Positions 1 through 64,000 of a stretch of DNA of 64,000 nucleotides are shown piece after piece. Origin of the DNA: Pseudanabaena sp. Chao 1811. Its GTDB lineage: Bacteria > Cyanobacteriota > Cyanobacteriia > Pseudanabaenales > Pseudanabaenaceae. A model generated the notes under the pieces. The model worked only from the letters and a program-made list of their open reading frames with translations, had not been told where the DNA came from and made no database searches. How positions within the stretch are numbered: position 1 is the first letter of the stretch; each line of letters starts with the position of its first letter. A program made the translations under genes and the position numbers. Where the stretch lies: positions 310,001 to 374,000 of the forward strand of contig NZ_CP101416.1 in the NCBI RefSeq assembly GCF_027942295.1, given 5' to 3'.

Positions 1-760
1 GAGAACCAGAAGCCAAAGGTGCGACGATGTGATCGGGAAGCTTCCAACCAAGTTGTTCGATTACTTCATATCCAAGAGTCTTAGAACCTTCAGAGTAGTA
101 AGGACGGAGATTGATGTTTACAAAGCCCCAACCGTGAGTATTGGCAACTTCTGAGCAAAGACGGTTTACTTGGTCGTAGTTACCATGGACGGAGAAAACT
201 TTAGGATTGTAAATGGTTGTACCAAGAACTTTACCTGCTTCGAGGTCAGAGGGAATAAAGACACAACACTCCAAGCCTGCATGGGCTGCGATCGCCGCAG
301 TGGAGTTGGCAAGGTTACCAGTACTAGCACAAGCAACAGTAGTAAAACCTAGTTCACGGGCGCGACTGAGAGCAACCGACACCACACGATCCTTAAAGCT
401 CAAGGTGGGCATATTCACAGCATCATTCTTAATGTAGAGATTTTTGATGCCGAGACGCTTGGCAAGGCGATTTGCCTTGATCAAGGGAGTCATGCCTGTG
501 GAGACATCGATATAGTTGTCAGTTTTGACGGGTAGAAAATCACGATAGCGCCAGATGGAGAGGGGGCCAGCTTGAATAGTTTCGCGGCTAACTCTAGCGG
601 CGATCGCATCATAATTGTAGGCAACTTCTAGAGGACCAAAGCACAATTCACAAACGTGCATTGCCTTGGCTTCGTACTCTGCACCACACTCTTTGCATTT
701 GAGATTACTGAAGGTATCAACACGCTCGCTGGTGTAAGGAGAAGCAATGGTTGCTGTCAT
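1..760 (-). CDS. thrC: Threonine synthase, 5' part (3' end outside the window)
   Basis: PLP-dependent threonine synthase, which makes threonine and phosphate from O-phosphohomoserine in the last step of threonine synthesis. I translated the minus strand from the ATG at 758-760; 253 codons are visible and the frame is still open at base 1. The N-terminus carries two CxxC pairs (KCKEC about residue 21 and CELC about residue 37), a zinc-ribbon-like start seen in many cyanobacterial ThrC proteins. The PLP lysine lies in LSFKDR (about K123) and the phosphate-binding stretch ASTGNLAN follows. No frameshift is seen. The next gene downstream lies outside the window. The upstream neighbour converges on the far side of a strong bidirectional hairpin. 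Confidence 0.95.
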   Translation of the reverse strand, partial: MTATIASPYTSERVDTFSNLKCKECGAEYEAKAMHVCELCFGPLEVAYNYDAIAARVSRETIQAGPLSIWRYRDFLPVKTDNYIDVSTGMTPLIKANRLAKRLGIKNLYIKNDAVNMPTLSFKDRVVSVALSRARELGFTTVACASTGNLANSTAAIAAHAGLECCVFIPSDLEAGKVLGTTIYNPKVFSVHGNYDQVNRLCSEVANTHGWGFVNINLRPYYSEGSKTLGYEVIEQLGWKLPDHIVAPLASGS

Positions 761-880
761 GTTCTTGGTCGCCCTTTTAGTCGCTAAAAGTTTTTTTGAT
801 TTCTTTGATTGAAATGAACCTTAACATTATGGGTCTATAGTCGTCAAATATACCAGACTAAATTAGTCGGATATAGATTA

Positions 881-920
881 AATAAAAAATTAGAGCCGCT
901 AGTGGCTCTAATTTTTTATT
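881..920. terminator. Bidirectional terminator hairpin
   Basis: Perfect inverted repeat with stem TTAGAGCC/GGCTCTAA and loop GCTAGT, flanked by A-rich and T-rich tracts. It sits just past the 3' end of the ion-channel gene (minus strand) and upstream of thrC, so its main role is probably to end the channel operon. Confidence 0.75.
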
Positions 921-2038
921 TATGGTAAAGCGAGTAAAACTACACGGGTGATTAGGATAATTAGCCCTAGAGGTAAACTCCAACGGAGGAAATTAGAGAT
1001 CTCAGCCACAATGTATTTGCCACCAAATAGCTTTTCGAGGGATGGATTCATAATCGTTGCGTTAACGGCTAATCCAAGAAACTGGAAGGCAAATCCTAGA
1101 AAAATCACTTGAAAAAAGACATTTTCCACTCCCAAGGCAGGATAACGCACCGATAGGGTGAAACTAAGGGCAACCATGGTCAAAATACTACCTGCCCATG
1201 CCGAAATGCGCTTGTCGAGATCCGTATTAGTCCAGAGCGCCACAATCGTAGGTACTAATAGCACTAAAAACAGAGGGATAAATACATTAGGTAAATGACT
1301 TGCAGGATTGCGCTTCATGGCGATCTGCGCTTCTAGTTGGGGATGGAGATCGCCATCTAAACCCTTAAAACTTGATGGCACAAAGCTAACTCCGCCAGTA
1401 TTCCAACCTGACAAGCGAATTTCCTTTGGAATGCCCGAAAAATCAATGTCGTCTTGGGTTTGCCAGAAGATGATTTTATTACTGTTGTATTTGGAGATTA
1501 GACGGATCGGTAAAGTTTGAATATCAAAGGGGAAATTCGCAAGCTTGTACTTCGCCTCTAAAGTGACAGTTAATCGCTGGAGATAGATCACCGTACCATT
1601 AGCATTCAAATAAAGCTCTGATTCTTGCTTTAATGGTTTCTCTGCTAAATTGGCGATCGCAACTTTCGGGTTCCAGATCGTCGCTAATTTGTTAGTAGCA
1701 TCGTCGCCGACAAAACTTTGCTCGCTAGTACCGACAGTTTTCGAGTCGAAGGCTTGATTGGGATTGTACCAACGCAGGCGCAAATCAATATCTGCGGTAA
1801 ACGTACCCGTCGCATCCATAATCTTCGAGATATTGTTAATGACGAGAGCAACTTCTACCTTAATCGGCTTGGGAACATTGGAGGGAAACTCATTGGTTGG
1901 TTTAGTAATTACAGTGGGTTTCGGAACTGGCGTGACTGGAGGCGTAGATTGTTCTTGAGCATAGGCAATCTTTGCACCTGTCAGAACGAGCAAAAAGCAA
2001 AGTCCAAATGTAATAAGGAATCGATAGAATTTAAGCAT
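920..2038 (-). CDS. Prokaryotic pentameric ligand-gated ion channel (GLIC-like Pro-loop receptor)
   Basis: A 372-residue protein with the full architecture of a bacterial pentameric ligand-gated ion channel subunit. A signal peptide occupies residues 1-27 (cleavage near AYA-Q) and a Pro-rich linker runs to about 55. A beta-sandwich extracellular domain covers about 56-245, with IWNP near 121 and the Pro-loop signature FPFDIQTLPI at 169-178. Four membrane helices follow: M1 about 249-269, M2 about 276-298, M3 about 305-328, M4 about 348-371. The short M3-M4 loop and the lack of loop cysteines are typical of prokaryotic members such as Gloeobacter GLIC. Its ATG overlaps the stop region of the upstream dCache gene by 8 bases, which points to translational coupling. 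Ligand and ion selectivity cannot be read from the sequence. The pore-lining helix has Asp and Lys just before it, so cation selectivity should not be assumed. Confidence 0.9.
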   Translation of the reverse strand: MLKFYRFLITFGLCFLLVLTGAKIAYAQEQSTPPVTPVPKPTVITKPTNEFPSNVPKPIKVEVALVINNISKIMDATGTFTADIDLRLRWYNPNQAFDSKTVGTSEQSFVGDDATNKLATIWNPKVAIANLAEKPLKQESELYLNANGTVIYLQRLTVTLEAKYKLANFPFDIQTLPIRLISKYNSNKIIFWQTQDDIDFSGIPKEIRLSGWNTGGVSFVPSSFKGLDGDLHPQLEAQIAMKRNPASHLPNVFIPLFLVLLVPTIVALWTNTDLDKRISAWAGSILTMVALSFTLSVRYPALGVENVFFQVIFLGFAFQFLGLAVNATIMNPSLEKLFGGKYIVAEISNFLRWSLPLGLIILITRVVLLALP

Positions 2039-3173
2039 TGTGATTCTGACCTTTGCTATCTTCTTTCAATTTTTGCTGGAGTAACTCACATCCCCTTGCA
2101 ATTTTGCCAACTTCATCCTTACGAATAGCCAGATCTTCTATCGATTTTGCAACGGTATCACCGATCGCTAAACTAGTGATATAACTGCCCACAGCAACCA
2201 TCGGACGCATCAGCAAGCCATTAAATAGAATTGTTGCCGTTCCCGCTAAGACAATCACCTCAAATAGAGCTATCACTAAAGAATTGACTAAAATCGCATT
2301 AGCTTGACTTGTTAAAGCCTGAAAACTTTTGCCAGCAACAATTACACCAATTTTTTTACCTTTAAAATCTAGTAAAGGGACTAAAGCAATCCCATAATCA
2401 ATGCCATCAATTTTCTGAACTTTTACAGTCGTATCATTGACCTTACGCAATACATCAGGTGTGAGTAATGGACGGATAAATCCCCAGTTAGTAGCATTCT
2501 CATTTCTTAAGCCACCAATTACGCGATCGCTTTCAGGTGCAGGCAGTCCTGTAGCAACTTTAGTCATCAATTCATTATCAACAAATACTCCTAGCTCAAA
2601 TCCAGTTATCTGTTTAACCGCTTCTAAAACGCTATTAAAACTCATGCCGACTTCAAAACTCCCAATCGCGCCTTGAGCATCAGAGATAGGGACAACACCA
2701 CGAATATTTAGTCCATGACGACTGATTTCTACGCCACTTTGCGGTTCTTGTTTCTGATTGGTAATTACTACTGTTTCTCGAAAGCTAGTCAGATCCTCGC
2801 CATAATTCTTCAGATAAAATAAGCGTAAGAATGATGTCGCTGGTGCTAAATGAAAATGAGCATCACGGACTTCGTAGCGATCTCGTTGAATCAAAAACGT
2901 AGGAACAAGAATCTGCGCTAGTTGGTCACGATCTTTAGCGCGAAAAGCCTGTTGGACTGACGGGAGAGAAGCGACTAACTCAGCCCTAGACAAGGCTTTT
3001 TTCGTTTGTTCATCGGTATATTTCTGGATTAAAGTAACTGTAGTTGCTAGTTCCTCTTTTTGGTTATTCTCAATTGATTGAAGAGACGTTTGATAGAAGA
3101 ATAAAGTCAGTAGAAGAGAAGCAATAAAAGTAACAAGTGTAATTAGTAATGGAACCTTAATCCTTAACTGCAT
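2031..3173 (-). CDS. dCache-HAMP membrane sensor without output domain
   Basis: A 380-residue membrane protein with TM helix 1 (about 8-27), a large periplasmic region (28-290), TM helix 2 (about 291-316) and a cytoplasmic HAMP-like segment (317-368). The periplasmic region contains a run around AHFHLAPATSFLRLF, then SFRETVV and RGVVPI, characteristic of the double-Cache sensory domain found in chemoreceptors and sensor kinases (dCache_3-like; assigned by recall of the family pattern). The protein ends about 12 residues after HAMP, so it has no kinase, methyl-accepting or cyclase domain. The next gene, the pentameric channel, starts inside its last codons (ATGCTTAA overlap). This suggests the two products work together, possibly with the sensor modulating the channel. 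That partnership is inference. The upstream regulator gene lies on the same strand, 235 bases away across two repeats. Confidence 0.85.
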   Translation of the reverse strand: MQLRIKVPLLITLVTFIASLLLTLFFYQTSLQSIENNQKEELATTVTLIQKYTDEQTKKALSRAELVASLPSVQQAFRAKDRDQLAQILVPTFLIQRDRYEVRDAHFHLAPATSFLRLFYLKNYGEDLTSFRETVVITNQKQEPQSGVEISRHGLNIRGVVPISDAQGAIGSFEVGMSFNSVLEAVKQITGFELGVFVDNELMTKVATGLPAPESDRVIGGLRNENATNWGFIRPLLTPDVLRKVNDTTVKVQKIDGIDYGIALVPLLDFKGKKIGVIVAGKSFQALTSQANAILVNSLVIALFEVIVLAGTATILFNGLLMRPMVAVGSYITSLAIGDTVAKSIEDLAIRKDEVGKIARGCELLQQKLKEDSKGQNHNA

Positions 3174-3214
3174 GAATATATCCGATCAAACTTAAGAATA
3201 GACGGAAATTATAT

Positions 3215-3330
3215 AGCAATAAAAGGATTGCTTAGGACATAAACCCCAAAATATGAGTGGCGACGCTTCGAGTCGCCACTCATATTTTGGGGTTTGATTC
3301 ATCCTATCTATCTCTTTATATTTGGTGCAG
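3215..3330. repeat. Palindromic repeat, family D copy 1
   Basis: Long hairpin with stem AACCCCAAAATATGAGTGGC and its complement around a CGCTTCGA-type loop. It is bounded by TATAGCAA and GGACATAAA at one side and the complement of AAAGAGATAGATAGGAT at the other. Related copies lie at 11178-11268 and 39100-39225. Probably a non-coding MITE-like repeat. Confidence 0.7.
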
Positions 3331-3410
3331 ATAGTCCTGTGGCAAGTATGGGCGGCGCTTTGCGCCGCCCATACTTGCCACAATAAAGCTTTTCCTTTTT
3401 AGGACTACCT
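3331..3410. repeat. Palindromic repeat, family A copy 1
   Basis: Ends read ATAGTCCT and AGGACTACC around a hairpin with stem GGCAAGTATGGGCGGCGC. Other copies are at 17505-17731, 38551-38620, 42807-42877 and 59802-59884. The last bases overlap the stop codon of the response regulator gene, so it may double as that gene's terminator. Confidence 0.75.
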
Positions 3411-4251
3411 AATATTTAGCAAATGATCGACTAGGTGGAGCAGTAAACTGTGGCGGGCGATCGCTATTTGAGTTATTTGTACTTTGAGTACTATTTCGTA
3501 GAGGCGATCGCATCAGTGCTTCAGGATTAAAGCGATAACCAATATTTCGTACTGTTTGAATTAAATTAGGTTGTTGCGGATCAACTTCTAATTTTTTCCG
3601 CAACGATAAAACATGGGTATCCACAGTACGCGGATTATTAATCTCATCTGGCCATGCTCGTTGTAAAAGCTCTGCACGACTTAGGGCTAAACCCTCCGAT
3701 TGAGCAAGGACATATAGCAAGCTAAACTCCTGCGGCGTGAGATCGATCGCACTGCCCTTGAGTCTGACCTGTCGCTGGACTAGATCGATTTTTAATACGC
3801 CATAGTCAAGACAAGCAGGCGGAGCAGAAGTGCGTAATCTGCGTGTTAATGCCTCTACCCTTGCCAAAAATTCCTGCATTCCAAAGGGTTTTGTCAAATA
3901 ATCATCCGCACCCGCTTTCAAACCCTCCACAATGTCCGACTCACCTGTACGAGATGAAATTATAAAGATCAAAGAACTTCTTTGCTTATGTAACCAACGA
4001 CATAGCTCAATCCCATCCCCATCAGGCAGATCTGTACTCAAAATCACCAAGCTTGGCTGTTGCTTTTGAAATACCAACTTTGCTTGCTGACCACTGACTG
4101 CCTGAAATACCGAATAGCCAATTTGCTGTAAATGCCAACCCAAGAGAGAGGCAAGATTCGGATTACCTTCTACAATTTCTATACTGATCGGAATCAAAGA
4201 AATACTCTCCTGCCGAGTAATGCCTATAGCTCTCGGATTATGAGTCTGCAT
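3409..4251 (-). CDS. OmpR/PhoB-type response regulator with degenerate (Asp-less) receiver
   Basis: A 280-residue protein: receiver-like domain about 21-135, winged-helix DNA-binding domain about 145-245 (SRAELLQRAW, RTVDTHVLSLRKKLE, IQTVRNIGYRF), then a Ser/Asn/Pro-rich tail. Against PhoB-type receivers, the acidic pocket VEDE reads VEGN, and the phosphorylated Asp in the LLDxxLP position is Ser (LVILSTDLPDGDG, S72). The switch Ser/Thr (IISS) and Lys (LTKPF, about K121) remain. It therefore cannot be phosphorylated in the usual way and probably belongs to the aspartate-less receivers, which are controlled by expression, ligand or partner. No kinase gene is adjacent. Its nearest downstream genes on the same strand are the dCache and channel genes. 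Confidence 0.9.
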   Translation of the reverse strand: MQTHNPRAIGITRQESISLIPISIEIVEGNPNLASLLGWHLQQIGYSVFQAVSGQQAKLVFQKQQPSLVILSTDLPDGDGIELCRWLHKQRSSLIFIISSRTGESDIVEGLKAGADDYLTKPFGMQEFLARVEALTRRLRTSAPPACLDYGVLKIDLVQRQVRLKGSAIDLTPQEFSLLYVLAQSEGLALSRAELLQRAWPDEINNPRTVDTHVLSLRKKLEVDPQQPNLIQTVRNIGYRFNPEALMRSPLRNSTQSTNNSNSDRPPQFTAPPSRSFAKY

Positions 4252-4390
4252 AATAACCTAGTACTAACCTGCATTTTGTAGCTGTAATTACCCTCTAAGA
4301 CACAGAAAGCAAAGCCTTTCACCTTATAGTTGGGAATAATGTTTAACTCTAGTCATACTCCATAACAAATAAACCTTAGAAATCAAGCAA

Positions 4391-4822
4391 ATGGCTTATC
4401 GCAATCCTACTCCTACCGTTGATATCATCATTGCCCTGCGCGATCGCCCCCATCAACCGATTGTGTTAATTGAACGACTTAATCCACCGCATGGCTGGGC
4501 GATCGTTGGGGGATTTGTGGACTATGGCGAGCGTTTAGAGGATGCAGCAAGGCGTGAGGCTGAAGAAGAAACGGGTTTAAAGGTTGAGTTAATCGATTTA
4601 TTAGGAATTTATTCTGATCCTCGTCGTGACGAACGACTGCATACGATCAGCGCTGTGTATATGGCGGAGGCAGTGGGTGAGCCTAAAGCGGATGATGATG
4701 CTAAGTCTGTGGGAATTTTTGCGGCATGGGAAATGCCAAGCCAGTTATGTTTTGATCACGCCCAAATTTTGCAAGACTACTGGCGTTACCGTAACTATGG
4801 CATTCGCCCCTCAATTAGTTAA
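4391..4822 (+). CDS. Nudix hydrolase (ADP-ribose pyrophosphatase-like)
   Basis: A 143-residue single-domain Nudix hydrolase, which cleaves nucleoside diphosphates linked to another moiety. The complete Nudix box is at about residues 41-63: GGFVDYGE, seven residues to REAEEETGL, matching GX5EX7REUXEEXGU. The following [13 protein letters not shown] is typical of the ADP-ribose/NADH-like branch common in cyanobacteria. The substrate is not determined by the sequence. The gene stands alone, divergent from the regulator gene (about 140 bases between the starts), and ends in its own terminator. Confidence 0.9.
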
Positions 4823-4855
4823 AAAGCCACTACTTAGGTGGTGGCTTTTTAACTA
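4821..4855 (+). terminator. Rho-independent terminator of the Nudix gene
   Basis: Stem AAAAAGCCACTAC/GTGGTGGCTTTTT overlapping the TAA stop and followed by a T-run. Symmetrical enough to work in both directions. Confidence 0.8.
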
Positions 4856-4871
4856 ATTGCTTCGCAGTAAA

Positions 4872-4933
4872 ATAAGAGCCCAGCTTTTTGATGGTGCGGC
4901 TTCGCCGCACCATCAAAAAGCTGGGCTCTTTAT
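4872..4933. repeat. Long perfect palindrome with GGC-TTCG-CCG tip
   Basis: Arms of more than 20 bases starting GAGCCCAGCTTTTTGATGG, closed by a TTCG tetraloop. It has the same tip design as the other intergenic palindromes but different outer arms. It lies between the Nudix terminator and the tRNA-Glu promoter. Confidence 0.7.
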
Positions 4934-4959
4934 TAAATTGGAAAAGTTTGGTTTAGGTG

Positions 4960-4989
4960 TTGACAAACTAGCAACTAAGTAGGTATCTT
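4960..4989 (+). promoter_or_regulatory. Sigma70-type promoter of the tRNA-Glu genes
   Basis: A perfect -35 box TTGACA (4960-4965), an 18-base spacer and a -10-like TATCTT (4984-4989), placing the start a few bases before the first tRNA at 5008. Confidence 0.65.
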
Positions 4990-5007
4990 AATAAAGGTCA
5001 AGAACAC

Positions 5008-5080
5008 GCCCCCATCGTCTAGAGGCCTAGGACACATCCCTTTCACGGATGCGACGGGGATTCGAATTCCCCTGGGGGTA
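5008..5080 (+). tRNA. trnE: tRNA-Glu (anticodon UUC), copy 1
   Basis: 73 bases fold as a cloverleaf: acceptor GCCCCCA/TGGGGGT, anticodon loop CTTTCAC with TTC, T-loop TTCGAAT, discriminator A, no encoded CCA. In cyanobacteria glutamyl-tRNA(UUC) also feeds the C5 pathway to 5-aminolevulinate, and so haem and chlorophyll, besides translation. A terminator follows directly. Confidence 0.97.
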
Positions 5081-5090
5081 TTCTTGATAA

Positions 5091-5123
5091 GCAAAAAACA
5101 CCTGCGGAGCAGGTGTTTTTTGT
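5091..5123 (+). terminator. Terminator after tRNA-Glu copy 1
   Basis: Stem AAAAACACCTGC/GCAGGTGTTTTT with loop GGA, followed by T-rich sequence. An almost identical terminator follows copy 2. Confidence 0.8.
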
Positions 5124-5172
5124 CGGAAAGAAAACTTAGCTCAATTAGCTAAAAAGCAAACTCAAACAATAC

Positions 5173-5245
5173 GCCCCCATCGTCTAGAGGCCTAGGACAC
5201 ATCCCTTTCACGGATGCGACGGGGATTCGAATTCCCCTGGGGGTA
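5173..5245 (+). tRNA. trnE: tRNA-Glu (anticodon UUC), copy 2
   Basis: Identical in sequence to the copy at 5008-5080, including the TTC anticodon and the bases just after it, and followed by the same terminator. A tandem duplication of gene plus terminator explains the arrangement. I see no clear second -35/-10 pair, so copy 2 may depend on read-through or on a weak promoter in the 50 bases between. Confidence 0.97.
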
Positions 5246-5253
5246 TTCTTTAT

Positions 5254-5292
5254 AAACAAAAAACACCTGCGGAGCAGGTGTTTTTTGTTTAT
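5254..5292. terminator. Terminator after tRNA-Glu copy 2, shared with dapB
   Basis: Symmetrical hairpin AACAAAAAACACCTGC/GCAGGTGTTTTTTGTT. It overlaps the dapB stop codon on the opposite strand, so it can end transcription from both sides. Confidence 0.8.
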
Positions 5293-6110
5293 AAAAGTTT
5301 TTCTAATCCGTAAATTAGTGACTTGAGAGCAAGTACTTTGCGGACACAGAGCAAGACTCCTGCCATGTAGCAGGTGCGATCGCTAGCATTATGCTCAATT
5401 TTTAAAGTTTCTCCCATTGCACCAAAAATCACTTCTTGACGAGCGACTAATCCTGGAACGCGAAGACTATGAATGCGAATGTTTTCACCATAGGTTGCAC
5501 CTCTTGCGCCTGTGAGATGTTCTTTTTCATCGACAAGGGCAGGATTGAAGGATTGACCTAATTCTGAGAGCATTTGGGCGGTTTTAATTGCCGTGCCGCT
5601 CGGAGCATCAGCTTTTTGATTGTGGTGCAATTCGATGATTTCGACGTGCTGGAAATATTTGGCGGCAGCGATCGCTGCTTGTTGCATGAGGATTACGCCC
5701 ACGGAGAAATTTGGGGCAATGATACAGCCTGTGCTTGCCTTGTCTGCAAAAATGGCTAGGTCATCAATTTGTTTTTCGCTTAAGCCCGTTGTACCGACGA
5801 CGGGACGCACACCATAGGCGATCGCTGAGCGAATATTGTCATAGATGATGCTGGGGTGGGTGACATCGACCATTACGGGGAGTTGTGATTCTTGGGCAGC
5901 TTGAGCAAGGACAACTTCGAGATTATCGGTCACAGGTATTTCTAATTCGCCAATACCAACAACTTCGCCAATATCTTCGCCAAGGTGCTTCCGCCCGATC
6001 GCCCCTACAAGATACATATCTGGTGCTTGGGCGATCGCTTTGATAATTTCGCGCCCCATTTTGCCTGTCGCCCCAGAGACAACAACAGGAATTTGTGCAT
6101 TATTGGTCAT
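5289..6110 (-). CDS. dapB: 4-hydroxy-tetrahydrodipicolinate reductase
   Basis: A 273-residue DapB, which reduces 4-hydroxy-tetrahydrodipicolinate with NAD(P)H in the diaminopimelate/lysine pathway and so supplies peptidoglycan and lysine. The Rossmann motif GATGKMG is at 13-19. The DapB signature [15 protein letters not shown], with the catalytic His pair and Lys, is present, and VGTTG and APNFSVG are conserved. Length is normal. The start ATG at 6108-6110 gives the expected N-terminus. Monocistronic: it converges on the tRNA-Glu terminator, and the gene upstream is an unrelated membrane protein on the same strand. Confidence 0.97.
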
Positions 6111-6156
6111 GGATTAAAACTGGAAAGCATTATGTTTTACGAGCTTAGCTTACAAG

Positions 6157-6555
6157 TTAGCCAGTTTCTTGGTTAATCGCTCTATTAGTGAATTTAATCG
6201 CACCAATAATTAACAGGAAAATCACACAGCTTAAGATTGCCAATATTGTTTCCTGTGGCTTAGGGGAAATAATTACGATAAAACCTTGATCTTTGATCAA
6301 TGAAGAGAAACTAGATACGCAAAATGGCATTAAATACAGTCGAAATATTTGCCAAGAATCAACTTTGCTATTGCTATTAGAAACGCTTAAAATAAGTGCA
6401 GTACCAATTACTGAGCTTATTCCGATGGCATTGACCCATATTTTAGGCGTAGGATCAAAATAAAAAGTGACGATCACTAAATACCAAATTAAATAGCACC
6501 ATAAAATCAATTTATTGAGTTTGATCTCTCGAAAATATTGCATCAACCAGTTCAT
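6157..6555 (-). CDS. Small multi-pass membrane protein of unknown function
   Basis: 132 residues with four likely membrane helices (about 17-35, 42-58, 72-90 and 104-122), Lys-rich ends and no recognised motif. N-terminal pattern WLMQYFREIKLNKLILWCYL. It lies 46 bases upstream of dapB on the same strand but has no evident metabolic link. No signal peptide apart from the first helix. I do not recognise a named family. Probably a real gene because of its regular hydrophobic pattern and lack of overlap. Confidence 0.65.
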   Translation of the reverse strand: MNWLMQYFREIKLNKLILWCYLIWYLVIVTFYFDPTPKIWVNAIGISSVIGTALILSVSNSNSKVDSWQIFRLYLMPFCVSSFSSLIKDQGFIVIISPKPQETILAILSCVIFLLIIGAIKFTNRAINQETG

Positions 6556-6600
6556 AGTTTCTACACACTACAAATTACAATCAAATCTCAAGAGATTAAT

Positions 6601-6748
6601 TTAACCCAAGTTGCTACCTATTAAAAATCGGCTCAAAACAAGTTAAAAACAGCCTCGCTAAGTCCAAAATGACGCTATTTTTATATAAAAATCTAGCATT
6701 TTTTATTTTAACTTTAGTCTTAAATGAATAGGTAGCAACTTGGGTTAA
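6601..6748. mobile_element. 148-bp MITE with perfect 22-bp terminal inverted repeats
   Basis: Left end 6601-6622 (TTAACCCAAGTTGCTACCTA plus TT) is exactly complementary to 6727-6748. The interior is AT-rich and non-coding. The size, perfect terminal repeats and lack of coding mark it as a miniature inverted-repeat element. No transposase with these ends is in the window. The flanks (TTAAT left, TTTAC right) show no clear target duplication. Confidence 0.8.
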
Positions 6749-6795
6749 TTTACTTGTAAAGTGAGCAAATCAGCCTCTTGAGAGTCTTAAGAAGC

Positions 6796-7158
6796 CTATG
6801 TGCTGAGCAATACAGGTTGATATCCTGCGGTAGCGGGTGAAACGGTTGAGATAAAAACTAACGGTTCTTCGCCATCGTTCAATACTCCATGCACAAAGCC
6901 TTTGGGAGCAATCACAATATCGCCTGCGGCGATCGCTTCTGTATTCCCTTGTTGGTCTAAATAATATTTGCCTCTGCCCTGCAAAATAGTCCAAGTATCC
7001 TGTCCATGGGGGTGAAGGTGGGGCGCAATTTCTTGATTGGGGTTAATATACCAAGCAACAACGACGGTATCTGGGGATTCTGTAACGACTGAGCGAATAG
7101 GCTCTCCGTCTGTTGATTGAAAAAACTTAGCACTATCAAAAATTCGGCTATTACTCAT
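6796..7158 (-). CDS. Cupin domain protein
   Basis: A 120-residue single-domain cupin (cupin_2 type beta-barrel). Metal-site residues occur in HLHPHGQDTWTILQGRG (first cupin motif, His pair and Gln/Glu-like position) and PKGFVHGV (second motif, His). Such small cupins bind a metal and often act as isomerases, dioxygenases or ligand sensors; the substrate cannot be assigned here. It stands alone between the MITE and rpmB, divergent from rpmB. Confidence 0.85.
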   Translation of the reverse strand: MSNSRIFDSAKFFQSTDGEPIRSVVTESPDTVVVAWYINPNQEIAPHLHPHGQDTWTILQGRGKYYLDQQGNTEAIAAGDIVIAPKGFVHGVLNDGEEPLVFISTVSPATAGYQPVLLST

Positions 7159-7336
7159 TTGTATCTATCTGTCCTACCAAGAGTTAGGCTATCTATTCGC
7201 AACTCTTATTGTCTGGCTAAATATCTTTGTTGTTTGTCTAACTAATCACCGTGACGAAACTTTTTTTAGGATTGCCTAAGTATGCTTTGAGGTTGTAGTA
7301 TGGTTAGCTGGACTGAAAAAATAGGAGACTAGTACT

Positions 7337-7573
7337 ATGAGTCGCGTATGCCAACTAACAGGCAAAAAAGCCAATAATGCCGTATCGATTTCCTTCTCAC
7401 ACAAACGCCATAAGCACTTACAACACGTAAACTTACAAGATAAGAGAATTTGGTGGGAAGAAGGAAAGCGTTTTGTAAAATTACAAATTTCCACCAAAGC
7501 AATCAAGACTTTGCAAAAGAAAGGGCTTGCTGCATTTGCTAAGGAAGCTGGACTTGATCTCCGTAAATTCTAA
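7337..7573 (+). CDS. rpmB: Large ribosomal subunit protein bL28
   Basis: 78 residues, full-length bL28, a component of the 50S subunit. The N-terminus [20 protein letters not shown] and the basic body SHKRHKHLQ are diagnostic, followed by [19 protein letters not shown]. Start ATG is preceded by AGGAGACTAGTACT, which contains a good ribosome-binding site. Monocistronic, ending in its own hairpin. Confidence 0.98.
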
Positions 7574-7577
7574 TATG

Positions 7578-7606
7578 CGTAAAGGGGTGCTTTGCACCCC
7601 TTTATT
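7578..7606 (+). terminator. Terminator of rpmB
   Basis: Stem AAAGGGGTGC/GCACCCCTTT with loop TTT, followed by T/A sequence, only 7 bases past the rpmB stop. Confidence 0.8.
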
Positions 7607-7620
7607 GCATTGGAGCCTCT

Positions 7621-8499
7621 ATGAAAATTGGTATCGTCGGACTGGGATTAATTGGTGGATCACTAGGTTTAGATCTTCTCGTTGCAAATCAAGATTCTAA
7701 ACAAGATAATCATGTATGGGGCATCAGTCGCAATCCTGAAACCTGTAAACAAGCAGAAGCGATCGCTGCTGTAAATATTGCCAATATAAATATTGAGAAT
7801 ATTCCCGATCGCATTTTGGCGGAAACAGAGTTAGTCGTCATCTGTACCCCGATCGCTTCAATATTACCAACGCTTATGGCGATCGCGCCCAAGTTGCCAA
7901 GCCATGTAATTTTTACGGATGTTGGTTCTGTAAAAGCAGCGATCGTCGAACCTGCATCAAAAATTTGTGCAGAGTTCGGGCAAAGATTTATCGGTAGTCA
8001 TCCCATGGCTGGCACAGCTTTTCAAGGAATCTTAGCCGCCGAAAAAAATCTTTTTCAAAATCGCCCCTGTGTGGTTACGCCTAGCGAAGATCGGGAAGCA
8101 TTAGAGAAAGTGCGATCGCTTTGGCAAGCAGTGGGCATGAAAGTCCTTGAATGTAGTCCAGAAGAGCATGATCGGGCGGTAGCAATGATTAGCCATGCAC
8201 CTGTGATGATTAGTGCCAGTTTAATTGCCTCTTGCCAACAGGAAAACGATCAGAAAGTTTTAAAATTAGCCCAAAGTTTAGCAAGTTCGGGATTCCGTGA
8301 TACTAGCCGTGTGGGGGGTGGCAATCCTGAACTGGGGAGGCTCATGGCGGAATATAATCAATCGGCAGTATTGCGATCGCTCCATACCTATCAGCAATCT
8401 TTGCAGCAAGTAATCAATTTAATCGAGTCCAAAGAATGGGACAAACTCGAAGCATTTTTAGCTAATACTCAGCGCGATCGCCTGTTTTATGTGGAATAA
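7621..8499 (+). CDS. tyrA: Prephenate/arogenate dehydrogenase
   Basis: 292 residues, TyrA family, which oxidatively decarboxylates prephenate or arogenate to a tyrosine precursor or tyrosine. The N-terminal Rossmann motif GLGLIGGSLG is at residues 7-16, with the family signatures VICTP, FTDVGSVK, GSHPMAGT and ISHAPVMIS following, and a C-terminal helical dimerisation region. Cyanobacterial homologues are usually NADP-dependent arogenate dehydrogenases; the sequence alone does not prove this. No ACT domain is present. The ATG follows TGGAGCCTCT. Confidence 0.95.
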   Translation: MKIGIVGLGLIGGSLGLDLLVANQDSKQDNHVWGISRNPETCKQAEAIAAVNIANINIENIPDRILAETELVVICTPIASILPTLMAIAPKLPSHVIFTDVGSVKAAIVEPASKICAEFGQRFIGSHPMAGTAFQGILAAEKNLFQNRPCVVTPSEDREALEKVRSLWQAVGMKVLECSPEEHDRAVAMISHAPVMISASLIASCQQENDQKVLKLAQSLASSGFRDTSRVGGGNPELGRLMAEYNQSAVLRSLHTYQQSLQQVINLIESKEWDKLEAFLANTQRDRLFYVE

Positions 8500-8630
8500 A
8501 AACGAGCATTGCTTGTTTTGGCTGAATATATTGTCAAATCTAGAGTTGTCAGCTATATTAGCTATCAGGTTGAATAAGCCTTTCGATGTCAGACATCGAA
8601 ACCCCGTTTGATAATAAACATTTAGACAAC
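8500..8630 (+). promoter_or_regulatory. Leader region of the mini-gene after tyrA
   Basis: No ORF. It contains an inverted repeat TTTCGATGT/ACATCGAAA at about 8581-8601 just ahead of a perfect Shine-Dalgarno sequence, so it may be a structured 5' leader. The promoter is not clear. Confidence 0.35.
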
Positions 8631-8644
8631 AGGAGGTGATGCCC

Positions 8645-8719
8645 ATGCAATCAGATAGTAGTAACGGTAAACGTATGGGTCTTCAGGTTTCCGAGCTGTG
8701 CGCTGGGGCTGTTCTGTAA
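8645..8719 (+). CDS. Candidate 24-residue peptide with very strong ribosome-binding site
   Basis: Open reading frame of 24 codons starting MQSDSSNGKRMGLQ and ending with AGAVL. A perfect anti-16S match AGGAGGTGAT at 8631-8640 lies 8 bases before the ATG at 8645; an in-frame ATG at 8639 is too close. A strong terminator closes the unit at 8862, and about 100 non-coding bases follow the stop. I do not recognise the peptide. The combination of optimal ribosome site, defined stop and dedicated terminator suggests a real mini-gene or a leader-like regulatory RNA. There is no hydrophobic segment and one Cys. Confidence 0.5.
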   Translation: MQSDSSNGKRMGLQVSELCAGAVL

Positions 8720-8818
8720 GGTATCTAGTTAAATATCTCTAGTTCGCTAGTTTGATTTACTAGTAAGCCTGAGATCCTTCCAGCAGTTGACTGTGACCTA
8801 AAGATCCTAAAGTATTCC

Positions 8819-8863
8819 GAAACAAAAAGACCGAGCCAATGGCTTGGTCTTTTTGTTTGTTAA
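8819..8863 (+). terminator. Strong terminator of the mini-gene unit
   Basis: Stem AACAAAAAGACCGAGCCA/TGGCTTGGTCTTTTTGTT with a short loop and T-run. Confidence 0.85.
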
Positions 8864-8865
8864 TT

Positions 8866-8894
8866 AAGATGCAGTGCTTCGCACTGCATCTTAT
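8866..8894 (-). terminator. Hairpin downstream of the DUF29 gene
   Basis: Stem AAGATGCAGTGC/GCACTGCATCTT with loop TTC, just past the 3' end of the minus-strand DUF29 gene. Confidence 0.55.
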
Positions 8895-8905
8895 CTATTA
8901 GAGTT

Positions 8906-9361
8906 TTATTCCCAGAAATCAACATTTAACATCGTGTCGATATCATGCCCAAACTGCCACACATCAGGAAATTGATATCCTTTTTTGGAATATTCTTTTC
9001 TCACATCTCTCAATGCAGCGCGAAAAGCAATATCGAAGGTATCATTCCACAAAGCTTGTAAGCTAGGGGAGTCATCAAGTAAGAACTCAATTTCAGTTCT
9101 TTGATTTCTGATAGTTCGCTCCCAGCCATTGAACTCTTGAGGCATATCAACATATATACGTTTGATCAAATGTTCTAGCAAGGTTGTTAGTCGGCTTTTA
9201 ATCTCCTTTTTTTCTGATTTACCCAAACTTTCGATTTCCTCTATCAAGTTTTTCAAGTCCACATGGTCAAAGTCCTTAGCCTTTAGCTTGGCTACTGTGT
9301 CTTGAGTCCAGAGCAGAAAATCCGACTCATATAGCGATTTACTAAGGATTGCTTGTGTCAT
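8906..9361 (-). CDS. DUF29 family protein
   Basis: 151 residues, a DUF29 protein, common in multiple copies in cyanobacteria and of unknown function. Typical features: N-terminal YESDFLLWTQDTVAKLK, the core DLKNLIEEIESLGKSEKKE, then HLIKRIYV, W-rich WERTIRNQRTEIE and the ending WQFGHDIDTMLN. All-helical, with no membrane segment or signal peptide. The start follows AAAGGAG with good spacing. A paralogue sits 33 bases upstream and ends with the same NVDFWE, so the two probably form a tandem pair in one operon. Confidence 0.9.
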   Translation of the reverse strand: MTQAILSKSLYESDFLLWTQDTVAKLKAKDFDHVDLKNLIEEIESLGKSEKKEIKSRLTTLLEHLIKRIYVDMPQEFNGWERTIRNQRTEIEFLLDDSPSLQALWNDTFDIAFRAALRDVRKEYSKKGYQFPDVWQFGHDIDTMLNVDFWE

Positions 9362-9394
9362 TTTGATTTAGCTCCTTTATTATTGGTGCGATCG

Positions 9395-9847
9395 CTATTC
9401 CCAAAAATCAACATTTAACATCGTGTCAATATCGCGGTGAAATTGCCATGTTTCAGGAAAAGCCGTTTCAAGATATTCAGTCCGTACTATTTTTAAGGCT
9501 GTAGCAAAGGAATCATCAAACATTTTTGAGAAGTGAAGTTTGAGGCTTGGTGATTGCTTAAGAAGTTTTTGGAGTTCATCGCGTTGATTAATAATCGTGA
9601 CTTCCCATCCTCTAAAGCATTCAGGCATATTGACATAACAGCGTTTAAGAATATGTTCAATTAGGCGTTTTAGCCTAGTCTCTACCTCACGTTTGTTACT
9701 ACCCGACAAGCCCTCTAACTCCTCTATTAAATTTTCAACATCAAGATTGTGAAAATCACCTGCTTTTAACTGGGCGATCGCGGTTTCTAACCATAGGTCA
9801 AGGTCACGCTCGTATAGGGTTATTGACGGAGTGATTGCTTGAGTCAT
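9395..9847 (-). CDS. DUF29 family protein, paralogue
   Basis: 150 residues, DUF29. It shares the layout and the C-terminal WQFHRDIDTMLNVDFWE with the downstream copy, but the middle has diverged, so the duplication is not recent. I choose the ATG at 9845-9847, which has AAAGGAG at proper distance; an upstream TTG at 9856 overlaps that ribosome site. Function unknown. Confidence 0.9.
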   Translation of the reverse strand: MTQAITPSITLYERDLDLWLETAIAQLKAGDFHNLDVENLIEELEGLSGSNKREVETRLKRLIEHILKRCYVNMPECFRGWEVTIINQRDELQKLLKQSPSLKLHFSKMFDDSFATALKIVRTEYLETAFPETWQFHRDIDTMLNVDFWE

Positions 9848-9875
9848 TGATTGCAACTCCTTTGATAAAGCTAGT

Positions 9876-9980
9876 TATACCAAAACTAAAAATGGCGTAG
9901 CCATTTTTAGTTTTGAAAACCCTTACTGGGTTTGTTTTTTAATTCATAAAAGTGTTGTCACACTTTCGTGAATTGGTATT
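9876..9980. repeat. Composite hairpin repeat downstream of ychF
   Basis: Bounded by ATACCAA and TTGGTAT as inverted ends. Inside are two hairpins: AAAACTAAAAATGG/CCATTTTTAGTTTT (about 9890-9917) and AATTCA..AAAGTG/CACTTT..TGAATT (about 9941-9975). Looks like a non-autonomous repeat; it can also serve as the ychF terminator. Confidence 0.6.
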
Positions 9981-11073
9981 AAGCGCTAGTCAGGAATAAA
10001 ATTACATCGCCTTCTTGAACGACATATTCCTTGCCTTCACTGCGTAGTAGTCCCTTGGCACGCGCAGCACTCATTGATCCTGATTCTACAAGATCCTTAA
10101 AGGCAACGGTTTCGGCACGGATGAATGCTTTTTCAAAGTCAGAGTGAATCACACCTGCGGCTTGAGGAGCTTTCATGCCAGCATGAATTGTCCATGCTCG
10201 CGCTTCTTTGGGGCCAACCGTGAAATAGGTGCGTAAACCTAAGAGATGATAGGTAGCTCGAATTAAGGATTTTAAGCCACCTTCCTTAACCCCAAGAGAT
10301 TCTAGAAAATCTTGACGCTCTTCTTCGGGGAGTTCTAGTAACTCTGCTTCCACTTGGGCGGAGACAATGGTTACTTCTGCATTTTCCGCATCTGCGATCG
10401 CTCTCACTTTATCGACAAAAGCATTACCTGTTGCCAAATCATCTTCAGCAACATTGGCAGCATAAATGGTTGGCTTGAGCGTTAACAACTGCAATACTGA
10501 AATTGCATTTTTTTCTTCATCAGTAAGATTAGCTAAACGCGCAGGCTTACCAGCATCAAGGACTTCGCGGACTTTTTCTAAAGCAGCCATTTCGACTTTT
10601 GCTTCAGAGTCATTACTGCGGACTCCTTTGCGGGTGCGCTCAATGCGGCGCTCAACTTGGGCTAAATCAGACAGTGCGAGTTCAAGGGTGATGATCTCAA
10701 TATCACGGGCAGGATCGATTGAGGCTTCTACATGGATGATGTCATCGTTTTCAAAACATCGAACCACATGGACGATCGCATCGCAAACTCGAATATTTCC
10801 TAAAAACTGATTTCCTAAACCTTCACCCTTACTAGCACCTCTGACCAGTCCTGCAATATCGACAAACTCGACTCTGGTAGGGATGATTTGCGCGGACTTA
10901 CCAACTTCAGCGAGGGTTTTGAGGCGATCGTCAGGGACGGACACCGAGCCAACGTTGGGTTCGATCGTGCAAAAGGGAAAGTTGGCTGCTTCGGCTTTGG
11001 CGTTGGCAACTAGGGCATTAAATAACGTAGACTTGCCCACATTGGGTAGTCCGACAATCCCAGCTTTGAGCAT
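9979..11073 (-). CDS. ychF: Redox-regulated/ribosome-associated ATPase YchF (Obg family)
   Basis: 364 residues, the universal Obg-like P-loop protein that prefers ATP and binds ribosomes. G1 GLPNVGKST at 8-16, G3 DIAGLVRGA, and the family insert with coiled-coil region about 120-190. NVAEDDL replaces the usual NKxD, as in all YchF proteins. The C-terminal TGS-like domain includes [13 protein letters not shown] and the ending GDVILF. Length is normal. Monocistronic. A palindromic repeat separates it from the kinase gene upstream. Confidence 0.97.
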
Positions 11074-11177
11074 GGCTATCTAAACGAAAACTTTTTTGAC
11101 ATTGTGCTTATAAATTTTGTCATAAAAGTCTCACTACATGAGACTTTTCGCAAAACAAACAGTAATTCTCTGTTTTT

Positions 11178-11268
11178 TATAGCAACGAAAGAGATAGCTA
11201 GGATAAACCAAAACCCAAAAGATGAGTTGCGGCGCTTCGCGCCGCAACTCATCTTTTGGGTTTTATGC
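11178..11268. repeat. Palindromic repeat, family D copy 3 (one end only)
   Basis: Begins TATAGCAACGAAAGAGATAG and forms a hairpin with stem AACCCAAAAGATGAGTTGCG. The far end runs into the stop codon of the hybrid kinase. The flank AGCTAGGATAAACCAAAACC resembles the leader of the IS630 copies (AGCTAGGATAGCAAAACC). Confidence 0.7.
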
Positions 11269-13773
11269 CCTAATTTTGAGCATCCAATGTTCGAGCATTT
11301 CTTGGAGTTGTTTGCGGCGGATGGGTTTACTGAGGTAATCATCCATACCAACCGCTAAACAGCGATCGCGATCTTCCTTAAAGGCATTCGCAGTCATAGC
11401 AACAATAAATATATGCTTGAGCAACTCCTGAGTCATTTCCATTTGCCGAATCGCTTGTGTAGTGTCATATCCATCAAGCAAAGGCATCTGACAATCCATC
11501 AAGATGATGTCATAATCTTTAGATTTGATTAATTGCAGTACCTGTTCTCCGTTATCGGCTAAGTCTGCTTGACAGCTTAGCTGAGATAAGTAGGACATCA
11601 TAATTTTCTGATTAACAACATTATCTTCAGCTAACAGGATCTTCAAATTACTAAGCCTTTCTATGGCAGAGTTCTCTCCTATATTATTTTCCTGTTCAGC
11701 TACTAGTTGAGTAATGACCAAATCATCAATGGAAGGTAATATGTCTATATCTAAAGCCAAGGATATAGATTTTAACAACCTTTGTCTTTTAAAAGGCTTG
11801 GTGATATATCCACAAAATCCTTGATCAATGACTGTTTGTATTTCACCTTGACGATTAGCTGTCAATACTGCAATTAGTGGGATATTTCTATTTTGTTGAG
11901 ACTGGATTCGTTGAACTAATTCAACGGTATTAAACTCTATTAGTTTCCAATCAATTAGAGCGATATCAATTTGTTTGCCTGTATCCAAATAAGCGATCAC
12001 ATCTAATATATTGGTTGCTTCATAGACACCTGCGCCAAAATCCTTAAGATAATAACAAATCGCCTCACGAGTATGTTGATTTTCGTCAACCACCAAAATA
12101 GTTCTCTTACGTAGAGGTTGATTTTCGTCTACTACTAATGATGATATATTGTGGGGCTGCCGATAAAAAGGTACTCGAAACCAAAAGCACGTACCTATGC
12201 CTTGCTCTGGAATAACTACGCCAATTTCTCCCTGCATCAACTCCGCTAATTGACGACAAATTGCCAGTCCTAGACCAGTACCACCAAAACGACGGGTTGT
12301 AGAAGCATCAACTTGGGAAAAAGGCTGAAATAACTTGTCATAATCTTTTTCATGAATGCCAATACCTGTATCAGTGATGGAAAATTTTAAATAAATAGGA
12401 GGCTGCTCTAAGTAGTTACTTGTTGCATTCACCTCTGAATTATTCGCTGATTCCATTAAGGTTTGCTCAAATAGGCGATCGCGCTCAACCCTAACAAATA
12501 CTTCTCCCTTATCGGTAAACTTAATCGCATTACCAATTAAATTCATCAGTATTTGCCGCAACCTGACTGTATCCCCTAATAAAAAATTTGGTAAGTTCTC
12601 TTCAAAGAGGACATTAAGCTCTAAACCCTTACTATGAGCTTGCAAAGAAAATATTTCTAGAGTCTCTTCCAAACACTGTTCTAAATGGAAAGCCAAGCTT
12701 TCTAATTCCAGTTTCCCTTCTTCTAGTTTTGATAGGTCAAGAATACGATTAATTAAACTCAACAATAGATTGCCACTGAGCCGAATATTATCAACAAAAT
12801 CTTGCTGACGAGGATCAAGATTTGTACTCAGCAATAAGTCTGTCATACCTAATACACCATTAATCGGAGTACGGATTTCATGGCTCATATTTGCTAAGAA
12901 AATATTTTTTGCTTGAGCAGCTTGCTCTGCAAATTGTCTAGCAGCTAACAGTTCCTGCTCTTTACGCTTAATTTCGGTAATATCCCGTCCAACATATACA
13001 AAATGATGGCTTGGCTCAATATCATATTCTAATTGATGGTTAAATATTGTTGAGCAAGAAAAAGAGATGAGAACTTCTTCCTTCTGTTTTGATAAACAGA
13101 GAATTTCAATATTATAAAAATTGCAATTGTCTTCTGTAACTTGACCTCCATCAGATTGACAAGAAATAGCATCAAGCTGATGAGCATCATTAAAGATTAG
13201 CGTGATTGAACTGCCGATCAATTCATCTTGAGAATAACCAAACAAGTTTATAGTAGCGGTATTGATCGTTTTAATAATGCCTTGATGATCGGTAACAATT
13301 AAGGCATCTGCCATTGACGAAATAATTTTATCAATATATTCCTTTGATTTTGTAAGTGCATTAGCTAATAACTCTGACTCATTAATTCTTTGCAGCAAAA
13401 CCTGAGATTGCATCATCATTTCTGTAACGTCTTCAATACAGATAATAATATTTTTGTCTGATTCGTCTAGTTCGTTTGTACCGATGATATAAAAATCAAA
13501 ATAGAGATTTTTCCTTGTAGGAGAAGAGCGACAAATCCCCTTAATTTCAAAACTAGTTGATTGATTAAGCCAAATATTATTGAAAATCCCCTCTAAGCCA
13601 ATAGTCTCTGGAAATACTTGGCGAATATCTTTATCTAACAAAGACTCATACGGACATTCAGAAAACCTTTCAGCCCCATAGGATGTGTCTGTAATCACAA
13701 ACTGTCGATCAATCGTTACAAATGAGCGCTCTGAAGCAGTGAGAAGCTTTTTAAGGATTTTTGACTGTTTCAT
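11263..13773 (-). CDS. Hybrid sensor histidine kinase (PAS-PAS-HisKA-HATPase-REC-REC)
   Basis: 836 residues, no membrane helices, so a cytoplasmic sensor. Two PAS-like regions (about 10-115 and 145-268), HisKA with phospho-His in ANMSHEIRTPINGVLG (H298), HATPase with NLIGNAIKFTDKG (N-box), DTGIGI and GGTGLGLAI, then two receivers. In the first the Asp is in ALIDWKL (about D608); in the second in ILMDCQMP (about D760), with LAEDN and LSKP. Both are intact, so a phosphorelay within the protein or to an HPt partner is likely. No HPt domain is seen. It lies 95 bases after the Ras-like GTPase gene on the same strand and may be the last gene of that unit. The C-terminus abuts a palindromic repeat. 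Confidence 0.93.
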   Translation of the reverse strand: MKQSKILKKLLTASERSFVTIDRQFVITDTSYGAERFSECPYESLLDKDIRQVFPETIGLEGIFNNIWLNQSTSFEIKGICRSSPTRKNLYFDFYIIGTNELDESDKNIIICIEDVTEMMMQSQVLLQRINESELLANALTKSKEYIDKIISSMADALIVTDHQGIIKTINTATINLFGYSQDELIGSSITLIFNDAHQLDAISCQSDGGQVTEDNCNFYNIEILCLSKQKEEVLISFSCSTIFNHQLEYDIEPSHHFVYVGRDITEIKRKEQELLAARQFAEQAAQAKNIFLANMSHEIRTPINGVLGMTDLLLSTNLDPRQQDFVDNIRLSGNLLLSLINRILDLSKLEEGKLELESLAFHLEQCLEETLEIFSLQAHSKGLELNVLFEENLPNFLLGDTVRLRQILMNLIGNAIKFTDKGEVFVRVERDRLFEQTLMESANNSEVNATSNYLEQPPIYLKFSITDTGIGIHEKDYDKLFQPFSQVDASTTRRFGGTGLGLAICRQLAELMQGEIGVVIPEQGIGTCFWFRVPFYRQPHNISSLVVDENQPLRKRTILVVDENQHTREAICYYLKDFGAGVYEATNILDVIAYLDTGKQIDIALIDWKLIEFNTVELVQRIQSQQNRNIPLIAVLTANRQGEIQTVIDQGFCGYITKPFKRQRLLKSISLALDIDILPSIDDLVITQLVAEQENNIGENSAIERLSNLKILLAEDNVVNQKIMMSYLSQLSCQADLADNGEQVLQLIKSKDYDIILMDCQMPLLDGYDTTQAIRQMEMTQELLKHIFIVAMTANAFKEDRDRCLAVGMDDYLSKPIRRKQLQEMLEHWMLKIRA

Positions 13774-13868
13774 AGCAGCTAATGATGTAAAAGAATACCG
13801 ACCTTATTGTTCTTTTAGGATATTTTTATCAATATTTTTGTTATTCTATTAAACAAATAATAATGTAC

Positions 13869-14426
13869 TTATTCTAGCATTAGCATCTGATACGCTAGTG
13901 TTTGGAATATCTCATCAACGCCTTCTCCTGTCTTCGCTGATGTCGCTTTCAATAGTACTTTAAGTTCGGCAAATTCCGTAGGAATAGATTCAAATAGAAT
14001 CTCTTTTTCATGGGCTGTGATTAAATCGACCTTATTCAAAGCAACGATTACATGGGAATGGGGATTAATTGATTGAAAAAGTTGGACATGTCCTTTCAGG
14101 CTCTGCATACTTGCTTGCCTCGTAACGTCACCGACAATTAATGCACCTTTAGCTCCTTGGAGATAGCTAGGAGCAATTCCTTGAAAGCGCGTACTTCCTT
14201 CAATATCCCAAACAATTAGTTGTAATTGCTTTAAATCTTCCTTGTCGGCATTTTCAATAGAAGTTGCGATAGATACGAGTTTCCGTGATATTTTCACCCC
14301 GACTGTTGATAGGTACTTATCGCTAAATTGTCGATCTACAAATTGACGGATCAAGCTAGTTTTGCCAACGCCAAAATCGCCAACAAGACACATTTTTTGA
14401 GAAATTACTTTTGGTGAAGAATTCAT
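13869..14426 (-). CDS. Ras/Rab-like small GTPase
   Basis: 185 residues, a stand-alone small GTPase. G1 GDFGVGKT (16-23), G2 Thr at about 41 (STVGV), G3 DIEG (74-77), G4 NKVD (131-134), G5 TSAK (about 162-165). This is closer to the Ras/Rab superfamily than to Era/Obg types. The residue after DxxG that is Gln in Ras (Gln61) is Ser here (DIEGSTRF), which in Ras-like proteins slows intrinsic hydrolysis and implies a need for a GAP. No lipidation motif at the C-terminus. It follows the OmpA-type protein gene by 22 bases and is almost certainly co-transcribed with it; that protein has a cytoplasmic region that could be its partner. Confidence 0.92.
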   Translation of the reverse strand: MNSSPKVISQKMCLVGDFGVGKTSLIRQFVDRQFSDKYLSTVGVKISRKLVSIATSIENADKEDLKQLQLIVWDIEGSTRFQGIAPSYLQGAKGALIVGDVTRQASMQSLKGHVQLFQSINPHSHVIVALNKVDLITAHEKEILFESIPTEFAELKVLLKATSAKTGEGVDEIFQTLAYQMLMLE

Positions 14427-14448
14427 TTAGTTAAATAGTCTCGGACAT

Positions 14449-17241
14449 TTATTTTAGCGTAGGTTCAAACTCTACCCATCTTGCTATTTGGTCAGAAGGT
14501 TGCTGAATAGATGGTTCTATTATCCCAGAAATATGTAACCGATTTGCATTGATGCCCTTCTTTAGCAGAGCATCACGTAATGCTTGAGTACGCTTTACCC
14601 CTAGTTGATAGTTCACTGTGCGATCGCCGATATTGTCACTTTTGGCAGAAATTTTGAGGCTGTAGTCAGGATACATATCTAGAAAAGCCTTAACTTCTAT
14701 TAATTTTTCTAACTCTGATGGTTGGAGGATAGTTACACCAAAAGGGAAGTAAATGCGAGTCGATAGCTTCGGCACTATGAGTATCGTGGCATTGGTTACG
14801 GCAGTAATTCCCGCAATTTTGGTGAAAGTTTGAGTGATTTTAGGGATCAGGCTGGGTTGCTCGACTTGCCCTGTAATCGTCAATTGCCCATTATTGAACT
14901 CTGTAGCAATATTGACCCCTTGGGTATAGTTAAGCACTCTAGTAAGCCGTTGGACTTCTGCCGCAACGAGTATGGGATCTGGTGGGATATTAACGGCATA
15001 GATATTGTTGTTAATGTTGGCGATCACTATTTCCGTTTTGGTTACTTCGTTGGCAACTTGAAGGGCGCGATCGCGTAAATTTTGATTTGGTAATTTACCT
15101 GAGAGTTTGAGTTGCTGACCATTGGCAGCAACATTGAGGCGATAGACCGCAAGTTCTGGCGTACTTGCAAAGGCTTCTAAAACTTTGGCTTCGATTTGGC
15201 GATCGCGTTGGGATTGATATTGATAAATTCCCATTGGTACAAAAACTAAGGCAAATAGGGCTAAACCCAGAAAAATCAGAGCTTTTGATGATTTTTTAGG
15301 CTGAGTCTTTTCTACTTCCATCAAAGTCTTTAGTTCTAGATGAACTTTAAAGGGAACCATACTGGGATCACCATCAAATTGTTTGAGGCGATCACCATAA
15401 ACTTGGATAATTTGACCAAATATATCGCGAATTTTCGTCACAAATTCGGAGTCTGGCTCCCCTCGAATGATGACTGCGAGATAACAATAGCCAGCAACTT
15501 CTAATAAAATTTTTGAGCCACTATAGTTAATTGCATCAATCTCAGCTTTTTCTTCTGATGAGCGTGACATACATTCGTTGGCAAAGCTCCGAATTGCAGT
15601 TAACATCCCCGCTAACATATCCGAGTCAAGCGGCTCGATCAGAGTATTAAGATCACTCTGTTGAATATCAACCATCACTAATCCCGAAAGATTATGAATC
15701 AAAAATATTGCTTGCACCTCAAAGGGAACTGATTCTTTGAGAATCAATTCTGCTTCTGAAACCCCCTGAATTTTGGCTCGCAATTTACGCTGTAAACCTC
15801 CAACACTAAAGGTTTGCTCTACTTTTTCATTAATAGATCGAATAGCTTCAGCAAAATATTTGGCGATCGTATTGCCAATTACTGGATAAAGGGCATCTAC
15901 CATTGAATCGCGTTCAAGGGCAATTTGGCGTTTGATTGCGGAACCCATCTCTGGGGCAATGGCATCAATAATTGCATCCCGATCTAGGCGAATTTGTTCA
16001 CGAATGGCAGCTCCCATCTCTGGGGCGATCGCCTTGGCAATCCCTTCAGGACTACTATGAATATGCTCACTAATAGCACTGGGCAAAATATCAGAAATCG
16101 CATGACTCATGGCAACTCGATCTAGTTGCGATCGCTCAAAGATCACTTCCGCAATAATTGGCATGATCGCTTGACACATTGATTCTCTAGATTCTGTCAC
16201 TTTCAGACTCAGGATATCCGCAATTACTGGCAGCAAAAGTTGTACTAGTTCATCTGGTTCATTAATTCGATTTTCTAATTGAGCAACTCGCTCTCTCACA
16301 CCAGCAATTTCGGTAGGGATATTGTCATTCTCATTATCAATTTCTGTAAGTCGTGAACCAAGACTACTTAACCCAAGAGAAGCATTTTGAATTAAGCTCT
16401 CTAATCCCTCAATTTTATCCATTAAGGCAGGATTGTTAACCTGACTTTCAACAATTCCGAGTTTTTGTTCGACAGAAACTTTAAAACTTCTGAGATCTTC
16501 GATCTCTGGTACAACCAGAATATCTTGGAGAAGGTGCAATGCCTGATCATCTTCTAAGGGACTTGATGCAGAGCTATAGGAAGATGGATCTTTTTGATTG
16601 CTTTTTTGATTAACGCTATCTAGTTTTTGTGGTTGAGTTGCTGATTGCATTGGCAAAACAGATTGAGATTTGCCAATGCTTAATTCATTTAGTTCATTCT
16701 CTGTTGGCAAATTAGGTTGAGTTTGATCAAGTTTTAGTTCACTTCTTAAGAGAAGATCATGAATAAGATTGATAGTTTCATTTTCTTCTGCTTTTTCTAG
16801 TGGCAAAGATTCTCTAGCATTTGATGCAGTGCCATTGCCATTGTTCTGAGCCGCATTATTACTATTGTTAATGCCATTATATTCAATGGGTTGAATATTC
16901 TTTAGAAAAGGTAACTCATCAAGAAGGCTAGGGAATGGATAACCTGAAGGCGATCGCATTTCTAAAGGTTCATCTAGAGATTCCTTAGATGATTCAAGAT
17001 CTACCAATCTAGATCTGTTTTTTAGCTCTTCATTCTCAGGATTAATATCTACAAAGCTAGAATTATATTCGTAGTCTGCAACCTGTTCCTCATATTCTGA
17101 TTGCAAAACCAGTGACTGATTTTGATTCTCAGAGTTTCGAGTTTTTTGGGATTCAATAATGTTGAGTTCAGAGAGCAGAAGGAAAAACTTCTCAACGTCG
17201 CTGAGAGAATTATCATTGATATTTCCATTTCTCTCTGACAT
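14449..17241 (-). CDS. Membrane protein with cytoplasmic repeats, BON domains and C-terminal OmpA domain
   Basis: 930 residues. Residues 1-250 are Asn/Ser/Glu-rich and probably disordered. About 330-480 holds coiled-coil-like repeats of roughly 24 residues with the pattern RDAIIDAIAPEMGxAIxxQI. About 490-640 is a compact alpha/beta region (FEVQAIFLIHNLSGLVM, ILLEVAGYCYLAVIIRG) that looks like a roadblock/longin-type fold, which is an inference from pattern only. One TM helix at about 654-678. Two BON-like units at 679-827. The OmpA-like peptidoglycan-binding domain at 828-930 has YSLKISAKSDNIG, NYQLGVKRTQALRDAL and RLHISG. The protein could link the cell wall to the cytosolic GTPase encoded 22 bases downstream. 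No signal peptide, so the N-terminus stays in the cytoplasm. Confidence 0.88.
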   Translation of the reverse strand: MSERNGNINDNSLSDVEKFFLLLSELNIIESQKTRNSENQNQSLVLQSEYEEQVADYEYNSSFVDINPENEELKNRSRLVDLESSKESLDEPLEMRSPSGYPFPSLLDELPFLKNIQPIEYNGINNSNNAAQNNGNGTASNARESLPLEKAEENETINLIHDLLLRSELKLDQTQPNLPTENELNELSIGKSQSVLPMQSATQPQKLDSVNQKSNQKDPSSYSSASSPLEDDQALHLLQDILVVPEIEDLRSFKVSVEQKLGIVESQVNNPALMDKIEGLESLIQNASLGLSSLGSRLTEIDNENDNIPTEIAGVRERVAQLENRINEPDELVQLLLPVIADILSLKVTESRESMCQAIMPIIAEVIFERSQLDRVAMSHAISDILPSAISEHIHSSPEGIAKAIAPEMGAAIREQIRLDRDAIIDAIAPEMGSAIKRQIALERDSMVDALYPVIGNTIAKYFAEAIRSINEKVEQTFSVGGLQRKLRAKIQGVSEAELILKESVPFEVQAIFLIHNLSGLVMVDIQQSDLNTLIEPLDSDMLAGMLTAIRSFANECMSRSSEEKAEIDAINYSGSKILLEVAGYCYLAVIIRGEPDSEFVTKIRDIFGQIIQVYGDRLKQFDGDPSMVPFKVHLELKTLMEVEKTQPKKSSKALIFLGLALFALVFVPMGIYQYQSQRDRQIEAKVLEAFASTPELAVYRLNVAANGQQLKLSGKLPNQNLRDRALQVANEVTKTEIVIANINNNIYAVNIPPDPILVAAEVQRLTRVLNYTQGVNIATEFNNGQLTITGQVEQPSLIPKITQTFTKIAGITAVTNATILIVPKLSTRIYFPFGVTILQPSELEKLIEVKAFLDMYPDYSLKISAKSDNIGDRTVNYQLGVKRTQALRDALLKKGINANRLHISGIIEPSIQQPSDQIARWVEFEPTLK

Positions 17242-17360
17242 AGGATTTGGGATAACAACGTTATTCTATACGATAGCGTCTTTCAGGCTAGTCATGGGAA
17301 TATTACTACCCTAACACTAAATTCACAACAGCAAAATATATAAGAGTTTGTAATTTATTT

Positions 17361-17475
17361 TAACGTCAGTTCGACGAAGGCGGAAAATGGTAAAAATTGC
17401 TAAGCGATTTTTACCATTTTCCGCCATTTGCGCGGCGCTTCGCGCCTCGCAAATGGCGTTATCGAACTCACGTTA
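17361..17475. repeat. Palindromic repeat, family B subtype I, copy 1
   Basis: Inverted ends TAACGTCAGTTCG and CGAACTCACGTTA. The interior has two hairpins: GGCGGAAAATGGTAAAAAT with its complement, and GCCATTTGCG with its complement. The copy at 25673-25785 is the same element in the opposite orientation. Confidence 0.75.
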
Positions 17476-17504
17476 TTTTAGAAAAAATGCAAACTAAAAA
17501 ACTA

Positions 17505-17731
17505 GGTAGTCCTATAAAAGAACGGATTTATTGTGGTAACTGGTGTTACGTGGAAGTCTTCTAAAGCCCTCACCCCTAGCCCCTCTCCCGCAGGAGAGGG
17601 GAACAAGAAAAAAATATGGTTTTGCTCCCCTTCTCCTGCAGGAGAAGGGGTTGGGGGATGAGGGGCGATCCTAGTTCCACGTAACATCAGGTGGTAAGTA
17701 TGGACGGCACTTCGCGCCGCCCATACTTACT
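17505..17731. repeat. Palindromic repeat, family A copy 2, split by a nested element
   Basis: The family A ends GGTAGTCCT and the hairpin GCGCCGCCCATACTTAC are present, but the repeat is interrupted after TTTATTGTGGTAA by a 151-bp insert. GTGGTAA appears on both sides of the insert. Confidence 0.7.
17540..17690. mobile_element. 151-bp nested MITE-like element with 7-bp target duplication
   Basis: Ends CTGGTGTTACGTGGAA and TTCCACGTAACATCAG are inverted repeats (15 of 16 match). The flanks GTGGTAA at 17533-17539 and 17691-17697 are direct repeats, as expected for a target-site duplication. The interior contains the CT-rich CCCTCTCCCGCAGGAGAGGG palindrome common in cyanobacterial intergenic repeats; a similar CT-rich palindrome occurs at 54556-54590. 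Confidence 0.75.
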
Positions 17732-17749
17732 TAATCTTAAACTGAGAAC

Positions 17750-18448
17750 CTATGAGAGTTTAGATTTAGAGCGAGCTGTAGTTTTTGTTGTGCTGCTTGA
17801 AGTTGTATCTGAACCTAGTGAAGTCGATCGCTCATTTTTTGGTTCCGAACCAATTATATTGACCTGCTCATATTTCTCATCAACTCTTTCTTCGGCTGCC
17901 TCACGCAATTCAGGCACAAATTCTGACCCCTTCAGTCTCATGCCTAACTCAAATAGCAACTCCGCCAAATCATCTTTAGAGAGCTTGTCTTCACGGAGAA
18001 TCGAGAAATGACGGTCTAGCTCTTCTAAAACTAGCGATCGCAAATCACGGGTATCATTTTGCAGACTATCTCTAGTTTGCGCGAGTTCATCCCGCAGGGC
18101 AACTCGTTGAGCTTCAACGGTCTCATCAAGGGTTTCAATACTATTGGTAAACTTGCGATTAAGGCGATCGAACTGTTGGCGAAGGTCGGCAGCTTCTTCT
18201 TGGGCAGTCGAACTAATCGTTTTTAGGCGTTTATCAATAGACTCAACCGCAGTCCTTAATTCAGTGGCTAAAGTTACTTTTAGGTCATTCAGGCGATCGC
18301 GGACATCCTGTTGAATTGCCGAAATATCTGACTCTGCTTTATCTAGACGACTAGTATATTCGCGCAAATGTGCGCCGAAAATGATATCGCGAATTTGATC
18401 AATATTGCCTAAGCGTTCGCGGATTTCATCTCTGGTGATTTCACCCAT
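17750..18448 (-). CDS. Coiled-coil protein of unknown function
   Basis: 232 residues, strongly charged and almost wholly helical from about 20 to 190 with heptad spacing (LNDLKVTLATELRTAV, LRQQFDRLNRKFTN, LRDELAQTRDSLQND). A Ser/Thr/Lys-rich tail follows (about 205-232). No TM helix or signal peptide. Related proteins are found next to other genes in cyanobacteria, but I cannot name a family. It is read towards the OmpA/GTPase genes, from which repeats of about 400 bases separate it; whether it belongs to the same unit is uncertain. Divergent from the ABC1 kinase gene. Confidence 0.75.
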   Translation of the reverse strand: MGEITRDEIRERLGNIDQIRDIIFGAHLREYTSRLDKAESDISAIQQDVRDRLNDLKVTLATELRTAVESIDKRLKTISSTAQEEAADLRQQFDRLNRKFTNSIETLDETVEAQRVALRDELAQTRDSLQNDTRDLRSLVLEELDRHFSILREDKLSKDDLAELLFELGMRLKGSEFVPELREAAEERVDEKYEQVNIIGSEPKNERSTSLGSDTTSSSTTKTTARSKSKLS

Positions 18449-18701
18449 TGGATTACCTCTAGGAATGTTGGGAATAAATATAAAGTTTTAGCCAAAGTTT
18501 TAGCCAAAAATTCAGCTTTTGGTCTTTGTATATTCTGGCGATCGCCAATACAAAATAACCATAGCAAAGTCTTGCCATTTTTGCTGTATAGCTCATGATG
18601 GCAAAAGTAAAAGCAGTGCTTACCATTGCTTTTTTTGGTTTCGCAATTGGGTAAGATAAATACAGCAATGCTATTTGGCAAGGCTTAATTATTAGCAAAA
18701 T

Positions 18702-20396
18702 ATGTCTGCGATCGCCCAATTACCTCCCAAAAAACTACGCTGGCAGAGAATTAAAAGCTCTTCCCTTGCCCGTCAACGAGAAGTATTTTTAGCTACATTT
18801 ACATTCCTGTTTTTTATATGGTGGGATAAGTTTTGGCAAATTGATACATCGCGTACCCGCAACAAACGAGCTGAGTGGCTAGTTCGCAACATGCTCGAAC
18901 TAGGTCCAACATTCATTAAGATTGGTCAATCACTATCTACTCGCGTTGATATCTTGCCACCTGAATACATCAGCAATTTATCGCAGCTTCAAGATAAAGT
19001 GCCAGCTTTTAGTGCTAAAGAAGCTAGAGACATCATTGAGTTAGAACTAGGCAAATCACTCTATACCATCTATCGTGATTTCGATGAAGTGCCTCTTGCT
19101 GCCGCTAGTCTTGGACAAGTGCATCGCGCTACACTGCATACAGGTGAAGATGTCGTTGTTAAAGTTCAACGTCCGGGGTTGAAAAGATTATTTGATCTCG
19201 ATTTACTAGCCGTTGGTAAGCTTCTCAAATTTTTTGATCGCTATTTCGCTTGGACTCGCAAATATAATCTACAAGGGATTTATAACGAATTTTTTACCAT
19301 TCTTTATCAAGAAATTGACTATGCGATCGAGGGGAGTAATGCCGATCGCTTTCGCAAAAATTTTGAAGGCTATCCAAGGATTGTTATTCCTAAAGTTTAT
19401 TGGGAATATTCTACTTCGATGGTTTTAACCTTGGAATACGTTCCAGGAATCAAGGTGGATGATCGTCAAGCCCTTGAAGCTTGCGGGTTAAACCCTAAGG
19501 AAATCAATCAATTAGGAATCTGTTGTTATCTCAAACAACTACTCCAAGATGGCTTCTTTCATGCTGATCCACACCCCGGAAATTTAGCCGTTAGTCCTAG
19601 CGGTAGTTTGATTTTCTATGACTACGGCATGATGGCAGAAGTCAAGACTATGGCAAAGGATCAAATGGTAAAGACCTTCTTTGCTGTATTACGAAAAGAT
19701 ACGAATGAAGTCGTTGATACCCTCATGAGTATGGGTTTTATTGAACCGATCGCCGATATGAGTCCCGTCAAACGGATGTTGAAATTCGTATTAGATCGCT
19801 TTACAGAACGACCTGTCAATATCTATGAGTTTGAACAAATTAAAGGTGAAGTGGTTGCTATCTTTGAGAAACAGCCATTCCGTTTGCCACCACAGATGAC
19901 CTACCTGCTTAAATCTCTAACGACCCTTGATGGGATTGCCCGAATTCTTGATCCTGAATATAACTTTTCTACAGCGGCTCAGCCCTTTGTTAAAAGCATT
20001 GTGCTTACTAAAGGTCGAGGCAATACTCTAGGAGCTTTAGCCCAACAAGCCAAAGACTTTCTGGTCTATCAGCTCAATAAACCAAGTCGTATGGAAATTT
20101 TGCTCGAACGCTTGGAAGAAAGGATAGAACGGGGCGAATTGATGATTCAAGTAAAGTCTACTGAAAGCGATCGCACCCTCAAGCGGATTAATATTGCGGT
20201 TAAAGCTCTAATCTATGCCTGCTTAACAGGATTTTTATTACTAGCAGGTGCTGTACTTTTAGTTGGGACAAATGGGTTATATAGCGGCTGGGCGATCGCC
20301 GCCTTTGTGGGGGCAGCTTTTTCAGGGTTATCCTTGCTTCGTGCTTTAGTCCAGCTATCAATTCGCGAAAAAATTGACAATCTTGCTGAACAATAG
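18702..20396 (+). CDS. ABC1/UbiB (AarF) family atypical kinase
   Basis: 564 residues. Family hallmarks: LGPTFIKIGQSLSTR (KxGQ motif), the Ala-rich AAASLGQVHRA that replaces the glycine loop, VVKVQRPG with the VAIK-type Lys, EIDYAIEGSNADRF, the catalytic FHADPHPGNLA, and the metal-binding Asp in FYDYGM. Two C-terminal TM helices (about 500-550) anchor it in the membrane. UbiB-type proteins are ATPases/kinases needed for quinone or prenyl-lipid metabolism; in cyanobacteria they bear on plastoquinone and tocopherol. The exact substrate is unknown. A second family member lies at 26362. Confidence 0.93.
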   Translation: MSAIAQLPPKKLRWQRIKSSSLARQREVFLATFTFLFFIWWDKFWQIDTSRTRNKRAEWLVRNMLELGPTFIKIGQSLSTRVDILPPEYISNLSQLQDKVPAFSAKEARDIIELELGKSLYTIYRDFDEVPLAAASLGQVHRATLHTGEDVVVKVQRPGLKRLFDLDLLAVGKLLKFFDRYFAWTRKYNLQGIYNEFFTILYQEIDYAIEGSNADRFRKNFEGYPRIVIPKVYWEYSTSMVLTLEYVPGIKVDDRQALEACGLNPKEINQLGICCYLKQLLQDGFFHADPHPGNLAVSPSGSLIFYDYGMMAEVKTMAKDQMVKTFFAVLRKDTNEVVDTLMSMGFIEPIADMSPVKRMLKFVLDRFTERPVNIYEFEQIKGEVVAIFEKQPFRLPPQMTYLLKSLTTLDGIARILDPEYNFSTAAQPFVKSIVLTKGRGNTLGALAQQAKDFLVYQLNKPSRMEILLERLEERIERGELMIQVKSTESDRTLKRINIAVKALIYACLTGFLLLAGAVLLVGTNGLYSGWAIAAFVGAAFSGLSLLRALVQLSIREKIDNLAEQ

Positions 20397-20445
20397 TCAT
20401 GATTTAAACCCAATACTTAGCCTATTTGAAATGTCTCTTTTGCAA

Positions 20446-20481
20446 GATAAAAGTCGGTGCATCTCGCCGACTTTTATCTTT
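20446..20481. terminator. Bidirectional terminator between converging genes
   Basis: Stem AAGATAAAAGTCGG/CCGACTTTTATCTT between the ABC1 kinase (plus) and the pentapeptide protein (minus). Confidence 0.75.
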
Positions 20482-20487
20482 GAAATT

Positions 20488-21489
20488 TTAATTTTGAACA
20501 GAGCCATCAGGCATAATTGTCCCAAACAATTTTGCCTCTGATAAACTGACTTCATTGAGATTGGCTAATCTTAAATTAGCTTTTGCTAAATTAGTACCAA
20601 TTAAAAACGCTGCATCTAATTTTGCGGAAATCAATTGAGCCCCATTCAAAGTTGCACCACTTAGATTGGCATTACTTAAAACTGCATCACTTAAAATTGT
20701 ATCTTCCAAGTTACTATTGCTTAGATCAGCATGGCTAAGGATCGCATTACTAAGAACAGCACTTCTAAGATTTGCATTACTTAAGTTCGCATTACTTAAA
20801 TTCGCATTACTGAGAACGGCATCAGTTAGATTTGCGTAGCTCAAGTTTGATTGATTGATAGTCGCATTGCTCAGATCACATTCTTGCAAATTAGCATTAC
20901 TCAAATTTGCTGTACTAAGTTTGGCATCAGATAAATTAGCATTACTCAAATCAGCAAATTCTAAATTTGCATTTGTTAAATCACTACGCCTCAAATCTGC
21001 ATTGGTGAGGCTTGCATTACTCAAAATGGCATTACTGAGATTAGTCTCACTCAAGTCGGCATTCCTTAAATCGCTAGAATCTAAATCTGCACCACTCAAA
21101 TTAGCTCCATTAAAAGAAGCCTCAGTTAAATCGGTTCCATAAAGATTTGACAAACTCAGGTTACATCTTTGCAAACAAGCTTCACGCAGGTGGGCTTTAC
21201 TCAAATAAGCTCCACTAACTTCAGCATCCCTTAAATTTGCCTTATACAAATCTGCTTCTCTGAGGTTTGCTTTTACTAAGTCAGAGCTACTTAGATTCGC
21301 ACCTAGTAAATTGGCATTACTTAGATTTGTCCACCGTAAATTTACTCCACTTAAATCGGCTTCGCGGAGATTAGCTCGTCTCAAATTAGTACCACTAAGA
21401 TTGGGAATAATCTCAGGATTCTCTAGTCGCCATAGATTCCAGCTAGCTACTCCTTGTTTCAGTATTGCAAGATGTTCCGAGTTTCCCAT
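20488..21489 (-). CDS. Pentapeptide-repeat protein
   Basis: 333 residues. After a 28-residue helical start (EHLAILKQGVASWNLWRLE), nearly the whole protein consists of A(D/N)LxN-type pentapeptide repeats, more than 50 units, which fold as a right-handed quadrilateral beta-helix. SNANL and SNAxL units dominate. No signal peptide, so cytoplasmic. The WNxWR start is common in cyanobacterial members. Function is unknown; some relatives mimic DNA or interact with proteins. The repeats make a long low-complexity DNA tract. Confidence 0.95.
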   Translation of the reverse strand: MGNSEHLAILKQGVASWNLWRLENPEIIPNLSGTNLRRANLREADLSGVNLRWTNLSNANLLGANLSSSDLVKANLREADLYKANLRDAEVSGAYLSKAHLREACLQRCNLSLSNLYGTDLTEASFNGANLSGADLDSSDLRNADLSETNLSNAILSNASLTNADLRRSDLTNANLEFADLSNANLSDAKLSTANLSNANLQECDLSNATINQSNLSYANLTDAVLSNANLSNANLSNANLRSAVLSNAILSHADLSNSNLEDTILSDAVLSNANLSGATLNGAQLISAKLDAAFLIGTNLAKANLRLANLNEVSLSEAKLFGTIMPDGSVQN

Positions 21490-21973
21490 ATGTCTCTTCC
21501 TATGACCCCTTGATCTGGTTGGGTGTAGCTATTTTTTAAGTATTTATTTTTATTTAAGAGCGCAGAGTGAGCGCTGTATGAAATTTAGACTAAATTTTGA
21601 ATGGCTTATCTTGCCACTAAATTAGCCACTAGCGAAACAAGAAAAAATCAGATTTTTATAGATCCGCCCAAGACAAAATCATTGATAGTCGCAATTTATT
21701 GATGTCAATTAGTGACTAGGCACAATTCCTGAAACTCTATCGTTTTTTTGCAAAGCTCAGTCGCGAGAGATTGATGTCAATGGTAGTAAAGTCAAGCTAT
21801 TAAAAAGCTACTTAGATTTACAAGACTTAAATCAGCTTGTATCTAGCAATACCTGTAATTCACGCTAGTTTACATTAGTTAATATTTTAACTACACAATC
21901 AGTCTAAAGAGTTAGGATACTGAAATGGGAGTAGCGCAAAGTTTCTAACTATATAATCTTAATTTTTTGAAAT
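21490..21973. other. 484-base intergenic region
   Basis: Separates two divergently transcribed genes and must hold both promoters. No ORF, tRNA or palindromic repeat is visible. The string TTGATGTCAAT occurs twice (about 21699 and 21771) and could be an operator, but this is weak. Confidence 0.4.
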
Positions 21974-22591
21974 ATGTCTTCTTTTAAATCAGAACCATTT
22001 TTATGGATTCATCTATCAGGAATTGTGGCTTTCCCAGTCTTTTTGGGAATTACTTGGTTTAGCTTATCAGTCAGCGATCACTCTTCTACACTCGGACTAG
22101 AAATATTGCTAATGATCGTAATTGGCATCCTTCCTATTTTTCTTATGCAGTGGACTCGCCCTTTTGAGATTTTTAGTTTACTGATCCTTGCGATGAAGCC
22201 CGATAAGATTTCCTGTCAACAACGCCAAATTTTGAGTTTATTTAAAGCTCCAAAGCAACGTATTCTCAGCACAGCAACAGCGATCGCAATGATGGGGATA
22301 TTGTATGGTCTATATCAATTGCCTCCCTTAACAATGATTGAGTTACCGATACTTACTCAATTACTTAGTCAATCCCATATTCTGGGGCTAGTGGTTGCCT
22401 GTGGCGCTTTTCTGGGAGCTAATCTGTTTTTGCAAGTCCCTATCAGCGTTTTAGGAGTATTGCTCAGCAACGAACAAGATTTTGCGGCGATCGCCCCCTA
22501 TCCCACTGACAAAATTACACAGGATTTTACCTTGGCGGGGTTTTGGGTCGATAAAATTATTGCGATCAATTCAATAACTCCACAAAAATAA
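21974..22591 (+). CDS. Multi-pass membrane protein (cyanobacterial low-complexity tail membrane protein-like)
   Basis: 205 residues with about four hydrophobic helices (12-32, 41-62, 97-118, 133-165). The start SEPFLWIHLSGIVAFPVFLG resembles the cyanobacterial family named low-complexity tail membrane protein. Here the C-terminus is a short hydrophilic stretch rather than a long low-complexity tail. Function unknown. It reads towards the serine hydrolase gene, 88 bases away. Confidence 0.7.
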   Translation: MSSFKSEPFLWIHLSGIVAFPVFLGITWFSLSVSDHSSTLGLEILLMIVIGILPIFLMQWTRPFEIFSLLILAMKPDKISCQQRQILSLFKAPKQRILSTATAIAMMGILYGLYQLPPLTMIELPILTQLLSQSHILGLVVACGAFLGANLFLQVPISVLGVLLSNEQDFAAIAPYPTDKITQDFTLAGFWVDKIIAINSITPQK

Positions 22592-22679
22592 AAATTAAAA
22601 TCACTAGTAAAAATTAAAATCGCTTATTTCGGTATAGTTTTCCTAGTAGTTGGTGACTGGCTCCAATCAGGAAGGAAAA

Positions 22680-23072
22680 ATGAAACGATATTCGCTCGCG
22701 ATCGCAGTTCTAATCACCTGTATTAGCGGACTTCCTACTTTTAGTCACAAATTATCCGTTTGGGCAGAATCAACAAATTCTTCACCAGTTATTGCATCAC
22801 AGGTTGTCACACCTCAAAAAGCGATCGCTCGTTTACTTAATTCTCCAAAGCCAAAAGCGGAATGGTTTACTACTGAATTCTTATCTCAGTTATCTCTTGC
22901 CCAAGTTGAGCAAATTGTTGCCAATCTCCAAGTATTTGTCGGAAATTGTCAGCAAGTGCAAGGTCAAGATGTCAGCTATCTAGCAATTTGCGATCGCGGA
23001 AATGTACCAATCAAAATCAAGCTTAATCCAGAAGGGAAAATCGCTGCATTTTTCTTAGGTACAGCCTATTGA
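22680..23072 (+). pseudogene. Serine hydrolase (class A beta-lactamase-like), 5' part, split by IS630
   Basis: Encodes a signal peptide (about 1-30, KRYSLAIAVLITCISGLPTF) and an N-terminal region, ending GTAY where the frame runs into the IS. The ATG at 22680 follows AGGAAGGAAAA. True gene sequence stops at 23061 and resumes at 24092. Joining the two sides with a single TA keeps the frame and gives about 407 residues. The N-terminal part (EWFTTEFLSQLSLAQVEQIV) resembles the small domain that precedes the lactamase fold in some secreted serine hydrolases. As it stands the gene is inactivated. Confidence 0.8.
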
Positions 23073-24089
23073 GGGAAAGAGTAGTACAAGATAAGCTAGG
23101 ATAGCAAAACCCAAAAGAGAGTAAAAAATGGCACCTTACTCACTAGATCTCAGAGAAAAGATCGTAGCAAACTACGAAGCAGGAAATACATCGATTCGGG
23201 AAGTAGCGAAGCAATTTCAAGTCGCGACGAAAACAGTGCAAAAACTACTGAATCAATACCGAGAGACAGGAGAACTAAACCACAAACCATTAGGTAGTCC
23301 AATCAAAAGTCCCCTCGAAGCGCATCAGGAGAAAATCCTCGAAATTGTCTCAGAGCATCCAGATTGGACACTATGGCAGTACTGTGAAGAAGTAGCAGAA
23401 CAAACAGGAGTATCAGTGACCACAGGCAGCATGTGCCGATTTTTCCAGAGGCATAACATCACTCTAAAAAAAAGACCTATCGCCATGAAAAGGTAAAAAG
23501 TGAGGCAGTACAACAGCAAAGATGTGAATTTTGGGAAGCATTGAATGAAGTGAAAGCTGAAGATCTGATTTGTATTGATGAAACGGGAGTATGGCAGGGG
23601 ATGGAACGCTCTGTGGCAAGAAGTGAATGTGGCAAAAGAGTATTCAGTCTTCGTCCCTTTTACAAAGGTCAGAAATACACAATAATTGGCGCTATTTCAG
23701 TTGATGGGATTGTTTGCCTGAAAACGATTCAGGGTTCTATGAAAGGAGCAGATTTTCTCACCTTTGTCCAAGATGACCTAGTACCTAAATTACGTCCTGA
23801 GCATAGGATCATCATGGATAACCTCAACTGCCATAAAGTTGAGGGGGTCGCAAAAGCAATTACAGCGACAGGTGCTAAGATTTTGTACTTACCCACCTAT
23901 TCTCCTGATTTTAATCCAATTGAGATGATGTGGTCGGTTCTCAAATATTTTATTAGATTGCTTAGACCTCATTCTCAAAAACTACTTCAGCATTTAATCA
24001 ACGTTTTCCCTTACTTGTTAGAAAAAGATTTCTTCAAAAATTGGTTTACTAAGTGTTGTTACTGTACTACTTAATCCCTCAATGGACTG
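23062..24089 (+). mobile_element. IS630-family insertion sequence, copy 1 (1028 bp)
   Basis: Bounded by TA on each side (23060-23061 and 24090-24091), the usual IS630 target duplication. Imperfect inverted ends: left CAGCCTATTGAGGGA, right complement CAGTCCATTGAGGGA, with further matching inside (AGTAGTACA). The encoded proteins match those of the second copy at 28984-30011 exactly. Confidence 0.93.
23128..24074 (+). CDS. IS630-family transposase, two frames joined by -1 frameshift
   Basis: Frame 1 (23128-23496) encodes the helix-turn-helix half, starting APYSLDLREKIVANYEAG with KTVQKLLNQYRETGEL. Frame 2 (open well before its ATG at 23541, to 24074) encodes the DDE catalytic half: CIDETGVW, IMDNLNCHK and YSPDFNPIEMMWSVLK supply the D-D-E triad. 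Both overlap at a run of eight A (23466-23473). A -1 slip there joins them as TLKKKTYRHEK, a usual arrangement in IS630 elements. Both halves look intact, so the element is probably active. Confidence 0.92.
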
Positions 24090-24933
24090 TAAACATCAAC
24101 AAACCTTTGAGCAGGCTGTTGCTAGTTTTAAAGCCCTAGACGGCAAAGTTAGTCTTTTGGTGATGGAAGGTAAAAATCAACGGGCAGGTATCCAAGTTGA
24201 TAGTCCGATGGCAGTGGGTTCTGCTTTTAAATTAGCAGTACTAAATACTTTAAAAAAGCAAATTGCTGAAGGAAAAATTACTTGGGGGAAAGTTGTCTCA
24301 CTTCAGGCAAACCAACAAAGCCTACCAACAGGACTCTTGCAAAACTGGTCAGCAGGTTCGCTTTTAACTGTTCAGACTTTGGCAAGTTTAATGATTTCCC
24401 TCAGTGATAATACAGCTACAGATACACTGATCGATCTCATTGGCAGAAATGAAATAGAACGTTTCTCACTGCGTAATCGTCCATTGCTCAAAACCCGTGA
24501 AATGTTTACATTGCGAAGTGCGAAGAATGCAGATCTATTAAAGAAATATCGACTTGCAAATACTAGCGATCGCCTACAAATATTGCAAGAGATTTCCCGT
24601 CAAGATTTACCTGATGTGATGGAATTCGTAACCAATCCTCAGATTTCTCTCGATGTTGAATGGATTTTTACAGTACGGGAGTTATGCACTCTCATTGAAG
24701 ATGTTGCCGATTTACCATTAATGTCATTTAACGCAGGTATAGCCGATCCGACCGTATGGAAAAAGGTAGCTTTCAAAGGTGGCTCAGATGCAGGTGTTTT
24801 AAATTTTACAACCTTGCTCCATTCCAAAAATGGTAAATCCTATTGTATTTCTGCAACATGGAATAATACTAAGCCTGTCAGCGAAGTTCAGTTTGCTACT
24901 TTATATAAAGGATTAATTGATACGCTTCCATAG
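24082..24933 (+). pseudogene. Serine hydrolase (class A beta-lactamase-like), 3' part
   Basis: The catalytic fold of the split gene. GSAFKLAVLN carries the nucleophile SxxK (Ser and Lys), SLSDNTATDTLI is the SxN-like loop, and FKGGSDAGVLN is the KTG-like beta-strand. The frame opens within the IS right end; true gene sequence starts at 24092. Relatives are secreted or lipid-linked serine hydrolases of unknown substrate, not proven beta-lactamases. Without its own signal peptide and start it is unlikely to be functional. Confidence 0.82.
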
Positions 24934-24953
24934 TAAAAACATAAACTTAAGCT

Positions 24954-25673
24954 ATGAAAATTGCTGTAAGGATTGCAATTCAAACTTTGGTACTGGGTTT
25001 AGCCTGTGCAGATACCCTATTCGCTCAAACCCTTAAATTACCTCCAAATCTAATTCCTTTTAACTCTATAGAAGGGGAAAAGCTATTAATTAATAGTCAG
25101 TTTAGAAATGACTATTTCCCATTAAGTATTCATTTTGTGACTCAGAAAAATCAAGCTTATTGTGGGGTTGCTAGTATGGTAATGGTGCTAAATGCTTTAA
25201 ATATTACTGCGCCTGAAGCCCCTGAATATCCCAGTTTTCATACCTTTACTCAAGACAATTTTTTTGACAATGAGAAAACGAGTAAGATTTCTTCTGCCAA
25301 AGTCATTTCTAGGCGAGGGATGAACCTAGAGAAGTTAGGTAAATTATTGGAAAGCTATGATGTTAAGGCAAAGGTTTATCATGCTGTGGACATTGACATA
25401 TCACAATTTCGCCGATTAATTACTGACAATTTAAAACAACCAAATAACTTTGTCATTGTTAACTATTTACGAAAATCTATTGGTCAAGAACAAGGAGGAC
25501 ATATCTCACCGATCGCTGCTTACGACCAATCCACAGATCGATTTCTAATTCTTGATGTTTCCCGTTATAAATATCCGCCAGTTTGGGTAAAAGCGGAAGA
25601 ATTATGGCAAGCAATTTCTACTATCGATTTTGATGGTGGCAAGACACGCGGTTTTGTCTTAATCAGTCAATAA
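24954..25673 (+). CDS. Phytochelatin synthase-like cysteine peptidase
   Basis: 239 residues, the papain-like phytochelatin synthase domain in its short bacterial form. A signal peptide covers about 1-24. The catalytic triad is visible: Cys70 in QAYCGVASMVMVLNAL, His183 in GGHISPIAAY, Asp201 in LILDVSRY. These are the same positions as I recall for the Nostoc enzyme, which mostly hydrolyses glutathione to gamma-Glu-Cys. The plant-type C-terminal Cys-rich domain is absent. Export implies action in the periplasm on glutathione or its conjugates. It lies 20 bases after the broken hydrolase gene and may depend on the same upstream promoter. Confidence 0.93.
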   Translation: MKIAVRIAIQTLVLGLACADTLFAQTLKLPPNLIPFNSIEGEKLLINSQFRNDYFPLSIHFVTQKNQAYCGVASMVMVLNALNITAPEAPEYPSFHTFTQDNFFDNEKTSKISSAKVISRRGMNLEKLGKLLESYDVKAKVYHAVDIDISQFRRLITDNLKQPNNFVIVNYLRKSIGQEQGGHISPIAAYDQSTDRFLILDVSRYKYPPVWVKAEELWQAISTIDFDGGKTRGFVLISQ

Positions 25674-25785
25674 ACGAGAGTTAGATAACGCCATTTGCGC
25701 GGCGCGAAGTGCCGCGCAAATGGCGGAAAATGGTAAAAATCGCTTAGCGATTTTTACCATTTTCCGCCTTCGTCGAACTGACGTA
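25673..25785. repeat. Palindromic repeat, family B subtype I, copy 2
   Basis: Same element as 17361-17475 in the opposite orientation, with ends AACGAGAGTTAGATAACG and CGAACTGACGTA. The first base overlaps the stop codon of the phytochelatin synthase gene. Confidence 0.75.
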
Positions 25786-25788
25786 TAG

Positions 25789-25887
25789 TTAATGTGAGTT
25801 CGGGATAATTTGAAACGGACTTGAAGAGAGGGTTTGCATAGCAAACCCTCTCTTCAAGTCCAAAAGTAAAAGCCTTACTGATGTTTA
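25789..25887. repeat. Palindromic repeat, family B subtype II, copy 1
   Basis: Starts AATGTGAGTTCGGGATAATT and holds hairpin GAAGAGAGGGTTTGC/GCAAACCCTCTCTTC. The distal hairpin seen in the copies at 36235 and 38911 is shortened here. Confidence 0.7.
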
Positions 25888-25943
25888 ATAATGTGCCAAG
25901 ATACGCACAGCAACTTATCACATGCTTTTCAACAATTTAAACA

Positions 25944-26246
25944 ATGCGCGCCAAGATTGATAACGAAGTTCTATTTATTCACCGTGAGGATGTCCCGAAG
26001 TATAACAAACAAGGATCTATCGTCCGTAATAGTTACTTTTGGGCATTGCGATCGATCGCAGGTAGGTCAAACTCTCGCTATGATTGGGAATTTGAATCGG
26101 AAATATGGATTGCCTTACAGCGCATGTTACTCTCTTTCGGCGAGTCAGGCTATTTGCCGACCCGTGAAACTCAGTTAGAATTTGCCCCCGATACAGAAGA
26201 TATTCCCCAAGTTTTGCGATTAGTATCCACCATTGCAGATCCATAG
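25944..26246 (+). CDS. Conserved-looking small protein, unknown function
   Basis: 100 residues with no recognised domain: RAKIDNEVLFIHREDVPKY, then SIVRNSYFWALRSIAGRSN and WEFESEIWIALQRMLLSF. No TM helix or signal peptide. Amphipathic helices and several Trp suggest a folded soluble protein. The ribosome site before the ATG is weak. A 95-codon frame overlaps in another register but has poorer composition. I take this frame because it contains no rare-codon clusters and fits the gap before the ABC1 kinase. Confidence 0.5.
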   Translation: MRAKIDNEVLFIHREDVPKYNKQGSIVRNSYFWALRSIAGRSNSRYDWEFESEIWIALQRMLLSFGESGYLPTRETQLEFAPDTEDIPQVLRLVSTIADP

Positions 26247-26361
26247 CAATGCTAAGGGGCTGCAATCGCAAAACATAATCCTAGAGAGCTATCCCGAATT
26301 GTGTAACAAATTGTTAAACTAATCTATACGCCAAGTCTAAAAGTGAGCCAACAAAAGTCCT

Positions 26362-28299
26362 ATGTCCGCACCAAAATCAGACTTTGAGTTAGATCGTTAT
26401 GATATCAATGCGATCGCCGAATATTATCGTAACCAACCTTTGCGTGTCTGGTGGCGTTGTGTAGTGATTTTCGTGCCACTGATCTGGCTATTTCTAAGAT
26501 TGCGCCTCAGTGCCAAATCCTCAGCCGCAGAATTAAAAAAATTAGCGATCGAATCACGGGAACTAGTAACCCGCCTTGGACCCGCATTTATCAAAATTGG
26601 GCAAGCCCTCTCTACCCGTCCAGACATCGTACCGCCAGTATTCATGGACGAGCTTGCTGAGTTGCAAGATCAATTACCTGCCTTTCCCAATGAGATCGCT
26701 TTTCAATTTATTCGTGATGCCCTAGGAGCCGATCCCTCAGAAGTCTATGCGGAAATATCGGAAAATCCGATCGCAGCTGCATCCCTTGGGCAAGTCTACA
26801 AGGGCAGACTGAAAACAGGGGAACTCGTAGCTATCAAAGTCCAACGTCCCGATATCGCCGCAGGCATTGCCCTTGACATGTATATTTTACGGGGCATTGC
26901 CACATGGATGAAAAAGACCTTTAAATTTGTCCGCACTAATTTAGCCGCAATTCTTGACGAATTTGCTAGCCGCATTTTTGAAGAAATGGACTATACCTTT
27001 GAAGGGCAGAATGCAGAAAAATTCGCTAAATATTATGGCGGATTAGAAGGGATTTATGTGCCAAGAATCTATTGGCAATACACTGCTAAGCGAGTGTTGA
27101 CAATGGAATGGATTGAAGGCATCAAGCTCACCAATGTTCAAAAAGTTAAAGAAGCTGGTTTTGATAGTCGCCACATTATTGAAGTTGGTGTGCAATGTTC
27201 TTTGCGTCAATTGCTTGATTATGGCTATTTCCATGCCGATCCCCACCCAGGGAATTTATTAGTCATGAATGATGGCAAACTTGCCTATCTAGATTTTGGC
27301 ATGATGAGTGAAGTTTCCTCCGAACAAAGATTTGGTCTGATTGAAGCGATCGTGCATTTGGTCAATCGTGATTTTGATGCGTTGTCTAAGGATTATGTGC
27401 GCTTAGGATTCTTGACTGAAGATATTGATTTTGGAGCGATTGTACCTGCCCTGTCAGATGTCTTTAATCCGCCTGAAGGTCAGAGTCTTACGCAAATGGA
27501 TTTTAAAGACATGACTGATCAGCTATCACAGATCATGTATGACTATCCCTTTCAAGTACCTGCCTACTATGCGTTGATTATCCGATCGCTGGTCACACTA
27601 GAAGGTATTGCCTTTAGCGTCGACCCGAATTTCAAAGTCTTAGCAGTTGCCTATCCCTATGTCGCCAACCGCTTGCTCAATGACTCAGCCCCAGAATTAA
27701 GGATGGCGCTCAAGGACTTGCTATTCCGTGATGGCGAGTTTCGCTGGAATCGTCTCGAAAATTTACTGAGTAATGCCCAAATTAACCCAGACTATAACTT
27801 AAATGGAACTATTGATAAGGGCATAGATTTCCTACTTTCCGATCGCAGTGAATTTATGCACGATCGCATCATCGATGAAATTGTCAAAGGTATTGAAGTA
27901 GAAGCGAGCAAGCGTTTACCTGCCAACCTCCGCACCTCTCTAATTGGCGATATCGTTGTTGATCCTCAAGTTAAAGAAAAAATCACGCAAGCTGGAACCC
28001 CTTCTAGTTTGGGTTACATTGCAAGGCTATGGTCAATCTTGCAAAAAGATAAGGCAATTACTCCCAATGAGATTCTACCCTTAGCTACTCGAATTTTGAG
28101 TAAACCCCAAACCTTAACGCTCGGTCGTGATGTCATCTCTAAACTAGCTCAGCGATCACTAGTCAGGACAGTGCGAGGAATGTTACTACGTGATGAGAAA
28201 AAGTACCAGACTGAGAAACAAGAACAAAAAGAAGAAAGAGAACTCATCGGCTCTGCTGTTTCAGGATTGAGGCGATCAATCAATGGACGCAGTTGGTAG
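26362..28299 (+). CDS. ABC1/UbiB (AarF) family atypical kinase, second copy
   Basis: 645 residues. KxGQ motif LGPAFIKIGQALSTRPDI, Ala-rich loop AAASLGQVYKG, VAIKVQRP, EEMDYTFEGQNAEKF, catalytic YFHADPHPGNLL and the metal Asp in YLDFGMMSE. One TM helix near residues 31-50, and a longer C-terminal helical region than the copy at 18702. The two copies belong to different subgroups, since the N-terminal and C-terminal parts do not align. Presumed role in prenyl-quinone metabolism or photosynthetic membrane regulation. Monocistronic. Confidence 0.93.
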   Translation: MSAPKSDFELDRYDINAIAEYYRNQPLRVWWRCVVIFVPLIWLFLRLRLSAKSSAAELKKLAIESRELVTRLGPAFIKIGQALSTRPDIVPPVFMDELAELQDQLPAFPNEIAFQFIRDALGADPSEVYAEISENPIAAASLGQVYKGRLKTGELVAIKVQRPDIAAGIALDMYILRGIATWMKKTFKFVRTNLAAILDEFASRIFEEMDYTFEGQNAEKFAKYYGGLEGIYVPRIYWQYTAKRVLTMEWIEGIKLTNVQKVKEAGFDSRHIIEVGVQCSLRQLLDYGYFHADPHPGNLLVMNDGKLAYLDFGMMSEVSSEQRFGLIEAIVHLVNRDFDALSKDYVRLGFLTEDIDFGAIVPALSDVFNPPEGQSLTQMDFKDMTDQLSQIMYDYPFQVPAYYALIIRSLVTLEGIAFSVDPNFKVLAVAYPYVANRLLNDSAPELRMALKDLLFRDGEFRWNRLENLLSNAQINPDYNLNGTIDKGIDFLLSDRSEFMHDRIIDEIVKGIEVEASKRLPANLRTSLIGDIVVDPQVKEKITQAGTPSSLGYIARLWSILQKDKAITPNEILPLATRILSKPQTLTLGRDVISKLAQRSLVRTVRGMLLRDEKKYQTEKQEQKEERELIGSAVSGLRRSINGRSW

Positions 28300-28497
28300 T
28301 ATGAATTCAGTCTATTGACTAGCGTTTACGTTATGTTTCCTAGGCAGTGGTTAAGGTAAGGGCGAGAGATCATGTTAGGATCTTAAGTACTCGATAATAA
28401 TCAGGAATATCTTCTATAAAACAAAGCTGATTATCATTGGGTAGCGGGAGTTGCTCAAACTTTCGTCCTCTCGATTCTAATCACTTTGTAAATCTCC

Positions 28498-29016
28498 ATG
28501 GACAACAATCAAGAACTACAGTTAGCCAAATGCCTCACAGGTATTCAAGGACTCGATGAAATCACTGATGGTGGATTACCCCAAGGTAGACCGACCTTAA
28601 TTTGTGGCTCTGCGGGTTGTGGCAAAACTTTGTTTGGGGTCGAGTTTTTGGTGCGCGGGGCGACACTGTATGGAGAAAATGGAGTTTTAATTACTTTTGA
28701 AGAAACAGCGACAGAAATCACTAAAAACGTTTCCTCATTGGGATGGAATTTAAACCAATTAATTTCGGATGGCAAAATTTTAATTGATCATATTTATATA
28801 GAGCCAAGTGAGATTGAGGAGACAGGAGAATATGACCTCGAAGCACTATTTCTGCGTCTGAGTTATGCAATTAAAAAAATTGGTGCGAAACGGGTGCTGC
28901 TAGACACGATTGAAGTTTTATTTGCAGGTTTAGCAAATAGTAATATTGTTCGTGCTGAGTTGCGACGCTTGTTTCATTGGTTACAGCCTATTGAGGGAAA
29001 GAGTAGTACAAGATAA
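28498..29016 (+). pseudogene. KaiC-like protein, 5' part, split by IS630
   Basis: RecA-type CI half of a KaiC-family ATPase. Walker A GSAGCGKT at about 37-44, the catalytic Glu pair in ITFEETATEI, Walker B-like KRVLLDTIEVLF. True gene sequence ends at 28983; the last 11 codons listed are IS sequence. The fused gene (28498-28983 plus 30014-31225) encodes about 565 residues and crosses the junction as FHWLKDQGVTAVITGERG, the expected KaiC sequence. The ATG at 28498 has only a weak ribosome site. The gene heads a cluster with two kaiB-like genes. Confidence 0.88.
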
Positions 29017-30011
29017 GCTAGGATAGCAAAACCCAAAAGAGAGTAAAAAATGGCACCTTACTCACTAGATCTCAGAGAAAAGATCGTAGCAAACTACGAA
29101 GCAGGAAATACATCGATTCGGGAAGTAGCGAAGCAATTTCAAGTCGCGACGAAAACAGTGCAAAAACTACTGAATCAATACCGAGAGACAGGAGAACTAA
29201 ACCACAAACCATTAGGTAGTCCAATCAAAAGTCCCCTCGAAGCGCATCAGGAGAAAATCCTCGAAATTGTCTCAGAGCATCCAGATTGGACACTATGGCA
29301 GTACTGTGAAGAAGTAGCAGAACAAACAGGAGTATCAGTGACCACAGGCAGCATGTGCCGATTTTTCCAGAGGCATAACATCACTCTAAAAAAAAGACCT
29401 ATCGCCATGAAAAGGTAAAAAGTGAGGCAGTACAACAGCAAAGATGTGAATTTTGGGAAGCATTGAATGAAGTGAAAGCTGAAGATCTGATTTGTATTGA
29501 TGAAACGGGAGTATGGCAGGGGATGGAACGCTCTGTGGCAAGAAGTGAATGTGGCAAAAGAGTATTCAGTCTTCGTCCCTTTTACAAAGGTCAGAAATAC
29601 ACAATAATTGGCGCTATTTCAGTTGATGGGATTGTTTGCCTGAAAACGATTCAGGGTTCTATGAAAGGAGCAGATTTTCTCACCTTTGTCCAAGATGACC
29701 TAGTACCTAAATTACGTCCTGAGCATAGGATCATCATGGATAACCTCAACTGCCATAAAGTTGAGGGGGTCGCAAAAGCAATTACAGCGACAGGTGCTAA
29801 GATTTTGTACTTACCCACCTATTCTCCTGATTTTAATCCAATTGAGATGATGTGGTCGGTTCTCAAATATTTTATTAGATTGCTTAGACCTCATTCTCAA
29901 AAACTACTTCAGCATTTAATCAACGTTTTCCCTTACTTGTTAGAAAAAGATTTCTTCAAAAATTGGTTTACTAAGTGTTGTTACTGTACTACTTAATCCC
30001 TCAATGGACTG
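28984..30011 (+). mobile_element. IS630-family insertion sequence, copy 2 (1028 bp)
   Basis: Same length and ends as the copy at 23062, flanked by TA at 28982-28983 and 30012-30013. It sits inside the kaiC-like gene after the CI Walker B. Encoded proteins are identical to copy 1. Confidence 0.93.
29050..29996 (+). CDS. IS630-family transposase, copy 2 (-1 frameshift)
   Basis: The two frames at 29050-29418 and 29463-29996 give exactly the same proteins as copy 1: helix-turn-helix half, then DDE half joined at the eight-A run. Intact and probably active. Confidence 0.92.
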
Positions 30012-30013
30012 TA

Positions 30014-31225
30014 AAGGATCAAGGTGTTACGGCTGTAATTACAGGAGAGCGAGGAGATAAAACTCTAACCCGTCAAGGTCTAGAAGAATACGTTTCCGAC
30101 TGTGTGATCAAATTAGATCAAAAAACCGTTGAAGAAATTGCGACGAGAACGATTCAAATTGTTAAATATCGTGGATCTCGCCATAGTAATAATGAATATC
30201 CTTTTTTAATTGAAGAGGATGGCATTTCTGTCTTACCGATTACTTCTCTCAATCTCAATCATGAGGTGTCTAATGAGCGCATCTCGACGGGGATCGCCCA
30301 ACTCGATGAGATGTTTGGTGGTGAGGGTTACTATCGCGGTAGCAGTATTCTCATCACAGGTAGGGCAGGTACAGGTAAAACCACACTGGCAGGTTATTTT
30401 GCTCAAGCAACCTGTATGAGGGGTGAACGGTGCTTATATCTGGCGACCGAAGAATCGCCGCAACAAATTCTTCGCAATTTACACTCGATTAGTTTGGACT
30501 TAAATCCATATTTGGAGCAGGGATTATTAAAATTTGATGCGGTACGTCCCAGCAATTACAACTTAGAAATGCGATTGTTTAAAATCCATAAATGGATCAA
30601 GGAATTTCAGCCAAGCGCGATCATTATCGATCCGATGAGCAATCTCATTTTAAGTGGGAGTGCGATGCAAACCAAGAGCTTTTTTATGCGGTTGATTGAC
30701 TATTTAAAGAGTAAGCAAATCACGGTTTTCTTGACTAATTTAACATCTGGTGAGATTGACCTCGATCAAGAAAGAACGGAAGTTGGTGTTTCTTCGCTGA
30801 TGGATACTTGGCTAGAAGTGCAAACGATCAAGGTCAATGGCGAGCGTAATCGGATTCTTTATGCGCTCAAATCTCGCGGTATGCCTCACTCCAACCAAGT
30901 CCGCGAATTTATCGTTAACAGTCAAGGTGTGAAGTTGGTAGATGTTTATTTGGGTGAGGGGAAGGTGTTGACGGGTACAGAGAGAATTAATCAAGAACTG
31001 GCAGAAAAATCTCTTGCGAAAAAGCGTCAACAGAATTTTGAATTGAAAAAACGTGATTTTGATCGCCAAAAACAACTGCTTCAAGCCCAAATCAATGCTT
31101 TGCAAATGCAGTTAGCCAGTCAGGATCAGGAATTTGCATTACTGCTAGAGGAGGAGAAGGAGAGCCAAAATGCAACCCTTACCAATCGCATTTTTATGGA
31201 AAAATTGCGGCATATTAATCCTTGA
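30014..31225 (+). pseudogene. KaiC-like protein, 3' part (end of CI and all of CII)
   Basis: Resumes the split gene with KDQGVTAVITGERGD and GLEEYVSDCVIKLD, then the CII domain: Walker A TGRAGTGKTTLAG, Glu pair in LATEESPQQIL, Walker B SAIIIDPMSNL. At the position of the KaiC Ser431/Thr432 pair the sequence reads GVSSLMDTW, so a Ser-Ser pair may be the phosphorylation site (my alignment by eye). The C-terminus is a coiled coil (about 350-400), longer than in clock KaiC. It looks like a KaiC homologue of the signalling type rather than the core clock KaiC. No start codon of its own; an ORF opens at 29975 inside the IS. Confidence 0.88.
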
Positions 31226-31284
31226 AGAGATCCCCCCAGTCCCTCTTTTCAAGGGGGATTGAAAGGGATTTCTCAAGATAAATT

Positions 31285-32549
31285 TTAACTGAGATCTTGC
31301 AGCATTCGTGAAAGAGTCAAGTGGGAATGGGTTTGAGAATAATTTCAAAGCCATGACGAGCAGCAATATCGGCACTAATTTGAAGATACCTGAGAAGTTT
31401 CAACCAAAGGACAGAAGGGAATAAAACAGAAAGGGTTAAATCACAGGTAGCTTTCCAGTCCAAGATGGGAGGAAACGACCATTGATCAATCCAATGAGCC
31501 AAAAGATAAGAAAGCAGAGAGAGGATAAGCCAACGATAAACGCCAAGTTTTGTAGATTGCCCAAAACAATGCAAACCAAAGCGATGTTTGATGGTTTTGA
31601 AGAATCCCTCAATCGCCCAACGCTTACGACCTAACATCACCAGATAAGCGCCAGAATAAGGATGAGAAGAGACCACAAAGCGTAACTCCCGTTTACTATC
31701 GGCTCTTTTGAGCCAGAACCAAGAGATCGTCAAAGGCGTACTTAGCCCTTCCAGTAAAATTAGTTGTCCACGTTTGCCATGGGGATAAAGTTGTTTGACG
31801 GTACGTCCATCTTGAAGTTTACGATTGTTGCGGACACCGACAACGATGCGCCAAGACTTGGCGCGGACAGCATTGAAAAACTTCACCGTACTAAACTCAG
31901 TATCAGCAAGGACAATCACAGTCTTGCCTTGGGTTAGTTGCTTGGGTACTGTCCCCAATAACTTACAAGCTAAGTCAGAGGGACTGGAGTATCCTTTGCC
32001 GCGCCATACTCTAAAACTCCATGGTACGCGCCACTCTCCATAGACCAGATACAGTACAACCAGATGTAGTCCTCGCTTTCCGTTGAGGATTCTCACCCAT
32101 GGGTCTGGTTCGTTTGGGGTGGGATTGCTCAAATGTAAAAACTTGCCGCTTTTTTCTAAGGTGGTCAGGTCTATCAGTATCTTTAATGGCACTCTCTTCG
32201 ATGGGCGATGCTTGGCGATTTGCCCCAAAATTGACAGCCTTGTTGCTCGAATTAGTCCTCTTGTTGACCAGTTATAGTGATTGAGAAATCGGCTTAATGC
32301 ACTCGCTGATTTTACCTGTGTATGTTCTGGATAGGGATGCCCTTGCGCTTCCAGAAATAGCCCTAATATTGCATTCAGACTTGCTTTTTGATACACACTT
32401 GGCATCAGACAAATTAGGCTATACACTAAACCTTGGGCGTGCTTAACGATGCTTTCCATAATCGTTATTTAATTTACTACTACGCCCTTTTTTTCACATC
32501 TTTACTCTCTTTGCAACCCCTTTCCAGAATGGTGCAAGTTCTCAGTTAA
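31285..32549 (-). mobile_element. IS4-type insertion sequence (about 1265 bp)
   Basis: Inverted ends TTAACTGAGATCTTGCA (31285 on) and, on the other strand from 32549, TTAACTGAGAACTTGCA, continuing with CATTC matches. ATAAATTTTAACT occurs at 31278-31290 and 32553-32565 as a direct repeat around the element, consistent with a target duplication whose exact limits are unclear. It lies between the kaiC-like gene and the first kaiB-like gene. Confidence 0.8.
31317..32459 (-). CDS. IS4-type DDE transposase
   Basis: 380 residues with a DDE core: first Asp in KILIDLTTLEKSGK, second in VIVLADTEFSTVKFF, and the Glu-containing helix RWAIEGFFKTIKHRFGL followed by YRWLILSLLSYLLAHWID. This arrangement matches IS4/IS701-like transposases; the subfamily is not certain. 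Uninterrupted, so potentially active. Read opposite to the Kai-like genes, it may block or redirect transcription from kaiC into kaiB. Confidence 0.88.
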   Translation of the reverse strand: MESIVKHAQGLVYSLICLMPSVYQKASLNAILGLFLEAQGHPYPEHTQVKSASALSRFLNHYNWSTRGLIRATRLSILGQIAKHRPSKRVPLKILIDLTTLEKSGKFLHLSNPTPNEPDPWVRILNGKRGLHLVVLYLVYGEWRVPWSFRVWRGKGYSSPSDLACKLLGTVPKQLTQGKTVIVLADTEFSTVKFFNAVRAKSWRIVVGVRNNRKLQDGRTVKQLYPHGKRGQLILLEGLSTPLTISWFWLKRADSKRELRFVVSSHPYSGAYLVMLGRKRWAIEGFFKTIKHRFGLHCFGQSTKLGVYRWLILSLLSYLLAHWIDQWSFPPILDWKATCDLTLSVLFPSVLWLKLLRYLQISADIAARHGFEIILKPIPT

Positions 32550-32582
32550 CTAATAAATTTTAACTAATTTCTAAATGAAACT

Positions 32583-32909
32583 ATGACAGATCACCTATCA
32601 AAAGAGCCTACTGACCTCTCCCAACCAGAGACTTGGCAATTGCGGCTCTATGTAGCGGGGCAAACCCCTAAATCTCTGGTGGCTTTTGCGAATTTGAAGA
32701 ATATTTGTGAAGAATATTTGCATGGTCAATATAGCATCGAAATTATTGACCTAACTAAACAACCACAACTAGCGATCCAAGATAGCATTGTGGCTCTACC
32801 AACCCTTGTTAGAAAATTGCCCGAACCAATTAAGAAAATTATTGGTGATTTATCAAATACAGAGAAAGTGTTAGTTGGACTACAGATCATTTCCCTTATA
32901 AATGAATAG
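32583..32909 (+). CDS. KaiB-like protein 1
   Basis: 108 residues, thioredoxin-like KaiB fold. [27 protein letters not shown]-type core, [12 protein letters not shown], then [12 protein letters not shown] with the conserved cis-Pro region and [16 protein letters not shown]. KaiB binds the CI ring of KaiC in the clock; KaiB homologues next to non-clock KaiC proteins are expected to pair with them. It lost direct linkage to its kaiC by the IS4-type insertion 34 bases upstream. A second copy follows 69 bases later. Confidence 0.92.
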
Positions 32910-32978
32910 TAGATCAAGCTTTAGATACTGAATCTAGCAAATAAATTCAGTAAGTAAAATAAGTATAAGGCAATAATA

Positions 32979-33377
32979 ATGACTGATCCAGAAGAATTAG
33001 AACTAACAACTACAGAGATTTTTGAGCGATCGCTTTCTCATTCAAAAGAGCAGCACTATATCCTCCGTCTTTACATCGCAGGGACAACGATCCAATCGGT
33101 GACGGCGTTACGCAATATTAAGAAGATTTGCGAAGAAAATCTCCAAGGACGCTATGAATTGGAAGTCATTGATATTTACCAACAGACAGAGAGTCTAGCA
33201 TCTGAAAATATTGTCGCAGTTCCTACTTTAATTAAAGAATTACCATTGCCTTTACAAAGGATGATTGGCAATTTATCAAATACGGAAAAGGTTTTAATTG
33301 GTCTAGATCTTTTGTCGAAAGGGAATTTAGATATTACTGGAGAGGAAGATAATGGAAAACTCTCAAGCCCATCTTGA
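32979..33377 (+). CDS. KaiB-like protein 2
   Basis: 132 residues. An N-terminal extension of about 27 residues precedes the KaiB core (YILRLYIAGTTIQSV, ALRNIKKICEENLQGRYEL), then VAVPTLIKELP and [16 protein letters not shown], and a short acidic tail. It is clearly paralogous to the preceding gene. Its last 26 bases overlap the start of the histidine kinase gene, strong evidence of one operon. Tandem KaiB-like genes before a PAS histidine kinase are known in KaiC-like signalling loci. Confidence 0.92.
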   Translation: MTDPEELELTTTEIFERSLSHSKEQHYILRLYIAGTTIQSVTALRNIKKICEENLQGRYELEVIDIYQQTESLASENIVAVPTLIKELPLPLQRMIGNLSNTEKVLIGLDLLSKGNLDITGEEDNGKLSSPS

Positions 33378-36123
33378 GATACTGCGTCAGGAAGTCGAGA
33401 GCTTACGGCAGCAATTGGCGGATACACAGGAGCGTCTAGCGGTAACGGAAGAAACGTTACAGGCAATTCGTTCGGGGGAAGTTGATGCGGTGGTGGTGTC
33501 TACATCGCAAGGGGCGCAGGTGTTTACATTGCAAGGGGCGGATTATGTTTATCAGTGTTTAGTAGAACAAATGGGTGAGGGGGCAGCAACGGTTTCTACG
33601 GAAGGTTTGATTTTGTATTGCAATAAACAGCTTTCAGAACTACTAAATTGTCCACTTAAAAATTTGATTGGTGCACAGTTAGAAAATTTTGTGGCTCCTC
33701 AAAATCGCAAAGAGTTTGGACTAATGTTGCAACAAAGTCAGCAAGAAGCAACGCTAACAATGGAGTTATCTTTGATAGGTTTAGTAGAAACTAAAGCCCA
33801 ATATCAGGATCAGGATATTAGTAAAAACAAAGAAATACCCGTTAAGTTATCGCTGAAACAATTTAATCTTGATCAGCTTGTCGTTAATAGCATTGTGATT
33901 ACGGATATTACTGAATCTAAGGTGAAGGAAGCAACAAAGCTTAACCAAATTCTGAAACGCGCGATCGCCACAATTACCAATTATCAATTTTATCCTGATT
34001 GCACTCGGGAGTTTGAGTACTGGTCTGATGGTTGCGAAGTCCTCTTTGGCTATACCGCCGCAGAATTAATGGCGGATCAAAATCTTTGGGCAAGTCGAGT
34101 TGAGCCTGAAGACTTGAAAATGCTTATTGCTCAGACCCTTGCCGCCTGTCAGCAAAATCAAAGTAGTAATAACATCGAGTATCGCTTCTATCACAAAAAT
34201 GGCGATCAGCGTTGGCTGTCATCTTCTCAATTTATTAAATGGGATGAAACAAATCAATATTGGGATATAAATACAATTTTAACCGATGTTACCAAGCGTA
34301 AACAGATCGAAATTGCCTTACATGAAGAGAAAGAAAAATTAAGTTTATTTATCCAATATGCACCTGTGAGTGTAGCGATGTTTGATCGCCAGATGCGTTA
34401 TCTTGCGGTCAGCCAATACTGGATAGATCTGTATCAACTTGGCTCTAGGGAAGCAGTGATGGGGCAATCGAACTATGAGGTCTTGCCGAATATTTCGGAG
34501 ACTTGGCGACAAATCCATCAAGAATGTTTAGCAGGAGCAACGAGAAAATGTGAACAAGACTCTTTTATTCTGCCCGATGATTCCGAGAAATTATTGAAAT
34601 GGGAAGTGCGACCTTGGCTTCAGAGTACGGGAGAAGTGGGTGGTATTTTGATTTTTGTAGAAGATATTACGGAAACAAAGAGACTAGAAGAACAATTTTA
34701 TCATGCTCAACGCTTAGAGAGTTTAGGAACATTAGCTAGCGGTATCGCCCATGATTTTAATAACATTCTGACCCCAATTTTAGGTGTTACGCAACTGCTG
34801 CCTCTCAAGATTTCTAACCTTGATGAAAGTGTAGCCAATTTATTAACAATTCTCTCTAACAGTGCGCGGCGTGGCTCTGAGCTAGTCAAGCAAATTTTAT
34901 TGTTTAGTCGCAATACTGAGGGTGAATATGCCATATTACAACTAAATTCTCTTCTTTTAGAGTTAATTGGAATTGCTAAACAAACCTTTCCTAAATCGAT
35001 TGAGATCATCTCAGAAATACCTATTCAAAATCTCTGGAATATTTTGGCTGATGCGACCCAAATCCACCAAGTATTTCTGAATCTGATGATTAATTCTAGG
35101 GATGCCATGCCCGATGGAGGAGCATTGACAATTTGTGCTAAAAACCTGCAATTAGAGGAGGATAATGCGCTGATGAGTTTAGCCGCCAAAGCAGGGGAGT
35201 ATGTGGTGGTGACGATGACTGATACGGGTATAGGGATTCCCGCAGAATTATTAACTCGTATTTTTGATCCTTTTTTCACCACAAAAGAAGTCGGCAAAGG
35301 CACAGGACTAGGACTATCGACGGTAATGGGAATTGTCAAACATCATGGCGGCTTTATCACCGTAGAGAGTGAAGTGGGCAAAGGTACAGAATTTAAGGTG
35401 TTCTTGCCAGCGATCGCAGGAGCAGTGAATCAGTCTAGCATCGAAGCATCAACTCCTAGAGGTAATGGAGAGTTAATCTTGATTGTGGATGATGAATCCG
35501 CCATTCGAGAAGTAACCAAGGCTACTTTAGAAAGCTATAACTATCGGACAATTTTGGCTAGTGATGGTATCGGCGCGATCGCCCTCTATGGAAAACATCA
35601 ACAGGAAGTCAGCGTCGTAATTATGGATATCATGATGCCTAACCTCGATGGTGTGACGACCATTCATACCTTGAAAAATCTAAATCCTCTAGTCAAAGTT
35701 ATCGCTACGAGTGGACTGATTGATAATCGTAAACTCGCTCTAGAGGCAAAGGCAACCACATTTTTGTTAAAGCCTTTCAGCATCAAGCAATTATTACAAA
35801 CATTAACGGGAATCCTATCGCCCAATCAATCCGATCAATCCGATCAAATTCAAAGCGATCACCTCATGTCCATTGAGATAAATCCATCTCCTACACCAAA
35901 AGTAGAATTATCTAAAGAAATGATCGCCATAATGCCTCCTGAATGGTTACAGCAAATGCACGATGCGGCTTATTATTGCGATACTGAAGTAATGCTGGAA
36001 TTAATTACTCAGATTCCATCTTCACAACAGGCGATCGCTCAAGTACTCAAAGATTTAGTCCTAGATTTTAAAACAGACCGCATTATGGAGTTAACTGAGG
36101 CTATAAACCCATTTCAGAATTAA
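33352..36123 (+). CDS. Multi-PAS hybrid histidine kinase of the Kai-like cluster
   Basis: 923 residues, cytoplasmic. An N-terminal coiled coil (about 4-45) leads into SGEVDAVVV and PAS 1 (about 65-190), PAS 2 (about 205-318) and PAS 3 (about 325-442). HisKA has phospho-His in SGIAHDFNNILTP (H467); the HDFNN type pairs with the HATPase containing NLMINSRDAMP, DTGIGIP and GTGLGLSTV. A receiver follows (about 700-825; VDDES, Asp in VIMDIMMP, KPF), then a helical C-terminal domain with PPEWLQQMHDAAYYCD, often seen at the end of such kinases. The start follows GGAGAGGAAGATA and lies within the kaiB2 gene. It probably reads out the KaiB/KaiC state, by analogy with SasA-type kinases. Confidence 0.92.
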   Translation: MENSQAHLEILRQEVESLRQQLADTQERLAVTEETLQAIRSGEVDAVVVSTSQGAQVFTLQGADYVYQCLVEQMGEGAATVSTEGLILYCNKQLSELLNCPLKNLIGAQLENFVAPQNRKEFGLMLQQSQQEATLTMELSLIGLVETKAQYQDQDISKNKEIPVKLSLKQFNLDQLVVNSIVITDITESKVKEATKLNQILKRAIATITNYQFYPDCTREFEYWSDGCEVLFGYTAAELMADQNLWASRVEPEDLKMLIAQTLAACQQNQSSNNIEYRFYHKNGDQRWLSSSQFIKWDETNQYWDINTILTDVTKRKQIEIALHEEKEKLSLFIQYAPVSVAMFDRQMRYLAVSQYWIDLYQLGSREAVMGQSNYEVLPNISETWRQIHQECLAGATRKCEQDSFILPDDSEKLLKWEVRPWLQSTGEVGGILIFVEDITETKRLEEQFYHAQRLESLGTLASGIAHDFNNILTPILGVTQLLPLKISNLDESVANLLTILSNSARRGSELVKQILLFSRNTEGEYAILQLNSLLLELIGIAKQTFPKSIEIISEIPIQNLWNILADATQIHQVFLNLMINSRDAMPDGGALTICAKNLQLEEDNALMSLAAKAGEYVVVTMTDTGIGIPAELLTRIFDPFFTTKEVGKGTGLGLSTVMGIVKHHGGFITVESEVGKGTEFKVFLPAIAGAVNQSSIEASTPRGNGELILIVDDESAIREVTKATLESYNYRTILASDGIGAIALYGKHQQEVSVVIMDIMMPNLDGVTTIHTLKNLNPLVKVIATSGLIDNRKLALEAKATTFLLKPFSIKQLLQTLTGILSPNQSDQSDQIQSDHLMSIEINPSPTPKVELSKEMIAIMPPEWLQQMHDAAYYCDTEVMLELITQIPSSQQAIAQVLKDLVLDFKTDRIMELTEAINPFQN

Positions 36124-36234
36124 TCTTGGAGACTAGGATAGGCAGTGCTTTAGGCTTTAGGCTATCTATCCTGAATACTGGAATCTAAGTTTTTAAGCTC
36201 ATAATGCTCTTGCGTTTCTGTAGTGAACTATACT

Positions 36235-36382
36235 AATGCGAGTTCAGAATAATTTGAAATTGACTTTGAGAGAGGGGTTGCTACGCAACCCCTCTCTCAA
36301 AGCCCAAAAGTAAAAGCCTTGCTACGCAAGGCTTTTACTTTTGGGCTTTTAAAATTTGCCAGCTTAATCCGAACTGACGTTA
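36235..36382. repeat. Palindromic repeat, family B subtype II, copy 2
   Basis: Ends ATGCGAGTTCAG and CCGAACTGACGTTA. Two hairpins: TTTGAGAGAGGGGTTGC with its complement, and AGTAAAAGCCTTGC with its complement. It separates the kinase from the GGDEF/EAL gene. Confidence 0.75.
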
Positions 36383-36411
36383 TACTAGATATAAGAATCA
36401 TAAACACCATA

Positions 36412-38548
36412 ATGAATAGCGATCCAGTTACTAGTGATCGGGGCAATATTTTAGTTGTTGATGACTTACCAGACAACTTACGTCTGATTAGAGACGCATT
36501 AAGTGAACATGGATATAAAGTTCGTAGTGCCACAACTGGAGCAATGGCTCTTAGAGCCGCCGAGTCACCATTAACAGAATTAATTTTGCTGGATATCAAA
36601 CTTCCTGATATGGATGGTTATGAAGTTTGTAGCCAATTAAAGTCTAGCGCTCGCACCGCAGATATTCCCATCATTTTTTTGAGTGCGCTCAATGAAACCT
36701 TCAATAAGGTGAAGGGGTTAGAGATTGGCGGCGTTGATTATATTTCTAAACCATTTCAAGTTGAAGAGTTATTAGCAAGGGTCAAAACCCATTTAACGAT
36801 TCGACGACTCCAACAGAACCTTCACGAACAGAACTTGCGACTCATGGAAGAGATGCAAGAGAATCAGCGACTCAAAGATGTCTTCTTTGCGGAAAAAGAG
36901 TTAGCACAAGTCACCTTGCAATCTATTGGTGATGCAGTCATTACCACTGATGCTCATGGTAATATTCGATATTTCAATCCTGTTGCCGAACAGTTAACTG
37001 GTTGGAAAGCGGAGGAGGTGGAGGGAATATCACTATATACAGTTTTCCAAATTATTAATGAAACAACGCGAAAGCCTGTAGAGAATCCGATCACCAAAGC
37101 TCTGACAAAGGGGCAAATTGTGGGTTTGGCAAATCATACGATCTTGATTGCGCGGGATGGAACGGAATATGCGATCGAGGACTCGGCTGCACCAATTCGC
37201 GATCGCCAAGGAGTGATTATCGGTGCAGTAATCGTCTTTCATGATGTCACCGAATCTCGCAATCTTGCCAATCAACTCAGTTGGGAAGCTAGTCACGATG
37301 CCCTCACAGGTTTGACTAACCGTCGTGGATTTGAGCAGAAACTTGTCGATGCGATCGACTCTGTCCAAGATGGTAATCAGCACCATGCCCTCTGTTATTT
37401 AGACCTAGATCAATTCAAAGTTGTTAATGATACCGTTGGTCATATCGCTGGCGATGAGCTACTGCGCCAAATTACCGTCATTATTCAAAGAGGAGTTCGA
37501 GCAAATGATCTGCTGGCGCGTTTGGGGGGTGATGAGTTTGGGCTTTTACTCATGCAATGTCCCCTCTCTCAAGCTGCACAGATTGCCGAAAATCTGAAAG
37601 AATTGGTGCGTCAATTTCAGTTTGTGTGGAATAATAAAACCTTTATTATCGGTGTCAGTATTGGGGTAGTTGGCATTGATCAAACTAGCCAAGATTTAAT
37701 TCAAGTTTTAGGGGCAGCAGATGCCGCTTGTTATGCTGCTAAAGCCGAAGGTCGTAACTGTGTCCATGTATATCGGATCGATGATTGTGAACTCATTAAG
37801 CAACGGGGCGAAAGGCAAGTTGTGTCTAAAATCAGTCAAGCTCTCAAAAGCAATCATTTCCGTCTCTACTACCAAAAGATCCGCTCGATATCTCCACAGC
37901 CAACAGCCGAGCATTATGAGGTTCTTTTGAGGATGCTCGATGAAGATGGGCCCTAATTCCTTCATTCCCTCTGCCGAGCGCTATGGCTTAATCACTGATA
38001 TTGATCGCTGGGTCATCAGCACCTTTTTTGCGAATTATCATAATTTATCAGGGCAACAGGCTTTTACAGAAGGTTTGTATACGATTAATCTTTCGGGCGC
38101 GAGTATTTGTAACAATCAGTTTATGAGGTTTTTAGTCGGGCAGTTTCCACTTTACCAAGTCCCTCCAGAGATCATTTGTTTTGAAATTACTGAAACTGCT
38201 GCGATCGCCAACTTTGAGCAAGCTAGATATTTCATTAGCGAACTCAAAAAAATTGGCTGTCGATTTGCTTTAGATGATTTTGGCAGTGGTTTAAGTTCCT
38301 TTGCCTATCTGATGAATTTACCCGTTGATTACCTCAAAATCGATGGTGTTTTTGTGAAGAATATTTGTCATAATCCAATTGCCCAAGCGATCGTAGAAGG
38401 GTTTAATCGCATTGCCCATGCTATGAATCTCAAAACCATCGCTGAGTTTGTTGAAGATGAAGCAATTTTAAAAAAGCTACAAGAGATCGGCGTAGATTAT
38501 GCGCAGGGGTATGTGATCGCTCGTCCCGTTCCGATTAACTTTAACTAA
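36412..38548 (+). pseudogene. REC-PAS-GGDEF-EAL cyclic-di-GMP protein, frameshifted
   Basis: Frame 1 (36412-37956, 514 codons from the ATG at 36412) encodes a receiver (ILVVDDLPDN, Asp in LILLDIKLP, KPF), a PAS domain (about 165-280) and an intact GGDEF domain (RLGGDEFGLLLM; diguanylate cyclase). It ends at YEVLLRMLDEDGP, just inside the EAL domain. Frame 2 (37940-38548) continues the EAL domain (NSFIPSAERYGL, FEITETAAI, ALDDFGSGLSS, LKIDGVFV). One extra base, or loss of bases, at GATGGGCCCTAA (about 37943-37956) explains the shift. The first EAL residues read EVL. The truncated first product could still be a cyclase; the phosphodiesterase half is probably lost. A sequencing error is possible. 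It is the likely last gene of the Kai-like cluster. Confidence 0.85.
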
Positions 38549-38550
38549 AT

Positions 38551-38620
38551 GGTAGTCCTTTTATTGTGGTAAGGATGGGCGGAGCTTCGCGCCGCCCATC
38601 CTTACCTATTTAGCACTACC
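38551..38620. repeat. Palindromic repeat, family A copy 3
   Basis: Ends GGTAGTCCTTTTATTGTGG and AGCACTACC around hairpin GTAAGGATGGGCGG/CCGCCCATCCTTAC. It lies just after the EAL stop. Confidence 0.75.
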
Positions 38621-38629
38621 CGCAATTAA

Positions 38630-38712
38630 ATATAAAATCCAAAAACCTGTGGTGCAAGCTGCGCTTGCACCACAGGTTTTTAGTCTGGGTTTTAATTATG
38701 CCCAACTACTTA
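38630..38712. repeat. Palindromic repeat, family E copy 1
   Basis: Hairpin AAAAACCTGTGGTGCAAGC and its complement, with outer end TTTTAATTATGCCCAACTAC. The related copy is at 41149-41236. Confidence 0.65.
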
Positions 38713-38770
38713 GTATAATGAGGTTAACTTGCTATCGTAATTTAGTAGGCTAAATCAGACTCATTAACTA

Positions 38771-38844
38771 GGGAATGTAGCTCAGTTGGATAGAGCGAGC
38801 GCCTCCTAAGCGCTAGGCCATCGGTTCGATCCCGATCATTCCTG
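38771..38844 (+). tRNA. trnR: tRNA-Arg (anticodon CCU)
   Basis: 74 bases: acceptor GGGAATG/CATTCCT, D-arm TAGCTCAGTTGGATAGAGC, anticodon stem-loop GCGCCTCCTAAGCGC with CCT, T-loop TTCGATC, discriminator G, no encoded CCA. Reads AGG codons. Confidence 0.95.
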
Positions 38845-38859
38845 TTCTAAAGATAGGCA

Positions 38860-38906
38860 AAAATCCAGATTTAAAACCTGCGGTGCAGGTTTTAAATCTG
38901 GATTGT
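38860..38906 (+). terminator. Hairpin after tRNA-Arg
   Basis: Stem AATCCAGATTTAAAACCTGC and its complement with a short loop, 16 bases past the tRNA. Not followed by a long T-run. Confidence 0.6.
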
Positions 38907-38910
38907 AATT

Positions 38911-39052
38911 AACGTGAGTTCGGGATAATTTGAAACGGGCTTTGAGAGAGGGTTTGCTACGCAAACCCTCTCTCAAAGGTAAAAGCCTTGCTACACAAGG
39001 CTTTTACCTTTGAGCTTTGAAAATTTGCCAGCTTAACCCAAACTGATGTTAA
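38911..39052. repeat. Palindromic repeat, family B subtype II, copy 3
   Basis: Ends AACGTGAGTTCGGG and CCCAAACTGATGTTAA. Hairpins TTTGAGAGAGGGTTTGC and AGGTAAAAGCCTTGC with their complements. Closely matches 36235-36382. Confidence 0.75.
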
Positions 39053-39099
39053 TTGTGATTACTTGTTTGAAAATTGGGATATTCCGCATTACGGGTGGG

Positions 39100-39225
39100 A
39101 TACCGTTAATGAAAGTTTTACTTAGGACATAAAATCCAAATAAATGAAGGCGGTACGAAGTGCTGCCTTCATTTATTTGGATTTTAGTTTGTCTTAGATA
39201 TCTCTTTTGCTATATTGCTTTTTTG
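39100..39225. repeat. Palindromic repeat, family D copy 2
   Basis: Hairpin AAATCCAAATAAATGAAGGC and its complement, preceded by TTAGGACATAAA. On the other side it ends in the complement of TATAGCAAAAGAGATATCTA. Confidence 0.65.
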
Positions 39226-39332
39226 TAACGAAAAAGCTAAAAAGTATCTGTTATAGTTCAGATGTAATTTATTTTTAGCTCTATTTCTAAGATAAGCAAG
39301 AATTAATTAGATTTGAGTAATCACATATAACG

Positions 39333-39442
39333 TTGATCCGAGTATGTTTGCCAATGAGGATAAATATTCATGGCAAACATACTCGGATCAATCACAGCAA
39401 AGTTTTTTGGGTTTTCGTTTTGCATTAGGCAAAACGAAAACC
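39333..39442. promoter_or_regulatory. Two perfect inverted repeats upstream of the radical SAM gene
   Basis: First pair: 21-base arms at 39333-39353 and 39371-39391 (TTGATCCGAGTATGTTTGCC plus A), loop of 17. Second pair: GGTTTTCGTTTTG/CAAAACGAAAACC at 39410-39422 and 39430-39442, loop of 7. They lie 86-195 bases before the radical SAM start and are unlike the other repeat families here. A short ORF across them looks like a by-product of the palindromes. Confidence 0.55.
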
Positions 39443-39527
39443 TCTATATTTCTTCTAAAGGAAAAATTTAGGGGAACATTGGCTATTTCCGATCAATCGA
39501 AATTATATTTCTATATGGAGCATTGCC

Positions 39528-41126
39528 ATGAAAGCCCTGTTGTTATACCCCCAGTTTCCTCAGTCATTTTGGTCTTATGATCGCGCGATGGCAATGGCTG
39601 GACTCAAATCCGTTATTCCTCCACTCGGAATTCTTACCGTTGCAGCACTCTTACCTCAAGAATGGGAGATTCGATTTTACGATCGCAATGTGGGTTTAGA
39701 AACGGATGCAGATTGGGAGTGGTGCGATCTGGTTATTCTTTCCGCAATGCTAGTTCAGAAGCCCGACTTTCATGCCCTAATCCAAAAAGCTGTGCGATCG
39801 GGCAAAAAAGTGGCCGTGGGTGGTCCCTATCCGACCTCAGTTCCTCAGGATGCCTTAGACTCTGGTGCAGACTACCTAATTCTAGATGAAGGGGAAATGA
39901 CCGTACCAATGTTTCTCGAGGCATTGGCTCAAGGACAACATCAAGGTGTATTTCGCTCTATCGAGGACAAGCCTGATGTCACTACTAGTCCAATTCCCCG
40001 ATTCGATTTACTGAATATTAATTCCTACTTTATGATGGCAATTCAGTTTTCGCGGGGATGTCCCTTTAATTGCGAATTCTGCGACATCATTAGCCTTTAC
40101 GGAAGGAAACCGCGAACTAAAGAACCGAGTCAAGCCTTAGCAGAGCTACAAACTCTCTATGATTTAGGCTGGCGTGGCTCTTTGTTTATAGTCGATGACA
40201 ACTTTATTGGCAATCAGCGCAATGTCAAACGCTTCTTGCGCGAACTGATTCCTTGGATGAAACAGCACAACTATCCCTTTACCTTTATCACGGAAGCATC
40301 AGTAAATTTAGCTGAAGACGATGAGATGCTACAACTGATGGTGGAGGCTCGTTTCTGGGCAGTTTTTCTAGGTATTGAAACTCCCGATCACGATAGTTTG
40401 CATGTTACTCAAAAAGTCCAAAATACTCGTAACTCCCTCGTAGAAGCCTGTGACAAAATCAATCAAGCTGGAATGTTAATTTTTGCAGGGTTTATTCTTG
40501 GATTTGATGGTGAGCGTACAGGTGCAAGCGATCGCATTCAAACATTTGTGGAACAAACCTCGATTCCTCAACCAATGCTGGGAATCCTACAAGCCTTGCC
40601 AAATACTGCCCTCTGGAGTCGATTGCAAAGGGAGAAACGATTAATTGAGAATGTCCATACCACAGCGACAGGAGATCAGAATGCTTTAATGAATTTTGTT
40701 CCTACTCGTCCGATCGCAGAAATCGCTAGAGAATATGTGGAAGGTTTTTGGAATATGTATGACCCTAAAAAATATCTCAGTCGATGTTTGCAGCAATGTA
40801 TGAATATCAGCGTCCTCAATGGTTCTCAACAAACAATGAAACTTCCTTTGGGCAAAGAATTGCTGGTTTTTGCTCAGTTGATTTGGCATCAGGGTATCCG
40901 CCGTCCTGAAATTCGCGGACAGTTTTGGCAACAGTTATGGACAGTTTTACGCAAAAAACCTCAAGTTTTAAATATGTATTTGTTTCTTTGCTTGACTGGC
41001 GAACATTTTTGGGAATATCGCAGTGTTGCAAGACAAAGGATTGCTCAAGAGTTAGGCTACGATCTGCTCACAGCTTCGGAAATACCCGACAAGCCATTGG
41101 TAACAATTTCTAGCAGTAAGGCTTAG
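39528..41126 (+). CDS. B12-binding-domain radical SAM protein
   Basis: 532 residues. The N-terminal cobalamin-binding-like Rossmann domain (about 1-150; PPLGILTVAALLP, VAVGGPYPTSVP, DEGE) precedes the radical SAM barrel with the 4Fe-4S motif CPFNCEFC (C178, C182, C185), IVDDNFIGN, and GIETP. The C-terminal region (about 380-532) resembles the DUF4070 tail found in this group. Relatives include the hopanoid and bacteriochlorophyll methylase/cyclase-type enzymes, but the substrate is open. No DxHxxG cobalamin signature is visible, as in many cyanobacterial members. Monocistronic, with large inverted repeats upstream. Confidence 0.9.
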   Translation: MKALLLYPQFPQSFWSYDRAMAMAGLKSVIPPLGILTVAALLPQEWEIRFYDRNVGLETDADWEWCDLVILSAMLVQKPDFHALIQKAVRSGKKVAVGGPYPTSVPQDALDSGADYLILDEGEMTVPMFLEALAQGQHQGVFRSIEDKPDVTTSPIPRFDLLNINSYFMMAIQFSRGCPFNCEFCDIISLYGRKPRTKEPSQALAELQTLYDLGWRGSLFIVDDNFIGNQRNVKRFLRELIPWMKQHNYPFTFITEASVNLAEDDEMLQLMVEARFWAVFLGIETPDHDSLHVTQKVQNTRNSLVEACDKINQAGMLIFAGFILGFDGERTGASDRIQTFVEQTSIPQPMLGILQALPNTALWSRLQREKRLIENVHTTATGDQNALMNFVPTRPIAEIAREYVEGFWNMYDPKKYLSRCLQQCMNISVLNGSQQTMKLPLGKELLVFAQLIWHQGIRRPEIRGQFWQQLWTVLRKKPQVLNMYLFLCLTGEHFWEYRSVARQRIAQELGYDLLTASEIPDKPLVTISSSKA

Positions 41127-41148
41127 AGAGTGTGAGTTTGTGTTCCTA

Positions 41149-41236
41149 AGTAGCTGGATAAAACCCCAAAACCTGTGGCGCACGCTGCGCGTGCGCCACA
41201 GGTTTTGGTTCTGTTTTTTAATTACGCCTAACTACT
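41149..41236. repeat. Palindromic repeat, family E copy 2
   Basis: Ends AGTAGCTGGATAAAACCCC and TTTTTAATTACGCCTAACTA. Hairpin CCAAAACCTGTGGCGCACGC and its complement. It sits between converging genes. Confidence 0.65.
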
Positions 41237-41265
41237 GATCGAAGACAAGAACATGAATTGAGATT

Positions 41266-42720
41266 TTAATATGCACCTTTGCCGAATATCACTAGTCTGA
41301 CTGTTTCTATCAGAATTTCTAGATCGAAGTTTAATGACCATCGATCTATATAAAACAAATCTAATTTTGCAACATCATCAATCGTATCTAAATCCGATCG
41401 CCCCGAAATTTGCCAGAGTCCAGTAATCCCCGGCATCACTAAATGACGTGTGTGATGCCAGCTAGTGAACCGTGCGACATCACGCACAGGCAAAGGACGT
41501 GGTCCCACTAAACTCATTTGTCCAAGCAATACATTAAATAACTGAGGTAGCTCATCGAGACTAGTACAGCGCAAAAAATGTCCTATGGGAATAATCCTTG
41601 GATCTCGCTCAATTTTAAACATCACACCATCAGCACTTTTGTTGAGATGCTCTAATTCAGCTTGGCGGCGATCGGCATCCATAAACATACTGCGAAATTT
41701 CCACATACGGAATACATGCCCTTGTAAGCCAATTCGCTCTTGGGTATAGAAAACGCTACCTTTAGAACTAGTTTTGATCGCGATCGCAATCACCACGAAT
41801 ACAGGTGACAGGACAATCAAGCCAATTAAAGCCGCAACAAAATCTAAACAACGCTTAAAGACATATTCCCAATTTGCCAAAAGTGATGGTTCAATCCGAA
41901 TCATAGGCATAGAGGCAAAAATTTCAGGATTGCCCCGCCGATGTAGCAACATTAAACTCGATGGTACTAGCCTTAAACCAATTCCTGCATTGCGAAGTTG
42001 CCAATATAACTGGGAAGCTAGCTGCGTTTCGGGCAGCCCTTCGGCTATGACCTCCTTTGCCCCCGAACTCATAATTGCTTGAATGGAGTGGGAAGAATTA
42101 GCTAAAGAAGAAGCTAGCACTCCCACCACTCTATAACCTGTGCGTTTTTCAACAACCTTAGCCAAGTATGAAAGGCGATCGCTAGGGGCAATGATAAAAA
42201 CAGGAGTATGGGTTCGGGCGATCGGAAACTGATCGAAAATCAGCGTCAGTAATAGCCGCAAGCCAATTATCATCACTACACTGCCAAGCCATGCTGGTAA
42301 AAAAAGCGATCGCGGCGCATCTACCTTAGGGTCGTAAAAGTAACAAACCACCAATGACGATAAATAGACACCACTAATAAATTGAGCTTGTTTTACATAG
42401 TTGCGCCATTGGGACTCACTTTTATAAAAATTGTGATAGGCAAAGCCTGTGACGATTACTGCCGCAAATGCCCAAAACAAACCCGTTAACCCTGCAAATT
42501 CTCCCCAATTTAGTTCTGGTGGCAAAGTTGAGAACGCTTGATTAAAATTTAGGGATACTTTCCAAACTATCCCCAAGCCCAAAATATCGCTCAAGATCAG
42601 TAATAGCGTTCGCAACCAATTAAGCTCAACCACATTCCATCGCTGGAAATAATTTCCTGCCCGAAGGTCACGCTTTATAGAACGCTTTTCGGTTGGTTGG
42701 CGATCGCTACTCACTCTCAT
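41266..42720 (-). CDS. Polyprenyl glycosylphosphotransferase (WbaP/CpsE-type sugar transferase)
   Basis: 484 residues. N-terminal membrane helices (about 35-55, 70-92, 108-126, 142-162), a CoA-binding-like domain with TPVFIIAPS and VGVLASSLA, one further TM helix near 290-312, then the bacterial sugar-transferase domain: VFYTQERIGLQG, FRMWKFRSM, RCTSLDELPQLFNVLLG, SLVGPRPLP, PGITGLWQISGR. It transfers a sugar-1-phosphate to undecaprenyl phosphate to start exopolysaccharide or O-antigen synthesis. No other polysaccharide genes are adjacent, so it may be an orphan initiating enzyme. Confidence 0.95.
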   Translation of the reverse strand: MRVSSDRQPTEKRSIKRDLRAGNYFQRWNVVELNWLRTLLLILSDILGLGIVWKVSLNFNQAFSTLPPELNWGEFAGLTGLFWAFAAVIVTGFAYHNFYKSESQWRNYVKQAQFISGVYLSSLVVCYFYDPKVDAPRSLFLPAWLGSVVMIIGLRLLLTLIFDQFPIARTHTPVFIIAPSDRLSYLAKVVEKRTGYRVVGVLASSLANSSHSIQAIMSSGAKEVIAEGLPETQLASQLYWQLRNAGIGLRLVPSSLMLLHRRGNPEIFASMPMIRIEPSLLANWEYVFKRCLDFVAALIGLIVLSPVFVVIAIAIKTSSKGSVFYTQERIGLQGHVFRMWKFRSMFMDADRRQAELEHLNKSADGVMFKIERDPRIIPIGHFLRCTSLDELPQLFNVLLGQMSLVGPRPLPVRDVARFTSWHHTRHLVMPGITGLWQISGRSDLDTIDDVAKLDLFYIDRWSLNFDLEILIETVRLVIFGKGAY

Positions 42721-42806
42721 CTTCCTCTTTGCTCTGACCCTGATTTTGCACTACAACAGATACTCTGTTAACTCCTGTGTATTATCTTGCCCAAATTTAT
42801 GTAGTG

Positions 42807-42877
42807 GGTAGTCCTAAAAAGGAAAGGATTTATTGTGATAAGAATGGGCAGCGCTTCGCGCCGCCCATAGCACTACC
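42807..42877. repeat. Palindromic repeat, family A copy 4
   Basis: Starts GGTAGTCCTAAAAAGGAAAG and ends AGCACTACC. The hairpin stem is partly degraded (GGGCAGCGC/GCGCCGCCC). Confidence 0.7.
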
Positions 42878-42925
42878 TAGTAGTGTTATAGGCAATAACT
42901 AAAGGCTAATGAATAAAAGCTATTA

Positions 42926-42976
42926 GAGCCAATTTTTTGTGGCAAGGGTTTGCTGTGTCACAAAAAATTGACTCTT
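42926..42976. repeat. Imperfect hairpin
   Basis: AGAGCCAATTTTTTGTG and CACAAAAAATTGACTCT as arms around a 17-base loop, in the 5' region of the TPR gene. Could be structural in the leader or an isolated repeat. Confidence 0.45.
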
Positions 42977-43068
42977 TGAACCCTTAGTCTCTGGCTATGA
43001 GTTTTGTCCAAGCTTTATGCTATTATCACTAAGGCAAAAAATACGGCTTTGGAGTCTTGATTCGCTCG

Positions 43069-43491
43069 ATGAATACAGAAATTGCAGAAGATTTATTCAC
43101 TCAAGGTTTAGAACGCTACAAACAAGGTGAATCTGCGGCGACCTTAATTCCTGTGTTTGAAAAAGTGTGCGATCGCCAACCCAAAGTTGCAAGTGGTTGG
43201 ATTTGTCTGTCTTGGTTGTATTTGCTAGACAACAATGCCAAACTTGCTCTCAAAGCTGCCCAAAAAGCAGTCAAGATTGCTCCTGAAGATCCTCAAGGAC
43301 GCATTAACCTTGCGATCGCCATGTTGGAATTGTCTCAAAAGGGTGTGCGCGAACAAATCGAAGCTGCTCAAAATTGGTTGATGATTTTGAAAGATATTAA
43401 GCCAGAGATTGTTGAGAATTTTGAAGAAGGTTTACGCCGTCGTCCAGACTGGAAAGCGCTTGAAAAGGTTAGAGATTGGGTACTCAACTAA
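43069..43491 (+). CDS. TPR-repeat protein, cyanobacterial type
   Basis: 140 residues, made of about three tetratricopeptide-like helix pairs: EDLFTQGLERYKQGESAATL, VASGWICLSWLYLLDN, AKLALKAAQKAVKIAPEDPQGRI. It ends RRRPDWKALEKVRDWVLN. No TM helix or signal. TPR proteins scaffold protein interactions; the partner is unknown. I choose the ATG at 43069; a TTG at 43057 is too near GGAG to be a start. Confidence 0.85.
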   Translation: MNTEIAEDLFTQGLERYKQGESAATLIPVFEKVCDRQPKVASGWICLSWLYLLDNNAKLALKAAQKAVKIAPEDPQGRINLAIAMLELSQKGVREQIEAAQNWLMILKDIKPEIVENFEEGLRRRPDWKALEKVRDWVLN

Positions 43492-43730
43492 AATTTCAGC
43501 GACGACTTTAAATGGTTATTAATATTTGTTAAAGCTAACTGTTTAAGTTAGGGATATAACTTTACCTAAACTCATATAACTTCATAACTATCATCACTTT
43601 GTCAGAAAAACTTAACACAGGTTTTTTGTCAAGAGTGCTAGGCTACCTAAATATAAGCGACTGATAAAGTTGTTAAATTTTTTTATTGCTGATAGTTGTA
43701 CATCTTTGTATTGAAAAGGAAGTTAGTCCC

Positions 43731-43943
43731 ATGATCTTAGAAAACGTCAGAGTCAAGCCCGATACCCGTAACCACAAAGGCTTTTTTGTATTGGAAGCTT
43801 CTTACAAATTGATTAATATTGATGGCAATGGTTGGGCATTGATTTGTTTAGATGATTATGCCTGTCATTACGTCGATCCTGACGATCTAAAGTTACCTAG
43901 AGGATGGAAAAAAACAACTAGTAACCAAGTTGTCAATGCTTAG
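43731..43943 (+). CDS. Small protein of unknown function (70 residues)
   Basis: Starts MILENVRVKPDTRNHKGFF and ends QVVNA. Mostly beta-like with WALICLDDYACHYVDPDD in the middle. No TM helix. The ATG is preceded by AAAGGAAGTTAGTCCC, a good ribosome site, and a perfect terminator follows at 44005. Not recognised, but the gene signals are convincing. Confidence 0.7.
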   Translation: MILENVRVKPDTRNHKGFFVLEASYKLINIDGNGWALICLDDYACHYVDPDDLKLPRGWKKTTSNQVVNA

Positions 43944-44004
43944 CGATCATCTTTCTTTTTCCTCCCTATGCTGGATATTGAAAAATTACCGATTTTTAAA
44001 GACA

Positions 44005-44055
44005 AATTAATCATAAAAAAGAGCGAACAATGTTCGCTCTTTTTTATGATTAATT
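44005..44055. terminator. Perfect bidirectional terminator
   Basis: AATTAATCATAAAAAAGAGC and its complement around GAACAATGTTC, 51 bases, directly after the 70-residue protein gene. Confidence 0.8.
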
Positions 44056-44417
44056 GCAATTCCTTTTATTTCTTTTAATCATAAAAAATCCAGAGGTAAG
44101 ATGTCACCTCTGGAAGATGTAATAAAAAAGTTCAACAGTTAATATCTGTAGTGTTCAATAAAATCCCCACTTAGCAGTCGCATAAATAACCGTACAAATC
44201 TTAGATATACTTAGCCAGAAAATAAAAATAAATCGGGCTAAATATATTAGCTTTATTAGCGACGACTCCATAACCAAATCTACATTTGCACTATTTGTCA
44301 CGATAAACACCGTTTTTAATAGAGACAAGTATTTATGATTATGTGTAGAACGCGAAGAAAGTAACACGGACTTTAATAGTGAGGCTTTTTATTGTTCTGT
44401 GATGAGTTGATAAAAAT
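44056..44417. other. Intergenic region of about 360 bases
   Basis: A 70-codon minus-strand frame (44155-44367) is present but has poor composition and no ribosome site. I see no convincing gene, RNA or repeat. AT-rich. Confidence 0.4.
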
Positions 44418-44726
44418 TTATCTAGATACAGCAAGTGCAACTTCTCTTTCTTCAGGCGGTTTTAGACTAGGGAACAAGAAGTGATTTTCTTCAACATACT
44501 GTGCTCCAAATAGTCCTTTCTCTGCCCAGAAGTATCGATCTGTTGTATGCTCGTTGCGTCTTACAAGCAACAGTGCTGGAGGAAGAATGCCATGGGTATG
44601 GATGTACTTACGTGCAGCCGTCACAGGCTTATCTTCACCGCTATCGATACTAAATTGAGGAATATGTTCTAGGATTTTGCGCCCTTCTTGGCGACGTCTA
44701 CTCTTGCGCTTACGTCTCCTTGCCAA
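44418..44726 (-). CDS. DUF3155 family protein (TTG start)
   Basis: 102 residues, cyanobacterial DUF3155. The strongly basic start ARRRKRKSRRRQEGRK is followed by IPQFSIDSGEDKPVTAARKY and LVRRNEHTTDRYFWAEKGLF. Function unknown; the basic N-terminus suggests nucleic acid or membrane binding. I choose TTG at 44724-44726: a perfect AGGAGG lies 7 bases before it and family members start with the ARRRK stretch. The longer ATG frame (to 44777) would put 17 odd residues ahead and has no ribosome site. Confidence 0.85.
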   Translation of the reverse strand: MARRRKRKSRRRQEGRKILEHIPQFSIDSGEDKPVTAARKYIHTHGILPPALLLVRRNEHTTDRYFWAEKGLFGAQYVEENHFLFPSLKPPEEREVALAVSR

Positions 44727-44942
44727 ATCAATACCTCCTAATTTAGACCCTGAAATGCGATCGGGATTACAAAACATAGCTATTATAGCTAGGGTAAATA
44801 AAAAATTTCAACTTTTCTTTACAAATTTTTGTCAGTTGTCATTAAGTGTGCTTTAACCTGATACACTTTATAGACCATAAATGAGCTTATCAGCCTATAA
44901 ATTGGGGATTTATCGCAATTTCAAAGATGTCAATGTAATTTA

Positions 44943-45395
44943 CTACTTAGCGTCAAAGTGATTTAAAGCTTCGGCAAAATCCCGCACCCCACGAAACTGT
45001 CGATAGACTGACGCAAAGCGCACATAGGCAACTTCGTTAATATCTTGCAAATATTGCAAAACCATTTCACCAATCTCGACACTAGAGACCTGATGGCGAT
45101 CGCGTGTTTGTAGTTGTGCTTCAATTTCATCGATGATCGATTCGAGGGTAGTCTGGGATACCCCAGTTTTCTCACAGGCACGGATCATGCCTCGCAATAA
45201 TTTAGAGCGATCGAAGGACTCACTCACACCATCACGCTTTAACACGGTAATGGGTACAAACTCAATGCGCTCGTAGGTAGTAAAGCGACGCTGACAACTG
45301 AGACATTCCCGTCTGCGTCGAATACTACTGCCTGCCTCTGCCGAACGAGATTCTAAAACACGGCTATCGGTATGCTGACAAAACGGGCAGAGCAT
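44943..45395 (-). CDS. nrdR: Transcriptional repressor NrdR
   Basis: 150 residues, NrdR, the ATP/dATP-sensing repressor of ribonucleotide reductase genes. The zinc ribbon with CPFC and CLSC is at the start, followed by RFTTYERIE and the ATP-cone domain ([21 protein letters not shown] to about 130). The ending [14 protein letters not shown] is typical. The ATG at 45393-45395 gives the canonical MLCPFCQ start; an upstream TTG frame adds four residues and is unlikely. Confidence 0.95.
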
Positions 45396-45489
45396 GACAT
45401 ATCTCAAATTTATGAATTATTGCTAGCTTAGGCTTTGTTTTGGACTGTCCCAGCTATTTATTAACTTTAAATTATAGTGAGTCATTCCA

Positions 45490-45540
45490 AAATAATTTTT
45501 GTTGAAAGTGTTGCTTTGCAACACTTTCAACAAATCAAAG
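45490..45540 (-). terminator. Terminator after the decarboxylase gene
   Basis: Stem ATTTTTGTTGAAAGTGTTGC with its complement, loop TTT, just past the 3' end of the minus-strand decarboxylase gene. Confidence 0.6.
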
Positions 45541-45547
45541 ACAAGGG

Positions 45548-46915
45548 CTAACCTGCATAGGGATGTAAAACGACGGCTTTGAGAATGCGATCGCCTTTCC
45601 ATAGTGGTAAAGACAGCCATAATTTCCCTGCATCGATCCATTGTTGCCGCAGGAGTGCACTACTAAGGTTTGGATTATTAGATTTCAAACAGATAATATT
45701 TAGAGTTGGTTCACAGACTAGTTCTAATTCGGGTGATGCTTCTACCCATTGTCTCAAGTTATCGGATAGATCTAGCGATCGCTCGACGAGATAGCGACAA
45801 CCCGAAATGCCCATCGCTTTTAGTGCCATCCACAGCTTCAGGCTATCGGTACGGCGCGTTCCCTGTAGGTTAAGATTTCCAAAATTGAGAGTGCGATCGT
45901 CCATATAGGGAAGTTCGCCATCAAAGCCATCGACAAGATGCTGCTTATCTTTGACGATGAGCATGGCACAGGTTCGCGCTACCCATAGCCATTTTTGCGG
46001 ATTAAAGGTGATCGAGTCCGCAAGTTCACAGCCTTGAAATAGCGGTTGTAATTTCGGCGAAAAAATTCCTGCACCACCGTAGGCAGCATCGATATGAAAC
46101 CAGCAGTCATAACGTTTAGCGATTTCTCCCACGGATTGAATCGCATCGACTGCGCCTGTAACTGTCGTTCCTGCGATCGCTGCCACAAAAAAAGGTTGTT
46201 TCCCTTGTCTAATTGCTTTTTGGATTTCCAGTTCTAATTCTTCGAGAATAATTTCACCCCGATCATTAGTGAGAACTCGCACTAAGTTCTCTTTGCCAAC
46301 GCCGATTACATTCATCGCCTTCTCAAAGGAAGTATGGGCTGCATCAGAAACAAAGGCAACTAAATTATTCGCCTCGCCTACAGTCTTGCTCTGTGGTTGT
46401 TTCCAGTTTCTCGCTAATAATAGTCCCGAAATATTGGCGAGACTTCCCCCTGCGGTCAATGTACCAAAACAATCAGTTCCCATTCCAAAGAGATTCCCAA
46501 ACCATTGCATCAGTTGTGCTTCCATTTCTGTAAATACGGGAGCGAGTTCATAACTGAGCATATTGTTGTTAATAGCCGAGATGAGCGCATCTGCCCAAAT
46601 CGTAATCGCAGTAGGTACACTGTCCATATGTCCCATGTAGCGAGGATTTTGGAAATTGACAGTACGAGGCAAAACCTGCGATCGCACTTCGGCTAACAAG
46701 TCTGCAAGTTTATCTCCATGCTCAGGGATATTGATCTTAAAAGAGGATTCATCCTGAACGAAGGCTTGATTTTGTGTATCTAGAACCGAATCAACAATGA
46801 GATCGACAAAGGCATAGCCCAACTTGCGGATGTCTTCAAGATTAGAGCGATCGGGATTGAGAAAGTGGGAATCAAGAAAGTTTTGCGGTAAAAAATCGGG
46901 AGGGAAATCGGGCAT
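45548..46915 (-). CDS. PLP-dependent group II decarboxylase (aromatic amino acid/glutamate decarboxylase family)
   Basis: 455 residues. Family hallmarks: PRYMGHMDSVP, TAGGSLANI, the His stacking on PLP in DAAHTSFEKA, AIAGTTVTGAVD, HIDAAYGGA with the PLP Asp, and the Schiff-base Lys in ITFNPQKWLWVAR (about K308). The C-terminal domain is somewhat shorter than in large AADCs. The substrate could be an aromatic amino acid, 2,4-diaminobutyrate or glutamate; the sequence alone does not decide. Monocistronic between nrdR and the ABC transporter gene. Confidence 0.9.
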   Translation of the reverse strand: MPDFPPDFLPQNFLDSHFLNPDRSNLEDIRKLGYAFVDLIVDSVLDTQNQAFVQDESSFKINIPEHGDKLADLLAEVRSQVLPRTVNFQNPRYMGHMDSVPTAITIWADALISAINNNMLSYELAPVFTEMEAQLMQWFGNLFGMGTDCFGTLTAGGSLANISGLLLARNWKQPQSKTVGEANNLVAFVSDAAHTSFEKAMNVIGVGKENLVRVLTNDRGEIILEELELEIQKAIRQGKQPFFVAAIAGTTVTGAVDAIQSVGEIAKRYDCWFHIDAAYGGAGIFSPKLQPLFQGCELADSITFNPQKWLWVARTCAMLIVKDKQHLVDGFDGELPYMDDRTLNFGNLNLQGTRRTDSLKLWMALKAMGISGCRYLVERSLDLSDNLRQWVEASPELELVCEPTLNIICLKSNNPNLSSALLRQQWIDAGKLWLSLPLWKGDRILKAVVLHPYAG

Positions 46916-46937
46916 TGTCGCAGTTAATGAGTTATAT

Positions 46938-46976
46938 GCGTTATAGAAATGATGCTTCGCATCATTTCTATAACCT
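46938..46976 (-). terminator. Terminator of the ABC ATPase gene
   Basis: Stem GTTATAGAAATGATGC/GCATCATTTCTATAAC, loop TTC, overlapping the stop of the minus-strand ABC gene. Confidence 0.6.
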
Positions 46977-48753
46977 AATTATTGACATAGGGAATACGTG
47001 GAATCGAAGCGATTAAAGACTTGGTGTATTCATGTTGGGGATTGGTCAACACTGCCTCAGTACTGCCCTGCTCTACAATTTTACCCTTACGCATCACCGC
47101 AATGCGATCGCAGAAAAATTGAGCCACGGCGAGATCGTGGGTAATGAAAATATAAGTTAGCTTAAATTCCTGTTTGAGGTCACGCATCAGTTGCAAAACT
47201 TGGCTCTGAATCGACGCATCGAGCATACTCACAGGCTCATCGCAAATAATAAATTTGGGATGCGTAATCAAGGCGCGGGCGATCGCTACCCGTTGCAATT
47301 GACCACCTGACAAGTCCGAGGGATAGCGATCGGCAAGCTCGGAATTAAGTCCGACTTTTTCCAGAATTGCATAGACCTTATCCTTAGCCGCTTCGAGATT
47401 GGGGGCAAAGTTATGAATTATCAAAGGATCGGCAACGCTGTTAAAAACAGTCATATAGGGGCTAAAGCAAGCGCGAGGATCTTGGAAGATCATTTGCATT
47501 TGCGATCGCATTTGGCGCAATTGCTCACCCTTGAGTTTGGTTAACTCCACCCCATTAAATCGCACAGAACTACCGCGATCGGGTTTAATCAATTGCAAAA
47601 CTGCTCGACCCGTCGTACTTTTGCCAGAGCCACTCTCGCCAATAATGCCAAAGGTTTCTCCTGACATTATTTCTAAATCAATGCCATCAACTGCTTTGAC
47701 TAAACCACTAGAAGGATCAACAAAGCGCGTTAACAGATTTCCCCCCGTAACATAATGCTTTTGTAGGCGATTGACATGGAGAATCACTCTGGGAGCTGGT
47801 TTCACAGAAGTCACAGACTTCTCAATCATCGCAAATTCTTGACTATTTCCTTGAGCATTAGTCTGTTCTTGACTATCTTCTAGAATATTGATATCAGAAG
47901 CTACAGGAGCATCATCTGCAATCTCTTGATTAATTTCCTCCCCAGTATCTTGATCTTGAGATTCAGATTCATCTGTTCTGATAGTTAATGCTTCTGGATT
48001 GAAATGGAGAACTGAAGCTAGCAAGCTTTTGGTATAGGGATGTTGCGGATCGCGGAAAATCTGCTCCACATAGCCAGTTTCCACAATATTCCCGTTATAC
48101 ATTACGGCAATGCGATCGCAATATTCCGCAACCATACCAAGGTCATGGGTAACTAACAACAAGCCCATCGATCGCGTTTTGCGAAGTACCGTTAGCTCCT
48201 TGAGAATATCAGTAGCAACGGTGACATCGAGGCTCGTAGTTGGCTCATCGGCAATTAATAAAACAGGATTTAGCAATAGTGATAAAGCGATCGCCACTCT
48301 CTGCCGCATCCCGCCGCTAAATTCGTGGGGATATTGCTTAGCGCGACTAGGATCGATGCGAACTGAGCGTAGGGCATCATGTATGCGTTGTTTTGCCGAC
48401 TGCGATGAAAGTTTCGGATAGTGGGAAGACAATACTTCTAACCCGTGATCCTCAATGCTCATCAAGGGATCGAGCCTTGTCATCGGATCTTGGAAAATTA
48501 AGCCGACCTTTTCGCCGCGCCATGTTCCATCCTTTTTCTCCGCAATTTCTTCCCCATCGACACAAATCTTCCCCTCAACATTGGCATATTTGGGTAATAG
48601 CTTGATTAGAGATCGCCCGATGGTGGATTTACCACAGCCGCTTTCACCAATTAATCCGAGTGCTTCACCTGCTTGCAAATGAAAAGTCACGCGATCGACC
48701 GCAGGCGTTGCTTCGCCATAACGAACAGTCAAGTTGTCAACTTCAAGCAGCAT
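46975..48753 (-). CDS. Peptide/nickel-type ABC transporter ATPase with two nucleotide-binding domains
   Basis: 592 residues, a fused DppD-DppF type ATPase (like GsiA/YejF). NBD 1: Walker A GESGCGKST (about 36-44), signature EFSGGMRQRV, Walker B LLIADEPTT. An acidic linker of about 70 residues follows (about 265-335). NBD 2: GESGSGKST, signature DLSGGQLQRV, FIICDEPVS. Each NBD ends with the oligopeptide-type motif (HPYTKSLLAS and HEYTKSLIAS). It energises import of peptides, glutathione or metals together with permeases and a binding protein that are not encoded nearby. Confidence 0.94.
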   Translation of the reverse strand: MLLEVDNLTVRYGEATPAVDRVTFHLQAGEALGLIGESGCGKSTIGRSLIKLLPKYANVEGKICVDGEEIAEKKDGTWRGEKVGLIFQDPMTRLDPLMSIEDHGLEVLSSHYPKLSSQSAKQRIHDALRSVRIDPSRAKQYPHEFSGGMRQRVAIALSLLLNPVLLIADEPTTSLDVTVATDILKELTVLRKTRSMGLLLVTHDLGMVAEYCDRIAVMYNGNIVETGYVEQIFRDPQHPYTKSLLASVLHFNPEALTIRTDESESQDQDTGEEINQEIADDAPVASDINILEDSQEQTNAQGNSQEFAMIEKSVTSVKPAPRVILHVNRLQKHYVTGGNLLTRFVDPSSGLVKAVDGIDLEIMSGETFGIIGESGSGKSTTGRAVLQLIKPDRGSSVRFNGVELTKLKGEQLRQMRSQMQMIFQDPRACFSPYMTVFNSVADPLIIHNFAPNLEAAKDKVYAILEKVGLNSELADRYPSDLSGGQLQRVAIARALITHPKFIICDEPVSMLDASIQSQVLQLMRDLKQEFKLTYIFITHDLAVAQFFCDRIAVMRKGKIVEQGSTEAVLTNPQHEYTKSLIASIPRIPYVNN

Positions 48754-48879
48754 GATTTTTTGGGGCTTTTTAAGAGTTAATTGATAAGCATCTCAAGCTA
48801 AAATATCATGCTATTGCCACTTAATCGCCGCAAATAATTGCTGAGGTGACATTTGGAGAATCAATGATAGCAGTTAAGG

Positions 48880-48946
48880 GCAGGGCAGGGCATTCCCGAT
48901 TTGAGGCGATCGCAGAATTTCTAGATTGTGACACGAATGCTCTGCT
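48880..48946. repeat. Degenerate REP palindrome
   Basis: GGGCAGGGCATTCCCGATTT and, 30 bases later, GAATGCTCTGC. Related to the better-kept palindrome at 49146-49210. Confidence 0.6.
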
Positions 48947-48974
48947 TCTGAGAGAACTATGAAATCAATCGCCG

Positions 48975-49044
48975 TAGGGGTAGAGCATTTGCGGCAATGT
49001 CTGCAAATTACCACCAAAATCTCTATACGCAAATGCTCTACCCC
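48975..49044. repeat. REP palindrome (type 1)
   Basis: TAGGGGTAGAGCATTTGCGG paired with CGCAAATGCTCTACCCC about 50 bases on. A close copy is at 49754-49824, on the other side of the RAYT gene, followed by the same AAATTATCCCTGCGGTT tail. Confidence 0.8.
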
Positions 49045-49145
49045 TTGGGCATTTATCGATAAATTATCCCTGCGGTTTGGGGATTGTCAGTGAATGCTGG
49101 AGGTTTGGGCGAGGTTTGGGATTTTCGGTGAATGTTGGAGGTTAA

Positions 49146-49210
49146 GGGCAGAGCATTCCCAATTTAGACACATTTGCAAAATCATAAATTTCTGTGGGAA
49201 TGCTCTGCCC
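49146..49210. repeat. REP palindrome (type 2)
   Basis: GGGCAGAGCATTCCC paired with GGGAATGCTCTGCCC. It lies 37 bases from the stop of the RAYT gene. Confidence 0.8.
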
Positions 49211-49246
49211 CTACGGGAATTATGGGAATGCAAACATTATTTCAAT

Positions 49247-49726
49247 TTATTTGGTATCGCGATCTGTCCAATTAGCTGGGTTGTTTTCAATGTATTCACG
49301 CAGTTTTTTTAATTCCTGCTCAGTCTTTACAATCCTTTCGCAATAGTTGCGTTGCCAAATTGATATGCCGTAGCTTTTGTTAATACGGTTGATTTTGCGA
49401 GAAGAAATAGATTTAAAGTTTTGAATGATGTTGGCTAAGGAGGATTTTTCCTTTGATTCGGAAATTATGATAATTCCATGTAGATGATCGGGCATCAGAA
49501 TAAATCCATCAAGTTCTACATTCGGAAAATGCTGAGGAATTTTTTGCCATAGGTTAGAAACAATTTGACCGATCGCATTTATTTTCATTTCTCCGTTATC
49601 TATCTCTCCAAATAAATGCTGTCTTTGATAGCAACAGATGGTTACAAAATAGATTCCTGCATTTGTATAATCATACCCCTGCAAACGAATAGAACGCCGA
49701 TGATGAATTTCAGGGTTGTAAGACAT
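49247..49726 (-). CDS. REP-associated tyrosine transposase (RAYT, TnpA_REP)
   Basis: 159 residues of the Y1 HUH transposase fold. The N-terminus RRSIRLQGYDYTNAGIYFVT is typical of RAYTs, the metal-binding HLH lies in FILMPDHLHGII (H81, H83), and the catalytic Tyr is in WQRNYCERIV (Y128). Such single-copy enzymes act on REP palindromes and spread or maintain them. Here palindromes flank the gene on both sides within 300 bases, as expected for a RAYT and its own substrates. The sequence looks intact. Confidence 0.93.
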   Translation of the reverse strand: MSYNPEIHHRRSIRLQGYDYTNAGIYFVTICCYQRQHLFGEIDNGEMKINAIGQIVSNLWQKIPQHFPNVELDGFILMPDHLHGIIIISESKEKSSLANIIQNFKSISSRKINRINKSYGISIWQRNYCERIVKTEQELKKLREYIENNPANWTDRDTK

Positions 49727-49753
49727 AAATCAAATGCGGAAAGATGACAAATG

Positions 49754-49824
49754 GTAGGGGTAGAGCATTTGTGGCAATATTTACAAATTATTACCGAAAT
49801 CTGAATACGCAAATGCTCTACCCT
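49754..49824. repeat. REP palindrome (type 1), second flank of the RAYT gene
   Basis: TAGGGGTAGAGCATTTGTGG paired with CGCAAATGCTCTACCC. Together with 48975-49044 it brackets the RAYT gene. Confidence 0.8.
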
Positions 49825-49887
49825 CTTGGCTTTTACCAATAAATTATCCCTGCGGTTGGGGGATTGTCGGTGATTGTTGGAGTTTTT

Positions 49888-49933
49888 GGGCAGAGCTTTC
49901 CCAATTTAAGATGGTTACAGAATTTATAGATTG
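49888..49933. repeat. Truncated REP palindrome (type 2)
   Basis: GGGCAGAGCTTTCCCAATTT and following bases match the left half of the type 2 REP, ending at TATAGATTG where the IS1 relic begins. The right half is missing on the far side of IS1. Confidence 0.65.
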
Positions 49934-49945
49934 GGCACTGGTGAG

Positions 49946-50022
49946 TTAATTAGTGAGACAATGAAATCCCCTAGAGGATAATAATTCCAGCATAGAAACG
50001 GGACGATAAAAAAGTCCGATCG
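49946..50022 (-). pseudogene. IS1 transposase, C-terminal fragment
   Basis: Encodes the end GLFYRPVSMLELLSSRGFHC of the IS1 transposase. It joins in frame to TPAMAIG at 51350 on if the IS256 and one TCCGATCG are removed. Confidence 0.75.
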
Positions 50023-51349
50023 GAGAGTGTAAAGTGAAGTGTGTAAAGTCTGGGATATATACAGAGAGATGATCTAGACACACAATTACCAACACTAAAA
50101 CTGATGAATATACGCAAAGAATTGCTCGACGAATTGCTGCAAGAATGTAAAACACCACCTGACCTATTCGGAGAAGGAGGAATCCTGAAACAACTGACAA
50201 CCGCGTTGGTGGAGAGAGCCTTGGAAGCAGAACTATCAACCCATCTGGGATACGGTAAGCACGAACCAAGACCAGAAGGACAAACCAACAGTCGCAATGG
50301 CTATAGCCAGAAAAAAGTGCAAGGTGACTTTGGCGTAGCCGAAATCGCAGTCCCCCGAGATCGGCAAGGGGAGTTTGAACCGCAGATGGTGAAGAAAGGA
50401 CAAAGTCGCTTGTCAGGACTAGATGAAAAGATCATTGCTCTCTACGCACGAGGTATGAGTGTCAGGGATATTCAAGCCCAGTTGCAAGAAATGTATGGTG
50501 TTGAAGTATCACCAACACTTATTTCCAATGTTACAGATGCAGTAATTGACGAGGTGAAGCAATGGCAAAACCGTCCCCTTGAAGCAGTCTATCCAATCGT
50601 CTTTCTGGACTGTCTAGTCATCAAAGTCCGAGACAATGGCAGAGTGATTAACAAATCCTTGTACTTTGCCTTGGGCGTGAATATGGACGGGTACAAGGAA
50701 TTACTGGGTATGTGGATTTCTCCGAATGAAGGTGCGAAATTCTGGTTGTCAGTACTCACCGAAATTCACAACCGTGGGGTCAAAGATATTTTGATTGCAT
50801 GTGTCGATGGCTTGACTGGTTTCCCTAATGCGATTGAGACGGTATTTCCTAAAACTCAGGTGCAGTTATGCATTGTCCACATGGTCAGAAACTCGGTCGC
50901 TTTTGTACCTTGGCAACAACGCAAGCAAGTTTGTGCTGACCTCAAGGCTATTTATAGCGCGGCGACGGAATCGGAGGCTGAGTTTAATCTCGAACTCTTT
51001 GCTGAAAAGTGGGACAAGCAATATCCATCAATCTCCAAGTCTTGGCGCAGTCATTGGGCAAACATTATCCCCTTCTTTGCTTTCCCGACCGAGATTCGCA
51101 GGGCGATTTATACCACCAATGCGATTGAGTCGATGAACAGTAGTTTGCGGAAGGTGATTAAATCCCAACAGATTTTTCCCTCTGATGATGCTGCTTTCAA
51201 GCTCGTTTATTTAGCAATGCGGAATATCTCGAAGAAGTGGACGATGCCGATTCGTGATTGGAAACCTGCTCTTAATCGCTTTGCCATCCTCTTCGAGGAT
51301 CGTCTCCACGTCTAGCTTCTAGACTTTACACATTTTACTTGACAGTCTC
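50023..51349 (+). mobile_element. IS256-family insertion sequence (1327 bp)
   Basis: Perfect 8-base target duplication TCCGATCG at 50015-50022 and 51350-51357. Inverted ends align without gaps for 29 bases with 4 mismatches, starting GAGAGTGTAAAG and GAGACTGTCAAG and both reaching TGTGTAAAGTCT. Inserted into the transposase gene of the IS1 relic. Confidence 0.93.
50104..51315 (+). CDS. IS256-family (mutator type) transposase
   Basis: 403 residues, full length. DDE residues lie in [15 protein letters not shown] (first Asp), [16 protein letters not shown] (second Asp) and [15 protein letters not shown] (Glu), the mutator signature. N-terminal HTH-like region with [14 protein letters not shown]. 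No frameshift, so probably active. Confidence 0.96.
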
Positions 51350-52277
51350 TCCGATCGCCATAGCAGGAGTCTTATTCTTACCCAAGCCCACATGAGGTCT
51401 CACCCAGTTGTGAACTAGTCTTTGCACAGTGACTGCTCGTTGTAATCCTTTGGTATTTTTCGCATACAGGTTCTGTCTGCGACGATAAGCACTACATCTC
51501 CTTCTCAAAGCACTGTTGTTAGCTTCATTGTGATTGGCATGAATGTCACACTTGTCGCTAATAGCCGTATAGGGATGCTCAGGTTTGAGCCATTCGACCC
51601 GACGATTTCCCTGTGAACCCTTGATTTTGATCGCAACTTCTAAGCCATGTCGCCATACCTTGCGATGTCCATACTCACGGCTTACTTCGGTGGATTTGAG
51701 GTGCACACTTGCCATTTGCCACAGTTGCTGAGCGTAGTGTCTTTCGCCATCAGTAAACCATCGGATGTATTGACTCATTTTTGCCCATTGCCATGCTGTT
51801 TCTGTGGCTTTAGCAAATAGTTCAGTATTTTTGAGTCCTGCTCTTGCTTCAATCCAATAGCGACTCTTACGCTCAATGAATGTCACTGTCCAGCCTTTTG
51901 ACTCACTGGGGGGAAAGGTTCTCGCCTACGCGAGTATAAACTTCATCGCCCTCGATTGTGACATCTCCTCCTGTTGGGGCGGATGGACTCCATTGTTGGG
52001 ATTGGGTTGCTAATTTTTGCTCCCATCTCATGATGCTGACATGGGATTTTTCCAGTACTCTCCCACTAGCTCTGATTCCCATCCCTTCACTCCTCATCTT
52101 CATCGCTAAGGACACTACACTTGCTGGTGTTCTCAGCCTTGACATTGGCGTTCCTGTCCTTTCACTGAATCTCTTGCCGCATCCTTTACATAAATAATTC
52201 TGAACAACTTTTCCGTCTTGGTGGTGATGTTTGCCGTTTTTGATTGTCTTTTGGCTTTGGCAGTGGGGGCATTCCAT
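51350..52277 (-). pseudogene. IS1-family transposase, frameshifted and truncated
   Basis: The 5' frame (51903-52277, 124 codons) encodes the zinc-finger/HTH half: MECPHCQSQKTIKNGKH, CKGCGKRF. The second frame (to 51886 and beyond, ATG in the track of translation at 51886) encodes the DDE half: ERKSRYWIEARAG, WFTDGERHYAQQL, HANHNEANNSALRRRCSAYR. At the join, GAGAACCTTTCCCCCCAGTG has one base too many for the usual uninterrupted IS1 frame GENLPPSESKGW; the -1 slip used by classical IS1 would not restore it. The 3' end is cut by IS256, which supplies a false end ETVK. Confidence 0.82.
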
Positions 52278-52335
52278 GGCTTTCTCCTTGGCTCTGCTTC
52301 TATTTTCTCATGCCACTAATTTACTGACCAGTGCC

Positions 52336-52585
52336 AGATTTAAAGAAGATTCTAGAAAATAACCCAGATGGGATTACTTTTTTTGAAGCAAGTACAAAAA
52401 CAATGGAACTAAATCCTGCAAGACGGTTGCATTATGAACAATACATTAGACAACTTCGGGATGAACAATTAGTTGAGATAGTAAGAGATGATAAGGTGTT
52501 TAATGGTAATGGCTCTTTAAAACGACAGGACATTATTAGAAAAAGACGAACTACTCAGCTATCCTTTTTTAAATTCCCTTTTTAG
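52336..52585 (+). pseudogene. Gene remnant cut by IS1, unknown function
   Basis: About 82 codons open from the IS1 end: DLKKILENNPDGITFFEAST, then RRLHYEQYIRQLRDEQLV, ending FFKFPF. The only possible start is a GTG that lies within the IS1 inverted repeat, so the true 5' part has been lost. The bases left of the IS1 are REP sequence, not the missing gene part. I do not recognise the family. Confidence 0.5.
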
Positions 52586-52733
52586 AGATTTATTCCTGAC
52601 AATTTTTAGTCAATATCCTAAAAAAGCTTGATTAGCGTATAACTTTGTTTGAGATCGTGTAGTTTGTGACTTAAACCTATGACAGTTGAGTTAAACTAAA
52701 AGCCTAAGTCTCTTAATATGTAGTTGCTTTACG

Positions 52734-53252
52734 ATGGAGTCACTGTTTTCTACTCAAGGCATCATGGTTATGCTGCTCGGTGCATATGCTGTTGCCATGT
52801 GGATGTTTCTCACCAGCGCACCGAAAGTACATACGATCATGGTTTCTGACCTCGATCAAGCGCGATATTTTTACGAAGGCGAGTTAAAACTGCCGATCGC
52901 TGATGTGCCGCTACATTATTACTATGGCTATGAATACGGCATGGGTGCACCTGCTGATCCTATTTATATCCCTGCCACGGCACGAACCGCTAAGTCTAAA
53001 TATTCAGCAGACATGGAAGGCGCATGGTATCAACTAAAGAAGAATGTGCAACTGCATATAGTTCCGGGAGCAAATACCACAGATTCCAATCGCAGTCGGC
53101 ATATTTGTTTTAATCGCGACTGTGTAGAACAACTCTTGTTGCAAATTCAAATTAAAGGCATTAAGCACAAAGTCCGTAGCGAAAAGCCACTTAACTTTTT
53201 AGTCAAAGATCCTGATGGACAGGTAATTGAAATTGCTGAAGTGATTAGCTAA
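52734..53252 (+). CDS. Membrane-anchored VOC (glyoxalase-like) protein
   Basis: 172 residues. N-terminal TM helix (about 8-27, GIMVMLLGAYAVAMWMFL), then a VOC domain: KVHTIMVSDLDQARYFYEGE, and the closing pattern FLVKDPDGQVIEIAE. The glyoxalase-fold metal ligands are only partly visible, so enzyme activity is uncertain. Conserved in cyanobacteria by my recollection. A terminator hairpin follows at 53270-53300. Confidence 0.8.
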   Translation: MESLFSTQGIMVMLLGAYAVAMWMFLTSAPKVHTIMVSDLDQARYFYEGELKLPIADVPLHYYYGYEYGMGAPADPIYIPATARTAKSKYSADMEGAWYQLKKNVQLHIVPGANTTDSNRSRHICFNRDCVEQLLLQIQIKGIKHKVRSEKPLNFLVKDPDGQVIEIAEVIS

Positions 53253-53269
53253 TCAAAAAATAATCTATA

Positions 53270-53300
53270 AAGAGGGCTTGCATTGCAAGCCTTCTTTTTT
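53270..53300 (+). terminator. Terminator of the VOC gene
   Basis: Stem AAGAGGGCTTGC/GCAAGCCTTCTT with a T-run, before carA. Confidence 0.7.
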
Positions 53301-53380
53301 GATCTTGTGACCTAGATAACGTTTAGAATGATCGCTAGTGTCCAAAATAAGTGGACAGCAACGAACGAGTATTTGAAGAT

Positions 53381-54550
53381 ATGGCAACAAAGCAAGCAGC
53401 GATTTTGGTCTTGGCGGATGGTACTTGTTACCGAGGCTATGCCTTTGGCGCGTCTGGAACCGCGATCGGCGAAGTGGTATTTAATACAGGTATGACTGGC
53501 TACCAAGAGGTAATGACCGATCCCAGCTACCGAGGACAAATTGTTACTTTTACCTGCCCTGAACTTGGCAATACAGGCGTAACCCCCGAAGATGATGAAT
53601 CCGATCGCCCACAAGTGCGAGGCGTAATTGCACGTAACATTACGGCTGTCCCAAGTAACTGGCGATCGCGTCAGTCCTTACCCGATTACCTCAAGGCACA
53701 TAATGTTGTTGGTATTGCAGGGATCGATACTCGCGCTTTAACACGCAAATTGCGATCGCTCGGTGCAATGAATGGCGGCATCTCTACGGAAATCCTCGAT
53801 CCTGAAGTATTACTCGCTAAGGTGAAAGCAGCACCATCAATGCAAGGGCAGAACCTCGCTCAAGAAGCTTCCACCGATCGCATTTATGAATGGACAGAAA
53901 AAACCATCTCTGAATGGGAATTTGTGGAGCCATCACAGTTAACAGGTGAAGCCTTAACAGTTGTTGCGATCGACTTCGGCGTAAAGCGGAATATCTTGCG
54001 CCGACTCGCCAGCTATGGTTGCCGCGTGATCGTTGTTCCCGCCGATACCCCCGCCGAAAAGATTCTCTCTTACAACCCCGATGGCATCTTCCTATCCAAC
54101 GGCCCTGGCGATCCCGCCGCCGTTACCCAAGGCATTGAAACCGCTAAGGCTTTGCTAGCTGCGGACAAACCAATGTTTGGAATTTGTCTAGGACACCAGA
54201 TTTTAGGCTTATCGATGGGCGGCGACACCTTCAAGCTCAAATTTGGACATCGCGGACTCAATCAACCTGCCCAAAACCAAGCTGAAAATGCCGATCGCCG
54301 AGTGGAAATCACTAGCCAAAATCACGGGTTTGCCCTCACAGGTGAATCCTTTGACTCCTCTCCCGCGATGTTGACCCATATCAACCTCAATGATCGCACC
54401 GTCGCAGGGCTAGAGCATAAAACCTTGCCGATCTTCTCGGTGCAATATCACCCAGAGGCTAGCCCCGGTCCTCACGATGCCGATTATCTCTTCGAGCGTT
54501 TCGTGAACTCCATGCGCGAACACAAAAATTCTAAGCAGGTTGCTGCTTAA
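53381..54550 (+). CDS. carA: Carbamoyl-phosphate synthase small subunit
   Basis: About 390 residues, the glutamine amidotransferase subunit that feeds ammonia to CarB for arginine and pyrimidine synthesis. N-terminal domain [31 protein letters not shown]; class I GATase domain [24 protein letters not shown] with the nucleophile Cys, and [11 protein letters not shown] with the catalytic His and Glu. I choose the ATG at 53381 since family members start here; a GTG at 53351 adds ten residues. carB is not adjacent, as is usual in cyanobacteria. Confidence 0.96.
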
Positions 54551-54555
54551 TTTAC

Positions 54556-54590
54556 CCTCACCCCAACCCCTCTCCCGCAGGAGAGGGGCT
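54556..54590. repeat. CT-rich palindrome
   Basis: ACCCCTCTCCCGCAGGAGAG and following GGG form a hairpin of the same type as the interior of the nested element at 17540-17690. It lies between carA and raf1 and may act as a terminator. Confidence 0.55.
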
Positions 54591-54613
54591 AAAAATCCAT
54601 TTATAAAAATACT

Positions 54614-55705
54614 ATGCCAACTCCCGTAGCCAATCTTCCCACCGACTCTGAAGGACTTTTGAGACTCTTACGCCATAAGGAAGGAACTTGGGTGCAATGG
54701 GGAATTGCTTGTCAAATGCTGCAAAAAATGGGTGAAAACTCCCTTGCAATTTTTGAAAATACTGGCTTTGAACCAATTCAACAAAACCAGATTGTGGTTG
54801 CGTCTCAGGTCTATGCCAGTCTACAAGCAGGTAATGCGGCGGATATTGTATTAGCTCATTTTGAGCAGAAAGGGAGTGACATTCTCAATGAGTTGCGTGT
54901 ACTCAATCAGTCTGAGAGAGTGGCGATGGCAACCTTTGCGCTCGAAAAAAATCTAGATGTTTTGGAAGCGAAAGATGTAGTTAAGGCAATGAAGGAAGCT
55001 GCATCTGTGGCTAATTTGCCAGAAGGATTTACCCGCCATCCGGGAGATGCCGTAGTTTTACAAATCCTAAAAGCAACACAAGGTAAAATTGATCCTCAGG
55101 AACGTACGAGATTGATTGCTCGTGGTTTACGCTTTGCTCACAGTGAGAAGGCTCGTGCAGCGATCGAGAGACTTCTTACCGATATGGCAAATCCTACTAA
55201 GAAGAAAGCTCCCAATCTTCCTAATTTCCGTTACGATGCTGAAGATAGTATTCCACGTATTTTGCCTGTTGTCGGCACTTTGCCTCTATCCGTGGAGAAA
55301 TTTACAGCCGTGCCACAAGTGCAGGAATTAACTCCTTTTGGAATTGTCAGCTCCTCAGTTGAATCAACTTGGGCAACTCTCCCTGGTTGGTTTGTAGTCC
55401 ACGAAGCTGAGGATGGGGTGATTGTTTCCTGTAATACTGATACTTTGCAATCAGCCATCAATCAAGAAGTACTTAGCTCTGTGCGCGATCGCGCTGAGGA
55501 TATCTTGATACTAGTTGATCGCTCTCAACGCACATGGGATGAAAATAGCTATTTTGCGATCGCGGGTGAAGATGGCAACCTCAAGTTTGCATGGTTTGAT
55601 ACACAGCCAACCGTAGAAATTTTAGGCAAGGTCACTTTAACTTTGCGTCCCAAACGGTTCTTTGATGAAAAAGCCTCCCAAGATCGCTGGCAGTTTGAGG
55701 AATAA
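54614..55705 (+). CDS. raf1: RuBisCO accumulation factor 1
   Basis: 363 residues, Raf1, a chaperone that dimerises and stabilises RbcL during RuBisCO assembly. N-terminal helical domain (LLRLLRHKEGTWVQWG, Raf1 HTH and helical parts, about 10-200) and a C-terminal beta domain used for dimerisation (about 215-360; RILPVVGTLPLSV, GWFVVHEAEDG, DNSYFAIAG-like DENSYFAIAGEDG). Length is normal. Its presence supports an oxygenic phototroph. Separated from carA by a CT-rich repeat; probably its own unit. Confidence 0.95.
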   Translation: MPTPVANLPTDSEGLLRLLRHKEGTWVQWGIACQMLQKMGENSLAIFENTGFEPIQQNQIVVASQVYASLQAGNAADIVLAHFEQKGSDILNELRVLNQSERVAMATFALEKNLDVLEAKDVVKAMKEAASVANLPEGFTRHPGDAVVLQILKATQGKIDPQERTRLIARGLRFAHSEKARAAIERLLTDMANPTKKKAPNLPNFRYDAEDSIPRILPVVGTLPLSVEKFTAVPQVQELTPFGIVSSSVESTWATLPGWFVVHEAEDGVIVSCNTDTLQSAINQEVLSSVRDRAEDILILVDRSQRTWDENSYFAIAGEDGNLKFAWFDTQPTVEILGKVTLTLRPKRFFDEKASQDRWQFEE

Positions 55706-55743
55706 TGGGCAATTACGATCCAAAGTTTTGACTGGCAAAGATG

Positions 55744-55834
55744 TATAGCAATCCTAAATGTTTTGTGGAAGCGCACCCCGCAGGGGTGTGCTTCCACAAA
55801 ACCAAAAATCTACAAATGATTTAGGATTGCTATA
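55744..55834. repeat. Palindromic repeat, family F
   Basis: Ends TATAGCAATCCTAAAT and ATTTAGGATTGCTATA are perfect inverted repeats. The interior has hairpin TTTTGTGGAAGC..ACCCC with its complement. Just downstream of raf1. Confidence 0.75.
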
Positions 55835-55835
55835 T

Positions 55836-55895
55836 TAACGTAAGTTCGACAACGCCATTTGCGCGACGCGAAGCGTCGCGCAAATGGCGTTATAT
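55836..55895. repeat. Palindromic repeat, family B, short copy
   Basis: Starts TAACGTAAGTTCGACAACGC and holds the hairpin GCCATTTGCGCGACGC with its complement, but lacks the second hairpin and full right end. Confidence 0.65.
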
Positions 55896-55940
55896 TAATC
55901 AGGATTAAAGATTAAGTCAGAATCATAGGAGGCTTAGATA

Positions 55941-56549
55941 ATGGCATACAGCGATTTTGATCTAAGAAAGGTTAAGCAGAACCTCGGCGTTAATTTAATT
56001 GAAAGGGAAAATCTTTTTTCATCTATTCAATGTTTTAGTATCAGTGCATATCTTAAAGAAACTCTAGCCGAAAATATTCCTCTAGCGCGTGCAATTAATA
56101 CTGAAAAAGCGCGATCAGAGTTGATCATTGCCAATATTTTAGTTGAGTTAAGAAAAATTCTAGAGCATAAAATAAGTTTTTTTTCTGGAATTGAATTTAA
56201 CGTTGATAAAGAAAAAGGACTAAATGGATTTTGTGATTTCATTATCAGTGCATCCACCGAACAATTAATGTTAAGTAATCCCATTGTTGCTGTTGTGGAA
56301 GCGAAAAATGAAAATATTATCGGTGGATTAGGTCAATGTATTGCGGAAATGGTTGCATCAAAAATTTTTAACGAACAGGAAAATGAGGCAATCGTAAAAA
56401 GAGTTTATGGAGTCGTAACGACAGGAACAACATGGAAATTTCTAAAGATAGATGATAGGGATGTGTATATAGATTTAGACGAATATCCAATTGAAAATCC
56501 TGAAAAAATTATCGGTATTTTATTAGCAATGGTGTCTCAGAATGCCTAG
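55941..56549 (+). CDS. PD-(D/E)XK nuclease-fold-like protein, function unknown
   Basis: 202 residues, soluble. Residues placed as in the PD-(D/E)XK fold: Glu60 in RSELIIANIL, Asp99 in LNGFCDFIIS, Glu120-x-Lys122 in IVAVVEAKNENI, then GGLGQCIAEM, a Gln-containing helix typical of such nucleases. Codon use is more AT-rich than neighbours, with few HIP1 sites, which hints at later acquisition. Such proteins occur singly in cyanobacterial genomes and are often labelled hypothetical. Nuclease activity is an inference. The ATG follows AGGAGGCTTAGATA, a strong ribosome site. Confidence 0.75.
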   Translation: MAYSDFDLRKVKQNLGVNLIERENLFSSIQCFSISAYLKETLAENIPLARAINTEKARSELIIANILVELRKILEHKISFFSGIEFNVDKEKGLNGFCDFIISASTEQLMLSNPIVAVVEAKNENIIGGLGQCIAEMVASKIFNEQENEAIVKRVYGVVTTGTTWKFLKIDDRDVYIDLDEYPIENPEKIIGILLAMVSQNA

Positions 56550-56593
56550 TATTGGGCAATGGTCATTTACAGCGCTTTGCGCTGACTTGAAAC

Positions 56594-56646
56594 CCAGAGA
56601 AATTTTTGAAAGCGCGGCTTCGCCGCGCTTTCAAAAATTTCTCTGG
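56594..56646. repeat. Perfect palindrome
   Basis: CCAGAGAAATTTTTGAAAGC and its complement around GCGGCTTCGCCGC. Lies between converging genes and can end both. Confidence 0.7.
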
Positions 56647-56676
56647 ACGACAAAGTACCAATTTTAAGATTTCTGG

Positions 56677-58365
56677 CTATGAACGAACTGGTAAGCAAAT
56701 TGTACGGGTGACTTTACAATTAATCCCTTGATAATCGCGGCAAACTTTTTTAGCTGTATTTTCGGCAGTAATCGAACTGACAGCCCAGCCTGAGCCTGCT
56801 GCTCCATTAGAACCTTCGGCAAGGGACATACAAGCATTTCTTGACCAGATCAATACTTGACAATCTCCAGGGCTAGAGAGACTTTCACATTCACTTAAAG
56901 CTCTAGCTTCGGCAGCTTTTTGGGTAGTGAAATTCCAAGAGTATCCCTTATCTTGTGTTGAAGGCGATCGCGCGATCGCCCCATAACTGTCGGTTCGACT
57001 CAGTGGATTAGTTGGCGAAGGTGTTGGTGTAATGCTAGGAGTTGGACTGGGAATAGCTGTTGGGGTTGCCACAGGCTGAGTTGTTTCGGGACTAGGGGAA
57101 GCTGTCGGTGATTCTGTAGGAGAGGGACTTGCGGAAACAATGGGAGAAGCGCTAGGAGAACTTGAGACAGAGGGAGTGGTTGATATATCGCTCTTAGAAT
57201 TGTTGTTGGAATTATTGTTGGAGCTATTGTCCGCCTGACGATTAGTTAGCTTTGGCAAGATCATCGCTGTGGCGATCGCCGCAAATACTGAGGTCAAGGC
57301 AATCAAAGCAATCCACAGAATTGGGCGAAAGTTACTTAAGGAATGGCTAGGAGCAGAAATCGTGGCATGGGGAGCCGTATGCGACGGCTGGGGAGTCGTG
57401 GGCGCAGGGACAGGCACAGTCGGATTGGAAGCAGGTGGCACATTAGAGCCTGAGTCTGGATAGGGTGAATGCGTAATTGCTTCGGTTGGGGCGATATTCA
57501 CCGTAGGAATATTCGCAGGAATAAAATTAATATTGGTAGCAGATAGGGATTGTATGGCGTGTAAAGCCTCAATCGCCGATTCATAGCGCTGACTAAAATG
57601 ATAGAACACCATTTTTTGCAATATTTCGGCAAATTCATGGCTAACTTCAGCGCGATCTCGCCACAAAATTTCACCAGTATTGGCATCTTCCTGCAAGCTA
57701 TCGGGGGCTATACCTGTGAGTGCCTGAATGCCAATCATGCCTACAGCATAAACATCACTACTCAAACGAGGTTTACCCCTTGCCTGTTCGCTAGGCATAT
57801 AGCCTGGGGAGCCAATACTAACGGTGACATTGGTATTTCCTTGGGAATCAGTACCTAATACACCAACATCCTTAACAGCACCAAAATCAATCAGCACAAT
57901 TTTGCCATCTTGACGACGACGCATCAGGTTAGCGAGTTTAATATCCCGATGGATAACATTATTTTGATGGACAAAGGCGAGAACTTCTAGAATCTCTAGC
58001 AGTAGAGTAATTGTGGCACTTTCTGAGAGTTTGCGACCGATGGGAATCTCGGCGGCTAAGCTATATCCATCCACAAATTCTTGGACTAAAAAGAACTCTC
58101 CATTTTCTTCAAAGTGAGCAAATAGCGTAGGGATTTGGGAATGGGAATTACCTAATTTATAAAGGTATTCAGCCTCGCGTTCAAATAAACTTTTAGCGAT
58201 TGGCAAAACCTGTGGACTCGTATCTTTAGGCTTAAGCTGTTTTACTACACATTTGGGATAGCCTGGTAAGTCTATGTCTTCAGCTAAGTAAGTATCTCCA
58301 AAACCACCACTTCCTAGCACTTGCAAAATTTTGTAGCGATTCCTTAATGTTTTGCCAACTAACAT
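56677..58365 (-). CDS. Serine/threonine protein kinase with C-terminal DUF4189 domain
   Basis: 562 residues. Kinase domain about 8-275: glycine loop LGSGGFGDTY, VVKQL with Lys, catalytic VIHRDIKLANL, DFGAVK, SPGYMPSEQ activation segment, DVYAVGMI. A Pro/Ser/Thr-rich linker follows, one TM helix (about 352-374), a long Ser/Pro/Thr stretch (about 385-460), and a C-terminal DUF4189 domain with SYGAIARS, several Cys (CESL, DCQV, ACMSL, VCRDY, NCKV, ICLP). Typical cyanobacterial Hanks-type kinase with a periplasmic sensor-like tail. I choose the ATG at 58363-58365; the GTG at 58371 lies in the ribosome site. Confidence 0.93.
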   Translation of the reverse strand: MLVGKTLRNRYKILQVLGSGGFGDTYLAEDIDLPGYPKCVVKQLKPKDTSPQVLPIAKSLFEREAEYLYKLGNSHSQIPTLFAHFEENGEFFLVQEFVDGYSLAAEIPIGRKLSESATITLLLEILEVLAFVHQNNVIHRDIKLANLMRRRQDGKIVLIDFGAVKDVGVLGTDSQGNTNVTVSIGSPGYMPSEQARGKPRLSSDVYAVGMIGIQALTGIAPDSLQEDANTGEILWRDRAEVSHEFAEILQKMVFYHFSQRYESAIEALHAIQSLSATNINFIPANIPTVNIAPTEAITHSPYPDSGSNVPPASNPTVPVPAPTTPQPSHTAPHATISAPSHSLSNFRPILWIALIALTSVFAAIATAMILPKLTNRQADNSSNNNSNNNSKSDISTTPSVSSSPSASPIVSASPSPTESPTASPSPETTQPVATPTAIPSPTPSITPTPSPTNPLSRTDSYGAIARSPSTQDKGYSWNFTTQKAAEARALSECESLSSPGDCQVLIWSRNACMSLAEGSNGAAGSGWAVSSITAENTAKKVCRDYQGINCKVTRTICLPVRS

Positions 58366-58455
58366 AGTCACCTACCCAGCTCTAAACCACTGCTATACCT
58401 TTAGCTTAACAAACAGCGATATGATTGAGCTAATATGCTTAATCTAGATTATTGA

Positions 58456-59094
58456 ATGCAAAATCAACGGGCTATCGTGTTAGGAGTATCTGGAGCATCA
58501 GGCATGATTTATGCCGTGCGATCGCTCAAATTTTTGCTAAGTAATCATTACCACGTCGATCTGGTGGCTTCTAAAGCCGCGATGATGGTTTGGCAATCGG
58601 AAAATAACATTGCCATGCCCAGTAATTTGCGATCGCAGGAACAGTTTTGGCGAGATCAAAGTGAAACCGTGGATGGCAAATTAGTTTGTCATCAATGGGC
58701 AGATGTGGGGGCAACGATCGCCAGTGGTTCATTTCGGACATTGGGTATGTTGGTTATCCCTTGCAGCATGGCAACGGTAGCCAAAATTGCTCACGGTTTA
58801 AGTTCAGATTTGTTAGAGCGAGCTGCCGATGTCCACCTCAAAGAAGGTCGTCGTTTGGTGATCGTTCCCCGTGAAACCCCCTTAAGTCTGATTCATTTAC
58901 GAAATCTCACAACCCTAGCGGAGGCAGGGGCAAGGATCGTCCCAGCGATTCCTGCTTGGTATCATAAACCCCAAACCATCGAGGATTTGGTAGATTTTGT
59001 CATTGCCAGAGCGCTTGATCAATTGGATATTGATACAAATTTAATCCAGCGTTGGCAAGGTAGAAAGACTGAAATTTTTGAAGGAGAGCAATAA
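58456..59094 (+). CDS. ubiX: Flavin prenyltransferase UbiX
   Basis: 212 residues. UbiX attaches dimethylallyl to FMN, making the prenylated FMN cofactor for UbiD decarboxylases (quinone pathways). Motifs: LGVSGASGMIYAV at the N-terminus, ASGSF (FMN site), PCSMATVAKIAHG and VPRETPLSLIHL. The C-terminus is slightly extended (RWQGRKTEIFEGEQ). Stop and the next ATG are 2 bases apart, so the LapA-like gene is probably co-transcribed. Confidence 0.95.
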   Translation: MQNQRAIVLGVSGASGMIYAVRSLKFLLSNHYHVDLVASKAAMMVWQSENNIAMPSNLRSQEQFWRDQSETVDGKLVCHQWADVGATIASGSFRTLGMLVIPCSMATVAKIAHGLSSDLLERAADVHLKEGRRLVIVPRETPLSLIHLRNLTTLAEAGARIVPAIPAWYHKPQTIEDLVDFVIARALDQLDIDTNLIQRWQGRKTEIFEGEQ

Positions 59095-59096
59095 CT

Positions 59097-59684
59097 ATGA
59101 CGCGATCGCCCTTTGGTAAGCAATCACCAACGCCAAATACTGCTAGAAAAAATTCTTCAGGAGCGCTACCGATTGTCCAGCTTGTGATTTTGGGGATTGT
59201 GATCACCATTTTTGCGGCGGTATTTATCCAGAATCTGCAACCTCTGGTACAGGTTTTCTTTTTAGGTCAAAAGACTTTGCCAATTCCTCTGAGTGGAGCA
59301 ATGTTAATTGCCTTTGTGACTGGTGGGCTGATTGCTTTGGTGTTTAATGTGATCGCTTCTTGGCAACAGAATCTCGCGATCCGTCGAGCAGTGGTTGCAG
59401 CTGGCTACGGGACAGAGGGAAAAAAGGAGCAGGTCAAACCTAGTAATCCTCCTAGTAGCTACCAAGCAGAGCGCTATTCTCAAGAAGAGGATGAGGAAGA
59501 TTTTGAAGAAGATGAGTATGAAGAAGAAGATCTAGAGGAAGAAGAGGAGGAGTTTTACGAAGAGGAGGAGGAAGATGATGATCCTGATACTGTCCCCTAT
59601 GGCGATCGCAAAAATTTAAAATCGGCTAAACCTAATCGTGAAAAACGCGATCGACCTCCCCTTGAGGCTCGATATATCAGATAG
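59097..59684 (+). CDS. LapA-domain-like membrane protein with acidic tail
   Basis: 195 residues. Two TM helices (about 24-46 and 62-86; the first followed by NLQPLVQVFFLG) in the pattern of the LipopolysaccharideA/DUF1049-like small membrane proteins, then a cytoplasmic tail. The tail holds an unusually acidic stretch at about 128-165 made almost only of Glu, Asp and Tyr, followed by a basic end. Function unknown. It overlaps a palindrome at its stop. Co-directional with ubiX. Confidence 0.75.
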   Translation: MTRSPFGKQSPTPNTARKNSSGALPIVQLVILGIVITIFAAVFIQNLQPLVQVFFLGQKTLPIPLSGAMLIAFVTGGLIALVFNVIASWQQNLAIRRAVVAAGYGTEGKKEQVKPSNPPSSYQAERYSQEEDEEDFEEDEYEEEDLEEEEEEFYEEEEEDDDPDTVPYGDRKNLKSAKPNREKRDRPPLEARYIR

Positions 59685-59741
59685 ATATAAAAAAATTTTC
59701 GTGGCACGGCGAAGCCGTGCCACGAAAATTTTTTTATATCT
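59683..59741. repeat. 59-base perfect palindrome
   Basis: AGATATAAAAAAATTTTCGT with GGCACGGC and the exact complement. It overlaps the stop codon of the preceding gene and so may be its terminator. Confidence 0.75.
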
Positions 59742-59801
59742 AAAGTATTATGGTATTCGGTACTTTACATTGATTGTATCAATCTCTATCCAAAATAATT
59801 C

Positions 59802-59884
59802 GGTAGTGCTAAATAGGTAAGGATGGGCGGCGCTTCGCGCCGCCCATCCTTACCACAATAAATCCTTTCCTTTTTAGGACTACC
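59802..59884. repeat. Palindromic repeat, family A copy 5
   Basis: Ends GGTAGTGCTAAATAGG and CCTTTTTAGGACTACC. Hairpin GGTAAGGATGGGCGGCGC and its complement. The best preserved copy in the window. Confidence 0.8.
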
Positions 59885-59921
59885 AATAATTCCTAGTTCT
59901 TAATTTATAAAAGTCTTTACT

Positions 59922-60107
59922 ATGTCAACTCCTGAAACCTTAAAAGAAAGATTTGTAGCGATCGCTAGCAAACGTGAATTATTAGTCCAACTATCCCTCA
60001 AGGATAATTTGGGTAGCCTGAGTATCGATGTCATCCAAGCTCTAGAAGAACTTGATGACCTCCTCATTGAAATCAGAAAAATCTTTCCCGATTGGCAACA
60101 GGACTAG
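59922..60107 (+). CDS. Small helical protein, unknown function (61 residues)
   Basis: Starts STPETLKERFVAIASKRELL and ends RKIFPDWQQD. Amphipathic helices with Leu/Glu/Asp pattern (VIQALEELDDLLIEIRKI), no TM helix. The stop lies 6 bases before the ATG of the hydrolase gene, so the two are probably co-transcribed. Not recognised as a named family. Confidence 0.65.
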   Translation: MSTPETLKERFVAIASKRELLVQLSLKDNLGSLSIDVIQALEELDDLLIEIRKIFPDWQQD

Positions 60108-60113
60108 ATTTCC

Positions 60114-61835
60114 ATGCCTCCTAAACTAACCTCCTTCCATTCTCAAGTTAATGTGCAGCGTCAGGTGCAAATCCCCATGCGCGATCGCATTAACTTAACG
60201 GCTGATATTTATCGCCCCAAAGGTGTTGATACACCGTTACCAGTACTATTGATGCGCTTACCCTATGGAAGAGCGATCGCCTCCACCTGCACCTATGCTC
60301 ATCCTAGTTGGTATGCTAGCCAAGGCTATATTGTGGTCATCCAAGATGTGCGAGGCTGTGGTAATGCTGAGGGAGAGTTCTATCCATTTCGCCATGAATA
60401 TGATGATGGATTTGACACTGTGGAATGGTGTGCCAAGGAACTAGAAGGCAGTAATGGTAAGGTGGGGATGTATGGGTTCTCTTATCAAGGTGTGACCCAA
60501 TTTCAGGCAGCAGTACAGCAACCCGAAGGACTAGTTACCATCTGCCCAAGTATGGCAACGGCAGATCTATATCATGGCTGGTTTTATTTTGGTGGTGCAG
60601 TTTGCCTAGATTTTGATTTGAATTGGGCTTTGCAATTAGCTCAAAATCGCGCATGGTATCTCAAACAAGAACCTCAAGCAACTAAACTTTTTGAGGCGCA
60701 AAAGCAATCGAGCAAATGGCTAGAGTCTGCGCCATTAAGTGAAATAGAACTATTTAAAAATGCCGAATTTGGAGATTTTGGTGCTTTCTTTTTCGATTGG
60801 ATTGGTAATCAAAAAGCAGATGATGACTATTGGCAAAAGCTGAATCCTCTTAGTTATTTCGATCGCTTTGATTTACCAGCCCTACATATTGCAGGATGGG
60901 CAGATATTTTCATCGAAGCAACGATTAATACCTATCACCAAGCCCAAGCTGCAACCCAAAAACCTCAGCATTTAGTGATTGGACCTTGGCAGCATCTCCC
61001 TTGGTTGCCCAAAGTCGGCGAAATTGACTTTGGTGAAGCCGCAGTTTCGCAAATTGATAAGTTACAGGTTGATTGGTTTGATTTTTGGCTTAAAGGTATT
61101 GACAATGGGATCTGCGATCGCGCCCCTGTTCAGCTTTTCCTCATGGGAAAAAATCACTGGCTCGACCTCCCAGAATTCCCTGAATCTCCAAGTATCAAAA
61201 ATCTCTATCTCTCATCAAACAAAAAATTAACCCCCCAATCACCAATCACCAATCACCCATTACCCGATATCTACGTCTACGATCCCCGCAATCCCAATCC
61301 TGCCACAGCTTACGGATTCTACGATCAGCGCCAAGTACATCAGAGATGGGATGTATTGGTTTATCAAAGTGAAGAATTAGAGCAGGACTTAGCGATCGCA
61401 GGTATTCCTAAGTTTATTCTCTATGCGGCAACCACAGCGATCGATACCGATTGGGTAATTAAGCTTTTAGATATTTATCCCGATGGTAAGCAAATGCTCG
61501 TTTCAATGGGTGTTTTACGAGCCAAGCTCCGTAATTCATGGACTGAGATTGAATGGGTTGAACCTGATGTAGTGCATGAATATCAGATTAACTTGCGTCC
61601 GACCTGTCAGGATTTTGCCCAAGGACATCGAATTGGTGTGGCAATTGCTAGTTCTGCTTTTCCGCTCATTGAACGACATTCTAATACACAGAAATCGCCT
61701 TCTGAGGCGACTATTAGTGACTTGGTAGAAGCAACGCAGCAAATTTTTTATGGTGCAGAATATCCTTCTCATTTGCAACTACCAATTTGTTCATATAGCA
61801 ATAGCCCTGTAATAAATTACGGACTGAAAGCTTAA
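60114..61835 (+). CDS. CocE/NonD family hydrolase (X-Pro dipeptidyl-peptidase S15-like)
   Basis: 573 residues, alpha/beta hydrolase of the CocE/NonD (S15) type. Catalytic Ser in GMYGFSYQG (about S123), Asp in HIAGWADIF, His in GPWQHLPW. N-terminal IPMRDRINLTADIYRPK and VIQDVRGCGNAEGEF are typical; the C-terminal part is the jelly-roll domain. No signal peptide. The substrate may be an acylated amino acid, peptide or ester. Close relatives in cyanobacteria are annotated as hydrolases without further detail. Confidence 0.9.
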   Translation: MPPKLTSFHSQVNVQRQVQIPMRDRINLTADIYRPKGVDTPLPVLLMRLPYGRAIASTCTYAHPSWYASQGYIVVIQDVRGCGNAEGEFYPFRHEYDDGFDTVEWCAKELEGSNGKVGMYGFSYQGVTQFQAAVQQPEGLVTICPSMATADLYHGWFYFGGAVCLDFDLNWALQLAQNRAWYLKQEPQATKLFEAQKQSSKWLESAPLSEIELFKNAEFGDFGAFFFDWIGNQKADDDYWQKLNPLSYFDRFDLPALHIAGWADIFIEATINTYHQAQAATQKPQHLVIGPWQHLPWLPKVGEIDFGEAAVSQIDKLQVDWFDFWLKGIDNGICDRAPVQLFLMGKNHWLDLPEFPESPSIKNLYLSSNKKLTPQSPITNHPLPDIYVYDPRNPNPATAYGFYDQRQVHQRWDVLVYQSEELEQDLAIAGIPKFILYAATTAIDTDWVIKLLDIYPDGKQMLVSMGVLRAKLRNSWTEIEWVEPDVVHEYQINLRPTCQDFAQGHRIGVAIASSAFPLIERHSNTQKSPSEATISDLVEATQQIFYGAEYPSHLQLPICSYSNSPVINYGLKA

Positions 61836-62069
61836 ATCCTTTGAAATGGATTGATCATAGGAGTTCTTTAGTCTGCTTTAGCTGACTAAAGCTTTTAGCC
61901 AAGAACTTGAGTTCTTGGTTATTTTGCGTAAGTCCTATTTCTTTTAGTTGCTTTAAGATTTCCATCGGGCATCTAATGCTAAGTTAAAACTCAAGATATT
62001 TTAAAGATCAAGCCAGAGTTAATTCAGCTTTCATCAACTAGCGAGTTTTAACTTGAGGAGTAAACGAGC
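61836..62069. promoter_or_regulatory. Upstream region of the P-type ATPase gene
   Basis: Holds hairpins at about 61868-61920 (AAGAACT/AGTTCTT and TTTAGTC/GACTAAA) and a longer inverted pair AGTTAAAACTC (about 61981) and GAGTTTTAACT (about 62043) that encloses the presumed start region. The second pair could be an operator. A GAGGAG ribosome site is at 62055-62060. Confidence 0.4.
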
Positions 62070-64000
62070 GTGGCATCACTTCACCAGCCAATCTGGGTAT
62101 TGTCCTTTGAAGAAGTCTATGAATCTCTCAAAACTAGTGCCAATGGGCTATCACAGGACGAAGCTAGAAAAAGATTAGAGCAATTTGGCGCTAATGAATT
62201 ACCTGAACCTGTACAGCGCCCATTGTGGCTCAGATTTTTGGATCAATTGACCCACTTCATGGCTTTGTTGCTATGGGTTGCAGGAATTTTAGCTTTTATT
62301 TCACGGACTCCTGAACTGGGTTGGGCAATTTGGGCAGTCATCTGGATTAATGGAATTTTTAGCTTTTGGCAAGAGTTCCAAGCGGAGAAAGCCTTATCTG
62401 CGTTAAAAAAAGTATTACCGATGCAGGTCAAGGTTTATCGCAATGGCGAACTCAAGCAGATTCCTGCGCGAGAACTGGTACGTGGCGATGTCATGCAATT
62501 GGAAGAAGGCGATCGCATTTCCGCAGATGCTCGTTTAATTTCCGCAGAAAGTCTATATCTCGATGTGTCAGTGATGACGGGGGAATCTCTTCCCGTAGCT
62601 CGCAATGCTTACCCTGTGCGGTTACGGGAAGCTGTTTCAGTGCGTGGTGGCAAGACGATGCTTCGCCAAGGGGAACAGCCATTACAGGAAAAGGTTAATC
62701 CCTCAGAAATTGCCAACCTTGTTTTAGCAGGCTCCACTGTGGCGGCTGGTCGAGCCGTAGCCGTGGTTTATTCGACGGGTGCAGAAACTGAGTTTGGACA
62801 GGTGGCGCATTTAACTACTGTGGTGAAGCGCGATCCCAGCACCCTAGAAGTACAAGTGGCGCGGATCGTGCGAATCATTACCGCGATCGCAGTCAGTATG
62901 GGTGTACTGATCTTTTTATTGGCATACTTTCTCGTTGGCATAGAAGTCAAAGAAAGCTTTATTTTCGCGATCGGTATTATTGTGGCTCTAGTGCCAGAGG
63001 GATTATTACCAACTGTCACCTTGTCTTTAGCGATCGGTGTCCGCCGCATGGCAAGAAAGAATGCTTTGGTGAGAAGACTGTCGGCAGTGGAATCTCTGAG
63101 CGCTACTACGGTCATTTGCACTGATAAAACAGGCACATTGACCAAAAATGAAATGACGGTGCGTTATCTATGGTTACCAACGCAACCCGATGTCGATGCT
63201 AATCCTGCTGATCATACTATTGCTAATCAAAACCGACTAATTGAGGTCACAGGCGCAGGTTACGATCCCACCAGTGGGAAAGTTAACCTTCCCTCAGATT
63301 CCGAAATTGTATGGAAAGCCAAAATTCTGCTCATTGGTTCTGCACTTTGTTCTAATGCCCGTTTAGTTCATCTCAATGCCCCCAGTCGCTGGCAAGAAAT
63401 TGGTGATCCTACAGAAGCGGCTCTCTTAGTCGCAGCAGCGAAAGCAGAATTAAATTTAGAAGAATTACAAAAGCAGTTTCCTCGTCTACGGGAAATTCCC
63501 TTTGATTCGCGTCGCCTCATGATGACCGTCATTTTAAATTGGCAATCATCAGCATTATGGAAGGATGAACTTCCCAATCTTGCCTTTACCAAGGGCGCAC
63601 CCTTAGAAGTTCTTAAACATTGTCATTGGATTTTGCGTGATGGTGAGCAGCAGGAATTGACCCATGACTATTGGCAGGAAGTGGTCACGGCAAATGATGA
63701 TTTGGCTAAGCAAGGTTTTCGGGTATTAGGGCTGGCGGCGAGACGGGGTGGACAGGAACTGATCGATCTTAAGGCTCAGGATCTAGAGCAAAATCTGATC
63801 TTCATCGGTTTAGTTGCCATGTTTGATCCACCTCGCGATGAAGTACCCAAAGCGATCGCCCAATGTCATCAAGCAGGGATCAAAGTCACGATGGTAACGG
63901 GAGATTACGGACTTACTGCTGAGGCGATCGCCCATCAAATTGGACTAGTTGGCGATCGCGTGCGGGTCGTCACAGGCGAAGGTATGGGGCATCTCTCCGA
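62070..64000 (+). CDS. P2-type cation-transporting ATPase, 5' part (3' end outside the window)
   Basis: About 643 codons visible. Starts with GTG at 62070, 9 bases after GAGGAG. N-terminal cation-ATPase domain (SLKTSANGLSQDEARKRLEQ), actuator with SVMTGES, membrane motif VALVPEGLLPT, phosphorylation site DKTGTLT (about D352), KGAP in the nucleotide domain, and DPPRDEVPKAI with TGDYGLTAEAI at the hinge region. The PEGL motif puts it with P2-type Ca2+/Na+/K+ pumps; the Leu-Pro-Thr after it is like Na,K-ATPase-related bacterial pumps rather than classical PacL (PEGLP). The transported ion is undetermined. The frame is open at the window end. Confidence 0.92.
   Translation, partial: MASLHQPIWVLSFEEVYESLKTSANGLSQDEARKRLEQFGANELPEPVQRPLWLRFLDQLTHFMALLLWVAGILAFISRTPELGWAIWAVIWINGIFSFWQEFQAEKALSALKKVLPMQVKVYRNGELKQIPARELVRGDVMQLEEGDRISADARLISAESLYLDVSVMTGESLPVARNAYPVRLREAVSVRGGKTMLRQGEQPLQEKVNPSEIANLVLAGSTVAAGRAVAVVYSTGAETEFGQVAHLTTVVKRDPSTLEVQVARIVRIITAIAVSMGVLIFLLAYFLVGIEVKESFIFAIGIIVALVPEGLLPTVTLSLAIGVRRMARKNALVRRLSAVESLSATTVICTDKTGTLTKNEMTVRYLWLPTQPDVDANPADHTIANQNRLIEVTGAGYDPTSGKVNLPSDSEIVWKAKILLIGSALCSNARLVHLNAPSRWQEIGDPTEAALLVAAAKAELNLEELQKQFPRLREIPFDSRRLMMTVILNWQSSALWKDELPNLAFTKGAPLEVLKHCHWILRDGEQQELTHDYWQEVVTANDDLAKQGFRVLGLAARRGGQELIDLKAQDLEQNLIFIGLVAMFDPPRDEVPKAIAQCHQAGIKVTMVTGDYGLTAEAIAHQIGLVGDRVRVVTGEGMGHLS

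Follow-up and report, generated by a model that had tools for sequence, protein, structure and literature searches.

A dCache_3 sensor without an output domain is paired with a subfamily of bacterial pentameric ligand-gated ion channels: a candidate two-gene sensory ion channel

The locus described here raises the question of what a chemoreceptor-type membrane sensor acts on when its cytoplasmic signalling module is absent and a pentameric ligand-gated ion channel (pLGIC) is encoded beside it. To our knowledge, natural ligands have been established for few bacterial pLGICs, and little is settled about what these channels sense and which roles they play. The window (the whole stretch of DNA analysed: 64,000 nucleotides of Pseudanabaena sp. 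Chao 1811) contains two minus-strand genes, one for a dCache_3 membrane sensor that lacks an output domain (2031..3173; 380 codons, 380 amino acids) and one for a pLGIC (920..2038; 372 codons, 372 amino acids). As the first-pass annotation had described, the sensor gene comes first and the channel gene second, and the two open reading frames share eight bases (ATGCTTAA on the minus strand; 2031..2038), the channel start lying inside the end of the sensor gene. Both domains are called by Pfam. The gap between a response-regulator-like gene and the sensor gene holds a hairpin (3245..3291, unstranded; 20 pairs counted in an inverted-repeat scan). Where the channel gene ends, an inverted repeat whose outer arms are rich in A/T (881..920, unstranded) was seen by eye; it is absent from the scan list and is a possible terminator. 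Given these two elements, the window pair may be a transcription unit of its own. A second strong inverted repeat was seen by eye at approximately 3340-3381, also in the upstream gap before the sensor gene. The promoter scan of the window (3 found against 6.3 expected) was unused as evidence, and the terminator-like sites (2 against 2.0 expected) were both one hairpin on two strands.

In the sensor protein, a periplasmic double-Cache domain (residues 36-283; 2325..3068, minus strand; Pfam dCache_3: E 4e-32, 112.1 bits, cut-off 25.7) sits between two membrane helices, the former assigned by Pfam and the latter by eye and from the model. The AlphaFold2 single-chain model (mean pLDDT 79.3) matched chemoreceptor models and many solved dCache sensor domains in fold. 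The second transmembrane helix (TM2; approximately residues 294-318; 2220..2294, minus strand) is a hydrophobic stretch recognised by eye inside model helix 285-337, and it is followed by a HAMP-like cytoplasmic tail (approximately residues 322-375; 2049..2210, minus strand) delineated by a weak profile match and model helix 354-373. An earlier assignment of HAMP after TM2 stood only in part: the partner profile showed weak likeness to solved HAMP-type chains (E 0.24-0.93, residues 322-370/374), among them AF1503 entries, which we take to be HAMP, but Pfam returned no HAMP match in the window sensor at E≤1. In two of four other partner proteins, HAMP was sub-threshold (14.1 and 14.3 bits; Pfam cut-off 25). 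The tail is, accordingly, described as a degenerate likeness of HAMP rather than a called domain. Four distant partners (L111, L113, L114, and L115) stop approximately ten residues past TM2, so that almost nothing of them would reach into the cytoplasm. No cytoplasmic output domain was found behind the sensor, either by Pfam in the window protein or in the intact partners read. The first-pass annotation had raised the concern that a sequencing error might hide such a domain; this is very unlikely because the short form recurs in other intact partners and because dN/dS, measured for both genes in comparison with four copies from the same genus (two of which are close to synonymous-site saturation), is 0.06-0.11. 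Both genes are under purifying selection.

The channel protein contains an extracellular ligand-binding domain (LBD; residues 51-212; 1403..1888, minus strand; Pfam Neur_chan_LBD: E 7.5e-18, 65.2 bits, cut-off 26), after which come four transmembrane helices, and its AlphaFold2 single-chain model (mean pLDDT 76.9) has the pLGIC fold. The Pro-loop and signal peptide reported from the sequence were both recovered: the former as FPFD at residues 169-172 (1523..1534, minus strand), invariant across the channel alignments, and the latter as an N-terminal signal-like stretch, judged by eye, where the model has an N-terminal helix. The best sequence match of the window channel was GLIC (E 6e-30, profile search), and its best fold matches were DeCLIC, GLIC, and sTeLIC, with approximately 20-23% identity. 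The channel fold and LBD are common to GLIC, ELIC, sTeLIC, and DeCLIC, and the window channel differs from these in its dCache_3 neighbour, a contrast drawn from 58 other channel loci rather than from the loci of the named channels themselves. The retained LBD of the channel may suffice alone. The pore-lining M2 helix (residues 274-298; 1145..1219, minus strand) was placed from the model helix and a profile alignment to GLIC. Under the M2 position names that we assumed for the ion-selectivity comparison, M2 starts with R or K, without an acidic ring, in most cyanobacterial members and is variable in Rhizobiales; no conclusion on ion selectivity was drawn.

Whether the pair is more than a local arrangement was addressed by a search of the neighbourhoods of pLGIC homologues for an output-less dCache gene, as had been proposed for this locus. 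Each of the 30 intact loci read for this channel subfamily (152-656 bits against the channel profile) had an adjoining dCache_3 match of at least 147 bits; the sensor frame was open in 29 and split by an insertion element in one. No dCache_3 match was found within flanks of approximately 1.5 kb at 57 of the 58 other channel loci read (13-117 bits), and the remaining one, L013, gave 11.5 bits; a few of the 58 (e.g. L070, L075, L185, and L188) lie near contig ends, where absence says less. The paired and other lists were made by hand with the neighbours already known, and the channel scores of the two did not overlap (152.4-655.5 against 13.1-116.9 bits). Two decayed loci of two genus genomes (L029/L045 and L030/L057), in which both genes are broken and fragments of both are kept, were set apart from this tally. 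Rhizobium-order matches listed without a locus (at most 102.8 bits, the second G871 copy apart) lie outside the loci read, with the exception of one gene that was met again in the search of Pseudomonadota. Exceptions may exist among lower-scoring channel and sensor matches outside the loci read. The possibility that the pair is not conserved in relatives, under which the first-pass reading would fail, is contradicted by pairs across cyanobacteria and proteobacteria.

The distribution of the channel was patchy. A match (E≤0.001) was present in 15 of 38 genomes of the family, which held 15 loci above 200 bits, and, of the 26 genus genomes (the source genome counted), 14 lacked a match above 200 bits; the function is therefore dispensable. 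In the phylum, 13 of 386 genomes had a channel match, and, own genome aside, only G044 (38% identity) and G053 (43%) in this sample were close; the taxonomy of these two is unsure because they are bins with 7% and 9% contamination, respectively. Channel matches were also found in 10 of 385 genomes of alphaproteobacteria, 38 of 397 of the order of Rhizobium sp. FKY42, 16 of 327 of Pseudomonadota at large, 5 of 18 of the class of G053, and 1 of 5 of the class of the L038 genome, these genome samples overlapping by a few genomes. A scan of named genomes yielded 13 loci, including those of the isolates Pseudanabaena biceps PCC 7429, Phormidium tenue FACHB-1050, and Rhizobium sp. FKY42. A search of 72,556 plasmid records gave no match to the window channel at an E limit of 1e-10 and none to one Rhizobiales channel at 1e-20.

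At 29 paired loci read for their junction, the (predicted) channel start overlapped the sensor end by eight bases in 14 and by four bases in nine, and the genes were spaced by 3 to 21 bases in five; in the remaining one (L006/L036), the channel gene is first and the pair is kept. This arrangement bears on the alternative that the sensor-like protein is a subunit for assembly, stability, or trafficking, which would bind the new channel in the manner of alpha2delta in animal calcium channels and would itself sense nothing or only tune channel number. Overlapping genes, with the sensor first in 28 of 29 loci, would favour co-translational assembly, and the available part of one source states that the dCache-bearing alpha2delta enhances trafficking and that a mutation of the binding-site arginine impairs this (PMC12303104). 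On the other hand, the locus with the channel first does not fit such an order, and seven residues of the sensor domain (R117, D127, R132, N139, E149, R158, and E174) are alike in paired and chemoreceptor (MCP)-type sensors. We regard this alternative as rather unlikely.

The association was then viewed from the sensor side. In a sensor-profile search of 397 Rhizobiales-order genomes, 207 had any match, and 30 loci were read among the matches listed. The sensor frame ended at or soon after TM2 in ten of these, and a channel adjoined in all ten. The other 20 had no channel within the flank: 19 were in frames of at least 653 amino acids, and the frame of one (L166) was cut by a contig end. MCPsignal was detected in all eight of the long unpaired frames tested, whereas two paired proteins tested alongside had dCache_3 only. 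Paired sensors have the sensor domain and first-Cache residues in common with dCache_3 MCPs and differ from them in the MCP signalling domain (8/8 tested), which the tested paired proteins are without. A short frame (G1156; 225 amino acids, 79 bits) and weaker matches were left unread among the matches listed, and output-less relatives of the sensor without a channel may exist. In the loci read, the association is two-way: channels of the subfamily occur with dCache_3, and output-less sensors occur with the channel.

These data also bear on the alternative that the sensor acts elsewhere, for example as the partner of a chemoreceptor or of a kinase, and only shares its expression with the channel. 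In its favour, Cache receptors form dimers, so a heterodimer with a full-length receptor can be imagined. However, the 38 family genomes contained no full-length sensor-profile match outside the pair or decayed pair, all others being partial; the association with the channel extends across phyla; and in some partners the cytoplasmic part is almost absent. We consider it highly improbable that the sensor has its target elsewhere.

Phylogenetic trees, both obtained by a quick method, with long branches flagged by the program and with the root not inferred, grouped the paired proteins on each side. In the channel tree (66 rows; IQ-TREE), 23 paired rows were on one side of a branch (SH-aLRT 100), and 41 solo rows and two PBP fusions were on the other; near-identical (L019, L021, L023, L025, L027, and L115) and short (L070 and L075) sequences were left out, as were L066, L178, and later loci. 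In the sensor tree (39 rows), a branch with SH-aLRT 99 separated the 23 paired dCache_3 proteins from the 16 unpaired ones, and the paired sensors showed the same three main groups as the paired channels. A Mantel r of 0.966 between channel and sensor (L002, L021, L025, and L027 left out) is confounded by shared descent and, like the mirrored trees, is expected of any two co-inherited genes. Chance adjacency or an annotation artefact is contradicted by the survey, the reverse search, both trees, and dN/dS, and is hardly credible.

The first-pass annotation had named the co-encoded channel as the only candidate output of the sensor, and this is now supported by four lines of evidence: the two-way association, the grouping of paired proteins in both trees, the reversal of gene order with the pair kept, and the loss of the HAMP-like tail in some partners. 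A functional link between the two genes is, in this respect, well supported. Since an output-less sensor was, in the material read, never away from one channel subfamily, it most simply acts on that channel.

The first-Cache residues R82, F107, R117, D127, R132, N139, G147, E149, G154, R158, E174, and G176 were common to paired and unpaired MCP-type sensors, and residues Q145 and T228 marked the paired set; this comparison, like the sensor tree, left out L002, L019, L021, L025, L027, and L115, together with unpaired L166, L167, L170, and L175 (4 of 20). Such likeness between the two sets would follow if the paired sensors had retained ligand binding, and the dCache_3 domain may bind a small ligand, as the first-pass annotation had supposed. 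It also fits a descent of the paired sensor from chemoreceptors, in which a chemoreceptor sensor would have lost its MCP part and been joined to the channel.

The Pseudanabaena genome (4.73 Mb) contains a second copy, in which the channel is 41% identical and the sensor is in two pieces (46% and 38%). Here, a PBP-pLGIC fusion, a transposase-split dCache_3 sensor, and a pLGIC gene stand in a row (G000:C1, approximately 435934-441810; L047 5935-11811). The channel frame is open here although an insertion element interrupts the sensor gene, which weighs against a two-gene channel, but the interruption may be recent. Such a fusion lies upstream of the pair in nine of 11 clade-B loci (Pfam PBP checked in L037 and L039). 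As a third gene of the unit it was rejected: it is outside the core unit because it is absent beside the window pair. Frames of approximately 660-800 amino acids, most of which match the channel profile with their C-terminal part, were also observed (L066, L179, L184, L185, L187-L193, and L195) in several cyanobacterial-phylum and proteobacterial genomes; these are likely PBP-pLGIC fusions, the Pfam check covering the Pseudanabaena ones only. L016 and L099 carry tandem pLGIC-like gene pairs without a Cache match nearby, and heteromeric channels are possible there; L013, a solo pLGIC locus, gave an 11.5-bit sensor-profile match, probably noise.

The adjoining PBP-pLGIC fusion in nine of 11 clade-B loci is in line with a further alternative, in which the sensor concentrates a small molecule or hands it to the channel's own site, as proposed by Tasneem et al. 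(2004) for Cache and PBP partners in the part of that paper available (PMC549065). A two-helix anchor and a HAMP-like tail would, on the other hand, be odd for a scavenger, and we judge ligand presentation of this kind to be improbable.

Gene context was also considered as a guide to the ligand. In the genus, urate-breakdown genes were located within 10 kb of clade-B pairs at four of 11 loci (L050, L052, L054, and L055). At L055 (10870-15434), these bear the NCBIfam names apt, HpxO, OHCU decarboxylase, PuuE, and HIUase, and those of L050, L052, and L054 were named by BLAST likeness to L055; of the seven clade-B loci without urate genes, two (L051 and L057) end soon after the pair. McpH with uric acid was among the fold matches of the sensor, together with many amino-acid and organic-acid receptors. 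The neighbourhoods of the window, L058, and L059 were partly alike, as were those of L060 and L061 to each other, and window-type pairs otherwise differed; beside proteobacterial pairs, no other recurring flank gene was seen beyond close relatives and opposite-strand frames over the pair. Since urate genes were absent beside the clade-B copy of the same genome and unseen beside the window pair, and flank genes did not recur, assignment of a ligand from gene context was rejected; the lead towards urate, or towards a different purine, is a weak one.

The combination of Cache and pLGIC is itself a known theme. For Rhodopseudomonas, a pLGIC gene and a stand-alone Cache gene were described as forming a predicted operon, and cooperation was suggested (Tasneem et al. 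2004; PMC549065); fusions of MCP-N and Cache to pLGICs were reported in Methanosarcina, Cytophaga, and Microbulbifer (PMC549065). The likeness to the present locus is the occurrence of a pLGIC and a Cache gene together, the operon in the window being deduced from the overlap. As far as the available text of that paper goes, it presents one operon case, leaves the family undefined, and describes cyanobacterial channels as plain (PMC549065). That text does not mention a membrane-anchored dCache_3 partner lacking an output, nor the grouping in trees, the association seen from both sides, or the loss of the tail, all of which are described here (PMC549065). In the available part of the 2016 Cache survey, Table 1 divides dCache_3 (n=883) into kinases (327), MCPs (236), c-di-GMP enzymes (248), and few others, and has zero under ion channels, a column that counts calcium-channel domains only (PMC4822843). 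The gene of ELIC was reported to share an operon with a gene annotated as glutamate decarboxylase, and gene context was used to suggest a ligand (PMC3119659, from the portion available). Beyond Tasneem et al. (2004), we recognised no work on a Cache/pLGIC pair in the literature covered, in which subscription journals are thinly represented. The new part is therefore not the theme, but a reciprocal, coherent family across cyanobacteria and proteobacteria.

The closest functional parallel is animal alpha2delta, where a double-Cache protein likewise serves an ion channel as its extracellular auxiliary subunit (PMC12303104, in the part available). It differs in that it serves the voltage-gated calcium channel family and has a VWA domain and an amino-acid-binding dCache, whereas here the domain is dCache_3 and Pfam gave no VWA match in the window sensor at E≤1.

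We consider it probable that the pair is a two-gene sensory ion channel, in which a chemoreceptor-type sensor serves a pLGIC as an auxiliary subunit in the membrane, gating or tuning it. The product of the upstream gene would be anchored by two membrane helices and would expose a periplasmic dCache_3 domain of the chemoreceptor kind, the cytoplasmic signalling module being absent. The signal would start when the Cache domain binds or releases its ligand, and would travel sideways across the periplasmic face and through the membrane helices into the co-encoded pLGIC; the latter would open or change its sensitivity, with the sensor as its auxiliary subunit. Physical contact between sensor and channel, gating, and the ligand are inferred. 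A bolder reading, that these proteins form a separate channel class with recognition and pore in two proteins, in which an output-stripped chemoreceptor sensor gates the pLGIC laterally, the dCache_3 pocket reads the ligand, and the sensor is the counterpart of alpha2delta, is tentative, and we would put it at somewhat under an even chance.

The pairing with a sensor gives a way to approach the stimuli of such bacterial channels. Because an entire subfamily is accompanied by a sensor, and the periplasmic domain of that sensor is open to purification and ligand screening, the native stimulus becomes testable. If the sensor gates the channel, two bacterial proteins would make up a receptor-channel pair, and, if true, this would provide a simple model for the action of dCache subunits on ion channels.
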